Positions 1 through 64,000 of a stretch of 64,000 nt of DNA are shown here, piece by piece; position 1 is the first letter of the stretch; the number at the start of each line of letters is the position of its first letter. This stretch comes from Antedon mediterranea. Taxonomy: Eukaryota > Echinodermata > Crinoidea > Comatulida > Antedonidae. The stretch spans positions 23,852,288 to 23,916,287 of the forward strand of contig NC_092676.1 in the NCBI RefSeq assembly GCF_964355755.1. The letters are read 5' to 3'. The translations under genes and the position numbers were made by a program. The notes beneath the pieces were generated by a model that made no database searches, was not told the DNA's origin, and saw only the letters and a list, made by a program, of their open reading frames with translations.

Positions 1-320
1 CTGTGTGTAATTTAATGAGTAAATTATAGTGTTATATTATCGACAAATCAAGAACGAGTTTGCAAAGACAAATTTACCAAGAAAATATAATTTGCTAAGC
101 AAATTAAACTCACCTTGTTTGTTATGTTAAATGACAGAAAAGAAAAACAGAAGTTTGTACATAGCAAAGAAATAACCAAATGCCTCAACATCCTATACCG
201 TCTGGATTTCCTAAGGTCACTAAAAAAGCAAAGTAAATTTAAAAGCTGTCAAAAATATCTGTTTCGCTGGCGATATTTCAGATTTTATGTTAATATTAAA
301 CGGGTTTTATTTGTTCAAAC
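1..320 (-). other. left edge: intron of receptor gene, rest of 7TM domain off-window
   Basis: No coding exon can be supported here. Read on the minus strand, the last bases at the window edge end in ACACACAG, which looks like a splice acceptor, so the next exon of the receptor gene (TM2 onward) may begin just outside the window. This is inference. A short plus-strand open frame at 115-324 has no recognisable features and is likely chance. Confidence 0.4.
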
Positions 321-3300
321 CTGAGCAAGCATATGATACACATGGTGAATATAAGAAACCCGTTGGATATTGTCAACCCTGCATACGATAGTACTTCCAT
401 TCCAACGGCAGCGTTTTCATCTACATTTGAAGTATCCTGAAATGATATCAGCAATTTACGTTACATTTAAGTTTTAAGGTAAAATGCCACGCATACATTT
501 TACAAAATGTGTAATTTTGTTTGCCCGATATCCTAAAGCGTGGTTCCCACTAGCGATGCAACACAAGGACGTAACGCAACGCAAGTGAATTGACCAATCA
601 CAAGCAATGGCTTATTCGCTTGTGATTGCTAACTGTCTATAACTTCGCTTGCCATTGGTTAAAACGCTTGCGTTGCGTTTACGTCCTTGCGTTACGTTCT
701 CTAGTGGGAACCAAGCTTTATCTGATCAACAACCATACAAACCAAGCTTTGTGTTGAGTTTTTTTTTATTACCATAGTATATGAATTTCATAATATTCAT
801 AACTTAACATAGTTAATTACAATAATTAAAAATAATAATAAATACTACAGTAGTAATGAATACAATTTATGTGTTTAAATTTTAAATGTAAATATGTATA
901 ATTATGTTTGTATGATGATGTATGTTTAAGCGGATATTAGCCCTTGATGGCATTTGCAGCAATAAAGAAATTGAATTGAATTGAATTGAATATACAGTAC
1001 ATCTCCTTAAATATTGAAGTTCTTAACACATTCACTTAGCGTATTAAATTCTTAGCGTATTCACACAATTCATATCAATTTGGCATATTCATTTCTTAAC
1101 ATAATCATTATTTTAGCATATTATTGTGTTCATTTTTATATATAAAGATTGTCGGGTTGCACCAAGGTATACTACATTCGTTGATAAAAACATGATAGAT
1201 TCTTGTAACTGATCAGATCGATACAGATCAATTACTCATTCGGAATCGCTAAGTTGCAATCGGCTTTTTCGGCAGTGGGATCAACCAAAACTCAAACATG
1301 GCAGATTTGCCCCCCAAAAAACAACATGAAAACAATCAAGAATGAAGTCATACCTCTGACGTTTGCATAAGAATTGCAAACGTTGTCAGGTGGTTACATT
1401 GACAAGTTATTGGTGAAGTCAGAAAATCTTCTGATATAGTTTCGCAGCCTTCTTTAGACCATGTGCTTAAATAAACAAATTTGATAATTTGGATGATAGA
1501 AACTCGCAAGACAACATAAACTCTAATTTGTAATAATAATTTTTTTTCGATTTGTGGGTGTGAAACTCTTATATAGATGTCCCTCCCCCACCCCGACACT
1601 AAGCAAACACTTACACAGGGTTTACAGTTTCATCAATAAAAGAACAGATTGGTTCCATGTTTGCAAGTTCTGTATTTTCAGATATCTAAACAAAACACAA
1701 TATTGATTAGTGCAGAATAAAGACTATTGGTTTTATTCATAATTTTGTCGTAGTCATTATTATTTTCAAAACTAGTTATACATTTTGTATCATTTAGTAT
1801 ACATAGTATTGTTTAATTTCTAGGCCCTATTCCAGTTTTACACGATCAATTTTTGTGTTAATTAATAATAAAAAGATGTTTATTTACCCTTAATGTTGGA
1901 AAAACAAGTTTCACATTCGCACTTCGTGCATCATTTTGTCCATTAACATAAACTGTTACAGATACAAGATCACTCACAACTTCAGAATGTGTAAGATTGC
2001 TACTAAATATGAAGAAATGAAGAAATGAAAATAAGAGGGTTTGATAGTTAAAGATTGAGCAAGGGTGCTAAATTGGACATAACAACGCATAGTATTTGTT
2101 GTATTTTGTCTGATGACTGCGTGTATACACAGAGTTTTTTTTTTAAAGGGTAAATTTTGGAAATAATATTATGGGGAGATACGAGGATCGAGTAAATACT
2201 TACGGTATTGACACATTTACAGATATCAATTTTGCTGCGATTATTCCAATTGATTCTATTTAAGAAATGAACTACAATTAGTGGACAAACACTATTTAAT
2301 AAAAATCCTGTAAAACATTTTAACAGCTTTTCTTAGAGTGAAAGATCGAACTCAGAACTAACTAAGAACTTGTACTTCCCCAAGTCTGTAGTTATTGACA
2401 TTTTTTTATGTTAATCCACCAAAAGTCGGCTTTTCGCTTTTTGTCTGAACATACACGAGCTCAAATAGTATACGTATGAAACGCCATATGTCAAAATATT
2501 TATCTGTTTACTAATATTTTAAGGGAGTGAAAGAAACTTGTATTTGCTGTACTACTATACAGTACATAGAGCTTGTTGATTCCAATCAAACCGGTTTACT
2601 GTGACTGTGACTACTAAAGCGCAACGCAAGGACGTAACGCAACGCAAGTGAATTGACCAATCACAAGCGATGGCTTATTCGCTTGTGATTGCTAACTGTC
2701 TATAACTTCGCTTGCCATTGGTCAACACGCTTGTGTTGCGTTTACGTCCTTGCGTTACGTTCTAGTGGGAACCAAGCTTAAGAAACAGTAACTTACCATT
2801 TGTGTTTGCGTCTGATTCGAGTGCAAATTCAATTGCATTTGGTCCCTTTGTTATAGGAGTTAATTCAATCGTTGGACTTGATGACTTAATGAGTACACCA
2901 TCTAATGTATAAACATAATTAAACTTAGATAATCTAACAACAGGATGCTGAGATAAAAGGGTTTATCTATGGCTGCGACACGATCAGTTTCACGCTCCTT
3001 GACAGACACTGCGCGCCGCAGTGAATAATGTACATAGTACAATGCTGTTGGTTTTGTCGCAATCAGACATAAGATCAAAAGAGTGCCTATCTTAGCAAGG
3101 CGAGCTCAGTGTCCTGTTGTAAGATTGCCTTGGTTACATTCATTATATGTAAGATACAAGATACAAGTCAACTTTATTACATCACCATCAATACGCTTCA
3201 TATTGTTGTTAGCAATATGGCTACTATTTTGTGCCATTTATTCCTGTCGTGGGCCTCGTGTTTCTCAAGTGGCCTAGTGTAATTTAGTGCGGTTAGTAAT

Positions 3301-6300
3301 TCCGGAGGCATATCACCTTTATTGTCAAAATACAATTTTGAGATATGTTCTGTATCTGAGTAGAATCATTAAATAATACGGATATATCCAATATTTAGTG
3401 TTCATTAGTGCGCATTTACCAGATACGTTTTAATTCTTATATGTGAAATATACAACTGACAGGACATAGAATTTCAATAGTCTAGTATCGAATATTTTGA
3501 TAAAGACATTTAATTATTATCGAAAACTATTTTTTTAAACGGAATTTTAATTATTACCTGCTTTGTCATCCATCGTAAAATATTTCGACTCTCCGTCTGC
3601 TAGTTGATACAACTCAGAATAGAGCACAGAAGTGATGTTATCAACAAGGGCAATGACGTCATTTGAAATGTCGGTATCTGGTCATTTAAGGGAAGTAAAT
3701 GTTAAAATATAGCTAGCAATTTTGAAATCTTAAATTTTGAAAATCGTTAGAAAGTCATACACGATGATGATAGAAGATGAAAGTATATAAAAAAAATAAA
3801 TATGGCCTGATGTGTAGACTCAATTAAAGTGAAAATGTTTTAGTCTCAACGATTATAGGCAACGTCTTATATAGGCATAAGTTAAGATAAGTAGTAGTAA
3901 TTAGTACAGTCTTGTATTTTTAATGTATTTATATGTAATGTTACTTTCTATGGACCAGCGATTCCGAAATAAAAGATTGAATGAATGAATGAATGAACAC
4001 ACCAGTTTATTGTTAACCACTTCGACAGAAAGTTATTTTATTTTATAATATTAGACATTCATTCCGAATATCGTACCTTGTGGATCATCGTTAAAACATC
4101 TAACACTAGCTGTTTCGGAGACCAAACAACTTCCAATTCTGCCAATTCCATTATGAAGGCAATCACTAAGTGTTGCCTCGGAACCAACACATTGCATCGA
4201 CTTAACTATAGGATTTGCTTCTCCGTGATACGAGCCCGTGTAGACTTCAACGGCAGACGCGTAACCTAGCTGTCGACAAGCAATTGTCCCATCATCAATG
4301 TCCCATCCGTCATCACAAACCGCTCCCCATGCTCCGTTTTTGTCAGATATCTCCACTCGACCTTCATTGGGAGATGGTCCATTTACTAGTCGAATATCTA
4401 GGACCGTATAACAAAACATTTATAAAAATTAAATTTTACCTCATAAAACTTCGTAAATTAAAATGGAGGCCCGTTGTCTGGAAGTCAACGTGGTTTCTGG
4501 TTAAATTGAACTTTATTTTGTCTTTTTTCCCCCAATAAAAAAAAACCCCATATATTTCTCAAATTACATTTATATACAGACAATTAGCCTACATAAATAT
4601 CTATGACAATTTAAATAATAGCTTCGTGGCTATACGTTTTTCTCCTCTTTAATACAGTCTTTTATTTCTTCTTTACTTTTCTGACCACAGAACACAATTA
4701 TTTTCTTTACCAACAAAAAAAAGAAAAACAAAATTAAAAATATTAATTTTGCAAAAGTAACTTTCATCTTTTTGAAATTTAACACTTACTATATAATAAA
4801 ACAGTTCTCATTAAATGTTAGGAAGGGGGAAGTTAATTTAAAGCTCTGTCTACACTATTAAACTTATGTGGCAACAAAATGTGATGTGCCGATACATGGA
4901 CATGATGTCATAGAATAGTTGTAATATTCTTGTTGCTTGTGTTTGAACACATATGCTCCATAACTAAAAAATGTATTGTAGATGGAGAAGTATCCTAAAC
5001 TTAGAGTTTGCGAATTTTCATTTTCTGTTTGTACGTTTGTTGATATGGATGAATTTTCCAAAATAATAGAAATTGAAATTGAAAATATCTCTACCATATT
5101 TGTCAAACTAGTTTGACAGTGTAGACAGAGCTTTAGATAACGGTGCACTGTACTCAGTAAAGTTTATTTAGATAAGTGTTAAGCTCTGTCTACACTATCA
5201 AACTTTATGTGACAAAAAAGTGTGATGTGCCCTAATATTGTAGTGATATGACGTCATCGTGTCCGTATATATAGATTTTTGTCACATAAAGTTTGATAGT
5301 ATAGACAGAGCTTTAGATTACAGTATGCCTACCTAGTGTCGTATTCCTACAACGAACTCCAGCAAGTTGAGTACGGTTATAGCAACTCTCAGATATAATT
5401 CCAAGTCCCCCTGCACCACCGCCATTTGTACATTCGCTCAATGCATTTTCATACCCGTTGCAGTCGACTCCATCTGTAACCATGCCACTACCTGTGCCGA
5501 ATGTGGCGTATCTTTCGTAGTCGTAACAGGAACGATAATTCAAGTACCTACATGCGACTGAACAAGCCTTAAAGTTCCAACCAAATGAACAGATTCCTCC
5601 ACTGTAACTGGCGTTAAATAACAGCTCAACTAGACCTTCATTAGGTCCATTTCCACCCACAAGAATGATTTCTGTACATAAAAGCAAAATCACGGTATCA
5701 ACAAAATTGTACATTTGTATAACAAAATTAATGCAAAGCCCTAAAGACGTATATTACCTACTGTATACACACAAACAACAATAGGGCAACAGTGTAAAGC
5801 TCTGTCTACACTATCAAACTTTATGTGACAAAAGATGTGATTTTCCCATATATGGACATGACTATATCACTACCATATGTGGGCATATCACTACCATATT
5901 TGGGCACATCACATGACGTTTTTGTCAAACTAGTTTGATAGTGTAGACGATGCTTAATACAATAAACAACGGCTACAATACAGTGACTATAATACAGTAA
6001 TACAAATACCATTAAACACAAATGTAATTACCTTGTAACTCGGCCATCACAATTTGGTATGCTATGTAAAAACAGTATACAGAAAATAGAATGGTTAGAT
6101 TGCTCAAAAGACCAAAAGTGTAATAAATTATAATTTATAAATCAAAATGCAAATTACTGAGAAAAATGGCGATGTTGTGGGTATCAGTTGCTGGATCAAA
6201 GCTATAAAACAGCCGAAACAAAATTGTAGAGTTTTTTGGGCACTAACCCTTGTTCGGTGTTAATTAAACTATGTTAAATAAACTTGCTTTTTTATTAAAA

Positions 6301-6394
6301 TATTAATTTATGTTTTTATATTACCCGAATAGTTAAACGTTGTAAAGACCAAGACAATCTTGATTAAAATCGCACGGAAGTACATCGCCCACAT
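321..6394 (-). CDS. adhesion-type GPCR with two SRCR domains, GAIN/GPS and TM1 (3' end off window)
   Basis: Minus-strand multi-exon gene. Exons in transcript order: 6394-6325, 6061-6032, 5671-5333, 4397-4077, 3677-3558, then one unresolved junction, 2933-2797, 2255-2204, 2002-1888, 1685-1615, 1465-1354, 436-321. Phases agree at every junction except between 3558 and 2933, where an exon is probably missing from my model. Exon 1 starts MWAMYF and gives a hydrophobic signal peptide of about 23 residues. Exons 3 and 4 each encode one SRCR domain (about residues 35-146 and 148-253). The first has eight Cys (GGICSFGW, SVACRYLNY); the second has six (GAVCDDGWD, ACRQLGY). Next comes a GAIN-like region (DISNDVIALVDNITS) and a GPS motif with W..GC and CQCNHLTTFAILM, where autoproteolysis would fall at HL/T. 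Exon 436-321 carries a TM1-like stretch (VLSYAGLTISNGFLIF). The family tethers extracellular adhesion domains to a cell-surface 7TM receptor. Ligand unknown. SRCR domains at this position are unusual. Confidence 0.8.
534..720. mobile_element. MITE-like inverted-repeat element, family B copy 1
   Basis: About 187 bp with long terminal inverted repeats: AAGCGTGGTTCCCACTAG at the left matches CTAGTGGGAACCAAGCTT at the right. Inside, ACGTAACGCAACGCAAG is mirrored by CTTGCGTTGCGTTTACGT. It has no coding capacity. It lies in the receptor intron between the GPS exon and the TM1 exon. The same sequence recurs at 2.6, 18.8, 20.4 and 22.6 kb. Confidence 0.85.
760..992 (+). repeat. LINE-like 3' tail ending in a TTGAA microsatellite
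   Basis: AT-rich stretch ending in AATAAAGAAA followed by repeated TTGAA units. A poly(A)-signal-like word followed by a short tandem tail is typical of non-LTR retroelement 3' ends. A similar tail is at 17.04-17.10 kb and a related GAAT tail at 3.97 kb. Assignment to a LINE class is inference. Confidence 0.45.
2369..2520. repeat. dispersed repeat, family F copy 1
   Basis: Shares CCCCAAGTCTGTA, TTTTTGTCTGAA, TAGTATACGTATGAAACGCC and ATATTTATCTGTTTACTAAT with 9226-9363, with small indels. Non-coding; sits in a receptor intron. Confidence 0.65.
2614..2781. mobile_element. MITE-like inverted-repeat element, family B copy 2
   Basis: Near-identical internally to the copy at 534-720 but lacking the outer left tip (it begins AAAGCGCAACGCAAGG). 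The right end GTGGGAACCAAGCTTAA is intact. It ends about 15 bp downstream of the splice donor of receptor exon 2933-2797. Confidence 0.8.
2925..3133 (-). mobile_element. MITE-like element, family E copy 1
   Basis: On the minus strand it starts CCAAGGCAATCTTAC, continues with GGACACTGAGCTCGCC, GATCGTGTCGCAGCC and GATAAACCCTTTTATC, and ends in a degenerate TTAGATT terminal repeat. Related copies are at 22.15, 24.36 and 36.35 kb. Its degenerate end overlaps the splice acceptor of receptor exon 2933-2797. Confidence 0.75.
3134..3345 (-). repeat. retroelement-tail-like repeat
   Basis: On the minus strand it ends in AATAAAGTTGACTTGTATC followed by TTGTATCTTAC, a pattern seen at LINE/SINE 3' ends. 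A short open frame upstream (PPELLTALNYTRPLEKHE) resembles retroelement remnant more than receptor sequence. Low-confidence call. Confidence 0.35.
3890..3998 (+). repeat. LINE-like 3' tail with GAAT microsatellite
   Basis: AATAAAAGATTGAATGAATG-type end with four to five GAAT units, resembling a non-LTR 3' tail. Located in the intron between receptor exons 4397-4077 and 3677-3558. Confidence 0.45.
4840..5135. mobile_element. MITE-like element, family A copy 1 (long variant)
   Basis: Terminal inverted repeats AAAGCTCTGTCTACACTAT and TAGTGTAGACAGAGCTTT-type end, but 296 bp instead of about 140-165 bp because of extra internal sequence between GACATGATGTCATA and ACCATATTTGTCAAAC. First half of a doublet with the next copy. 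Confidence 0.8.
5180..5315. mobile_element. MITE-like element, family A copy 2
   Basis: TTAAGCTCTGTCTACACTAT to ATAGTATAGACAGAGCTTTA; near-complete palindrome with GTGACAAAA mirrored by TTTTTGTCAC. It lies just downstream of receptor SRCR exon 5671-5333, in the following intron. Confidence 0.9.
5795..5956. mobile_element. MITE-like element, family A copy 3
   Basis: TAAAGCTCTGTCTACACTAT left end; right end GTTTGATAGTGTAGACGATG is mutated at the tip. Lies in the intron upstream of SRCR exon 5671-5333. Confidence 0.85.
6140..6250 (+). repeat. dispersed repeat, family H copy 1
   Basis: GCAAATTACTGAGAAAAATG, then GTGGGTAT and AAAACAGCC, match 31503-31660 in the same order. Non-coding; in the first receptor intron region. 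Confidence 0.5.
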
Positions 6395-6497
6395 GCTAGA
6401 ATGAAAAGTGATAAAAGCACTTTCTAATGTTAGTTTCCACTGTGAGAAAAGTGTCTACTTAATTGTTAAAATATCCAACTCTCTATCTACCACCTAC

Positions 6498-6735
6498 CAC
6501 CGTTAAAACCATGATTAACAGTAACGTATCTTTAACCCTAACATTTGAGGAGAGTCAATTGGCCTACCTGTGGTACAACCGTTAAAACCATGCCTAACAG
6601 TAATGTCACCCTAATATTTGAGAGGAGAGTCAATATGCCTACCAGTCCTGTGGTACCACCGTTAAAACCATGCCTAACAGTAATGTAACCCTAACATTTG
6701 AAGAAAGTCAATATAAACCTACCTGTAGTACCATC
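6498..6735. repeat. three tandem copies of an 80-bp unit
   Basis: CCGTTAAAACCATG recurs at 6501, 6580 and 6660, each followed by TAACAGTAA and an AGTCAAT segment. Unit length is 79-80 bp. It sits about 100 bp upstream of the receptor start codon. Confidence 0.85.
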
Positions 6736-7283
6736 GATATTCACATAAAAAGAAAGTCTTCTTAGCTTCTGGAACCCAACCCAATGAATAAAATATGATG
6801 ACAAATACATTCATATTATGCAAATCGGTGACTTGGAAGATTATTTTTGCAATCTACAATATCACCATCGTCAATTTCTTAATAAAATTATTGATATTAT
6901 TTTATTCTAAATAATGAATTATTAAATCAACCTCCCCCCGCAAGCAAAATAAAATGTTCTACTAACTATATTGATTCCTCGAACAATGCAATTATTTTAA
7001 CATTGTCGAGGTTTGTGTCTTGTCCATTTGAGATTATTCACGGCATAATAAAATAACATTGCAATAGATATCTCATTTCCTTTGAATTAATCACGTTAGC
7101 ATTTTCGTTTTAAAAATTAAGGAAAATATAATACTCGATTTAGATACAATGCAACATGAGATAATAATTGTATTTCTCAATATGCAGCGAGGATCGTGTC
7201 GAGAAAAGTATGCCAACGGAAAGGAAGTAATGCACACATAGAAACTGAAACCACCCGATTCTCTGCCATGATACTGAATCTGA

Positions 7284-7550
7284 ACTATGGCATAGTCCAT
7301 CCATGGCATAGTCCATCTATGGCATAGTCCATCTATGGCATAGTCCATCTATAGCATAGGCCATCTATGGCATAGGCCGTCTATGGCATAGGCCATCTAT
7401 GGCATAGTCGAACTATGGCATAGTCCGTCTATGGGATAGTCCATCTATGGCATAGTCCATTCATGGCATCTATCCATGGCATAGTCCATCCATGGCATAG
7501 TCCATCCATGGCATAGTCCATCCATGGCATAGTTCATCCATGGAATAGTC
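7284..7550. repeat. 16-bp minisatellite, about 17 units
   Basis: Tandem units of CATAGTCCATCTATGG with point variants (CATAGGCC, CATAGTTC, CTATAG). The unit is partly self-complementary (CCATGG, CTATGG), so the minus strand looks very similar. An open frame crossing it on the minus strand is a by-product of the repeat. Confidence 0.9.
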
Positions 7551-8169
7551 AATTTTTGGCAATATTACATATCTAATAACTACATAAATAAATCGATATG
7601 ATTTATATCCCACCACAAATTTTATTTAAAATGTACAATTCCAATGTTGCATCTTCAATTACCATCAAAGTTTGCTTTATATAATTACGTTTTATCGAAT
7701 GTATCGTATCTCAAGGTCCATGTTTCACTCTATGATTACATTCATGATTAAGATCTCTCACAATGGTTAATATGTTGTAATAAATAAAAAACATAAAAAA
7801 GTGTAATTAGCCCGAAAGGTTCTAGGTACTACAATCATTACGTACGGTAAATTTGTCAAATCATTAATAGGTACATACATAATTCTTTTCTTGTTGTCTT
7901 GTATAGTTATTGCTGACAATGACTTTGTCCACAAAAAAAATGAATAATAAGCATTAACATATTAAAAAATAACATAACATTTGATTATTCTATGGTTAAA
8001 AATGGTTGGGAAATAATTGTTATCTCCTTAATATCTAGAATCTTTAACAGTGCATAATTTGTTTTGTGTTTTATATTTCAAACATGCTTTGCTGCCCTCT
8101 CTGTCTAGAACCAAACAAAAATGAGTTTATGAAGTTTTAAGTAACTCCACACAATTTAAGCGAGCGTAG

Positions 8170-8204
8170 AAATTATAATCATACAATTAATATGATTATA
8201 ATTT
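8170..8204. repeat. perfect 13-bp inverted repeat
   Basis: AAATTATAATCAT at 8170-8182 is the exact reverse complement of ATGATTATAATTT at 8192-8204, with a 9-nt spacer. AT-rich, so it could be chance or a cruciform-prone site. Confidence 0.7.
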
Positions 8205-8513
8205 ATTGATATGACAAATTTTCTATTAAAAAATGAAACGTGTGGGTTACACCATGGAGAGAAACATTATAATTATTTTATACCTCCATGGTTACACATA
8301 CTCAATAATCTTTGATTGTTTTTCAATACTGTACCCCTATAAATACAGGTATAGGTATAATAGGCAGAAAGAAGAAATTGTAAATGCGTTGCTTTTGATA
8401 ATTTTAGAATGAACTTAATACGTCGCATTTTCAGGATTTTTTAGTATGTGTTGTGTTTGTGTACTGATGTGCTCCAACGACAATTATGTACCGTAATTAA
8501 AGAACCACTTTAC

Positions 8514-8687
8514 GACGTCACCTGATCCAAGAACTACTCCATGTAGACAAACAGCTATATCTTCGGTGACGGAACTTATTTCTGTTCGCCGAAAATGTAC
8601 TCGGTAAAAGGACTCATCGGACTACTTCAGCTATCCACGTACTTACAGTAGTCTGACCTATGACGTCAATACCTATGCCATACGTCA
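8514..8687. promoter_or_regulatory. cluster of CRE-like sites
   Basis: GACGTCA at 8514, a full palindromic TGACGTCA at 8661-8668 and TACGTCA at 8681, within 175 bp. These match CREB/ATF-type binding sequences. Position is about 2.1-2.3 kb upstream of the receptor start codon. Regulatory function is inference. Confidence 0.35.
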
Positions 8688-9225
8688 CATTACGATATTT
8701 AAAGTTCAATTACACAGACATAAAAACACGACAACAAATATAACATAAATCACCATTTATTATACACTGAATACGTATTACGAATTTTAGTAGATTTTTT
8801 TTTTTAAATCAACAACTAGACGGCAAACCACAGTAAAGCTATAATACATAAAACGAATTACATAATCTACTTCTGAAATGAAAAAAAACCCCGAATTTAC
8901 ATAAGACACATTTTTTTTTAACTGTAGGCCTATTGGTTATCTATATTTCGTTTACAATTGTTAAAAACCAACACTACCGGTTACAATAATAAACAACGTT
9001 TATTGACGGTTAAGTGTGTAGGCCTTAATCATTTAGTTTTCATTTTAGTTAATTGTAATATAAATATAATAGAAACTCCTCAAACGTAAATTAATTATAT
9101 AATTTATTACCTGTACCTTTGATATGCGATATTTTGGATCTTTAACTATTCTTAATTTTTTTTTTTTACAGCATAAAAATATATTATTTTGAACGAGCGG
9201 TTCAACTACTAGAAGTATGCCCTTA

Positions 9226-9363
9226 GACTTGCCCCAAGTCTGTATTATCTTTTTTTTTTATTTATTTTTTGTTATTTCGACCGCGATTTTTGTCTGAAAA
9301 AATCAAGTAGTATACGTATGAAACGCCATATGTGCCAAAATATTTATCTGTTTACTAATATTA
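9226..9363. repeat. dispersed repeat, family F copy 2
   Basis: Same order of blocks as at 2369-2520 (CCCCAAGTCTGTA, TAGTATACGTATGAAACGCC, ATATTTATCTGTTTACTAAT), with an expanded T-run. Confidence 0.65.
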
Positions 9364-10108
9364 AGACAAAACTCCGTCTGAAACCCAGACTAGTATGCCC
9401 TATACATACAGTACAGTGATTGCTACATCTTAACCAATAATTATGAGAACTACCCAGCATGAGCAGATTAAATATTAAATTATATAATTCTAGGCCTATA
9501 TTTTTATTAGGCCTACGTTTCTACAGGATTAGTCCAAACTATACCATACATTTTAAAAACACATAACAGAGTTCACGATTAATAATTAAAATGTTATTCT
9601 ACGTTAATTGCTTTGCTTCAGTAAAGTAGTACAAAAATATCTCTGATTGAACCGCCGCCCACAACCTTTTCACCGTAGATATTCGTCGACAAGACATCAT
9701 GCATTATGCTGGCCTACAAGCCTTTGTACAGGCTATTTCACTATCATTCCGGTGTAAACCAAAGAAAATACTTTCTCTATCTTAAAAAAAATAAAGCGAA
9801 ATAAACATTAGCGAACAATAATTCATAATTCTGGTTTACAATGTTTTGCCCTAACACTCAACTTAAAACTGTTTTTACTTACTAAAATCATTAAAGGTGT
9901 CTTTCCTTTCTATCTCGGTTGACTTAAATGGTGGACTGCACCCCAGGCTTTTCGTGGGTTTGGTTCAATCGCGATAATATCAAAGAATCAACCAAATTGT
10001 AATTGACGAATGGGACACAACGTCTGTGGTATTCAATTCGTGCAACACATCTGGTGTTGAATTGTACTGTGCTGTATTGTTATTAGTATTGATGCATGTA
10101 TACATGCG

Positions 10109-10408
10109 TAAAGCCTGGTTTCCATAAAATCGCTACACCATTTCCATTGAAATCGCTACACGCGCAGATGTCGCCGACGCGCATCGGGGAGGTCTCCCCG
10201 ATTCATCGCAGACAAATCGGCAAAGTTCAACCATGTTCAACTTTGCCGATTTTGTCGGCGATGAATCGTATACGCGTGTGTACCAAAGGATATTTAGCGC
10301 TCGCGTACTAGATCCCCGATAAATTCTAGCGTTTCCATAGAATCGCTACGCTCTGTCGGCGACAGCAGTCGGCGACACGGTGTAGCGATTTTATGGAAAC
10401 CAGGCTTA
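10109..10408. mobile_element. inverted-repeat element, family C
   Basis: 300 bp bounded by a long near-perfect terminal inverted repeat: AAGCCTGGTTTCCATAAAAT then CGCTACACC at the left; GGTGTAGCGATTTTATGG then AAACCAGGCTTA at the right. The middle carries further GTCGGCGA/TCGCCGAC palindromes. Non-coding despite a short open frame. The tips resemble family B (AAGCGTGGTTCCC). Confidence 0.85.
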
Positions 10409-10980
10409 ACCAGGGGTTGTTAAGGTTTCAAAGACCGCATCCCATTTTAATCCTGACGTTTCAAACTATACAGACTAGTACTGGCAAATGATATGCCTAA
10501 CTCATGATCTATCGAGTTGCTTAAGCTTGTACTTTCCCCCTTGTTTGCGGTACAAAGAACACGTGCAAAATAATGGCTAGTCCTAAGTCCTGATTGTTTT
10601 ATAACTATTAACTAGGGGAGGTACACTCTCACTCTTTCCCGATTTAATATAGGCTATAACTTACAAAACGAGCACAGTTTTTAAGGCTAATCTATTAAAC
10701 ACAGTACTTTCTAGCAAAATATGTTGTGAAGCCTACATTTTTTCTTTAATTTAATTGTTAAAATTCATATAAATATAATATAGATAGTTAGTTGATATTT
10801 ATCATTGTTCATAGTTATTCATATTTATTAGTTGGATTGGTAACAATTATCTAATCATTGGATGGACAAAGTAGAAATGACAACATTGTTAGTGTTTGTG
10901 GAAAACATCAGATAAGACGGATTTTGTTTTTATCAGTATATGTAAAACATTTTGGAAATTTCAAATTATAATCGAGGGTC

Positions 10981-11125
10981 TAAAGCTCTGTCTGCACAAT
11001 CAAACTTTATATGACAAAAAAAATCCGATGTGCCCATATATGCACAGACATGATGACGTCATATCATATTGGGGCGCATCACATTTTTTGTCACATAAAG
11101 TTTTTATAGTGTAGACAGAGCTTTA
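10981..11125. mobile_element. MITE-like element, family A copy 4
   Basis: TAAAGCTCTGTCTGCACAAT to GTGTAGACAGAGCTTTA with internal GTGCCCATATATG and TTTTTTGTCACATAAAG. Non-coding. Confidence 0.85.
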
Positions 11126-12206
11126 AGATTTAAACACGACTGAAATCATCTCCAACAAATGCTGCGTTTCAGTGTAGTATCGGGTGCACTAAAGCAACTA
11201 TAGGTAATGTACACAATAAATTCGTCAATTAAAAATATATAGATATACTCGAGATAAAGTGTATTAATCCCAGCCAAATACAGTCCTTGCGTATAGTCAG
11301 TCGATGTTCTGGAACACAGCACACGTGCAAGCGTCACGAATGACGTAAAGTCTTTCTTTTTATAGATGATGCCATTCATTTTCTGTCTTCAGTTATTTCC
11401 ACAAGTTTGAGCAACTTCTCGATTATCTCTAGTTCATTGATCTCTTTCAACAAGTCAGCCAAATTCTACTTTAAAAAATACGAAAAACACTTAATCAATA
11501 TAGAAATAAATTGGAAGGAATGACACAATATGCGTAGACTACCAAAAAAACTAATGTTGAATAATTAAGTGAGAAAGCACGTTCCAATGTTCTACGCATG
11601 CGCACAAATTATTTCTAAGATCGTCTGAAATCGTAAATGTCCGGTGTTCTCAATCAAGCTTACAACGTTACACCTACAGATTTTTTTTTATGTAGAACAC
11701 CTTTTGCCAATTGATTGAAAGGAATACAAACTACTAGAAAGGAACACCGTATACCAAACAAGATTGTTCATAACACGTTCCACCTTAGTAATTGGTCCTT
11801 GTTAACATCCGCTTGAACATTATTGATTAAAAAAGTGTACATTCAAGAAACACAATTATGCTCGTGGATTGCAACTAGACTACCTTGCGAACTGAATGCA
11901 ATTATGGATTCAAGAGAATGCGTGGTTATATGCTGAAGGTAAAATTGTAAAGTAATATGGCACTTATGTTATAGACTTTAATTGAATCTGAAATCATGTT
12001 CGCAATAGGGTATATTTGTACTTGGGTTGATGTTTGAAATTACTTATTGGAAGGACTGTCAGCAAATAGATGATAATGATGCTCAACGGAAGTTTTGTCT
12101 TTATTTGGTAATGGTCCGTGTGTTTCGATTTGTACTGCATTACCTACTATTGCCAAAACAAATGGAAATTGACATTTATGTAGATGAGATTTCAAAAGAT
12201 GTCAAC

Positions 12207-12386
12207 ATATCAGGCAAAGAACATTATTTCTAAACCGCCCGGTGATATACTGAAATTTTAATTAATTAATTTGAAACGATACAGATGAGGAAATCTGTGA
12301 GAATGAGAAAAAGTCGCCCCAACCGAGACTCGAACTCGGACCGCCTGCTTGATATGCAGATGTCCTAACCATTAGACCACTGGGGC
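12207..12386 (-). repeat. SINE-like unit, copy 1, with intact tRNA-like head
   Basis: On the minus strand the unit starts with the tRNA-like region (12386-12315), then a T-run, then a body that includes TTCCTCATCTGTATCG, AATTAATTAATTAAAATTTC and ACCGCCCGGT-type sequence (complement GGGCGGT). The same body and head recur at 12569-12737, indicating duplication of the whole unit. Confidence 0.65.
12315..12386 (-). tRNA. tRNA-like gene, apparent anticodon AUC (atypical)
   Basis: The minus strand folds into a full 72-nt cloverleaf. Acceptor GCCCCAG pairs with TTGGGGC; D-stem GTCT pairs with GGAC; anticodon stem TCTGC pairs with GCAGG around loop ATATCAA; T-stem CCGAG pairs with CTCGG around TTCGAGT. 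A T5 run follows four bases after the fold, as expected of a Pol III terminator. Taking T33 as fixed, the anticodon is AUC (codon GAU, Asp). Eukaryotic tRNA-Asp normally carries GUC, so this may be a SINE head or pseudo-tRNA rather than a working tRNA. Confidence 0.5.
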
Positions 12387-12568
12387 TTTCATGGTATTGT
12401 TCAAACTCGATTGGATAGCGACTCTTTAACATTCTCGGCGTGGTACGACGGAACAGCACTAGTCCTCAGTTGTACGCACGCGCAACAGAGATCAAATTGA
12501 TACGCCCTCATCTTTCAGTATTTTTATTCACGAGGCGGGATCTCCGAAGAGATACTTTTATATATATA

Positions 12569-12737
12569 AACATATCAGGCAAAGAACATTAATTCTAAAC
12601 CGCCCGGTGATATACTGAAATTTTAATTAATTAATTTGAAACGATACAGATGAGGAAATCTGTGAGAGTGAGAAAAAGTCGCCCCAACCGAGACTCGAAC
12701 TCGGACCGCCTGCTTGATATGCAGATGTCCTAACCAT
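12569..12737 (-). repeat. SINE-like unit, copy 2, tRNA head truncated
   Basis: Nearly identical to 12207-12386 over the body and the 3' part of the tRNA-like head, but breaks off inside the D-arm at CCATTATATATA, losing the 5' acceptor strand. It cannot form a complete cloverleaf. It ends about 40 bp downstream of the stop codon of the neighbouring minus-strand gene. Confidence 0.75.
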
Positions 12738-12773
12738 TATATATATTATTTATTTATTTAAAAAATTATAAGC

Positions 12774-15700
12774 CTATATTACCGTAGATATATCGCTTCC
12801 TTCGGCAATATTATCTTCTGTACTTGATGTGACTATGGATGCTTCTGAATCTAAATATTCATCTATAGAGTTTAAAGTGATGTCGTTACGTTGAGGATTT
12901 CTCTGTTTCGACTTATACACTTGTTCCAGACGAATTGGCAATGGACGTATCAATGCCTTCTGTAAAGGACTACGCTTTGAGCCGAACATACCCCTGTGGA
13001 TTTCATTTCCATATGCCTGGTATCCAGCATGTGGGCCTGGCAAATACATACGTGGCTTCCTAGGGTTGATGAGGTCTTGTGAATTCAACTTCTCTACAAG
13101 CCTGTAGAGCTCTAATAGCTGTGATGGATCTGGTACATCCTGGTTATCAATTGGATCATCAGCATTCGTAAGAGGATTTGGGTTAGCGCTTCTATATGCA
13201 AAGTATTTCCCTTCGTTGTAGTCAGGCATATCAAATCTGTGCCCTCGCCGGCTTTCCAATTCTGGGGAAACGGAGATAACATGCGGTAAAAATCGACCGA
13301 ATTCCCTAGAATCACTAGGCCGAATTAGTTCGGGCATATATACGTCATTGTTGAAAACCTCACTTTGCTCGCTTTCCGAATCAAATGGTTCTTGCAGATC
13401 ATAGCTGGATATGTCAATAGATTCTTCTAATGCGTCCCATACATCATTTTCTACTCGGGGCGCCTGAAGACTTCGTTTGGTTTTACTGGCTGCTGGAACT
13501 AAATCATCCGCAATGTGGTTTAAGTCAAACGGAACTAAGAAATCATCGTTTCCTTTAATAAAGACAAATATATAATTGTATTAAATGAAGTAACGCATAT
13601 CTACATTTCTGACATTTAGTAGAAATAATAACTTTTTTCAGTTAATTTGTGTTCTGTTTTGATACACTTCTCCCGTTAGTTACCTAATGTGTGCTAATTC
13701 AGGAACAGCAGAGTGTTTGGATTTAAGACATTGTCAATTATTGGAATGCATTTTGTCAAAAGTTTGTATATTGTCCGTGACGTTCTAAGCATTCTGGTAA
13801 GAGGATTTGAAAATGTAAGTTAGGAAAAAGAAGTATATCAAGGCAACGACAAATTGTAAAAGATTTGATATCTTTCCAAAAAAGTTAAAAACATTCCGGT
13901 ATTAATAGAGGATTTTCACATAAAAGTAATAAGAAAATTAAGTTTATCAAGGCAGAAATAGCATAATTATCTTACAAATTACCTCTTTTTCGCATTCCTT
14001 CAAGTGTTGGAAAGTTTACTGCGTAATATTTAAATAAATCTACTGCCCTCTTATTTCTTTTATCTCCCTCATAAAACGGCATGTCATTGAAAGCCTCGGC
14101 CACATTATTAACGTCACCAGGTCTAGGATATCTTGCTAGAGCCTTCTCAATATCCGCTCTTTTAGGATCCACTTCATTAAACTCCTCTTCTTCTATATCG
14201 GAAACATCTTCAGAGACACTACTGAACAGTTCAGATACCTCAGAAGAAGTTAAACTAATGTCATAATAAGATGATGATGAAAGAGAAGAAGTATCAGTTC
14301 CATCAACTTCTTCCTCTTCTTCATTATCACTTTCTTCAAAACTTTCAAGAGAGCGTTTGCTTCTTCGAGTTTTCACTTCGTTGATGGCTTCCTCCATACC
14401 GCCAACATCGTTAGTCTGCTCTTTGCTGTTTTCCTCACTTTCTCCACTCTCAAAATCAGTTGGTCTGTCGTATGAAGGATCCTTAATAGTGTCATAACTA
14501 TCACTATCAAAAACTGTGTTCTTAAAACTGTCGTCTTCTGATCCTTCACTGAATTCCGTCAACCAGGAGAGTTCTCTCCAGTCTCCGATGTAGCTATAAT
14601 ATTCTCCATAGTTACTTTCACTTGCCATTTTCACGGAGCTAATTAGTTCATCTTCTACTGGCTGTTCCTTTACTGATGTGTCAATGAAAGATGATAGGTC
14701 CGAACTTTGATCTTCTACGTCTGAAATTTGACCTTCTACGTCAGACGGTAGTTCAGACGATGGTATGAAGATCATGTCATACGGTAGGTCATTTGGTAGA
14801 ATGTTTGAAGACGAATATGCAATTGTATTATTTGGATTAAAGTTTGCAAATGTGTTGTCGCCGGATGCCTCTGTTTCTTTAGTTTTTGCTTCTTTTGTTT
14901 CACCTTCAGTTGATATACCAGCCATTAAGTTTACTTCATCTATTAAAATAAAATCAAGAACATCAAGAATTATTTCAACAAAACAAAATGAAAAGTTTGT
15001 TTCTATCTGGAATGAATATTTAAGTACGACAAACAAGTATAAAGTTTGTACATAAAATAGTTGGATAAGAATTATCAGAAATTATATCATAAAGTTATTA
15101 TATTCTATAGAATGTAGTTAGCGGCAAATAGTCTAACGGAAGTCTAGACTTTGCTTTATAGTTCGGCTCTGCTGGCGCGTCTTACTACAAGTTATGCATA
15201 ATGGAACATAGGCCTACGGATCAAGTAGAAGACGGATCGATCTTTTGTAGTTCACAACGCGACCTCATAACACCTTACAACAAATAGTAATTTGAAGTCT
15301 GGATGATTAGACGCCATTATATTGCGAACAAGAGATAAAGCGTCAAGAAAATGCATGTCTGAGACTTTGTACATTAATACATTCAAATTTGTTTATAACT
15401 CATTGGTTTAGTTGCATCTAAAGCGTTTTGGTATGAGTTTCAATTTGCGACGACCGACGACCTATATTGCAATTTGTGTCGTTGGTTGTCACCTGGACCC
15501 CAAATTCTTAAAACGTTCCGGTTTGAATGATTCTGCGTGCGCACAATTTTTAGATCGTCGCAAATAGCCTAATAAGCTCCCTATCGACACATATTCGAGA
15601 GTGACACATTGAAATATGATTGAAGCATTTATTCACATAGCTACCGCTTGGCACCAAAGGTATACCAACGTTAAGGCCAATTCACGAATGGTAACGGTAA

Positions 15701-16737
15701 TACGAATATAGCGACGGGCGGTTTCCGCTAAAGATAGATACAGACTCTACATGGGACAATTTACTCGGTTTTCCGCTTACCGTTACCGCTCATCTGTGTG
15801 AATTGGCCTTCTTACATGTAACCACATGCGTAGACGTTTGGTTAGACGTAATTACTTTCAACCAAAATACCCCACCCATTCAATACATTCTTCCCCTTCT
15901 ACTTTTAGTATTAACCGATGGATAATTACGTGAATCTTAATTGGTGTTATCTGTCAATAATTGCTTTCGAAAAACGTACAGCGAGTTGTTGGCTTACTCT
16001 TACGCACGGATTGCTAATAAGCATCATTTAAGGATTCGGCTAACCAATGAAGCGAATCCAAAATCAGTTTAATGGATGACCGTTTATAACTATATAAACC
16101 TATTTAAATACGATATTAAATTTCAAAACTGCATGCTATTGTTTTATGAGTTACAATCCTGGCACTAGGTCAGGATTGAACCATAGACCTTGGGATTGAA
16201 GGCAAGCACCTAACCACTTTACAGCTTCATTACTCTAAATGTGTAAATGATGTATTTATAAAAAAAAGAAGTATTAAATAATTATAATAAATAGGCCTAT
16301 AATGATGAACACAAAAGGACAATTAACTTAAGCTCTGTCTACACTATCAAACTTTATGAGACAAAAATGCGATATGCCCATTTATGGACATGATGATGTC
16401 ATATCGCTACCATATTTGAGCATATCACAACCATATTTGGGCATATCTCACATTTTTGTTCAAACCAGTTTGATAGTGTAGACAGAGCTTTATATTAGCT
16501 TATAGAAGTGTTCACGGAATATTTTGACAGCGAGTTTTTGATGTATAATAATAAATCAAAAAGGTAATTAGGAGAGATTAAAATTGAAGTTATGACATAT
16601 CTACCTTGTACGTTTGTGTTTGGTTTAAAAATGTCACCGCCTGAGGTGTTCTCTAAGACAGGTGCGCCAGCAACGCGTTGGCTGCTCTTCATAAATGCAC
16701 TCACCATGACAACGAAAAACAGACGATGTAGAATCAT
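12774..16737 (-). CDS. cysteine-free acidic secreted precursor with dibasic sites (granin/neuropeptide prohormone-like)
   Basis: Three coding exons: 16737-16605, 14939-13983, 13552-12774; both junctions are phase 1, giving 622 residues. The start MILHRLFFVVMVSAFMK begins a signal peptide of about 24 residues (cleavage plausible near RVAG/APVLE). An acceptor-like CTTGCCAG just upstream suggests a 5' UTR intron. The body is rich in D/E/S, with no Cys seen anywhere. Possible convertase sites are RRSKR, DPKR, DKRNKR, MRKR, KTKR, ESRR and GSKR. Between DPKR and DKRNKR lies a 32-residue candidate peptide (begins ADIEKALARYPRPG, ends MPFYEGD), followed by an 18-residue one (AVDLFKYYAVNFPTLEGM). Cys-free acidic precursors with dibasic sites resemble secretogranin II, but I see no clear sequence match, so the family is unassigned. 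It would act in the secretory pathway. Confidence 0.75.
15672..15811. mobile_element. MITE-like element, family D copy 1
   Basis: TAAGGCCAATTCACGAATGG and GGTAACGGTAAT at the left mirror CGTTACCG and GTGTGAATTGGCCTT at the right. Contains GACGGGCGGTTT. A longer copy is at 23629-23815. It lies in the first coding intron of the prohormone-like gene. Confidence 0.8.
16148..16230 (-). repeat. tRNA-derived SINE fragment, copy 1
   Basis: On the minus strand: A-box-like TGGTTAGGTGC, then CTTGCCTTCAATCCCAAGG, then B-box-like GGTTCAATCC. The same arrangement occurs at 49106-49193. Degenerate, not a functional tRNA. Confidence 0.6.
16328..16492. mobile_element. MITE-like element, family A copy 5
   Basis: TTAAGCTCTGTCTACACTAT to ATAGTGTAGACAGAGCTTTA, with the centre GACATGATGATGTCATATC. 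In the first coding intron of the prohormone-like gene. Confidence 0.9.
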
Positions 16738-17039
16738 TGTTGAAACCTGGCAAGATAAAAATACAAAAGTGCCAAATTTAATTAATCTGCATTGATGACC
16801 ACAAAAACATATTCTATAAATTGATAAATAATTATTCATCCGTAACTTTATGCTCTGTGTCTCATTAAGTCAATTCAATTGTAGGCGTTAATCAACAATG
16901 TTTTTTTTACAGTGAAAATAATGTGTTGCGTCATTGCGTATGGTTATCAAATAACGTAAATTGTACGCAGCATTAAAACCAACGCGTTTATTAATTTAAG
17001 AAGTTGATGATTAATCAAAAGATTTCAAGAATCATGTAT

Positions 17040-17104
17040 TTATTATCATGTATGTTATTGTGTATCATGGAAATAAATTAAATTTAATTGAATTGAATTG
17101 AACT
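17040..17104 (+). repeat. LINE-like tail with TTGAA microsatellite
   Basis: AAATAAATTAAATTTAATTG then repeated AATTG/AATTGAA words, similar to the tail at 940-992. Confidence 0.4.
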
Positions 17105-17303
17105 GTGTCGTCGGTGCGAAGAGTAAAATTATTACTATACTAAAATACCAATAATGTTGGTTTGGTTATACAAGTAGGCATAAAAGTTACAGAATACATA
17201 ATTTTTTTTACGCGCTATTTTAAATTATGATTTTTAAAGTACGCGGTACGTAGGCGAATCTCATTTAATATTCAGAATCATGCCACTGTTTTCGTTCGTC
17301 CTT

Positions 17304-17463
17304 CAGCTCTGTCTACACTATCTAACTAGTTTGACAAAAACTGTTTGATGGGCCCAAATATAGTAGTGGTATGCCTAAATATGGTAGTGATATGATGTCA
17401 TCGTGTCCATATTATGAACACATCATTTTTTTGTCACATAAAGTTTGTGTAAACAGAGCTTTA
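17304..17463. mobile_element. MITE-like element, family A copy 6
   Basis: CAGCTCTGTCTACACTATC to GTGTAAACAGAGCTTTA, with internal GGGCCCAAATATAGTAGTG. Compared with most copies the orientation is reversed: the TAACTAGTTTGAC arm is at the left. Confidence 0.8.
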
Positions 17464-17675
17464 TGAATCTAAAATAAAGGCTAGATGGTAAATCTAGAAG
17501 AAATATTAGAAGAGATATGGAGGATTTTTTCAAGAGCAGCAGCAGAGCAGTTCCATCAAACAAGATATGTGTCCTTTTTGTCGATTCTTTACGACCACTT
17601 CACGTTGAAAGCATAAAGCTTACAGAACATCGATGATGATTCAATGTATTTAGCTTAATGTTTAGCTTTAACAAC

Positions 17676-18021
17676 AACGTTGACAATGTATGTAAGTGCA
17701 CTACGGATAAACAGTAATGTATGAAAATAACCTGTATACGTATCCTACTGTAGTGCCCAGTTCTTAAAAAATGTTGCGCACAAAAGGCTAAACGTTGACA
17801 ATTTATGTAAGTGCACTACGGATAAACAGTAATGTATAAAAATAACCTGTATACGTATCCTACTGTAGTGCCCAGTTCTTTATAAATGTTGCGCACAAAA
17901 GGCTAAACGTTGACAATTTATGTAAGTGCACTACGGATAAACAGTAATGTATGAAAATAACCTGTATACGTATCCTACTGTAGTGCCCAGTTCTTAAAAA
18001 ATGTTGCGCACAAAAGGCTAA
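17676..18021. repeat. 115-bp tandem repeat, three units
   Basis: AACGTTGACAATTTATG recurs at 17676 (one mismatch), 17791 and 17906. Each unit contains TGCACTACGGATAAACAG, CTACTGTAGTGCCCAG and TTGCGCACAAAAGGCTAA. Units differ by only a few bases, so the array is young. A minus-strand open frame across it is a repeat artefact. Confidence 0.9.
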
Positions 18022-18779
18022 AACACACACTACGAGTTCCTTGGGTTTCTTGTAAATCTGGATATCCCGTATGATACCGTTCTCCACCAATATAGGCCTA
18101 ATTTTTCGAAAAGTAGAGGCCTACAACTATTTAGTGATAATTGATGGTTAGAATATTGATACATTACAGAATAATGAATTTTGAAATGATCAAAACATCT
18201 TTATACAGTAAGATTTTACCAATCACATTCGGACTGTCGCTTGTCATTCGTCAATCTTCGGAACCTGGTAAACTGCCACCCTGAATATGAAGGGGTTCAC
18301 TGTTACTAAACATTTTTTTTCTCTAAATGATAATATAATACCTAAAAATACTATGTAGGCCTACCAATTCATGTTCTTAAAGAAAAATAAAGCAATACAT
18401 TTCAATTCTTTAATCTTATATTTTGATCGAAAACATATCTTTCATCAATTATAAAAATGTATGTCATAAGTCATTATTTCAACCGAATGTGCGAAATGTC
18501 AATAAAATGCAATGCGATCTGAAGTTGAGCCAGATTAGTCATTAAGGATCACTGATCCAATTCTAACCTAACATTGTATGTAAGGCAATCTTCTCAGCAT
18601 TAATATCCTAACACATGTATGTAAAGTATCCTACTATTAGGAAGCCAGATAAAGATCTTAATAGCAAACACGTCCGCTCTCAGAATAATTCAACTCACTT
18701 ATAAGTTTTGTCACTTTTCAAAACCAGCCTGGAATACTAATGTTCTCTACTATAAATATATTGATTTAGGTTTGTGTGC

Positions 18780-19075
18780 AATGCTTGGTTTTCACTGGAG
18801 ACGCAACGCAAACGTAATCACAACGTTATGCGTGGTTCTCATAAAGCGTGGTCCCCACTAGCGACGCAACGCAAGGACGTAAACGCAACGCAAGCGTTTT
18901 AACCAATGACAAGCGAAGTTATAGACAGTTAGCAATCACAAGCGAATAAGCCATCGCTTGTGATTGGTCAATTCACTTGCGTTGCGTTACGTCACTTGCG
19001 TTGCGTCGCTAGTGGGAACCACGCTTAAGTGATTTGATCAATCACAAGCGACGGATTATTCGGACTGTCGAAGGC
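18780..19075. mobile_element. nested family B elements
   Basis: An intact copy at 18842-19027 (TAAAGCGTGGTCCCCACTAG to CTAGTGGGAACCACGCTTA) is flanked on the left by a diverged left half (GGTTTTCACTGGAGACGC, AACGCAAACGTAATC) and on the right by a diverged continuation (TGATTTGATCAATCACAAGC, GGATTATTCGGACTGTC). The simplest reading is insertion of a young copy into an older one. Confidence 0.75.
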
Positions 19076-19993
19076 AACTCATTATTATCTAACTAAAGCT
19101 AGACCCAAAACTACCATTCTTTCAGTTGCCTAAAACGCATAAACTCGAAACTTTATGCAAAAAAAGATGTAGGCCTATTAAAGAAAGATGGACAACTTTT
19201 AAAAATAAATAAGTAAAGATCCACCTGTATATCCTGGCTACACATGCTTATTGAATACAATCATTATTAACGAAGATTCCGTTTGTCTGTTAAGACTAGA
19301 GTTTTGATTTAGATAAAATATATTGAAATAAATTTACACTAAATCACTTTTGATACAGTGGCATACATCAGGTGTTTGTACACCCTAATGATGATTAATT
19401 CTGTCAAACCTATGCAACTAATGACTATCGATAAGAAATCAATTTGTTACGTTAGCATTGCTTCTAGGCTAACGTTAGAAACAGGTCTCGGGTTCACCAA
19501 TTTAGACACGGAAACAGAACGGTCGTGATTCTGCATCTATGATATCACTTAGAAGATTGCTTTACATTATATCAATTGAATTTTACATTCGTACGTATAA
19601 CACATGCTAAGTTTACGGGTGTATTTTATAACGATGTAGTTATCGCCATCTTTAATGTCTCTATGTCGCATTGCCACAGTTATCAAAATGCCTGAAGTAA
19701 AGATTTACTTAAATGAGACAATTTAATTAAGGTAGTTTCTATAAAGTACAATTCCTAATTTAATTGTGTATGTTTGAAAGAGAATTTATCCCAGACTTGT
19801 ACGTAAGTTTAGTTATACATACTATACTAGTGCCAATCCACTTTTACCAATAGAAATCCTGATTGATTAGCGCCTATAAACTTGGATGGATATTATGCTT
19901 ATTATATTCCTGCAAATATTCTGTCTCCCCTGTTAACAATTTGTCTAATACGAGTAATACGCCATTCTGGGCATTAAATGAGATGGAGATGGT

Positions 19994-20162
19994 TTAAAGC
20001 TGTTTTACACTATAAAACTAGTTTGACAACAAAAGTGTAATATGACGTGCCAAAATATAGTAGTGATATGCTCAAATATGATAGTGATATGACATCATCA
20101 TGCCAAAATATGGACCCATCACATTTTTTCACATAGAGTTTTAAAGTGTAGACAGAGCTTTA
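19994..20162. mobile_element. MITE-like element, family A copy 7
   Basis: TTTAAAGCTGTTTTACACTA to AGTGTAGACAGAGCTTTAC. The left tip is mutated (GCTGTTTTAC for GCTCTGTCTAC). Internal AATATAGTAGTGATATG is typical of the family. Confidence 0.8.
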
Positions 20163-20411
20163 CAAAACACAGTCAACTAATCAGAAATCTAAGCGCTGTA
20201 TACATCAGTACAGGCATTGCTAAAGCGATCGGCGATAGCTTGCGATAGCATGCAAAGGTTCATTATAATTAATAATATATTATGATGATATTTGCTATGT
20301 GTAAACTGACGCGCTAGAATCAACATCAAGCTCACTCTTGAAACCATTAATATCCGTTTGATGTGAATATGGTAAAATACTACAGTATAGCGTTTTATCA
20401 TCGCCACTAAA

Positions 20412-20597
20412 GCTTAAGCTTGGTTCCCACTAGAACGTAACGCAAGGACGTAAACGCAACGCAAGCGTTTTAACCAATGACAAGCGAAGTTATAGACAGT
20501 TAGCAATCACAAGCGAATAAGCCATCGCTTGTGATTGGTCAATTCACTTGCGTTGCGTTACGTCCTTGCGTTGCGTCGCTAGTGGGAACCACGCTTT
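20412..20597. mobile_element. MITE-like element, family B copy 4
   Basis: Complete copy in the orientation opposite to 534-720: TTAAGCTTGGTTCCCACTAG to CTAGTGGGAACCACGCTTTA. Immediately followed by a second, shorter copy. Confidence 0.9.
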
Positions 20598-20741
20598 AGT
20601 TCTCACTAGAGACGCAACGCAAGAACGTAGACGCAACGCAAGCGAGTTGACCAATGACAAGCTACAGTTTGAATATTTGGTCAAATCACTTACGTTGCGT
20701 TACGTCCTTGTGTTGCGTTTCTAGTCAGAACCAAGCTTTAA
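20593..20741. mobile_element. MITE-like element, family B copy 5 (short variant)
   Basis: GCTTTAGTTCTCACTAGAGA to TTTCTAGTCAGAACCAAGC, with GACGCAACGCAAG mirrored by the GTTGCGTTACGTCCTTG arm. It lacks about 40 bp of the centre. Adjacent to, and sharing a few terminal bases with, the preceding copy. Confidence 0.75.
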
Positions 20742-21261
20742 GTCGGCCTATATTCACAACCAACCCACACTCTCACATCCATCATATAGTGATGTATAAA
20801 TGCAAGCTAAACCAATTTAAAAAATGGTTCATTTCAATGCATTCATCTCCATGAAAACCATAGTCTGGCTTTATCAAATTACTTTTCTAACTCATTATTA
20901 CATTCGTCGCCTTCTTTCTCAATGTCATTATAAATTAATAAGGAATAGTAGTCTATAGCAGGTCTTTTCTAGCTGATGCTATGTTTTTTGTCACGAGATT
21001 ACGCATACGTAATGAGAGTTCGTTACCTGCATTGTTCAACTAAACCATAACAAAGTATGAAGTCTTGCTTGTTATAACTTGTACTATACTAATAATGTAC
21101 TTGTTGAATACATTAAAATGAAGAGAAACCCTAGACGGTCCAGCCATAATGATGTAGGAAATAAGTAAATGATTGGGTACTGTTTACGTTTTATGTTTCT
21201 GACGAGTAAAACGAAAATAAAAACAAGTTTAATGTGTTAAATCACAAGAAATGAGATAGAT

Positions 21262-21512
21262 TTTTTATTTATTTATTACACCTTATTTATAGAGGATGAC
21301 CATAAACAGCGTATGCTGACAAAAAAAAGGGGTTGTGTGTATACTAGTACACCGGGGTAACCCCCTACTCGTCTCAAAAGATGTACTAGGTTCTTTAAAT
21401 TGCACATGACCCTGATGTGTATAACACTGGACCTACGGTTTATAGTCCTTTCCCGGTAAGAATCATTCTACCACCAGAACCATGGAGCGAGTGAGGCTTA
21501 AACCGATAGATG
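21262..21512. repeat. dispersed repeat, family G copy 1
   Basis: ACTGGACCTACGGTTTATAG then TCC, CCACCAGAACCATGG and GCGAGTGAGG match, on the opposite strand, the sequence at 41908-42115. Begins with a T-rich ATTTATTTATTAC end. Probably a fragment of a larger retroelement; class not determined. Confidence 0.55.
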
Positions 21513-22153
21513 ACAAATGCCAGCGTAAAATATAAAAAAAAACCTAATTGACAAACAAAAATGTTAGAACAGTATAAATGTAGACTAGTGGTAATTAAAA
21601 GGCATAGGCAATTAAATACAATATCTTGAACATAAGAAAAACAATTTTATAGCCTTATAAATGATGTTTTTTCACATTGCTTATACCGTACTCTACGGTT
21701 TAATCCAGTTCTGACCTGTAGATGACCAGTTCACAAGACTAACAGAAATAATTATCAATTTGTATCGTTGGTAACGTTTAGGTAATGAGCACACGTGATG
21801 TGCGCAAGATATTACTGGTGCGCGACATTATGTTAAAGCTGTTGTTTTATTTAATTTTAACTAATGCAAGTGGACATTTTAAAGGGCATTGAAGTATATT
21901 AACCTAAAAACATGAAGCATACACAAATTAAAAAAAGTATCACAGAAAGGTAAGTTAAATAGACCTTGACGGTTTGAAAACATTATTCATTTCATAAATG
22001 TATAATATTATATTATTGAATAATGTATCCACAATCAATAATTAAAATTGAAATAAGTCACGGTCGAACCAATACCTTGACGGAGACTCATAATTAAACA
22101 ATAACGAATGTCCTTATAAAGGTGCAATTAAGTGAAACAAACTTGGTGTTTTA

Positions 22154-22366
22154 CCAAGGCAATCTAACACACAGGACACTGAGCTCACCTTACTTGGATA
22201 GGAACTCAGTCTTTTGATCTTTATGTCTGGCTGCGAAAAATACCAACAGTATTGTATATTCTCCGTAGCGCACTGTGTATATTCAAGCTCGTGGGACTGA
22301 TCGTGTCGCAGCCACAGATAAACCCTTTGATATGCGTAGCAATATCCTGTTGCTATATTGCCTTGG
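22154..22366. mobile_element. MITE-like element, family E copy 2 (reference copy)
   Basis: CCAAGGCAATCTAACACACA at the left and GCTATATTGCCTTGG at the right give the terminal inverted repeat. Internal GGACACTGAGCTCACC, TTTGATCTTTATGTCTGG and TGATCGTGTCGCAGCCACAG are shared with the other copies. About 213 bp, non-coding. Confidence 0.8.
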
Positions 22367-22599
22367 TTTGACGTTCATTCGTTTCATCTCATTTAAATAT
22401 CAAGAACTTAGGCCTACAAAGTAATGCTGTGTTTAAAACAGGCCAATATTTAATGACTTTCAACGTATTGTATTTTGTATGCACACGACGAGTTCAGCCA
22501 TGAGTTGAGCCTAGCCTTCGTGGATATGGTTAATCTAAATTGAATTGAAATTACGGCCGGGTTTGTATTCTGCCCAAGACAATCTAATTTCCTTACTCG

Positions 22600-22783
22600 T
22601 AAGCGTGGTTCCCACTAACGACGCAACGCAAGGACGTAACGCAACGCAAGTGAATTGACCAATCACAAGCGATGGCTTATTCGCTTGTGATTGCTAACTG
22701 TCTATAACTTTACTTGTCATTGGTTAAAACGCTTGCGTTGCGTTTACGTCCTTGCGTTACATTCTAGTAGGAACCAAGCTTAA
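22600..22783. mobile_element. MITE-like element, family B copy 6
   Basis: TAAGCGTGGTTCCCACTAAC to TCTAGTAGGAACCAAGCTTA; close to the copy at 534-720. Confidence 0.9.
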
Positions 22784-23628
22784 CCGAGGCAATCCTTGCT
22801 CTGATGCTTAGGCCTACTATGGTTTGACAAGTCAAATTACTGTAAATTTAGTTAGAATATATAATAATATTATAGAGACTCATGTATGGCGTATGAATGT
22901 CATACTTAAAGTAAAATTAAGATATTACGTCACAATATCTAATTTAACTACATCGGATTCTTGTTATGTCGTTTAGTAAAAGCGTCTTTCACAGCGATAA
23001 GCTGGAATTTTGTAGGCCTGCGTCAAAGAACGCCATATTCAAAACCGATTTGTTTACATGTAATTATACTCAGAGAATGTAGAGTAATATCCTCATTTAG
23101 TGTAGAATAATTACTGGTTAATAGCAACGCGAATATTTCGAACTAATTAAACTGATTTAAAACGAGTTCTATTGAATATAATTTTCCGTACACGCAACAA
23201 TTAAAAACGAACCCACGGATTGATAAGATTTATGGTACAGGCGGAATAGTGAGGCAAAACCAATGTAGCAATGTGGTTGAGAATGATAGATTCTAGCAAA
23301 GCTACCCAACAACTCCCCCTTCCTCTCCAACCCCGATCTCAACCTCTCCGCAAAGGTTTTAAAATGTAGTTTAAAACCTCCACAGTGTAACAATTCTGGT
23401 GATTTTGATACTGTACTCTTTTAAGTTCCATAACCCAACCCATCCTCACCCAATCGGGCGATATAGTGTCTTTATCGAAATATCTCAACACACAAGAAAT
23501 CATCTTTATAATATCAATAATCCTTACAATAATTAAAATCATATAGTATATTTCATCTAATTATTTTGTTCTTAATATCTTTCACTTCATCGTCCATTTC
23601 TTCTTAATACGATTATCGTGTTGGGCCT

Positions 23629-23815
23629 AAAGGCCAATTTACACAGAGTGGTAACGGTAATAAAAATATAGAATCTATGTTATTCCTTACGACCATTTTA
23701 CACGTAACGCGGAGCGGACGGGCGGTTTTCGCTCAGGCCAGATTCTACGTGGGGACAAGCTACGCGGTTTAATTGTCCGCTTAGCGTTACCGTTCGTCTG
23801 TGTAAATTGGCCTTA
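23629..23815. mobile_element. MITE-like element, family D copy 2
   Basis: AAAGGCCAATTTACACAGAG and GGTAACGG at the left mirror CGTTACCG and CTGTGTAAATTGGCCTTA at the right. It shares GACGGGCGGTTTTCGCT with 15672-15811 but has about 45 bp more internally. Confidence 0.85.
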
Positions 23816-24354
23816 TAATGTGTGAAATTACGTATCCGCCATGCAAAACGTCAGTAATATTTTGTACCTGTATTGCTTTTCACTTCATTCAATACAAGAT
23901 GTTATGCTTCACTCATTCTATTCATTAGCGACGGATACTGCAGTCAACACACTTCTTAAATCCTATACAATTTCATAATATTATTCCACGTTATGAAAAA
24001 CGTAATAAGCATCCGTGCGTCGTCGAGATAGAATAAATTACACGTGTGATACTGCCTCGATGTATTCCAGCGACGAATTGCTTGACTGACATCTAATTGA
24101 TTTTCAAAGTTATAAATGCAATATACAGAATATTCAATATATAAATGTGTCATGTATAAGATGTTAACGTCTTTATGTAATATGAAATTAAGTACGCTGT
24201 GACAATTGACAATTAAAATATCAAATTTATTTCTATACAGAAAAAATGGAAATATATATAAAGTGCTGACTTTTATACATTCAATTCCAAATTATTATTC
24301 TTGAAATAACCGACGACGTACATATTTTATGCCGTTCAGATTACAGTGAGCTGG

Positions 24355-24535
24355 CATTGCCAAGATATGAACTCGTAACAACCCTTTGATATTATGTCTG
24401 GCTGCGAAAAAATCTTACAGTAGCCTACTGTACTCTATGTACATATTCTCCGCGCGGGGCGTACTGATCGTGTCGCAGACACAGATACACCCTTTGATCT
24501 CTGGAGCACAGAATTATGTTATTAGATTGCCTTGG
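24355..24535. mobile_element. family E copy 3 (left end lost)
   Basis: Begins at GCCAAGATATGAACTCGTAAC and keeps TATGTCTGGCTGCGAAAAA, TGATCGTGTCGCAGACACAG and the right end TTAGATTGCCTTGG. It lacks the CCAAGGCAATC left tip. Confidence 0.7.
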
Positions 24536-26119
24536 TATAATGACAACAAGTTTAATTCATTCGTATACGATATTATTACAATGGAATTACGAAATGACAA
24601 TGTAATTACGTAATCAAATTATTATTCATAATTCATTATAAACGAAGAGTAAGCGCCATCATCACAAGAAGTAACACTGTTGGGAATGTGTTTTATTTTC
24701 TATCCTTAGTTAATCTTAGTTTAATTAGAAAACTTTCCAATTCTTTTTTTAAAGTTGATTAATGTTGGTTGTAATAGGATGTCCTCTACATTAATTACTT
24801 CTTTATTTATATACGACAAGTCCTCACAACGGTCGTAAAATGGGAAAGGATACGCCGCGCCTGTCAACGTAGTAATTGATAAAAATAATAACAAACTCTT
24901 ACTTATCGTTAATTTTACAGGTAATTAACTTACGCACTCATCGCCTTGCTCGAGTACCATACAATTAGCACGAGTGTGAGATAATAATGTTTCTATAGTC
25001 GAGTATGTATATCGGTAGAATACCGTACATAATAAATTATTATAAAATGTTCGTATCACCTAACTCATCGTGGTGACGATTTCATATCTGTTCTTATTTT
25101 TTTATATTATATTTTAGATGCTGTTGGATTTATAAACCCAGTTTCTTACTATTTAATTATCTGTTATACTTATGTTCCAAATTGTTTGTATTGTATGCAG
25201 CGAATGTTATTCCTGTGAACATCGATAAACTATTTTACTAGACGTCAAATTTTACCACGTTTCTATTAATTTGACAAGATTGTTCAGGTATGAATGATGA
25301 TCAAAGTTTCAGTTATTTTCGACATTCTTCAAAAATATGTATTGCCGAATTTCAGTTTTACATTAATAAAGCAAGATTTTTGCTAATTTGTGAATTTCAA
25401 CTGATCTTAAGATATTATAGGCCTAACACATCTGATTAGAATCTAGTCATTTGATTGGATGATTGTGGGTCACATGATATTCTATAAATACGCTATTGAA
25501 CCCATACGTCATCAATCGTGCGATCAATTTTTGTGACCGGTATTTGAATTTATAATATGCGCGCGCGCGTTACATCTTTGTAATACATACTTCCTAATGT
25601 TGAAAGACGTTCGTAAGCATAGTGTATTTCAACAGATCGTGTCATAATTAGAGATCGTCGATTTATATAATCTCCTTATCAAATCAATAAGAATCACAAA
25701 TTACTGTATGAAGCACATCAATAGAGATGCTTCCGACCCTGAACCGCCGACACAAACTGGCTAATTCCACATTTTGTCAAGATCTCAAAATTATGAAAGC
25801 AAATCGCATGTAGAGAATAACACTTCGGTATAATAATTTCCCAGCGAGGCTTCTCTCACTGCGCAGGCGCATTATCGGAAATTGTTGCGAAAATTGCGCC
25901 AAGATTTGTTGTCTGATTAAATGCAGATTGTTAAGTATGAAATAATTTGACATTTATATATAATTAACTATGCTTTTAAAACAATAATGATAGGATTCAA
26001 ACGGTGTCGATGCAGGTGGTCAATTTTTTAAAGAACTGGTGATTTAAAACAAGATTGTTTTTATAAATAATTAGAAACAAAAATCAATACGCGAGAACGT
26101 CACGTATCAATTGCTCATA

Positions 26120-26840
26120 CTATGTTATTGCCAAACAAAACACATCATAACAATTAGTGGATACAAAGGAAAAACTTTAACGATGATGCTCTAGCATCGA
26201 GTACTGACCGTGGATAGAGGACTGAATCACTGTCAAATTATCAACTCGTTTCAGTCGATTTTTTAGTCAAAAGAACATAAACAAAATAAATACATCAACA
26301 TACTTAGGAATAGTGTTTATAGGAATAACGTATATAGGCCTATAACGTGAACATCCATTGTGTTCCAAATATGGGTATTGCCAAGCAAAGCGCATCATAA
26401 CAATTAGCGGATACAAAGGGAATAACGATGATGCTCTTGCATCGAGTACCGTGGCTAGAGAACAGAATTACTGTCAAATTACTCGCTTCGGTCGATACAT
26501 AAATGTAACTACATCAAGTTAGTGTTAGTTTTTTAGGAATAACGTATAATATGAACATTCATTGTGTTCCAAATAATATGTTCTAGCATCGACTATCGTG
26601 GATAGAGAACAGAATCATTGTCAAATATTACTCATTGCTCGTTTCAGTTAGCAAAAGAACAAACAATGTAGATACATTAACATAGTTAGGTACAGTAAAT
26701 AGAGAAGAATCACTGTCAAATAACTGATTATCAACTCGTTTCAGATGATGTTTTAGTAAAAAGAACATACACAATAAATACATTAACATAGTTAGGTATA
26801 ACGTATAGGCTTTTAATGTGAACATTCATTGTGAATAGTC
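26120..26840. repeat. degenerate tandem repeat region
   Basis: Blocks recur in order: TATTGCCAAGCAAAGCGCAT, AACAATTAGCGGATACAAAG, GATGATGCTC, AGAGAACAGAATTACTGTC, TCGTTTCAGT, AAAAGAACATA, and GAACATTCATTGTG. Partial units start near 26124, 26375, 26577 and 26700, with spacing from about 120 to 250 bp because of internal deletions. Confidence 0.65.
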
Positions 26841-27069
26841 CAAATATGTAGAAATATTTTAAAGCAAAAGAGTTCAGAAGAAATAAGTTGATGTGAAAAC
26901 AATGAGCTTGAAGAGAAAATCAATCTTACCTCAGTTCAGAAAAAAAGAGAATGACTGAAGAATTAGTAAAGCAAGATGACAACAACAAATGAGGTTATAA
27001 AAAAAGAGCTATCTGTATTAATCAACGATAGAGATAGAGGTTAGCTACATGACGCGGGCCTACTTCTTA

Positions 27070-27214
27070 CGCTCTGTCCCCACTATCAAATTGTATGTGA
27101 TGTGTCCATATGGACATGGTGATGTCATATCACTACCATATTTGGGAATATCACTCCAATATTTGGGCAAATCACATTTTTGTTAAACTAGTTTGATAGT
27201 GTAGACAAAGCTTT
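27070..27214. mobile_element. MITE-like element, family A copy 8
   Basis: CGCTCTGTCCCCACTATC to TGATAGTGTAGACAAAGCTT; both tips carry point changes. Confidence 0.8.
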
Positions 27215-28819
27215 CCACACATATTCGGTCCACAAGGAGAGACTAGTACGTATGTATGTCCTCAACAAATAACATTACAAATAATAGTATTTAAATCCTA
27301 TTTCAAAACAAATATTCGGTACACATTACTATTCATGTAACTGTACAACAATGGCATAGCATTAAACGGATTGCTATAAGCAGAAGTACAGCAATAAAAG
27401 AATTAAGCATTTAATTATTATAATTATAAGCACTCACATTTTAGATCGTCCATAAAAAATTCAGGGAAGAAGAATGAAATTTCCTGATACAAATCTTAAG
27501 TAATAAAACAGCTAATTTAAGGGATTGAAATGACCACACATGAGCCGAGAGGAAAATAATAAGAAAACAATTTTTAAACATCTGAAACAAGAATTATTAT
27601 ACATTTTTTAAATAAAATTATTTAATTTATACTTATTTATTTCTATAGTATAGGCTAATGCTGGTTTTAAAACAGTCCAATCTCAGAGTTGAGTAATAAT
27701 AAGACTTGAATTTAGATTGGATTCATTCAATGTAATCTTATGACATGGGAAAGATAATAATAAACATGAATTACTTATTTTCTCTATGCAACAAAAGTAT
27801 AATGCATTCCGGCATCCTAAATCTATTTTTAATATAAATATAATTAGTAAATCCAATACAGTAATAACTATTATCGCCACGCAGAAAATGTACCACAATA
27901 CGTATTATGGTAGTGTTGAATTTGTATAGGCTTCCTACCAAAATATCATTTCCAAAACAACTCAACAAATTATCTCGGTCTAAATTTCACAATTTTTATA
28001 ACAAAAACCACTTACCATCGTAAAAACCGTTATAGAAAAATATTGACGAACAAGGCACCTTCACACATTAAAATACAATTATATCCTGTATATTGGAATA
28101 ATGTCACTATATACTCAGTTGATTTCCTTCTCTCTAGCGTTGATTTCCCGAGTATAGTCACCGTTATACTAAATTAGATGGAGTGAGAGAGAAACGCATC
28201 GTCGTCTACAATGCATCTCTCGATTCTAATTTACCTTTTCTAACAGACGCTGACAGATCTTGCAGGTTTCCGCTTAGGTCATCATCAGCATAATATCAAC
28301 CTTGCTTAAGCAGGTGGATTTACGCGTTTTGTGTGTTTCCAGAAACGCGTCATGGTTCGTATATAACGCATTATGTGAAATGTTCAGGAAAGGTCGGTGT
28401 AACGCGTTTTAATCCTTATGTGATTCTCACTATAGGAAAATCGTCTATTGTTTTTTTTTCTTTTTTTTAATAGGCAAACTATCATTTAAATTACAACAAT
28501 AGCTTTTTTTTCTTCGATAATTAAATTTAAACAAAAAATAGACATAACAGGAGCAACCCTGTTATTATCGGTAAAAATGTAGGTGATGATTTTGGACCAC
28601 CCTTTTAAAATATTGTGGAGGAAAATAACAATAAATGTCAGATCGCCAGTGGTATTTATAACCCTCAATATCCATATGAAAAAAATGTTATGTTAAGAAG
28701 ACAAATATTGAAATAATCATCAATATTTATTTGGTGAACCAGACGACTGCAGTTTGACGTGGTCAAGTTGATGTTATTAGATTTGTTTTTTTCGGTATTT
28801 ATTCCAACATTTGTATTAT

Positions 28820-29170
28820 CTGCCAGTAATAAAAATAATAATAATAATAATAATTTATTGGAAACAGTGTCACACTTGGATGATATATATATATAATAGG
28901 TGTTTATTCATAAAAAAAAACACATAAATAGTACAAACAGAAGGCAGCCAACGGCTGAAAAAATCTGCAAACAACGTACAAAGTAAAAATTTAAAAGACT
29001 CTACAACAATATAATATATACAAGTACACAGTAAATCAGATCAAATTAAATGAAACAAAATAAATGCACATGTTGTGTGAAATACACAACATAAAAGGCA
29101 TACAAAAATAAATAAAATTATTAACTTAAAAGAATAAACTTCCTACGTAAAACATCGTTAAATTCCAAAA
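28820..29170. repeat. AAT microsatellite followed by AT-rich retroelement-like sequence
   Basis: (AAT)n at about 28827-28855, AATTTATTGGAAACAGTG, an (AT)n run near 28884, then an A-rich stretch with AAGGCAGCCAACGGCTG. The arrangement suggests a LINE 3' end read on the reverse strand, but I cannot name a family. Confidence 0.35.
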
Positions 29171-29839
29171 TCAGTGATAAAAGCCATGCCAATAATGAAT
29201 TGAAATTAGAGATTTGTGAATTTGCCATTTTAAAGATTACCGCTAATCCTTAGATACAACTAATTATTTTACGCCGGTGAATATGAGGCCATTGTCACTT
29301 AGCTGTATTATGAGGTCATTCAAACTACCATGTATTAACCTTCCTTGTGTGTGTGCAATAAATAGTGCTGTTGGAGGGTTATAATTGCTATAGGCCTACA
29401 TAAGGCGATGGTATAATATCAAATGTACATGCTCATCACAAGGCCCTCGGGGGACATAATTGAATAAATTTTATGAATTATACAATGAAACTCCTTGTTT
29501 TTTTCGTGAATTGGGCCTAAATGTTCTTGAAAACTATAGGCTACAGTGAATAGATCATATTCAGTAGACCTACGGATCATAATTATATGGGTAGAGTCCT
29601 GCTATTGAATTTTCCCTGTTAATAACACGCCAGAGCATGCTTTTTAAAATTAATAAACATCAACAAACGATACATTTAATTAGGATAAAGGCAAAACAAT
29701 TAATATTAACATTTAACATGCATCTACTACTTTGATGGTTAGTAGATTTAGTAATAGTAGGCCTAGTTTATGAACGGAACCGTATTTTATCGTACTAAAG
29801 TATGACGTCAATTGTGGCTGGGTTGGGCCGTAGAGTTCC

Positions 29840-30064
29840 GTACTGTAGTACTCCATTGTTTCGTCGTTCCGGACCGCCGAAAAGGAAACAGTATAAGCGC
29901 GGGAAATTTGTGTTTACATTTTTTTGTTTTTGTGTTGTGAACGTTTCTCCTTAACCTTTGGTATTCTTAAATCATTAAATACATATTGAAGCCTGCACAA
30001 CAGCTTATTACATCTTTAAGTTATCCGTAATATATAATATACAAGGTAATCTTGCAAAAAACAG
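29840..30064 (+). promoter_or_regulatory. presumed DONSON promoter with E2F site and 5' UTR donor
   Basis: GCGCGGGAAA at 29897-29906 is, on the reverse strand, TTTCCCGCGC, a perfect E2F-type site. It lies in a locally GC-richer patch (CGTTCCGGACCGCCG) with no TATA box. A donor-like AACAG/GTAGGT at 30064 could end a non-coding first exon that splices to an acceptor just before the start codon at 30664. DNA-replication genes are commonly E2F-driven. The assignment to DONSON is inference from position. Confidence 0.5.
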
Positions 30065-30663
30065 GTAGGTGGCAGCTATTTTAAGCTAGGCCCAGGCCTC
30101 TCGGGCCCTCTACTTTCTAGCTAGCTTCTAATCTTAACAACAGCGGTCTGAATTTGTGGATGGTCGGCGACTGGATTTGTCGGCACACCGTGACCTTCCG
30201 TCATCATGGGCCTAGGACTACAATTACTCCTATTTTAGGGCCTAGCTTGGTTGGTCTATGGTTTTTATTTAGTATTGATTTGCTGTATTGTCTAACCAGG
30301 TAATTAGGCCAGCCAGGGATAGGCCTACTAGTACTAGACTAGATAGGGTCTAGGCCTAGCTAGTAGAAGTCTAGGATGAGTTTACACAATTTAAAAAATA
30401 GGTTTGCCTACCAATATTGGACCTACCTAGGGCCTAGCCTACCCCTAGAGGCTTACATGATTCCTGGCTGGGTGGGGGTTGGCCTTTACAGTATTTAGAA
30501 CTAAACTACTTTACTATTTTTATACTACTGGGGCCTAAATGTAATCAGATTTCATTTTAAGAGTCTCTATATAATTTATAGAGTCAAAAGTTCAACTGAT
30601 GATTGATATTTTTTATTCCACTAACTATCTGTCTACTGTATTCTATCAACTTTTCAAAAAAGA

Positions 30664-33600
30664 ATGAATGATTCTGCAAATTCCTCACCAAAATGGACCA
30701 GGCCTTCAAATACAATAAAGGTAAAAAAACGTGGACGAAGAGGCTCGTTAGCAACTGAAAACACAGCACTAAGCAGTAAGCAAAATAACCTGAATACAGG
30801 TAGGCAATCGGCAAAACGGAAAAATCCATTTAGCTGTTCGCAGAAGAACAAAAAACAAAACAATGAAAATCTATCTACAGAAGAGATACCATTTGAAAGC
30901 AGACTAAATGAGAAAAATGAACTCTTCCAAAAATTAAATAAAGCAAGTATTGAAAATGTGAGTTAAAAGCATATGGATATAATTTATTTTATAAAGTTTA
31001 GTATTAGAAATTGAGACATACAATACGACTTGACAATACATATTCTATGCTGGAATTACCTCGAAAAGAAGCCCATGGGCTGCTTCTTCTTTTACTAATC
31101 TTGGATGGGCTTCAGCTATTTATAATGGGCAGCTTCTAGAGGAGATTTTTTTTTTCTAAATGAATGCTGTCAATTTTGTGCATTTTTACTACGATAATAT
31201 GATGAAAAATTATCTGCTAATTTTACATAATTGAGAGCATTATTTTATATTTTTATGCTTATTATTTTTATCAAATTAGAAATTACCTGAACGAAGACAG
31301 TCGGAAAATGAGGTTACTAACAATACGATTCTCCAAGAACAAGTTACGACAAAAGAAAATTTGATAGATGAACAGGTTAAATTTCAATCGTTTACTTTTA
31401 AATAGTTTTATCAATTTTAGAACAAAACCTTCTAGTGTTTGCCTAGACCCAACACATTTAAAAAAATTGTATATTATATATATTTATATAGTAAACCCAA
31501 AGGCAAATTACTGAAAAAAATGACAATGCTGTGGGTATGCATGGGTGGATCTCAATGGAAATACAAAATAAAATATGCGGTAAGCTAAATCAAAATGATA
31601 AAGTAAAACAGCCAGAAAAAGTAGCAAAAGCTTTCAGGCAACACTAGCCCTATATTCACTATTGGCAGTACCGTCAACTTTCTACTTGCAATCTGCAATT
31701 ATTAGGTAATAATACTAGATCTTAAGGAAATACATTAATGTGACAGACATTAAGCTATTATTGAAAGAAATAGATCTTAACTAGTGACATTAAAGGTCTG
31801 TAAGAATTTACCGATAAATCCATTTCAGTAGGAATAAAAATGTCAATTGCTCTGTGATCATGTGATACATGTTGATTGTATTTACATAAATAAATAAATG
31901 CACTTTAATTACAAGGAAATAAATAAAGGCAGAGGGGCATTTATTTGAGAGGGGCGTTTATTTAAAGCGGGGTGTTGTTTTTTTTTTTGTTCAAATAAAT
32001 ACGGTACTGATATTTGTATAGCTTTTAAAACAACATTCATTTTAACAATAACTAAACAAAAAGCACAAAATAAAAACATCTTGTATAGGATACTGTTCAA
32101 GAAGGATTAGTGGCAGACCCAGGAAATGAAAGTAGTTTGATAGTGTAGCCAGGGCAATACATTGGCTGACTCCTTCACCCCCATGAGGATGGCATGGCAA
32201 ATCATTTTACCAATAGACAAGCATAATACAGTACTGTATGTTGAAAACATTAACTCTCCATAATTCCTGTTGGTTATTGTAACTCTGAACAAGAAAAAAA
32301 GTTACTTTATAGCTCATTTCACCATTCCCAGGATAGAATTGAAATACAACATTTGTTTTATATTATTTCAGAAGCCGAAATCACAGATACGTATAGAATA
32401 TGACAATTTCCCAGTCGATTGGAGTATAAAAACCAGACTGCGATTTACATCAGAGAAAAGCTATAGTTGGTGCGCTTCATTGAAGAGCTGTGATGAGGCC
32501 GCTGGAATGTCGGCATTTGTCAAATGTGCACATGAATCATTAATGGTATGTACAAATAATGAATGTTGAGTTCTAATTCCCATAAGATTTCCTAGCTGTT
32601 ACGTTACTTGTTGATTTTGAATTACAAGAAACTTCAGTACTTGGGCAGATATAATGTTTGTAGATAAATATATATATATGAAATATATATTCTGAACTTC
32701 TTTTTATTGTAGAGCTGTAGCTTGGTACTGATATTTAACATGCTTGCCTAAAGCTCTGACTGCACTATCAAACTATACGACAAAAAAATGTGATGTGCGC
32801 AAATATGGACACAATGATGTCATATCACTGCCATATTTGGGCACATCACACTTTTTCTTGGTCAAATTAGTTTGATAGTGTAGACAGAGCTTTCAAAGTT
32901 GTAACTCATGACTAAATTCTACTACACTCCCTAAGCTTCAATAGACCTTGTTTATAAACATGATATACTGTAGGTTATCGTACTGTAAAAAGTGGGAGCG
33001 CGTCCCACGCCCCCTCTCCCCTGATGCTACTCCTAGACCCCTCCCCGCCAACCCCTGTGTAGCTACAGTAACTAGTGTATCATATCATAATATAAAATCA
33101 TTGATGTTATTGGATAGATAGATACTATACTATTATATATAATACTATAGAATAAACCAGTTTATTCACTACATTCAGTGACAGACTTATTTTTTTTAAT
33201 GCTACATTTTTTATGTATTATTCTTTACTGATGTGCATTACAAATGCAGCTTGGCTCCTTACAAAAGATTAATGTGTTCTAGCAGATTTCTATACCTTTA
33301 ATGTCGTAAAGGAAATAACGATGAAATACAAGGACTGCCTTGATAATCGTTAATATGGCACTGCAAACTGGCGGTATAGGCATAACAACAGGCCGGGTAA
33401 AGTATATACACCACATTTTGTCATTGAAAACTACTTTTTTGTTTATAAATACATAAATATAATAATAAAAAAGTGAAAAAATAGTGAATAAATATACCAT
33501 GAAAGCCTTATTGGTCTAATGGTAGAGTGCCAGCATATTAAGCAGCAGAATCTGGGTTCAATTCTTGGTGTTGGTCATTTTTTTCACCGAGTACTGTTTA

Positions 33601-36600
33601 TAGTATTTTTAATACAGTAGAAATTTGAGCTAGTATTTAAAATAAAATATTTTACAGAACAGGCTACTTACAATATTATTTACACCGTTTTCATTTTGTT
33701 ATAATTGCATTTAAATGATTTTAAAAAATAGTACAAAGATAGAATAAATTAATTTAACCAAATCCAACATGTTCATGTTATTACTGATGTTATTAAGTGT
33801 AATTAGTTATTAATTCTAGACAGAATAATAATTTACACCTTCTAAATGTGTTTGTCCCATGAACAAGATTGCCAGCTTTAAGAAGTAATTTTACTTATGG
33901 ATCATTGGCAATTTGCCTAAAAATATTTGAACAAAAAATTAGAAACATAACAAAACCCTTTACTTTATGAATGTTGGTTTGGTAAAGGTTGTATTGTTTT
34001 CTCAGCTGATAATTATCAATTCATAGATAAATTTAAAGAGATGAGTTCTAAGTAGATGTTTAAAAGCCCTAATGGTGTTGCTATTTGATTTCAATTTATA
34101 CTGTTTCAAAGGGCAACCAGTGCCTGAAGTGACTAAAATGTGAATAAATGTAGTTGTATGCTGACTGTTGTGCCTGTCCATAGTACATGTACATCAATTT
34201 AATAAATTAATAATTTAAATAAGTCTGTTATTTTAACAAAGATCACAAAATGGTGAAAATTGAAATTTCAGGCTCTGACTGAATAATGGCTACGGCCCTG
34301 TACCTAGAATTGTAATTGTTTATGTTTACGTTACATTGGCATTTTAAGCTCAGGCATAGGTATGGCACGCCAGACGTGCCAAAATATTGTTAACATTAAG
34401 CCATTCTTGCTCTATAATTTAGACTGCGAGACCCAGAAGATAGCAGTTGACATGTTTGAGGCGAAGCAATGTTGGTGTGTGGGTGAATTAACTACCAACA
34501 ATAGATAATTTCATAAGCTTTCTTTTGTATCAGTAAACAGAGTAATTAACCTTAACTTCAAGAGTGTAATCCCATTCAATTATATTTACTTTACCCTAAA
34601 GCCAAAACAAAACCAGCATCAATTTATTTTCCAATTATGTTACACGACGTTTACAGTAAACCATTTAAAACTATTGATTTTGTTTTTAATGCAAGTGTAC
34701 GATAAACACAAGAATTTTCACCATCTCTCTACAACTTCTAATTATTCCTATTTTATAGAGTAAATTGCCATTATTTTCTAGTTGATGAAAAACATACATA
34801 GATGTAGACTTAATTCTCTTGGCCTTTTGAAAGATAATTAACTTTAGAAAAAGTTCATGAACTCCGCAACATTGCAAAAACTGTCTATACTTTAATAATT
34901 GAGATGTAAACTTATTCTCTTCTATATAAATCACTATATTATAATCCATAAAATATGATCTAGTATGACTAAATCAACTCTGTCAAGTTCGTCACTAATA
35001 AGGCCGTATAGAAATTCCAAATGTCTTTCACATAATACCTTACCAGAGAGGCATAGAAAACACAAAAGCCTCTCGTAGTATAGCAATAAAAAAACAATAC
35101 CCTTGTGTGTGATTCCGATGAAAAAACAATACCTTTGTGGAAGCGTGATTGTGATAAAAAAAATAATATTTCGTAGGTTCGCTATAAAAAAACAATGCCC
35201 CACTGATAGGCTACGAAGGGATATACGTGGGAACAAATTAGTAATTAATAGCTGTACTCTAGGTATAAGCCTATTTTACTGTGTGATCTTACAAAATCAT
35301 AAATTTTGTTACAAGCGAGCAAAAGAAGGAGGGAAGGAAAACAAAAACAAGAAACAATTTTTGTTAAGATTGAACAGAAAAACCAAACATCATCACAACC
35401 GTTCTAGACTACTGCAATTACAACCGTAATAAGATTGCGAAAATAATTTCAAGAAATGGAAATGACAAAGGGCCAATTTAAATTTACCTACAAAATGTAT
35501 TACATGATTTTGATTTAGTAGAAATCCTCCTCAGGGGTCAATTTCCCTTGAAATAAATGAGGGGTAATATATGTTTTTTAACAATAAAGCTAATCACTTT
35601 GTTGGTCCTGAAGGCATCCCCTTATATAGAAGTTCTACTGCATTTACTTACTGTACTTATCACATGAATTTTTAAAAATAAAGCTTTACATCCTTAATCA
35701 ATTTAAATGATTATCATAAAAAAGAACAATTATTATTCAACTGTGAGCTGCTTTCTAATCTTGAACTTTTTCACAGAATATATTTGTTAAAAATAATTTT
35801 AATTAAACTAGAGTGATAAATAATTATTTACATTTAGATTGACTTATGTGAAGTTTACGAGATGAAAACACCCACGGTTTGATTTACAGGTTGCATGCTG
35901 TGTTTATGCAAAGAAATTAGACCTATCTCCCTATGGTTTATGCCTGATAGTAAAACAGGTTGGAACATGCATTTTTAGTCGAGATGGGCTTCAGTTTTAC
36001 TGTTTAAACCATAAACAATATGAATAAACCATGAATACGTATATTTTCGAATGTCGGGTTGTTTTTAATGTATAATAGTAATTTAACTTTAATGTTAACA
36101 ATAATGTGCAGAAATGCTGTACTAAAGAGCTTTTCTATTAAGTTGTATAGCCAGTAAAACATCCTATATAATACATTCTACATAGCAATTAATGAATTCA
36201 TATGTATAAACACATTCCATATTAAGGAAACCCAATATTGATATTATACAATATTATATCATCATCATCGTTGGCTGCATCTGCCGTGCAAGCTGCGACC
36301 AAATAAGTGACCATATTTCTTATAAAATGAGGAAATATATATGGGCTAGGCAATCCAACAACAGGACACTGAGCTTACCTTGCCAAGATAGGAACTCGTA
36401 ACAGTCCTTTGATCTTATGTCAGGCTGCGACAAATACCAACAGTACTGTACTACTGTATATTCTCCGTAGCGCACTGTGTATCTTCAAGGGCGTGGAACT
36501 GATCGTGTTGCAGCCACAGATAAACCCTTTGATAAACATTGTTAAATAATTGTTATTTTCAGAACCCTGAAGATCTAAGTCAACTGAAATCAATGTTTCA

Positions 36601-39600
36601 TCAGCACACTATGGTCTGGGTTCATCCGTCAGTTCCGTGGTTCAAATCATTCCCAAGGATTGTCCCTGAACCAAAAATAGCCAAGTAAGTTAAAGAGCTA
36701 ACATCTCTTAAGCTCTGTCTACACTACCAAACTTTATGTGACAAAAAAAATGTGATATTGCCATATATTGACATGTATCACTATCATATCACTAATATAT
36801 TTGAGCACATCACACTTGTTTGATAGTATAGACAGAACTTTACATACCTCAGAACCATGTTAGGTTTACAATATGTATGATGGTATATGATATGGTATAA
36901 GAATCTAAGTACTATGGTAAGTGTTTAAAAAGTGTCGTGCATGAAGGCACCTGTAGGGGACAGGAAAGCTGTTGAATGTGACAACTTGTAGTCCACTGCG
37001 CATTATAAAAAGGAATCTACTGTAAAGCACTTATAAAAAAACGCTTTGATAAAAACGCTATAATATAGTGAGTTTTACACTCAAATAACAAAATGTATGA
37101 ACTTAATTTTTAATGATGCTGTTTTAAATGAAGTATTACACTTCTTAATGGTAACCTACGATGACATTTAAAAGACTTTGGCTAGACTGAAAATAAAACA
37201 GAAAGTAATCGACCAAATTCAATCTGGTTTTAAAATAAAAGCATTACTGTTTACTTAAATTCAAAATCTAAGTCTATAAATAGGAGAGAAAACAGTAAGT
37301 ACAAGATGTTAATAAATTGTTGACAAATCTCTGAAGATCTATTTTTAAATATTAGTATTTTGTTTGCTTGACAGGCCCAAGAGAATAATAATACCATATG
37401 ATTCCTAAACATAGAAACTAAAGTTGAGAATGTCAACTTTACTAGGGTATCTTCAAAATGCCAACCATTAAAGATATATTTTTCCCTTGAAAAAAATAAT
37501 TTTTTTTTCATTTTTGTTGTTGAATATGCCCATTTAATATTAGTAATAACTGTAATTTAAAGCAAAAAAATAATCATATTGGCTGCCAGCCAATGGTTTG
37601 TTTTTTTTAGTCGAAACTACAAAATGACATATTCAAAGTCTGTATTAATTTTCATGTTTTTGGGAGACAATACATCTTTAAACAACATTTTGTCATGCTC
37701 AAGGAAATAAATATAAAGAATATTTATAAGTAATATTTAAATTAATGTTAGAAATTGACTTGAAACATACCAAGTTAGTGATACTATTTCCCATAAGATT
37801 TTCCACTAAAAAATACTCACTCAAGAGTGACCAGATTCAATCAACTTTCATTTGTTTTTTTCTTATATAATCACAGTGCATAATACATGTAAAACAACAC
37901 TGTAGTCATTTCCTCTTAGGCAAATTGTCTTATAGAGAATTAATTATAGTATATTGAATTCTAACATGTTTTAGGTGAAAAATATTTTTGCCTATTAACA
38001 ATCTAGTAGTACAGTAGTTATCTCACATACAATGGCAGTAGAAATAATTGAAACATCGAAATGGTTATTAAATAATTTTTCCGTAAGCTCGAAATTTGTC
38101 TTCTGTATAGTAGTATAATGTAAATTTACAGATAAAACTCTATAATTTATAATTTAGCCTTCAATGGAATAGCAGATCATCCTAAAGAAAAAAAGCCGAT
38201 TTAATTAAAAATGGTATAATTATAGCAAAATTAATTAACTGGTTGATGAAAAGGTACCTGTGTTAAAATGTGAATGTTGTATATTATAAGATAAGATAAA
38301 TTTTATTGTCATGACCACAACAAGGCGAACATGAAATTTGTTTTCCTTGATGCTTATACACTTACAATACAGAAAAATATAACACTTAACAGTAATAAAT
38401 ATCAATACAATTATATGAAGACTAAAATTAGAAAACGTACGCGATTACAAGAGGGATATTACTGCACAGTAGAAACCTATATTCTGGGTATACCTTCTGG
38501 ACCAGACAATGTGTCCCTTAATGGCCGTCTCCTAAATAAGGGTTAGTCATGGTGTTACATGGTATATTTTCTATGTGCTTCAGGGTAAAGTGTCCCTTAA
38601 TATATGGGTGTCCCCTAAATAGGGGTTTATCTCAGTCTTAAAACATATATTTCCTATTTGTTTCAGTAGAAAGTGTCCCTTAATAGGGGTTCCCCTAAAT
38701 AGTTGTAGATTGTAATGTTAAAACATATATTTACCATGTGTTTCAGGTAAAGTGTTCCTTAATAGAGGTTTTCTCTAAATAGGGGTTGATCAATATTGTT
38801 AGAACATATTATTTCGCATGTCTTTCAGGGAAAAGTGCACATCTATCATATATTCTGTCTTTTGTTTCAGACAATCTTTTGCAGTTCTAAATGACAGTTT
38901 TCAAAAGGCTTTGTTTACTAGCTGGTGTGAAAGTTTCCGATCAGTCTTCCACCTTCTTCGAGCTAAACGTTGTCCGTATTTCTACCTGTGTGCGCATCAG
39001 TTCTCTATCTTGTTTCAAGCTGCTGGTATTGGTGGCAGCAAACAGGTGCACGCCGTTATTACACCAACAACCAAAGGACTCAGAGATGCATTGAACAGAG
39101 AAGGTAAAATGCGACAACTGGTTAGAACCAGTTTTGTTATAGTTTTCCTGAATCAAGTCTTACAGCTGTGAAACATTTTTGAGGAAGGTGGGGTGGATGA
39201 AGAAGGGTAAAGCAAATTGTGAAAAGTGGGGAGGGAGAACAAAGGAAGATAAAGAGGGGAAAAAAGAGAAAATAGAAGAGGTATTGAGAAGGAAAGATGG
39301 AGATGGGAAATCAATTTGATAAAGAGTAGAGAAGGCAGAAATGAGTATAGAAGGAGGTAAGAACAGGAGAAATTTTGAAAGGGTTTGTTATGTTTTTGTT
39401 GAATAAACCCATATTATTTTCTTTTTAGGAATAGAGTTTTCCTTACCAAACCTACAGCTAGGTGACGATGAAAAGGCATTGAGTGTCTCACCAGATATAT
39501 CAATTAACAGTCCAGATAATCTGACTGATGAAATGTTAGTACATAGTCAGAATATTCTTCAATTTATTAAAATGATAATGATTGTTCGTGGAATTAAAAT

Positions 39601-42600
39601 TCATCTCGCATGTTACTGAATAATTTATGTGCAAACAGACAGGATGAGCTGATTTAACATAGAAATTGTTTACTCACCACAATACAAGTCTAATTATTTA
39701 TGAACCTTCTATACATATATTATAACATTTGAGTACATAACCATAACAATCTGAGCATAAAATTAACAATTATGAAGTGAAAAACAAATATTCAATAATT
39801 CATTCTAAAGCTCTATAAAACTTGGACATGATGATGTCATCACTATCATATTTGGATTTGGAATTAATTAAATTAGTTTGATAGTGTAGACAGAGCTTTA
39901 AATAATGATGTACTGTAATCAGTGAAGTTTATTTATGGAATTTTTAAGCTCTGTCTACACTATCAAACTTTATGTGACAAAAAATGTGATGTAGGTACCC
40001 ATATATGAACATGATGTCATATCACTACCATATTTGGGTATATCACTACCATATTTGGGCACATCACTTTTAATCCGGGTTAACAATAAACTTGTCAGTT
40101 TTCGACAACCTAGCCGTCCTGCACGACCTTAAAGCTCAGGTACAGGCATGAATTTTAAATATAATATTTGGTTAATTGTACATAAATCAAATATTTGAAC
40201 AGAAATCAAGATGAATAAACATGAATTTCCCCCTTGATATGGTCAAATACAAAATTTTGCAAAATTCTTCCATAAAAACCAGGAAGACTTTTTTTCAGTA
40301 GGTAGGTAGTTAACATAATGTAACAACATGTCTGGTGACTCCCTAGCAGGTGAAAAAAGATGGTGGATATACGGTGGATAATTTTTGTTATAGCATGAAA
40401 ATAAAAATCTGAAGTTGAATAAAAATACCAGAAATGTAATATTCAAGTTATATTACCTATATTTAGTCATCTGATAACATTTTTTACCACACCGTTTATT
40501 TTTCATAGCTTTTTAAAATGCCTCTCTATTTACAAAATTTGTGTACAAAAGAATAGAGATTTTACTGTGTAATTTGAACTATCCTCCACTGATAAGAAAG
40601 TGCTTATTTTCAACAAGGTCTTGTAACACAAAGAAAATCCCAAAAATTATGAAACATAGGGGAAACTATAGATCGATAATTATTGGAATGTATGATCAAT
40701 AGAAATTTTTTGCCCGCACCTGGCCTTTAAGCTCTGTCTACACTATCAAACTTTATGTGACAAAAAATGTGATGTAGGTACCCATATATGAACATGATGT
40801 CATATCACTACCATATTTGGGCACATCACTTTTTTTAGCTAGTGTGATAGTGTAGACAGAGCTTAATAAAAAAGACCATTAACTGCTAAAAACTAATAAA
40901 TAATTGGATAATAAAAAAGATTTTTAATTAGATTGACACAAACAAATAGTCAAATTATGTTTTTTATTTTTAAGGAATTGTTCTGAAAATCCACGCCTCT
41001 GTGAAGAAGCTGATGACGATGATGACATTACGCAAGACGATGAAGCTGCATCATCATGGATACAGAGTATTGGTTTAGATAAAAAGGAATTCCCATCTCT
41101 TGATCCAGCCAGAGTAAAATTGTATCCTTTAATACTACCTGTCCTATTTACTAAAATAAACTGTTTTTCAATTGACAATTAATCGTAAAGATGTGTTTTC
41201 ACCCATTAATTTAAAAAACCCTTATAAATCAAACAAGACTTATGCAGGGACGGATTCTATATTATAATACACACTGATTTACTAGAAAATTCATTTGATG
41301 TTTAATGTTTGAATAAAAATATTCTAATAATAAAATTCCCAACAATTCAATGGGTTTAGCTAGCAGGATAAAAAATCTGAAAAGAAAAGGACAAAAGTAT
41401 ATCAAAAAAGTTACAACTTTAGACTACTGTAGTAATTAGGGGTTTTCCACATTTGTTTAAAGCTCTTGTCTATACCATCAAACTTTATGTAACAATACCC
41501 ATATATGGACAAAAATGTGATATCACTAACATATTGTATTTGGGCACATCACAGTTTTTTTGTCAAACTAGATAGAGCTTTATATTTGTAATATGTTCAC
41601 AAGTACAGTATCTTTCTTTAACTTGTAAAATTCAGTAAAAGAGACAAAGTTGTGAAGCTGGACAACAAGCCTCAATCTCTTGTGCTAGTACAAGGTCAGG
41701 ACACCAAGGCCCTGTTTAACTTCTTGCTTAATAGTAGCACAGTTGTAGCAGTAGCTGGGTCACAGGCAGGCATCCCACCTACCCTGCTAGCACCTATAGC
41801 CTTTGAAGGGGCTACTCTACAGAAATGCAAGGTAACATTTAGTTCTAGACAGTGTTTAAATATTGAGGCACCATTTACCGTACCTGAAGAGCAACAAATA
41901 TCGGCATAGATTCAAGGCCAACTCGCTCCTAGTTCTGGTGGTGGAACAAATCTCTGATAAGGACTATAAACTGTAGGTCCAGTGTACACAGTTTACCCAT
42001 GTGCACAGTTCCAGGATGAACCCAGTTTCCAGGTTACCCCAGTGAACTGGTTCACAAAAACAGCCCCTGTATCAGGGGGATTACCACCTATCTCATATCA
42101 CAGTGATAAATTAACTAAATTGGTAATCCTTGGCCACATGTGCCTAAAGATATAAAATAAAAAAACATGTTAATCGGATGTAGCAACATGTGCCTAAAGA
42201 CAGGACAAAATTAAAAAAATTCTAGGTAAAATTGTCAGCCTTGTATGTGACGTGCATTGGTCGAACAAGAAAGTTAATAAAAAAAAAGAACTGTACATAT
42301 TGCAATCTGGACAGGTTCATTTGGAAGTTCATGACATAGCCTCTAGTTATATTACTATGATTGAATTTGAATTAATTATTCATTTCAGGTAAGAAACAGT
42401 GTCATCAAGCAAAAGACAGCATCAGGGGCCTTAGAAGGTGTCAACAGTTTGGAAATTTCAGGAGTTCTTTTACCAAACTCTGTGAAGGGACTTTGTGAAG
42501 TGTTAAAACAGACGGGAAGCTACGCAGCATCTTTCAACATACATGAGCCTACAGCACCATTCAATCAAGCACAATTAAATACAGCCAATCAAAATCCAGA

Positions 42601-42730
42601 TAGTGGTAACCTGAGTGAATGTGGGTTGAGTGATCACATGATATCAGAACTTTATAATGGAGAAACATTAAAGAAAGGTTTCTTAAGAGAAGTGTTATGT
42701 AAAAATGGAAAATATGGCTGGTCCCTTTAA
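30664..42730 (+). CDS. DONSON: DONSON, replication fork protection/initiation factor
   Basis: Nine coding exons with consistent phase: 30664-30957, 31280-31375, 32372-32545, 36563-36684, 38871-39103, 39429-39534, 40975-41121, 41636-41831, 42389-42730; 569 residues, against about 566 in human. Diagnostic family blocks: FPVDWSIKTRLRFTS in exon 3; WVHPSVPWFKSFPRI in exon 4; RCPYFYLCAHQFSILFQAAG and PTTKGLRDAL in exon 5; an acidic stretch (EEADDDDDITQDDE) before SSWIQSIGLD in exon 7; QSLVLVQGQDTKALFNFLLN and AGIPPTLLAP in exon 8; HEPTAPFN in exon 9. The N-terminus is basic and low-complexity (KVKKRGRRGS). DONSON is nuclear and in vertebrates supports CMG helicase loading and stalled-fork protection. 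It runs tail to tail with SON. Its introns hold six family A elements and one family E element. The first Met has a weak upstream acceptor, so a 5' UTR intron is likely. Confidence 0.95.
31503..31660 (+). repeat. dispersed repeat, family H copy 2
   Basis: GCAAATTACTGAAAAAAATG, GTGGGTAT, GGATC and AAAACAGCC match 6140-6250 in order. In DONSON intron 2. Confidence 0.5.
32750..32893. mobile_element. MITE-like element, family A copy 9
   Basis: TAAAGCTCTGACTGCACTAT to TGATAGTGTAGACAGAGCTT in DONSON intron 3. A lone remnant of the right tip (GTTTGATAGTGTAGCCAGGG) lies upstream at about 32134-32153. Confidence 0.85.
33503..33577 (+). repeat. degenerate tRNA-like/SINE head
   Basis: TTGGTCTAATGGTAGAGTGC (A-box-like), GCATATTAAGCAG, then GGTTCAATTC (B-box-like), followed by a T7 run. 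It aligns with the cloverleaf at 12315-12386 (TGGTCTAATGGTTAGG, GCATATCAAGCAG), but the acceptor and T-stems no longer pair well. In DONSON intron 3. Confidence 0.55.
35082..35213. repeat. short imperfect tandem repeat
   Basis: AAAAAAACAATACCCTTGTG, AAAAAACAATACCTTTGTGG and AAAAAAACAATGCCCCACTG recur about every 40-90 bp in DONSON intron 3. Open frames on both strands here arise from this repeat. Confidence 0.5.
36347..36535. mobile_element. family E copy 4 (right end lost)
   Basis: TAGGCAATCCAACAACAGGA, CTGAGCTTACCTTGCC, TGATCTTATGTCAGGCTGCG and TGATCGTGTTGCAGCCACAG are all present. It stops after AAACCCTTTGATAAACATTG, about 30 bp before DONSON exon 4. Confidence 0.75.
36709..36842. mobile_element. 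MITE-like element, family A copy 10
   Basis: TTAAGCTCTGTCTACACTAC to TGATAGTATAGACAGAACTT. Begins only 25 bp after the donor of DONSON exon 4. Confidence 0.85.
38283..38440 (-). repeat. LINE-like tail on the minus strand
   Basis: GATAAGATAAATTTTATTGT is, in reverse, ACAATAAAATTTATCTTATC, a typical non-LTR 3' tail. It is followed by AT-rich sequence. A short plus-strand open frame here has no recognisable features. In DONSON intron 4. Confidence 0.4.
38507..38870 (+). repeat. about 90-bp tandem repeat with a splice-acceptor-like end, directly upstream of DONSON exon 5
   Basis: Four imperfect units of AAAGTGTCCCTTAATAGGGG, CCCCTAAATAGGGG, GTTAAAACATAT and a pyrimidine-rich tract ending in CTTCAG or TTTCAG (near 38583, 38667, 38748 and 38829). 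The true acceptor of exon 5 (TTTGTTTCAG at 38861-38870) has the same form as the repeat ends. A related GTGTCCCTTTAATAGG fragment lies in a SON intron at about 47391-47410. Confidence 0.8.
39180..39380 (+). repeat. purine-rich stretch
   Basis: About 200 bp almost entirely A and G on the plus strand (GAAGGTGGGGTGGATGAAGA, AGAAGGGTAAAGC and so on), in DONSON intron 5. A homopurine tract of this kind can adopt triplex structure; no coding signal is seen. Confidence 0.55.
39806..39900. mobile_element. MITE-like element, family A copy 11 (internally deleted)
   Basis: TAAAGCTCTATAAAACTTGG to TAGTTTGATAGTGTAGACAG; about 95 bp, with most of the left arm lost. First half of a doublet with the next copy. 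Confidence 0.75.
39945..40072. mobile_element. MITE-like element, family A copy 12 (right end lost)
   Basis: TTAAGCTCTGTCTACACTAT start and a normal left half, but it breaks off at GGGCACATCACTTTTAATCC without the right terminal repeat. Confidence 0.8.
40727..40865. mobile_element. MITE-like element, family A copy 13
   Basis: TTTAAGCTCTGTCTACACTA to TAGTGTAGACAGAGCTTAA. It carries TTAA at both outer edges. Its left half is nearly identical to copy 12, including the shared GTAGGTACCCATATATGAAC insertion. Confidence 0.9.
41458..41582. mobile_element. MITE-like element, family A copy 14 (degenerate)
   Basis: TTAAAGCTCTTGTCTATACC at the left; right arm reduced to TTGTCAAACTAGATAGAGCT. It ends about 50 bp before DONSON exon 8. 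Confidence 0.75.
41908..42115. repeat. dispersed repeat, family G copy 2
   Basis: Reverse-complement relative of 21262-21512: AACTCGCTCCTAGTTCTGGT, GGACTATAAACTGTAGGTCC and AGTGTACAC are shared in order. Lies in the last DONSON intron. Confidence 0.55.
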
Positions 42731-42751
42731 GAAAAAATATATAATATAGTT

Positions 42752-42854
42752 AATAAATTTTAAAAACATTCTTGCAATAATATGGTAGATATGTTACATA
42801 TTGATAAATATGGTATTTTTATTGTAAATTTTAATGGAAATTTTAAAAATAAAT
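42752..42854 (+). terminator. DONSON polyadenylation signals
   Basis: AATAAA at 42752-42757, 22 bp past the DONSON stop, and another at about 42848-42853. Either could define the 3' end; both are in AT-rich sequence. Confidence 0.55.
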
Positions 42855-43039
42855 GTAAATGCATCGTAAATTTAAACATAGTTAGTAATTATTGCAATGT
42901 AACTTACATTTTTAATAACAAAATAGTTAAAATATTACGTGATGTATTTATATTTTGTTCATGCCTACAAATTACATTTTTCAATAGACAGAACTTACAT
43001 CTATAGAAATAATTCCAGACACACTGTATAGTGTATAGT

Positions 43040-43335
43040 CTGTTGCAGTTCGCATTTAATGATAAAAATAATAGTTCATTCTTATATAGCGCATATAAGC
43101 AAGCTCTCAATGTGCTGCACATTATTACCCCAGTCATTTTTGGATCAAACACATGGAAACATATAATACTCCCATAATAATGCAGCTACTAATCAGTGCA
43201 AAGTACGGTCTTTTTCTAACAGATACCCATTTAATACACCTGGGTGGAGAAAGGCAAATGTAAGTGTCTTGCCTAAGGATACAAGCAATGCGGCGAGAGT
43301 GACTTCACGATAAGTAATCTAACCACCAATACATT
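43040..43335. repeat. interspersed repeat between the SON and DONSON 3' ends
   Basis: Contains TTATATAGCGCATATAAGC, CTCAATGTGCTGCACATTAT, CCCATTTAATACACCTGGGT, GTGTCTTGCCTAAGGATACA and AATGCGGCGAGAGTG. I recognise this word order as a common interspersed repeat of marine invertebrate genomes. That is from memory, and the class is not determined. Confidence 0.5.
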
Positions 43336-43362
43336 TTTTAATTCGGAAAACAGAAAAAGTAC

Positions 43363-43404
43363 TTTATTCTTGTTTTGTACAAAAATTTATTTTATTATTT
43401 ATTT
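43363..43404 (-). terminator. SON polyadenylation signal cluster
   Basis: Four TTTATT words (AATAAA on the minus strand) at 43363, 43386, 43391 and 43398, about 0.9 kb downstream of the SON stop. A 3' UTR of this length would contain the 72-bp tandem repeats. Confidence 0.5.
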
Positions 43405-43977
43405 ACTTTTCCTTGCTTTACTAACATTTCTGTAACTGAACAAAATAATACTACTACTCATTTTAAAATACAAGGCTTTTTACAGCATATTCAAATTAAA
43501 AGTCAGTTAGCATTCAGCACCAATAGAATTCATAACATGTTTTTACTCAATTAAAAGGGTATACAAGCAAAGAAAATAAATTCAATTATAAAATAGCAAT
43601 AATGCATGCATTTTCAGGTACTTTTTTTAAAAACATATTCAGATACTTATTTCAATCTTATAGCATTCAATTAACATAAAACCCTGCAGGGTTTACAGAT
43701 GCTTAGGCATCATTTTAATCTTTAATTAACAGTAGTTGTGTATGAAGGCTAGCATCTACTTGATTATCATTTCAAGACTCCAGACTCTTCTGCATGGCTA
43801 GTGGTGGCTGCTTATTCACCACTATCTTACCTCTCTTTGTTAACATAGTTGCATCTTCTGAAGGGCAACAGTTCGCACTTTAGTTATCTCTTGCTTCCAA
43901 TCTAACTCTCATACACATAGTCGAATGTATGTTCCATCTTCAGTGGGCAAGACTGACCGCTTGATAATTGCTTCAAC

Positions 43978-44340
43978 CTAGCATTCCTTGTGTACATAGT
44001 CCATTGGTATAAGGCTCATCTTTTGCAGGGCTACAGTGGCCACTTCAACCTAGCATTCCTTGTGTACATAGTCCATTGGTATAAGACCCATCTTTTGCAG
44101 GGCAGTGGCCACTTCCACCTAGCATTCCTTGTGTACATAGTCCATTGGTCTAAGGCCCATCTTTTGCAGGGCAATAGTGGCCACTTCAACCTAGCATTCC
44201 TTGTGTACATAGTCCATTGGTATAAGACCCATCTTTTGCAGGGCTACAGTGGCCACTTCAACCTAGCATTCCTTGTGTACATAGTCCATTGGTATAAGAC
44301 CCATCTTTTGCAGGGCAACAGTGGCAGCTTGGGCCTTTGC
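43978..44340 (-). repeat. 72-bp tandem duplication of the SON C-terminal coding segment
   Basis: The segment encoding ATVALQKMGLIPMDYVHKEC plus stop is repeated downstream of the SON stop (44263-44265). Further in-frame stops lie at 44191, 44119, 44050 and 43978; spacings are 72, 72, 69 and 72 bp. All are multiples of three, so every copy stays in the SON frame. The downstream copies read VATVALQKMG and lie in the presumed 3' UTR. The plus-strand open frame across it is a shadow. Confidence 0.9.
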
Positions 44341-47300
44341 TTGCTTTTTATTTGAACTAGCTACGGTAGGTTGATATTCCTCATTATTTATGAGAACCTG
44401 TCGAAAAACAAAAGTTGAAATAATGGAATCCCAAAGGTATTCAGTACTGTACACTTATTATTTATCCATAATAAAATCGTAAAATATTATTTCCAAACTG
44501 ACCTTAAAGACAAAATTCTTCTGATGAGATGGTCCGCTATCGTGAATAAGCTCAAAGTGCGGTGCACGCCATTTGCGTTTGTTGCAGATTTCCATTAGAG
44601 CCGATACAGGATGCTTGCTGGTTAAATCATGAGTCGTGACTCTAACAGCTGGGGGCTTTCCCCTACTAGCCTCTGATGCAGACACCAATCCTATAAAACA
44701 AACAGTATTATAATCATCTCATAACAAGTGCATTTCAAAATGTAAACAATAATACTTAAAAAAAATACCTAAAATATAAATGTATTAAATATTATATTAT
44801 TATTATTATTAGTAAATAAACTTTTTAAAAAAAGCTAATAAAAAGGAACATTATTAAAAAGTGATAAAAACATCTAATCTAAAGCTGTCTTCATTATCAA
44901 ACTTTATGGGACAAAAAAATGTGTCACATCACTACCATATTTGGGCACATCACACTTTTTTTTAAACTAGTTTGATAGTGTAGACAGAGCTTAATATAAG
45001 CGGCATTCTTTGAATGTATAAAAAACAACTGTTTAATATACAGTAATTAATAAAATATATTGATTTTTCAGATCAACTCCAAATCAATTCTAACAATTTA
45101 CCTTTCCTGTCCGACTTGATTTCAATAAGTAATGGTTCTTTGCTGCCCTCTTTGTTCTTCCCCAGACCTTCCCCCTGCCGCCACCCCATACGTTGCAGCA
45201 TCATCATCCCAATGCCACTTTGAACAGGCATAGATTTCAAAAACATGTCCTGGGGACAAATCAGTAATGTATTCTACTAATATATGTTTTGAAGATGAAG
45301 ATATTTGGCACAAAAAAAAGAAAAACATTGTTTATAATATAAATTTAAAGAGTCATATTTAATCTTTCATATATAAACAAAACAAAAAAGCAGATAAAAA
45401 CATTATTACAAACCATTTTCTCCACATTTTTTTTTTCATGATTGTGATAGAGAAGTTAAAAATGTTGTTTAAAAGTGTTAAAAATTCGGAATTCTGTAAA
45501 ATAATGCTCCTACTGTAGTGACTGAAAATCCTAACATGAACAACCAACCAGAGTAGCAAATGATTAAATCTAAATTACTCTTCAATTTTTCAAATTGTGT
45601 AATTGCTTTATTATGATAAACAGGTAAAATACGTTTCTAAAATTATTTTAATTCTAAAATTTTTATTGTGGAGTCCTATGATTTTAGAATCTAATACGTC
45701 AATGGGCCGACAACATCAAAACTTCAATAAATAGTGATGATGTAAGAAAAAAACAAAACCTATTATTCTATGTGGAAGTAAATACCAGTGAAAAAAAGAA
45801 TCAGCTTTAAGAATTTGTGAAGAGTACTGTCCTCATATGATGAACAAAACGTCCCGCATATCAGGGAACGTCCCGCATATCGGGAAACGTCCCACATATC
45901 GGGGAACGTCTCGTTACACAGCAGGTTCCTATACCTACCAACCAGCGCCATCAACCTCCACGGGGTGTGTACCATCCGAGTCGTAAAGCGTGTTGTTGAA
46001 ACTCCTGTATTAAATAAGTTTGCCAGTGTTTATCAGAGTGCAGCGGATTGACCCATCAGTGGAATGGTTGAGTCCATTAAATACATAATGTATTGTTGTT
46101 AACGGAAGCAACCATTCCACTAACAGGTCAATCTCAGAATCAAATGTAATGAGGTCAAAATTTGAGTCAGATTTTTGTTTCTTTTGTTGATCCGACATTT
46201 TAAAGCAAATTCGCGTTACATTAATATGATTCTCTGCCTCTGATATTAATTGCATATGAGCAATCTCCTAATAAAAAATAGAGGCACATTACTCATATGC
46301 TTGGCTAAATATACATGCCTATCGTATGCAGGATTTATGAAATGTGGTTTTTAGATATATTTTCATAAACGGCCATATTTTTTGTTATACTGTACTATTA
46401 TACAGATATAATATTACTGTACCTATATACAATAATTGATCGTATATGCGCATGCATGCAAGTACATCAACGGCCTAAAAAAACACAGAACCACAGTGTT
46501 TGTTCTCTTTTTTCAATATTATAATGCGAATTTAGTATAAATTATTTGTATACGTACAAAATTATTCCGATAAAAATACAAAAAACTATTACTGAAAATG
46601 TTTGCAAAAATAGGTGGTAGATAAATTTGTTTATTTCTTTTTAAAAAGAAATAATTTGAAGTACATGTACAAAACTCAGAGAGAGCGATTAACACTAAAA
46701 TCTGGCACGCCAATGACATTTAAGAAAAGTGTATGATTGGTTTTCCTGTTATTTACTAGCGTTATCTTTAATTTGAAAGTTACTTTATTTTATTTCTTTC
46801 AACAAAACATAATATACAAAATAAATGTTACAATGGAAGTGGAGAGCCGAGGAGGGTCAAGGGTTGGATATGGGTAGTACCACCATCACTGGAAATTGTG
46901 TGACCCTCTAACTATGCAGCTTCTTGTGTCTATGATTTAAAAAAATGTTTATTTCACAACCAGGCCTGGCTAAACGGATTTGGATCTATAAAGTACACAG
47001 CATGGACAAAAGCGTTTTAAATTACACACTGACTGTAAAAGAAAAGTTAAAATACCTTTTTAGCCCAGGCTTGAGCCCTTGGATTTGAGTTGGCTAGCTC
47101 CTTAGGATTCAGTATCTGGACTCCTGTACTGCCTGTAAACTGGCCTGGCTTGTTGCCCACATTCACCCAACTCTGAATCTAAATATCAGTGAGTGAGAAA
47201 ATAAATGTAAGGACACACAGACTACAAATAATTTATAAATAGTACTGTAAAGTAAGAAATTGTTTTAATGAATCAAGTGGTTCCTATACACTATATTTGA

Positions 47301-50300
47301 AACCGTAACTTAAGGGGACACTTTTCTGTGAAGCAAATGAAGGTCAATAAAGGTCACAACAACCAACCTTTATTAAGGATACACTTTGTTGGGTGTCCCT
47401 TTAATAGGTGTTATATACAAAACACATTGTCTATGTACAGTAATAGATTTGTTTGTATTTACCCCTCTTTGAGCTTTGTGAAGTTGACCTAGGGCCTCAA
47501 CATCTAGAGGGTTCGACTCCAAGGCCCTGGCTGCTTTCAGTCTTGCGGATACCATTGTAGCTATATCAACATCCTACAAAAGAAGAAAATATTATTGTTC
47601 ATCATCATCATCGACTACTTTAAAAGGAACGAACAAATTCATCCACACTCTCATCTACCTGTAGAGTGTGACAATGCTTTTACCACTAATCTCTACACAT
47701 TGAATGCCAAAAAAAACCAAACAAATTCTAAAAGATTTTGTTATAATGTTTACCGGCGTCTTTGTTTCCTCAAAAACTCTATCCTCCGGATCTACTACTG
47801 GACCTGTAGGTGGCGCTGCAGCAACAGGTGGAACTGGTGTTGCGGTAACTGGTGTCAGGACACTAGTTGATGTTTGATTTGTAGGAAATGACAACTGCCC
47901 TCCTGCTGCCATTTTGGGAATTTCGGTAACAGATGTTTCGGTAGTGGTTGTGGCAACAGTTGTGGTAACAGTTGTGGTAGTCGGTGCCTTTGATACCGAT
48001 TCAGTAGTAGCTGGTTTCTGGTATGGCACCCATGCACCATATGGTGAAACTTCTTCCTCTTTCTTGCGATGCTGGGATCCACTGGACACAGGAAACTGTA
48101 TTCTGAGCTTGTCTTTGTCCATATTTGGTGCTCTTTGAACAGCATTCTATAAACAATTAAATGCATTATCATCAAAAATTGAAAAACCACCAAAAGTCAA
48201 ATGATTTGTGAAAGATTTAACAGCAAATAATAACATTTACCCTACTTTTTCAATCAGGTTTTAGTTTCTGCATATATAAACAAACGGGAAGTGGTGTTTT
48301 TTTTAGGTCAACTATATATCTATTATCAAGATGCAAAGAATGCAGTGTGTGACATCACAAGCTGTAATACTGGTGGTTATGTGATGGGAATCCCCTTTCC
48401 ATTCATAAAAAAATATAAAAAGACCACAGATGGTCATACAATATTGTATATGTGCTTGTGTGTAATCATTTTTGTTTATTTCAATGCAGAATACAACACA
48501 TTAAGTTCTTTATAATCAGGGAGATAATGTGGAAAACCAAAAGCACAATCTTAGGCCGGAAGATGAGTCTAAAATACAGTCTCCACGGGAATGTTGGCAT
48601 GTATGATATAAATTATTACAAAATAAATGTTAAGCTGTACTATACCTTGATATTGACAACAATACTCTGTATGTGGGGTTTTAGTTTGAATGGATGATTG
48701 ATGAACGTGTTGGATTCTTCTTCATCGGAATCTACAGGTCTATTCACGGGTGACTCGTCATCAGAATCAACGCCCTCGTCTCGCTTCTGAATTGCTTGGC
48801 AAACTGCCGTTAATTCATTTATTGTCTGCCCACCTTAATTGAAAAAAAAAAAGAATAGAAAAATCATTAAAAAATGATATATAATTATTCTTGTTTGTTC
48901 ACATTAATTAAATTTTTTTCTTCTGAGAAAGAGTACTGAACCTACCACAGTAGACTACAACTAGATTAAGCATTTTTATTTAATTTTGTTTTCGTACGCA
49001 TCCAACAGTGAGTAACTCGCCAATTACAGGATGGATAAACTATTTATAATGATGAATATTAACAAAGTCTCATTTTAGGCTTAGGGAGTGGAGTTGAAAA
49101 AGTCGTGAGTTACAACCCTGGCACTAGGTCGGATTGAACCCCGGACCTTGGGATTGGAAGGCAAGCATGTTAACCACCAAGCTACAGCTCCACTACAAAT
49201 TTAATACATACCAGCTCTTTGGCTTGCTTTATCTTCATTGGACAGCGGAGGTAGCGTCATGCCAGCTGGTAGCAAGCCTGCTTTCATCTGAGCATATGCG
49301 TTTGCTTTCGCGATTTCCAACAGCTTTGCTTTGTCTATACGTTCTGCTGGAGATCGCGAACGTGGTCGACGATCACTGTACATTCGACTTGTTTTCGTTT
49401 TGTACGAGCTTCTATTGCGTGAACGTGACCTCGAACGCCTGTGTCTTTCAGACGTATGTGACCTGCGGGGAGAACGTGACCTACGAGGAGAACGAGACCT
49501 ATGTTTAGATCGTGATCTTCTGTGTTTTTTGCTTTTTGACCATGATCGAGATCGTCGACTATCCTCATGTTTTTTATCGCTATCTCGGCTTTTCTTTTTG
49601 TGTTTCTCCGTTATCTCGCCTTCTTCATTTACAGTCTTATCCCTCTTTCGTTTCTTTGACTTATGAGATTTCTTTTCTTCTTTGTCCTTCTCCTTCTTTT
49701 CTTGTGTCTCCTGTTTATCATCAGTAATGTTTTCACTTACCGACAGAGTTTCTTCTTTTATGCATTGCACCGTTTGATTAAGATCTGGTTCTTTTACAGA
49801 AGTCACTTTGTTATCAGTGACAGGGTTCTCACTATTTTCGCTTTTAATTTGTGTGGTTGTTACCGTTTCTACTGGTATTGTTACTTCAGTGTCATTCTCA
49901 ACTTGTACACTCTGTTTCGCTTCTACTGTCTTTTCCTCCGTTTTCATTTGCTCTTCTTCTGTTAATTTATCTTCAGCAACAATTTCTTTATTTTCAATTA
50001 TAGACCTAGACTCTTCTTCTAAATTCTGTATTTGTTTTTCCTCATCTTGTTTATCAAGATTTTTAAAAGTACCAATATTTTTTTCTATATCTTTTTCTAC
50101 CTTTACAGAGATAGTTTCGTTTGACACAGCAGTACCATCACTGGCAATTGTTACATTGGGTTTCTGAGGTTCCACCGGGGGTTCCACATTGTCTTTTGTA
50201 TCAAACTCTACTATTGTTTCTTCTTTAATTTTATCATGTATTTTACTTTTCTTCTTTTCATTTGTGTTTTTATCTTCTAATTTTACTTTATCTTTAGACT

Positions 50301-51364
50301 TATGTTTTGATTTCTTGTGTTTACCCTTTTTGTGTTTATGTTTATGCCTGTGTTTCTTTTTCTTTTTATCACTACTCTTTGATTGTTTTTCTTCTAGCTT
50401 TTCTTTCACTACCGTTTTATCTTGTTGAATTTCAACATCGCTTAAACTCGAAGCAGTTATTTCGCCTTCTTCGGGTACATCGCGCCACGGCAAAACCTGC
50501 TGGTTCTCCGTTGATTCCTCTTCTGAAGATGATCCCAAGTTGTCAACCTCTTCATCTGTTTTTGATTCGATCACCTGACTTGAAGTATGATCAGAAAGAT
50601 CCTTACTAAATATTTTAATTTGTATTGGTTTTTTTTCTGAATTTTTTTCTTTTCCATTACTCTGCTTATTATTGGTTTCATCTTTGTCATCATCAGCCGG
50701 AATGACATTGTTTTTCTCACAGTGTTTCATTTTCCTCATACTCTCCTTCATTTCTTTAGCAATTCTGTTTTGAATAATGGCACTAAACATAGACTTTTCC
50801 TTTCCATGTTGATTATTTGTGTCTTTTTTATCTTTTGACATGGAATGATCTTTTGTTTTTACAGTACTTGCACTGTAACCTTTTTCTTTATTGTCTGCAG
50901 TTTCATTCTGTGGATTTCTGTAAAGAAAAGTATCAACATCACAGTAACAATATTATAAATTTAAATGAGGAATTGTCAATAGTCAATACATTGTCATTAC
51001 AATACAAATAATAATATTCATGTAAAAAAAAGTTATGCAGTATTTTAGGCCTATTATGCCTGTCAAAGGGTAGACTTATTTTAGTTAACAGACCTCTACT
51101 TTACCTTACTACTAGGCCTATCAATTGCTTTTGTTTTCTGGCTCCACTACCTAGACCTAACTTTATTTTTTTGCTGGCTGCTGTGTCTGGTTCTGGCCCT
51201 ACACTTACTACAAATATAGCTTAAAAGAGCCTACACTAACTGCAAGTAGGCCTAGGCCTAGGTAGGCCTACTCTAGATAGTTACTACCTTTGTTTTTCTT
51301 TTTCAATTGCCTGCATTTTTTGAAGTGCAAAATTCATCAGTGCATCTTGAACATTTGAGTCCAT
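44263..51364 (-). CDS. SON: SON, SR-rich DNA/RNA-binding splicing cofactor
   Basis: Nine coding exons with consistent phase: 51364-51288, 50917-49212, 48833-48646, 48146-47754, 47573-47463, 47178-47056, 45249-45102, 44690-44503, 44397-44263; 1022 residues. The big second exon encodes a K/E-rich region and an RS domain (SRSPRRSRSPRRS). Family blocks follow in order: RIDKAKLLEIAKANA, NHPFKLKP, PVSSGSQHRKKE with YGAWVP, GQFTGSTGVQIL, a G-patch (about 873-916; MGWRQGEGLGKNKEG) and a C-terminal dsRBD (about 930-1015; KHPVSALMEICNKRKW, HDSGPSHQKNFVFK, KKQAKAQAATVALQKMG). SON is a nuclear-speckle protein that promotes splicing of weak introns. Human SON is about 2,426 residues; this protein lacks its long degenerate-repeat region. 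The gene is convergent with DONSON. Exon 1 encodes only 25 whole codons (MDSNVQDALMNFALQKM...), so the start is likely but less certain. Confidence 0.95.
44880..44993. mobile_element. MITE-like element, family A copy 15
   Basis: TAAAGCTGTCTTCATTATC to TGATAGTGTAGACAGAGCTT, about 114 bp, in the SON intron between the G-patch exon and the first dsRBD exon. Confidence 0.85.
45848..45911. repeat. 20-bp minisatellite in a SON intron
   Basis: Three and a half units of AACGTCCCGCATATCGGGGA with few changes. Each unit contains a near-palindrome (CCCGCATATCGGG). Confidence 0.85.
46050..46129. repeat. 20-bp inverted repeat in a SON intron
   Basis: GACCCATCAGTGGAATGGTT at 46050 pairs with AACCATTCCACTAACAGGTC at 46110 (18 of 20 positions, or similar), 40-nt spacer. 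Could be a small hairpin element remnant. Confidence 0.65.
49106..49193 (-). repeat. tRNA-derived SINE fragment, copy 2
   Basis: On the minus strand: TGTAGCTTGGTGGTTAACAT, GCTTGCCTTCCAATCCCAAG and B-box-like GGTTCAATCC, then GACCTAGTGCCAGGGTTG. Same family as 16148-16230. It begins 19 bp beyond the donor of SON exon 2. Confidence 0.65.
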
Positions 51365-51671
51365 TTTCTCTGTTCTTTAATTAGAGGAACATGCACAAAA
51401 GATGAGATTCTAGCCTATGATGCTAGACTGCATACTCGAACTACATTTACATTCGCACAAAAACCAAAGCGCCCTCAAAATTAACTTTGAAGCATGTTTG
51501 TCACTCCACCAGCCAGAGAACGCTTGTGTCAAGCTAGCCAACAATAAGCCAGCCAACAATAAGCCAGCCCACTTTTATTTTTTCCAGCCAACAATAACTA
51601 TGAAACGCCGTTTGTGCATTCTTTACATTTTCATTGTTACTTATGGCTTTTATGATATTAGGAATTAAATA
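51365..51671. other. SON upstream region
   Basis: The 300 bp between the SON start and the satellite should contain its promoter. No TATA box is seen. At 51533-51598 a 15-bp unit, CCAGCCAACAATAAG, repeats three to four times. An open frame across this stretch has no recognisable features. Confidence 0.5.
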
Positions 51672-54600
51672 TTTGTGAGAAAAACGGCGGATTGTTCCTG
51701 GGATTCACTTGGTGGGATTATACTAGGGTACCCCCTTAGTCGTCCAGTATAAGTTAGAGTGGGACCACTGGTCCCGTTTACTCAGCCCTCATCACTAAAA
51801 TTTGAGTGTAACTCAATTACGATTTTTAAAATATAGTTAAATTTGAAACTGTATTTGTGAGAAAATGGCGGATTGTTCCTGGGAGTCACTTGGTGGGATT
51901 ATACTAGGGTACCCCCTTAGTCGTCCAGTATAAGTTAGAGTGCGACCACTGGTCCTGTTTACTCAGCCCTCATCTTAAAAATTTGAGTGTAACTCAATTA
52001 CAATTTTTAAAATATAGTTAAATTTGAAACTGTATTCGTGAGAAAATGGCGGATTGTTCCTGGGAGTCACTTGGTGGGATTATACTAGGGTACCTCCTTA
52101 GTCGTACAGTATAAGTTAGAGTGGGACCACTGGTACCGTTTACTCAGCCCTCACCTTTTAAATTTGAGTGTAACTCATTTACGATTTAAAAAATATAGTG
52201 AAATTTGATACTGTATTTATGAGAAAATGGCGGATTGTTCCTGGGAGTCACTTGGTGGGATTATACTAGGGTACCTCCTTAGTTGTCCAGTATAAGTTAG
52301 AGTGGGACCACTGGTCCCGTTTACTCAGCCCTCATCTTTAAAATTTGAGTGTAACTCATTTACGATTTTTAAAATATAGTGAAATTTGATACTGTATTTG
52401 TGAGAAAACAGCGGATTGTTCCTGAGAGTCACTTGGTAGGATTATACTAGGGTACCCCCTTAGTCGTCCAGTATAAGTTAGAGTGGGACCACTGGTCCCG
52501 TTTACTCAGCCCTCATCTTTTAAATTTGAGTGTAACTCATTTACGATTTTTAAAATATAGTGAAATTTGAAACTGTATTTGTGAGAAAACGGCGGATTGT
52601 TCCATAGAGTCACTTGGTGGGATTATACTAGGGTGCATCCTTAGTCGTCGAGTATAAGTTAGAGTGGGACCACTGGTCCCGTTTACTCAGTCCTCATCTT
52701 TTAAATTTGAGTGTAACTCATTTACGATTTTAAAAATATAGTGAAATTAGATACTGTATTTGTGAGAAAACGGCGGATTGTTCCTGGGAGTCACATGGTG
52801 GGATTATACTAAGGTACGTCCTTAGTCGTCCAGTATAAGTTAGAGTGCGACCACTGGTTCCGTTTACTCAGTCCTCATCTTTTAAATTTGAGTGTAACTC
52901 AATTACGGTAAAAAAATTTTAAAATATAGTGAAAATTGATACTGTATTTGTGAGAAAATGGCGGATTGTTCCTGGGAGTCACTTGGTGGGATTATACTAG
53001 GGTACCTCCTTAGTTGTCCAGTAGAAGTTAGAGTGGGACCACTGGTCCCGTTTACTCAGCCTTCATCTTTTAAATATGAATGTAACTCATTTACGATTTA
53101 AAAAATATAGTGAAATTAGATACTGTATTTGTGAGAAAACGGCGGATTGTTCCTGGGAGTCACATGGTGGGATTATACTAAGGTACGTCCTTAGCCGTCC
53201 AGTATAAGTTAGAGTGCGACCATTGGTTCCGTTTACTCAGCCCTCATCTTTTAAATTTGAGTGTAACTCAATTACGGTAAAAAATTTTTAAAATATAGTG
53301 AAAATTGATACTGTATTTGTGAGAAAATGGCGGATTGTTCCTGGGAGTCACTTGGTGGGATTATACTAGGGTACCTCCTTAGTTGTCCAGTAGAAGTTAG
53401 AGTGGGACCACTGGTCCCGTTTACTCAGCCCTCATCTTTTAAATATGAATGTAACTCATTTACGATTTAAAAAATATAGTGAAATTTGATACTGTATTTG
53501 TGAGAAAATGGCGGATTGTTCATGGGAGTCACTTGGTGGGATTATACTAGGGTACCTCCTTAGTTGTCCAGTATAAGTTAGAGTGGGACCACTGGTCCCG
53601 TTTACTCAGCCCTCATCTTTAAAATTTGAGTGTAACTCATTTACGATTTTTAAAATATAGTGAAATTTGATACTGTATTTGTGAGAAAACGGCGGATTGT
53701 TCCTGAGAGTCACTTGGTGGGATTATACTAGGGTACCCCCTTAGTCGTCCAGTATAAGTTAGAGTGGGACCACTGGTCCCGTTTACTCAGCCCTCATCTT
53801 TTAAATTTGAGTGTAACTCATTTACGATTTTTAAAATATAGTGAAATTTGATACTGTATTTGTGAGAAAACGGCGGATTGTTCCTGAGAGTCACTTGGTG
53901 GGATTGTACTAGGGTGCATCCTTAGTCGTCCAGTATAAGTTAGAGTGGGACCACTTGTCCTGTTTACTCAGCCCTCATCTTTTAAATTTGAGTGTAACTC
54001 ATTTACGATTTTAAAAATATAGTGAAATTAGATACTGTATTTGTGAGAAAACGGCGGATTGTTCCTGGGAGTCACATGGTGGGATTATACTAAGGTACGT
54101 CCTTAGTCGTCCAGTATAAGTTAGAGTGCGACCACTGGTTCCATTTACTCAGCCCTCATCTTTTAAATTTGAGTGTAACTCAATTACGGTAAAAAAATTT
54201 AAAATATAGTGAAAATTGATACTGTATTTGTGAGAAAATGGCGGATTGTTCCTAGGAGTCACTTGGTGGGATTATACTAGGGTACCTCCTTAGTTGTCCA
54301 GTAGAAGTTAGAGTGGGACCACTGGTCCCGTTTACTCAGCCCTCATCTTTTAAATATGAATGTAACTCATTTACGATTTAAAAAATATAGTGAAATTTGA
54401 TACTGTATTTGTGAGAAAATGGCGGATTGTTCCTGGGAGTCACATGGTGGGATTATACTAAGGTAGGTCCTTAGTCGTCCAGTATAAGTTAGAGTGCGAC
54501 CACTGGTTCCGTTTACTCAGTCCTCATCTTTTAAATTTGAGTGTAACTCAATTACGGTAAAAAAATTTTAAAATATAGTGAAAATTGATACTGTATTTGT

Positions 54601-57140
54601 GAGAAAATGGTGGATTGTTCCTGGGAGTCACTTGGTGGGATTATACTAGGGTACCTCCTTAGTTGTCCAGTAGAAGTTAGAGTGGGACCACTGGTCCCGT
54701 TTACTCAGCCTTCATCTTTTAAATATGAATGTAACTCATTTACGATTTAAAAAATATAGTGAAATTAGATACTGTATTTGTGAGAAAACGGCGGATTGTT
54801 CCTGGGAGTCACATGGTGGGATTATACTAAGGTACGTCCTTAGCCGTCCAGTATAAGTTAGAGTGCGACCACTGGTTCCGTTTACTCAGCCCTCATCTTT
54901 TAAATTTGAGTGTAACTCAATTACGGTAAAAAAATTTTAAAATATAGTGAAAATTGATACTGTATTTGTGAGAAAATGGCGGATTGTTCCTGGGAGTCAC
55001 TTGGTGGGATTATACTAGGGTACCTCCTTAGTTGTCCAGTAGAAGTTAGAGTGGGACCACTGGTCCCGTTTACTCAGCCCTCATCTTTTAAATATGAATG
55101 TAACTCATTTACGATTTAAAAAATATAGTGAAATTTGATACTGTATTTGTGAGAAAATGGCGGATTGTTCATGGGAGTCACTTGGTGGGATTATACTAGG
55201 GTGCATCCTTAGTCGTCGAGTATAAGTTAGAGTGGGACCACTGGTCCCGTTTACTCAGCCCTCATCTTTTAAATTTGAGTGTAACTCATTTACGATTTTA
55301 AAAATATAGTGAAATTAGATACTGTATTTGTGAGAAAACGGCGGATTGTTCCTGGGAGTCACTTGGTGGGATTATACTAAGGTACGTCCTTAGTCGTCCA
55401 GTATAAGTTAGAGTGCGACCACTGGTTCCGTTTACTCAGTCCTCATCTTTTAAATTTGAGTGTAACTCAATTACGGTAAAAAAATTTTAAAATATAGTGA
55501 AAATTGATACTGTATTTGTGAGAAAATGGCGGATTGTTCCTGGGAGTCACTTGGTGGGATTATACTAGGGTACCTCCTTAGTTGTCCAGTAGAAGTTAGA
55601 GTGGGACCACTGGTCCCGTTTACTCAGCCTTCATCTTTTAAATATGAATGTAACTCATTTACGATTTAAAAAATATAGTGAAATTAGATACTGTATTTGT
55701 GAGAAAACGGCGGATTGTTCCTGGGAGTCACATGGTGGGATTATACTAAGGTACGTCCTTAGCCGTCCAGTATAAGTTAGAGTGCGACCACTGGTTCCGT
55801 TTACTCAGCCCTCATCTTTTAAATTTGAGTGTAACTCAATTACGGTAAAAAAAATTTAAAATATAGTGAAAATTGATACTGTATTTGTGAGAAAATGGCG
55901 GATTGTTCCTGGGAGTCACTTGGTGGGATTATACTAGGGTACCTCCTTAGTTGTCCAGTAGAAGTTAGAGTGGGACCACTGGTCCCGTTTACTCAGCCCT
56001 CATCTTTTAAATATGAATGTAACTCATTTACGATTTAAAAAATATAGTGAAATTTGATACTGTATTTGTGAGAAAATGGCGGATTGTTCATGGGAGTCAC
56101 TTGGTGGGATTATACTAGGGTACCTCCTTAGTTGTCCAGTATAAGTTAGAGTGGGACCACTGGTCCCGTTTACTCAGCCCTCATCTTTAAAATTTGAGTG
56201 TAACTCATTTACGATTTTTAAAATATAGTGAAATTTGATACTGTATTTGTGAGAAAACGGCGGATTGTTCCTGAGAGTCACTTGGTGGGATTATACTAGG
56301 GTACCCCCTTAGTCGTCCAGTATAAGTTAGAGTGGGACCACTGGTCCCGTTTACTCAGCCCTCATCTTTTAAATTTGAGTGTAACTCATTTACGATTTTT
56401 AAAATATAGTGAAATTTGATACTGTATTTGTGAGAAAACGGCGGATTGTTCCTGAGAGTCACTTGGTGGGATTATACTAGGGTGCATCCTTAGTCGTCCA
56501 GTATAAGTTAGAGTGGGACCACTTGTCCTGTTTACTCAGCCCTCATCTTTTAAATTTGAGTGTAACTCATTTACGATTTTAAAAATATAGTGAAATTAGA
56601 TACTGTATTTGTGAGAAAACGGCGGATTGTTCCTGGGAGTCACATGGTGGGATTATACTAAGGTACGTCCTTAGTCGTCCAGTATAAGTTAGAGTGCGAC
56701 CACTGGTTCCATTTACTCAGCCCTCATCTTTTAAATTTGAGTGTAACTCAATTACGGTAAAAAAATTTAAAATATAGTGAAAATTGATACTGTATTTGTG
56801 AGAAAATGGCGGATTGTTCCTAGGAGTCACTTGGTGGGATTATACTAGGGTACCTCCTTAGTTCTCCAGTAGAAGTTAGAGTTGGACCACTGGTCCCGTT
56901 TACTCAGCCCTCATCTTTAACGTTTGAGTGTAACTCAATTACGATTAATATTTTAAAATATAGTGAAATTTGATACTGTATTTGTGAGAAAATGGCGGAT
57001 TGTTCCCGAGAGTCACTTGGTGGGATTATACTAGCGTACCTCCTTAGTTGTCCAGTTTAAGTTAGAGTGGGACCACTGGTCCCGTTTACTCAGCCCTTAT
57101 CTTTAAAATTTGAGTGTAACTCAATTACGATTAATATTTT
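51672..57140 (+). repeat. satellite array, left arm (about 181-bp monomer)
   Basis: About 30 head-to-tail monomers. The marker TTGTGAGAAAA begins at 51675, 51857, 52038 and 52219, giving spacings of 182, 181 and 181. Each monomer carries GGCGGATTGTTCCTGGGAGT, GGTGGGATTATACTAGGGTA, GTCCAGTATAAGTTAGAGTG, the odd palindrome GGGACCACTGGTCCC and TTTGAGTGTAACTCA. Variants such as TGCATCC, GTACGTCC and GGTTCCATTTACTC recur together at about 2.57 kb (54141 and 56709), showing higher-order organisation. Confidence 0.97.
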
Positions 57141-60100
57141 AAAGATGAGGGCTGAGTAAACGGGACCAGTGGTCCCACTCTAACTTATACAGGATGACTA
57201 AAGAGGTACTCTAGTATAATCCCACCAAGTGACTCTCAGGAACAATACGCCGTTTTCTCACAAATACAGTATCAAATTTCACTATATTTTAAAAATCGTA
57301 AATGAGTTACACTCAAATTTTAAAGATGAGGGCTGAGTAAACGGGACCAGTGGTCCCACTCTAACTTATACTGGACGACTAAGGGTGTACCCTAGTATAA
57401 TCCCACCAAGTGACTCTCAGGAACAATCCGCCGTTTTCTCACAAATACAGTTTCAAATTTCACTATATTTTAAAAATCGTAAATGAGTTACACTCAAATT
57501 TTAAAGATGAGGGCTGAGTAAACGGGACCAGTGGTCCCACTCTAACTTATACTGGAAAACTAAGAGGGTACCTTAGTATAATCCCACCAAGTGACTCCCA
57601 GGAACAATCCGCCATTTTCTCACAAATACAGTATCAAATTTCACTATATTTTAAAAATTTTATCGTAATTGAGTTACACTCAAATTTAAAAGATGAGGGC
57701 TTAGTAAACGGGACCAGTGGTCCCACTCTAACTTATACTGGACGACTAGGGAGGCACCGTAGTATAATCCCACCAAGTGACTCTCAGGAACAATCCGCCG
57801 TTTTCTCACAAATACAGTATCAAATTTCACTATATTTTAAAATATTAATCGTAATTGAGTTACACTCAAACGTTAAAGATGAGGGCTGAGTAAACCGGAC
57901 CAGTGGTCCCACTCTAACTGATACTGGACGACTAAGGGGGTAACCTAGTATAATCCCACTAAGTGACTCCCAGGAACAATCCGCCATTTTCTCACAAATA
58001 CAGTATCAAATTTCACTATATTTTAAAATATTAATCGTAATTGAGTTACACTCAAACGTTAAAGATGAGGGCTGAGTAAACGGGACCAGTGGTCCCACTC
58101 TAACTTATACTGGACAACTGAGGAGGTACCCTAGTATAATCCCACAAAGTGACTCCCAGGAACAATCCGCCATTTTCTCACAAATACAGTATCAATTTTC
58201 ACTATATTTTAAAATTTTTTATCGTAATTGAGTTACACTCAAATTTAAAAGATGAGGGCTGAGTAAACGAAACCAGTGGTCGCACTCTAACTTATACTGG
58301 ACAACTAAGGACGTACCTTAGTATAATCCCACCATGTGACTCCCAGGAACAATCCGCCGTTTTCTCACAAATACAGTATCTAATTTCACTATATTTTTAA
58401 AATCGTAATTGAGTTACACTCAAATGTTAAAGATGAGGGCTGAGTAAACGGGACCAGTAGTCCCACTCTAACTTATACTGGACAACTAAGGAGGTACCCT
58501 AGTATAATCCCACCAAGTGACTCTCAGGAAAAATCCGCCGTTTTCTCACAAATACAGTATCACATTTCACTATATTTTAAAGATCATAAATGAGTTAAAC
58601 TCAAATTTTAAAGATGAGGGCTGAGTAAACGGGACCAGTGGTCCCACTCTAATTTATACTGGACAACTAAGGAGGTACCCTAGTATAATCCCACCAAGTG
58701 ACTCCCAGGAACAATCCGCCATTTTCTCACAAATACAGTATCAAATTTCACTATATTTTTTTAATCGTAAATGAGTTACACTCAAATTTAAAAGATGAGG
58801 GCTGAGTAAACAGTACCAGTGGTCCCACTCTAACTTATACTGTACGAGTAAGGAGGTACCCTAGTATAATCCCACCAAGTGACTCTCAGGAACAATCCGC
58901 CGTTTTCTCACAAATACAGTTTCAAATTTCACTATATTTTAAAAATCGTAAATGAGTTACACTCAAATTTTAAAGATGAGGGCTGAGTAAACGGGACTAG
59001 TGGTCCCACTCTAACTTATACTGGACGACTAAGGGGGTACCCTAGTATAATCCCACCAAGTGACTCCCAGGAACAATCCGCCATTTTTCACAAATACAGT
59101 ATCAAATTTCACTATATTTTAAAAATCGTAAATGAGTTACACTCAAATTTTAAAGATGAGGGCTGAGTAAACCGGACCAGTGGTCCCACTCTAACTTATA
59201 CTGGACGACTAAGGGGGTAACCTAGTATAATCCCACCAAGTGACTCCCAGGAACAATCCGCCATTTTTACACAAATACAGTATCAAATTTCACTATATTT
59301 TAAAATATTAATCGTAATTGAGTTACACTCAAATGTTAAAGATGAGGGCTGAGTAAACGGGACCAGTGGTCCCACTCTAACTTATACAGGATGACTAAAG
59401 AGGTACTCTAGTATAATCCCACCAAGTGACTCTCAGGAACAATACGCCGTTTTCTCACAAATACAGTATCAAATTTCACTATATTTTAAAAATCGTAAAT
59501 GAGTTACACTCAAATTTTAAAGATGAGGGCTGAGTAAACGGGACCAGTGGTCCCACTCTAACTTATACTGGACGACTAAGGGTGTACCCTAGTATAATCC
59601 CACCAAGTGACTCTCAGGAACAATCCGCCGTTTTCTCACAAATACAGTTTCAAATTTCACTATATTTTAAAAATCGTAAATGAGTTACACTCAAATTTTA
59701 AAGATGAGGGCTGAGTAAACGGGACCAGTAGTCCCACTCTAACTTATACTGGACAACTAAGAGGGTACCCTAGTATAATCCCACCAAGTGACTCCCAGGA
59801 ACAATCCGCCATTTTCTCACAAATACAGTATCAAATTTCACTATATTTTAAAAATTTTATCGTAATTGAGTTACACTCAAATTTAAAAGATGAGGGCTGA
59901 GTAAACGGGACCAGTGGTCGCACTCTAACTTATACTGGACGACTAAGGACGTACCTTAGTATAACCCCACCATGTGACTCCGAGGAACAATCCGCCGTTT
60001 TCTTACAAATACAGTATCAAATTTCACTATATTTTTAAAATCGTAAATGAGTTACACTCAAATTTAAAAGATGAGGGCTTAGTAAACGGGACCAGTGGTC

Positions 60101-63100
60101 CCACTCTAACTTATACTGGAAAACTAAGAGGGTACCTTAGTATAATCCCACCAAGTGACTCCCAGGAACAATCCGCCATTTTCTCACAAATACAGTATCA
60201 AATTTCACTATATTTTAAAAATTTTATCGTAATTGAGTTACACTCAAATTTAAAAGATGAGGGCTTAGTAAACGGGACCAGTGGTCCCACTCTAACTTAT
60301 ACTGGACGACTAGGGAGGCACCGTAGTATAATCCCACCAAGTGACTCTCAGGAACAATCCGCCGTTTTCTCACAAATACAGTATCAAATTTCACTATATT
60401 TTAAAATATTAATCGTAATTGAGTTACACTCAAACGTTAAAGATGAGGGCTGAGTAAACCGGACCAGTGGTCCCACTCTAACTGATACTGGACGACTAAG
60501 GGGGTAACCTAGTATAATCCCACTAAGTGACTCCCAGGAACAATCCGCCATTTTCTCACAAATACAGTATCAAATTTCACTATATTTTAAAATATTAATC
60601 GTAATTGAGTTACACTCAAACGTTAAAGATGAGGGCTGAGTAAACGGGACCAGTGGTCCCACTCTAACTTATACTGGACAACTGAGGAGGTACCCTAGTA
60701 TAATCCCACAAAGTGACTCCCAGGAACAATCCGCCATTTTCTCACAAATACAGTATCAATTTTCACTATATTTTAAAATTTTTTATCGTAATTGAGTTAC
60801 ACTCAAATTTAAAAGATGAGGGCTGAGTAAACGAAACCAGTGGTCGCACTCTAACTTATACTGGACAACTAAGGACGTACCTTAGTATAATCCCACCATG
60901 TGACTCCCAGGAACAATCCGCCGTTTTCTCACAAATACAGTATCTAATTTCACTATATTTTTAAAATCGTAATTGAGTTACACTCAAATGTTAAAGATGA
61001 GGGCTGAGTAAACGGGACCAGTAGTCCCACTCTAACTTATACTGGACAACTAAGGAGGTACCCTAGTATAATCCCACCAAGTGACTCTCAGGAAAAATCC
61101 GCCGTTTTCTCACAAATACAGTATCACATTTCACTATATTTTAAAGATCATAAATGAGTTAAACTCAAATTTTAAAGATGAGGGCTGAGTAAACGGGACC
61201 AGTGGTCCCACTCTAATTTATACTGGACAACTAAGGAGGTACCCTAGTATAATCCCACCAAGTGACTCCCAGGAACAATCCGCCATTTTCTCACAAATAC
61301 AGTATCAAATTTCACTATATTTTTTTAATCGTAAATGAGTTACACTCAAATTTAAAAGATGAGGGCTGAGTAAACAGTACCAGTGGTCCCACTCTAACTT
61401 ATACTGTACGAGTAAGGAGGTACCCTAGTATAATCCCACCAAGTGACTCTCAGGAACAATCCGCCGTTTTCTCACAAATACAGTTTCAAATTTCACTATA
61501 TTTTAAAAATCGTAAATGAGTTACACTCAAATTTTAAAGATGAGGGCTGAGTAAACGGGACTAGTGGTCCCACTCTAACTTATACTGGACGACTAAGGGG
61601 GTACCCTAGTATAATCCCACCAAGTGACTCCCAGGAACAATCCGCCATTTTTCACAAATACAGTATCAAATTTCACTATATTTTAAAAATCGTAAATGAG
61701 TTACACTCAAATTTTAAAGATGAGGGCTGAGTAAACCGGACCAGTGGTCCCACTCTAACTTATACTGGACGACTAAGGGGGTAACCTAGTATAATCCCAC
61801 CAAGTGACTCCCAGGAACAATCCGCCATTTTTACACAAATACAGTATCAAATTTCACTATATTTTAAAATATTAATCGTAATTGAGTTACACTCAAATGT
61901 TAAAGATGAGGGCTGAGTAAACGGGACCAGTGGTCCCACTCTAACTTATACAGGATGACTAAAGAGGTACTCTAGTATAATCCCACCAAGTGACTCTCAG
62001 GAACAATACGCCGTTTTCTCACAAATACAGTATCAAATTTCACTATATTTTAAAAATCGTAAATGAGTTACACTCAAATTTTAAAGATGAGGGCTGAGTA
62101 AACGGGACCAGTGGTCCCACTCTAACTTATACTGGACGACTAAGGGTGTACCCTAGTATAATCCCACCAAGTGACTCTCAGGAACAATCCGCCGTTTTCT
62201 CACAAATACAGTTTCAAATTTCACTATATTTTAAAAATCGTAAATGAGTTACACTCAAATTTTAAAGATGAGGGCTGAGTAAACGGGACCAGTAGTCCCA
62301 CTCTAACTTATACTGGACAACTAAGAGGGTACCCTAGTATAATCCCACCAAGTGACTCCCAGGAACAATCCGCCATTTTCTCACAAATACAGTATCAAAT
62401 TTCACTATATTTTAAAAATTTTATCGTAATTGAGTTACACTCAAATTTAAAAGATGAGGGCTGAGTAAACGGGACCAGTGGTCGCACTCTAACTTATACT
62501 GGACGACTAAGGACGTACCTTAGTATAACCCCACCATGTGACTCCGAGGAACAATCCGCCGTTTTCTTACAAATACAGTATCAAATTTCACTATATTTTT
62601 AAAATCGTAAATGAGTTACACTCAAATTTAAAAGATGAGGGCTTAGTAAACGGGACCAGTGGTCCCACTCTAACTTATACTGGACGACTAGGGAGGCACC
62701 GTAGTATAATCCCACCAAGTGACTCTCAGGAACAATCCGCCGTTTTCTCACAAATACAGTATCAAATTTCACTATATTTTAAAATATTAATCGTAATTGA
62801 GTTACACTCAAACGTTAAAGATGAGGGCTGAGTAAACCGGACCAGTGGTCCCACTCTAACTGATACTGGACGACTAAGGGGGTAACCTAGTATAATCCCA
62901 CTAAGTGACTCCCAGGAACAATCCGCCATTTTCTCACAAATACAGTATCAAATTTCACTATATTTTAAAATATTAATCGTAATTGAGTTACACTCAAACG
63001 TTAAAGATGAGGGCTGAGTAAACGGGACCAGTGGTCCAACTCTAACTTATACTGGACAACTGAGGAGGTACCCTAGTATAATCCCACCAAGTGACTCCCA

Positions 63101-64000
63101 GGAACAATCCGCCATTTTCTCACAAATACAGTATCAATTTTCACTATATTTAAAAAATTTTATCGTAATTGAGTTACACGCAAATTAAAAGATGAGGGCT
63201 GAGTAAACGGGACCAGTGGTCGCACTCTAACTTATACTGGACGACTAAGGACGTACCTTAGTATAACCCCACCATGTGACTCCGAGGAACAATCCGCCGT
63301 TTTCTCACAAATACAGTATCAAATTTCACTATATTTTGAAATATTAATCGTAATTGAGTTACACTCAAACGTTAAAGATGAGGGCTGAGTAAACGGGACC
63401 AGTGGTCCCACTCTAACTTCTACTGGACAACTAAGGAGGTACCCTAGTATAATCCCACAAAGTGACTCCCAGGAACAATCCGCCATTTTCTCACAAATAC
63501 AGTATCAAATTTCACTATATTTTTTTAATCGTAAATGAGTTACACTCAAATTTGAAAGATGAGGGCTGAGTAAACAGTACCAGTGGTCCCACTCTAACTT
63601 ATACTGTACGACTAAGGAGGTACCCTAGTATAATCCCACCAAGTGACTCTCAGGAACAATCCGCCGTTTTCTCACAAATACAGTTTCAAATTTCACTATA
63701 TTTTAAAAATCGTAAATGAGTTACACTCAAATTTTAAAGATGAGGGCTGAGTAAACGGGACTAGTGGTCCCACTCTAACTTATACTGGACGACTAAGGGG
63801 GTACCCTAGTATAATCCCACCAAGTGACTCCCAGGAACAATCCGCCATTTTTTCACAAATACAGTATCAAATTTCACTATATTTTAAAAATCGTAAATGA
63901 GTTACACTCAAATTTTAAAGATGAGGGCTGAGTAAACCGGACCAGTGGTCCCACTCTAACTTATACTGGACGACTAAGGGGGTAACCTAGTATAATCCCA
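57141..64000 (-). repeat. satellite array, right arm (inverted orientation)
   Basis: About 38 monomers of the same satellite in the opposite orientation, running off the right edge. A distinctive monomer (CAGGATGACTAAAGAGGTAC) recurs at 57190, 59397 and 61951, giving higher-order units of 2207 and 2554 bp (about 12 and 14 monomers). The second unit has monomers the first lacks, and the third lacks one that the second has, as expected from unequal exchange. Confidence 0.97.

Follow-up and report, generated by a model that had tools for sequence, protein, structure and literature searches.

A predicted adhesion G-protein-coupled receptor gene with two N-terminal SRCR domains in a tandem array of the crinoid Antedon mediterranea

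We describe here what is very probably a functional 17-exon adhesion G-protein-coupled receptor (aGPCR) gene of Antedon mediterranea, with two SRCR domains at its N terminus and a place in a tandemly arranged family. It was found on the minus strand at the left end of the analysed stretch of DNA (64,000 nt, C7:23852288-23916287, hereafter the window). An initial sequence-only reading had proposed a single SRCR-SRCR-GAIN-GPS-7TM gene of the adhesion type, and this proposal is borne out by the 17 exons, joined in phase, and by the conservation of the same plan in other copies. Exons for the remaining transmembrane helices, anticipated further to the left, are indeed present there (TM3-TM7, C7:23852022-23849653).

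The gene model, designated copy D, was joined from genomic sequence, and at all 16 of its exon joins GT donor and AG acceptor are present and the phases agree. Exons 1-12 lie inside the window, from position 6394 to 114, and exons 13-17, with TM3-TM7 and the tail, just to the left of it. Exon 1 (6394-6325) encodes a hydrophobic start, a putative signal peptide judged by eye from its hydrophobic run; the start given earlier, 6394, is the first base of this exon, but the Met common to copies A-D lies three codons further in, at 6385, and the joined protein has 725 residues from the first ATG and 722 from the conserved Met. The end of the signal-peptide region (exon 2, 6061-6032) is followed by SRCR domain 1 (exon 3, 5671-5333) and SRCR domain 2 (exon 4, 4397-4077), both recognised by Pfam, and then by a GAIN-like region in exons 5 (3677-3558), 6 (2901-2797), 7 (2255-2204) and 8 (2002-1888), in the last of which a weak PDB match to ADGRL3 begins. 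Exons 2-6 are all of phase 1-1; the phase between exons 5 and 6 is resolved by an exon 6 acceptor (..acattag) ending at 2902, which is kept in copies B, C and D. Exon 9 (1685-1615) holds the start of the GPS with its first Cys and links the GAIN part in phase to exon 10 (1465-1354), where the HL/T cleavage site and a putative tethered-agonist sequence, TTFAILM, are found. The stalk and TM1 are encoded by exon 11 (436-321) and TM2 by exon 12 (219-114). The resulting order is a hydrophobic start, SRCR1, SRCR2, a GAIN-like stalk, the GPS, seven transmembrane helices and a short tail. The exons listed in the earlier chain lie where it had placed them, as confirmed by the in-phase GT/AG joins and the tandem copies; the chain was right as far as it went, but stopped short, lacking exon 9, exon 12 and everything outside the window.

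A Pfam search of the joined protein, which the earlier reading had recommended, returned three of the four expected domains above their curated cut-offs, but no GAIN hit. The 7tm_2 domain (PF00002) was matched with an E-value of 2.7e-37 and 128.8 bits (cut-off 20.6) over profile positions 4-250 of 250, the GPS (PF01825), ahead of TM1, with an E-value of 1.5e-8 and 35.5 bits (cut-off 22.5) at residues 396-440, and SRCR in two stretches (E-value 1.1e-35). Searched alone, the SRCR1 exon scored 52.5 bits (E-value 6.4e-14) and the SRCR2 exon 85.4 bits (E-value 3.6e-24), both above the PF00530 cut-off, and on these profile scores both exons qualify as members of the SRCR superfamily. There are 8 cysteines in SRCR1 and 6 in SRCR2, as a matter of number and not of position relative to group B; in the naming used in the text of one sea cucumber study, group A has 6 and group B 8 (PMC13228809). 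The predicted cleavage triad, H430 L431 T432, is followed by TFA[I/V]LM and kept in five genes (B, C, D, E and F), and the cleavage motif of aGPCRs is worded H-X-S/T in PMC13062082. With a 7tm_2 domain, a GPS ahead of TM1 and the H-X-S/T triad with its agonist sequence, the predicted protein classifies, on its sequence, as an adhesion GPCR of class B2.

Among solved structures (phmmer against PDB), the best matches for the SRCR pair were chains of CD163 (M130), which is not known as a GPCR. For the GPS and 7TM part, a single-sequence search placed human ADGRD1 first (PDB 8x9s; E-value 1e-42) and ADGRL3 second (7wy5), whilst with a profile of the five genes ADGRL3 narrowly overtook ADGRD1; both outscored the EGF-TM7 receptors ADGRE5 and ADGRE1. 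The likeness to ADGRD1 and ADGRL3 is that of best PDB hits and leaves out the SRCR part of our gene; it includes the motif C-x-C-x-HLT-x-FAILMQ shared with ADGRD1, in which FAILMQ is identical. The GAIN-like region, about 190 residues from SRCR2 to the end of the GPS, aligns to ADGRL3 only over its last 93 residues, and weakly (E-value 1.3e-5). A structure prediction for SRCR1 (two window exons) had a mean pLDDT of 33.6 and was of no use.

Copy D belongs to an array of five genes at C7:23.80-23.86 Mb, of which three are intact (B, C and D), one is broken (A) and one is diverged with the same plan (E); a sixth gene, F, lies on C2. Matches to 16 of the 17 focal exons were obtained with blastn in copies A, B and C, the exception being exon 2, which was matched in C only and was identified by visual inspection in the other two. 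Copies B and C, with 79% and 92% identity to D, respectively, have all splice sites intact and the phases of D. In copy A the reading frame is shifted in exon 4, an in-frame stop interrupts exon 11, the donor of exon 14 is lost and that of exon 2 lacks GT (by eye); the HLTTFA[I/V]LM sequence is kept. Copies E (C7:23812197-23800089) and F (C2:6765401-6757874), modelled from exon 3 onward with exons 1-2 missing from the models, are 49% and 47% identical to D, share the SRCR-SRCR-GAIN-GPS-7TM plan, and have SRCR, GPS and 7tm_2 above the Pfam cut-offs. A chance origin of the exon chain is untenable, because frames and phases are conserved and substitutions are biased towards synonymous ones. Each SRCR domain of E and F is closest to its own counterpart (in E, 40 vs 28% for SRCR1 and 38 vs 28% for SRCR2; in F, 38 vs 30% and 38 vs 32%), and the SRCR pair is therefore probably older than the split between these copies.

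Between the tandem copies, protein identity is 90-100% in exons 13, 15 and 16 and 57-86% in SRCR1, with exons 11, 14 and 17 more variable than 13, 15 and 16. Since the signalling exons are mostly alike and SRCR1 is more varied, the tandem copies probably share the same output and receive somewhat different inputs. Whole-domain dN/dS averages (Nei-Gojobori) were calculated for B, C and D; copy A was left out because it is broken, and for E and F dS against B or D was undefined or saturated in many segments. The values were 0.10-0.14 in exons 11-17, 0.34-0.35 in the GAIN exons, 0.44-0.47 in SRCR2 and 0.36-0.68 in SRCR1, the top value of 0.68 being a rough estimate from the little-diverged pair D-C (dN 0.056, s.e. 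0.015; dS 0.082, s.e. 0.034). On this pattern of substitution, exons 11-17 are under purifying selection, and the ectodomain evolves faster than the 7TM part. No diversifying selection was detected by domain averages, all defined dN/dS values being below 1; positive selection on the SRCR domains was accordingly rejected at that level, and the averages argue against strong diversifying selection acting on entire domains. The faster ectodomain fits relaxed constraint as well as it fits changing ligands.

Synonymous divergence is uneven along the gene. The D-C pair has a dS of 0.08-0.13 across the parts for the signal, the SRCR domains and the GAIN region, compared with 0.23 across exons 11-17; the D-B pair has 0.27 across exons 13-17, though the D-B introns barely align. 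This pattern is suggestive of a degree of sequence exchange among the TM exons of different copies. Exon-scale conversion of these exons is possible, but the intron-rich D-C block i13-i15 is more diverged too (78.9% identity, with 82.4-87.7% for the remaining blocks over 800 bases).

By analogy with the adhesion GPCR family, the protein would most likely act as a tethered-agonist receptor, set off when a ligand binds the SRCR pair. The receptor would cleave itself at HL/T during folding, and the SRCR-bearing fragment would stay attached non-covalently. Engagement of a fixed ligand by the SRCR pair, be it on a microbial surface, in the matrix or on a neighbouring cell, followed by a pull or by loss of the fragment, would expose TTFAILM, which would then enter the 7TM bundle and switch on a G protein.

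What the SRCR pair might bind is a matter on which two readings, immune recognition and tissue adhesion, appear to us similarly probable; the case for an immune role is drawn from the habits of the domain alone. That the gene encodes a genuine receptor for adhesion between cells or to the matrix, at work in development or in neurons, is a serious contender, to which we give somewhat less than an even chance. The rank of ADGRD1 and ADGRL3 above ADGRE5 and ADGRE1 among the solved 7TM relatives agrees with such a role, as does the lack of any dN/dS above 1, and the SRCR pair also matches PDB entries of neurotrypsin and lysyl oxidase homologue 2, which are not known as immune proteins. Against it, tandem amplification with faster change in the ectodomain, as seen here, is more usual in recognition genes. 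In one sponge, the genes that respond to microbial patterns include an SRCR gene and, separately, a GPS gene (PMC6208332), and SRCR is named as an immune-cell marker of a brittle star (PMC11959729); neither paper deals with an SRCR-GPCR.

An adhesion-only or decoy receptor, whose 7TM signalling has been lost, appears improbable: the cytoplasmic tail and the GAIN part are short, as might be expected of it, but among B, C and D constraint is strongest in the 7TM part, and HLTTFA[I/V]LM persists in all five genes from B to F and even in the broken copy A. We give almost no credence to the wrong joining of two adjacent genes, one with SRCR and the other with GPS and 7TM, and rejected it, for although the joins rest on genomic sequence alone, exon order and phases are the same in B, C and the diverged E (C7) and F (C2), and the order is kept in broken A too.

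With the reading of a functional SRCR-bearing aGPCR retained, its wider relatives in the genome show other ectodomains. Of three more distant genes related by their TM exons, two (C10:4.84 Mb and C5:12.0 Mb) carry LDLa exons ahead of the GPS exon; of the LDLa open reading frames submitted to Pfam (four of five from one relative, both from the other), 5/6 passed PF00057 and one had no hit. For the third, from a cluster at C3:7.6 Mb, the 7.5 kb inspected ahead of its GPS exon contained no SRCR match. Another gene, at C3:33428956-33421954, has a single SRCR domain (102.5 bits), a Ser/Thr-rich stretch and a GPS (62.1 bits). Its 7tm_2 exons score 49.6 and 57.6 bits and share only about 30% identity with the 7TM exons of the focal gene. 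Both this gene and the LDLa relatives are known as separate exons and not as joined models. The coupling of SRCR to aGPCRs would thus have arisen more than once, or been swapped between genes, or be old in both. It should be noted that the neighbourhoods of SRCR and GPS candidates were read by eye for the 150 of 180 GPS candidates and the 150 of 408 SRCR candidates that had been scored; the counts of both are lower bounds, and further SRCR-aGPCR genes are possible. A broader scenario, which we regard as speculative and rather unlikely, is that one chassis (compact GAIN, GPS and 7TM) was given SRCR pairs or LDLa repeats by phase-1 exon shuffling and then amplified in tandem with its TM exons kept alike, yielding a panel for innate recognition with one shared tethered-agonist output.

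The hint in the sequence-only reading that the architecture might be new did not hold. SRCR domains on Adhesion GPCRs of amphioxus were reported by Nordstrom in 2008, where, in the text of the paper, they are called unique to amphioxus among GPCRs to the authors' knowledge (PMC2246102); the likeness to our gene, with SRCR in the N terminus, is by description only. The further remark that no human adhesion GPCR is built in this way agrees with that statement, the human proteins compared by us being the PDB matches. In the sponge Amphimedon queenslandica, Aq712029 and Aq715659 have multiple SRCR repeats on Adhesion GPCRs (Krishnan 2014, PMC4302439); they resemble the focal gene by description, in a sponge host, and the authors of that paper position Aq715659 as basal to groups I and II of human receptors, group I including the latrophilins (text of PMC2246102). 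A survey published in 2024, covering the SRCR genes of 29 animals, ranks 7tm_2 within the top five domains that accompany SRCR in the starfish Acanthaster planci, and outside the top five in the sea urchin column (PMC10855680, Table 1). Genes with SRCR and 7tm_2, as here, appear there in the table alone, neither 'GPCR' nor 'GPS' occurring in the main text. A sea cucumber genome paper gives 37 SRCR loci and its main text mentions no GPCR, 7tm or GPS (PMC13228809), and the text of a starfish coelomocyte proteome study is without the term 'adhesion G' (PMC13409769). Among the literature matches listed, supplements aside, we found no gene-by-gene account of an echinoderm SRCR adhesion GPCR.

Because the SRCR-aGPCR build is already in print for sponge and amphioxus, and listed for starfish, the focal gene is a further example of it and opens no new class. 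What Antedon mediterranea adds is a complete SRCR-type aGPCR model with its introns resolved, in a genome that also contains close paralogues, one broken copy and relatives whose ectodomain is of another kind. This makes it natural material for asking if an SRCR module is able to set off signalling by a tethered agonist.

Copy A of the tandem array on contig C7 (C7:23822122-23814577), which also includes the focal SRCR-SRCR-GAIN-GPS-7TM receptor gene, is no longer intact: exon 4 carries a frameshift, exon 11 a stop, and the donors at exons 2 and 14 have been lost (that of exon 2 as judged by eye). In copy F, the gene of the same plan on contig C2, GAIN exon 5 was seen by eye in two tandem versions (C2:6763078 and 6762664), the first without a fitting acceptor.

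Within the window, a tandem repeat (7285-7561; 17.5 copies of a 16-base unit) was found with exon 1 of the focal gene approximately 0.9 kb downstream. On the minus strand at 12774-16869, inspection by eye revealed ORFs for an acidic protein with dibasic sites and, apart from these, an ORF with a signal-peptide-like start; these may be granin- or neuropeptide-precursor-like. A further minus-strand ORF (49201-50952; 583 residues, rich in Lys, Arg and Ser) appeared splicing-factor-like by eye.

Among the scored candidates (150 of 180 for GPS, 150 of 408 for SRCR), at least 13 strong GPS matches lie on a single strand over 0.39 Mb at C9:18607566-18998802, which, judging from sequence, is a large tandem family of GPS genes. 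At least 11 GPS matches, spaced 2.9-5.7 kb apart, occupy C7:2285068-2320980; 10 of 11 have an identical score, and the cluster is either a recent amplification or an assembly artefact. An SRCR match at C5:2648544-2648837 (minus strand), 26 kb upstream of a same-strand GPS match, possibly marks a further SRCR-GPS gene. An adhesion GPCR less similar to the focal gene (C3:33428956-33421954) has one SRCR domain followed by GPS and 7TM exons. At C10:4839947-4844721 and C5:12006889-12007125, LDLa exons lie upstream of GPS exons related to those of the focal family, an apparent ectodomain swap relative to that family.
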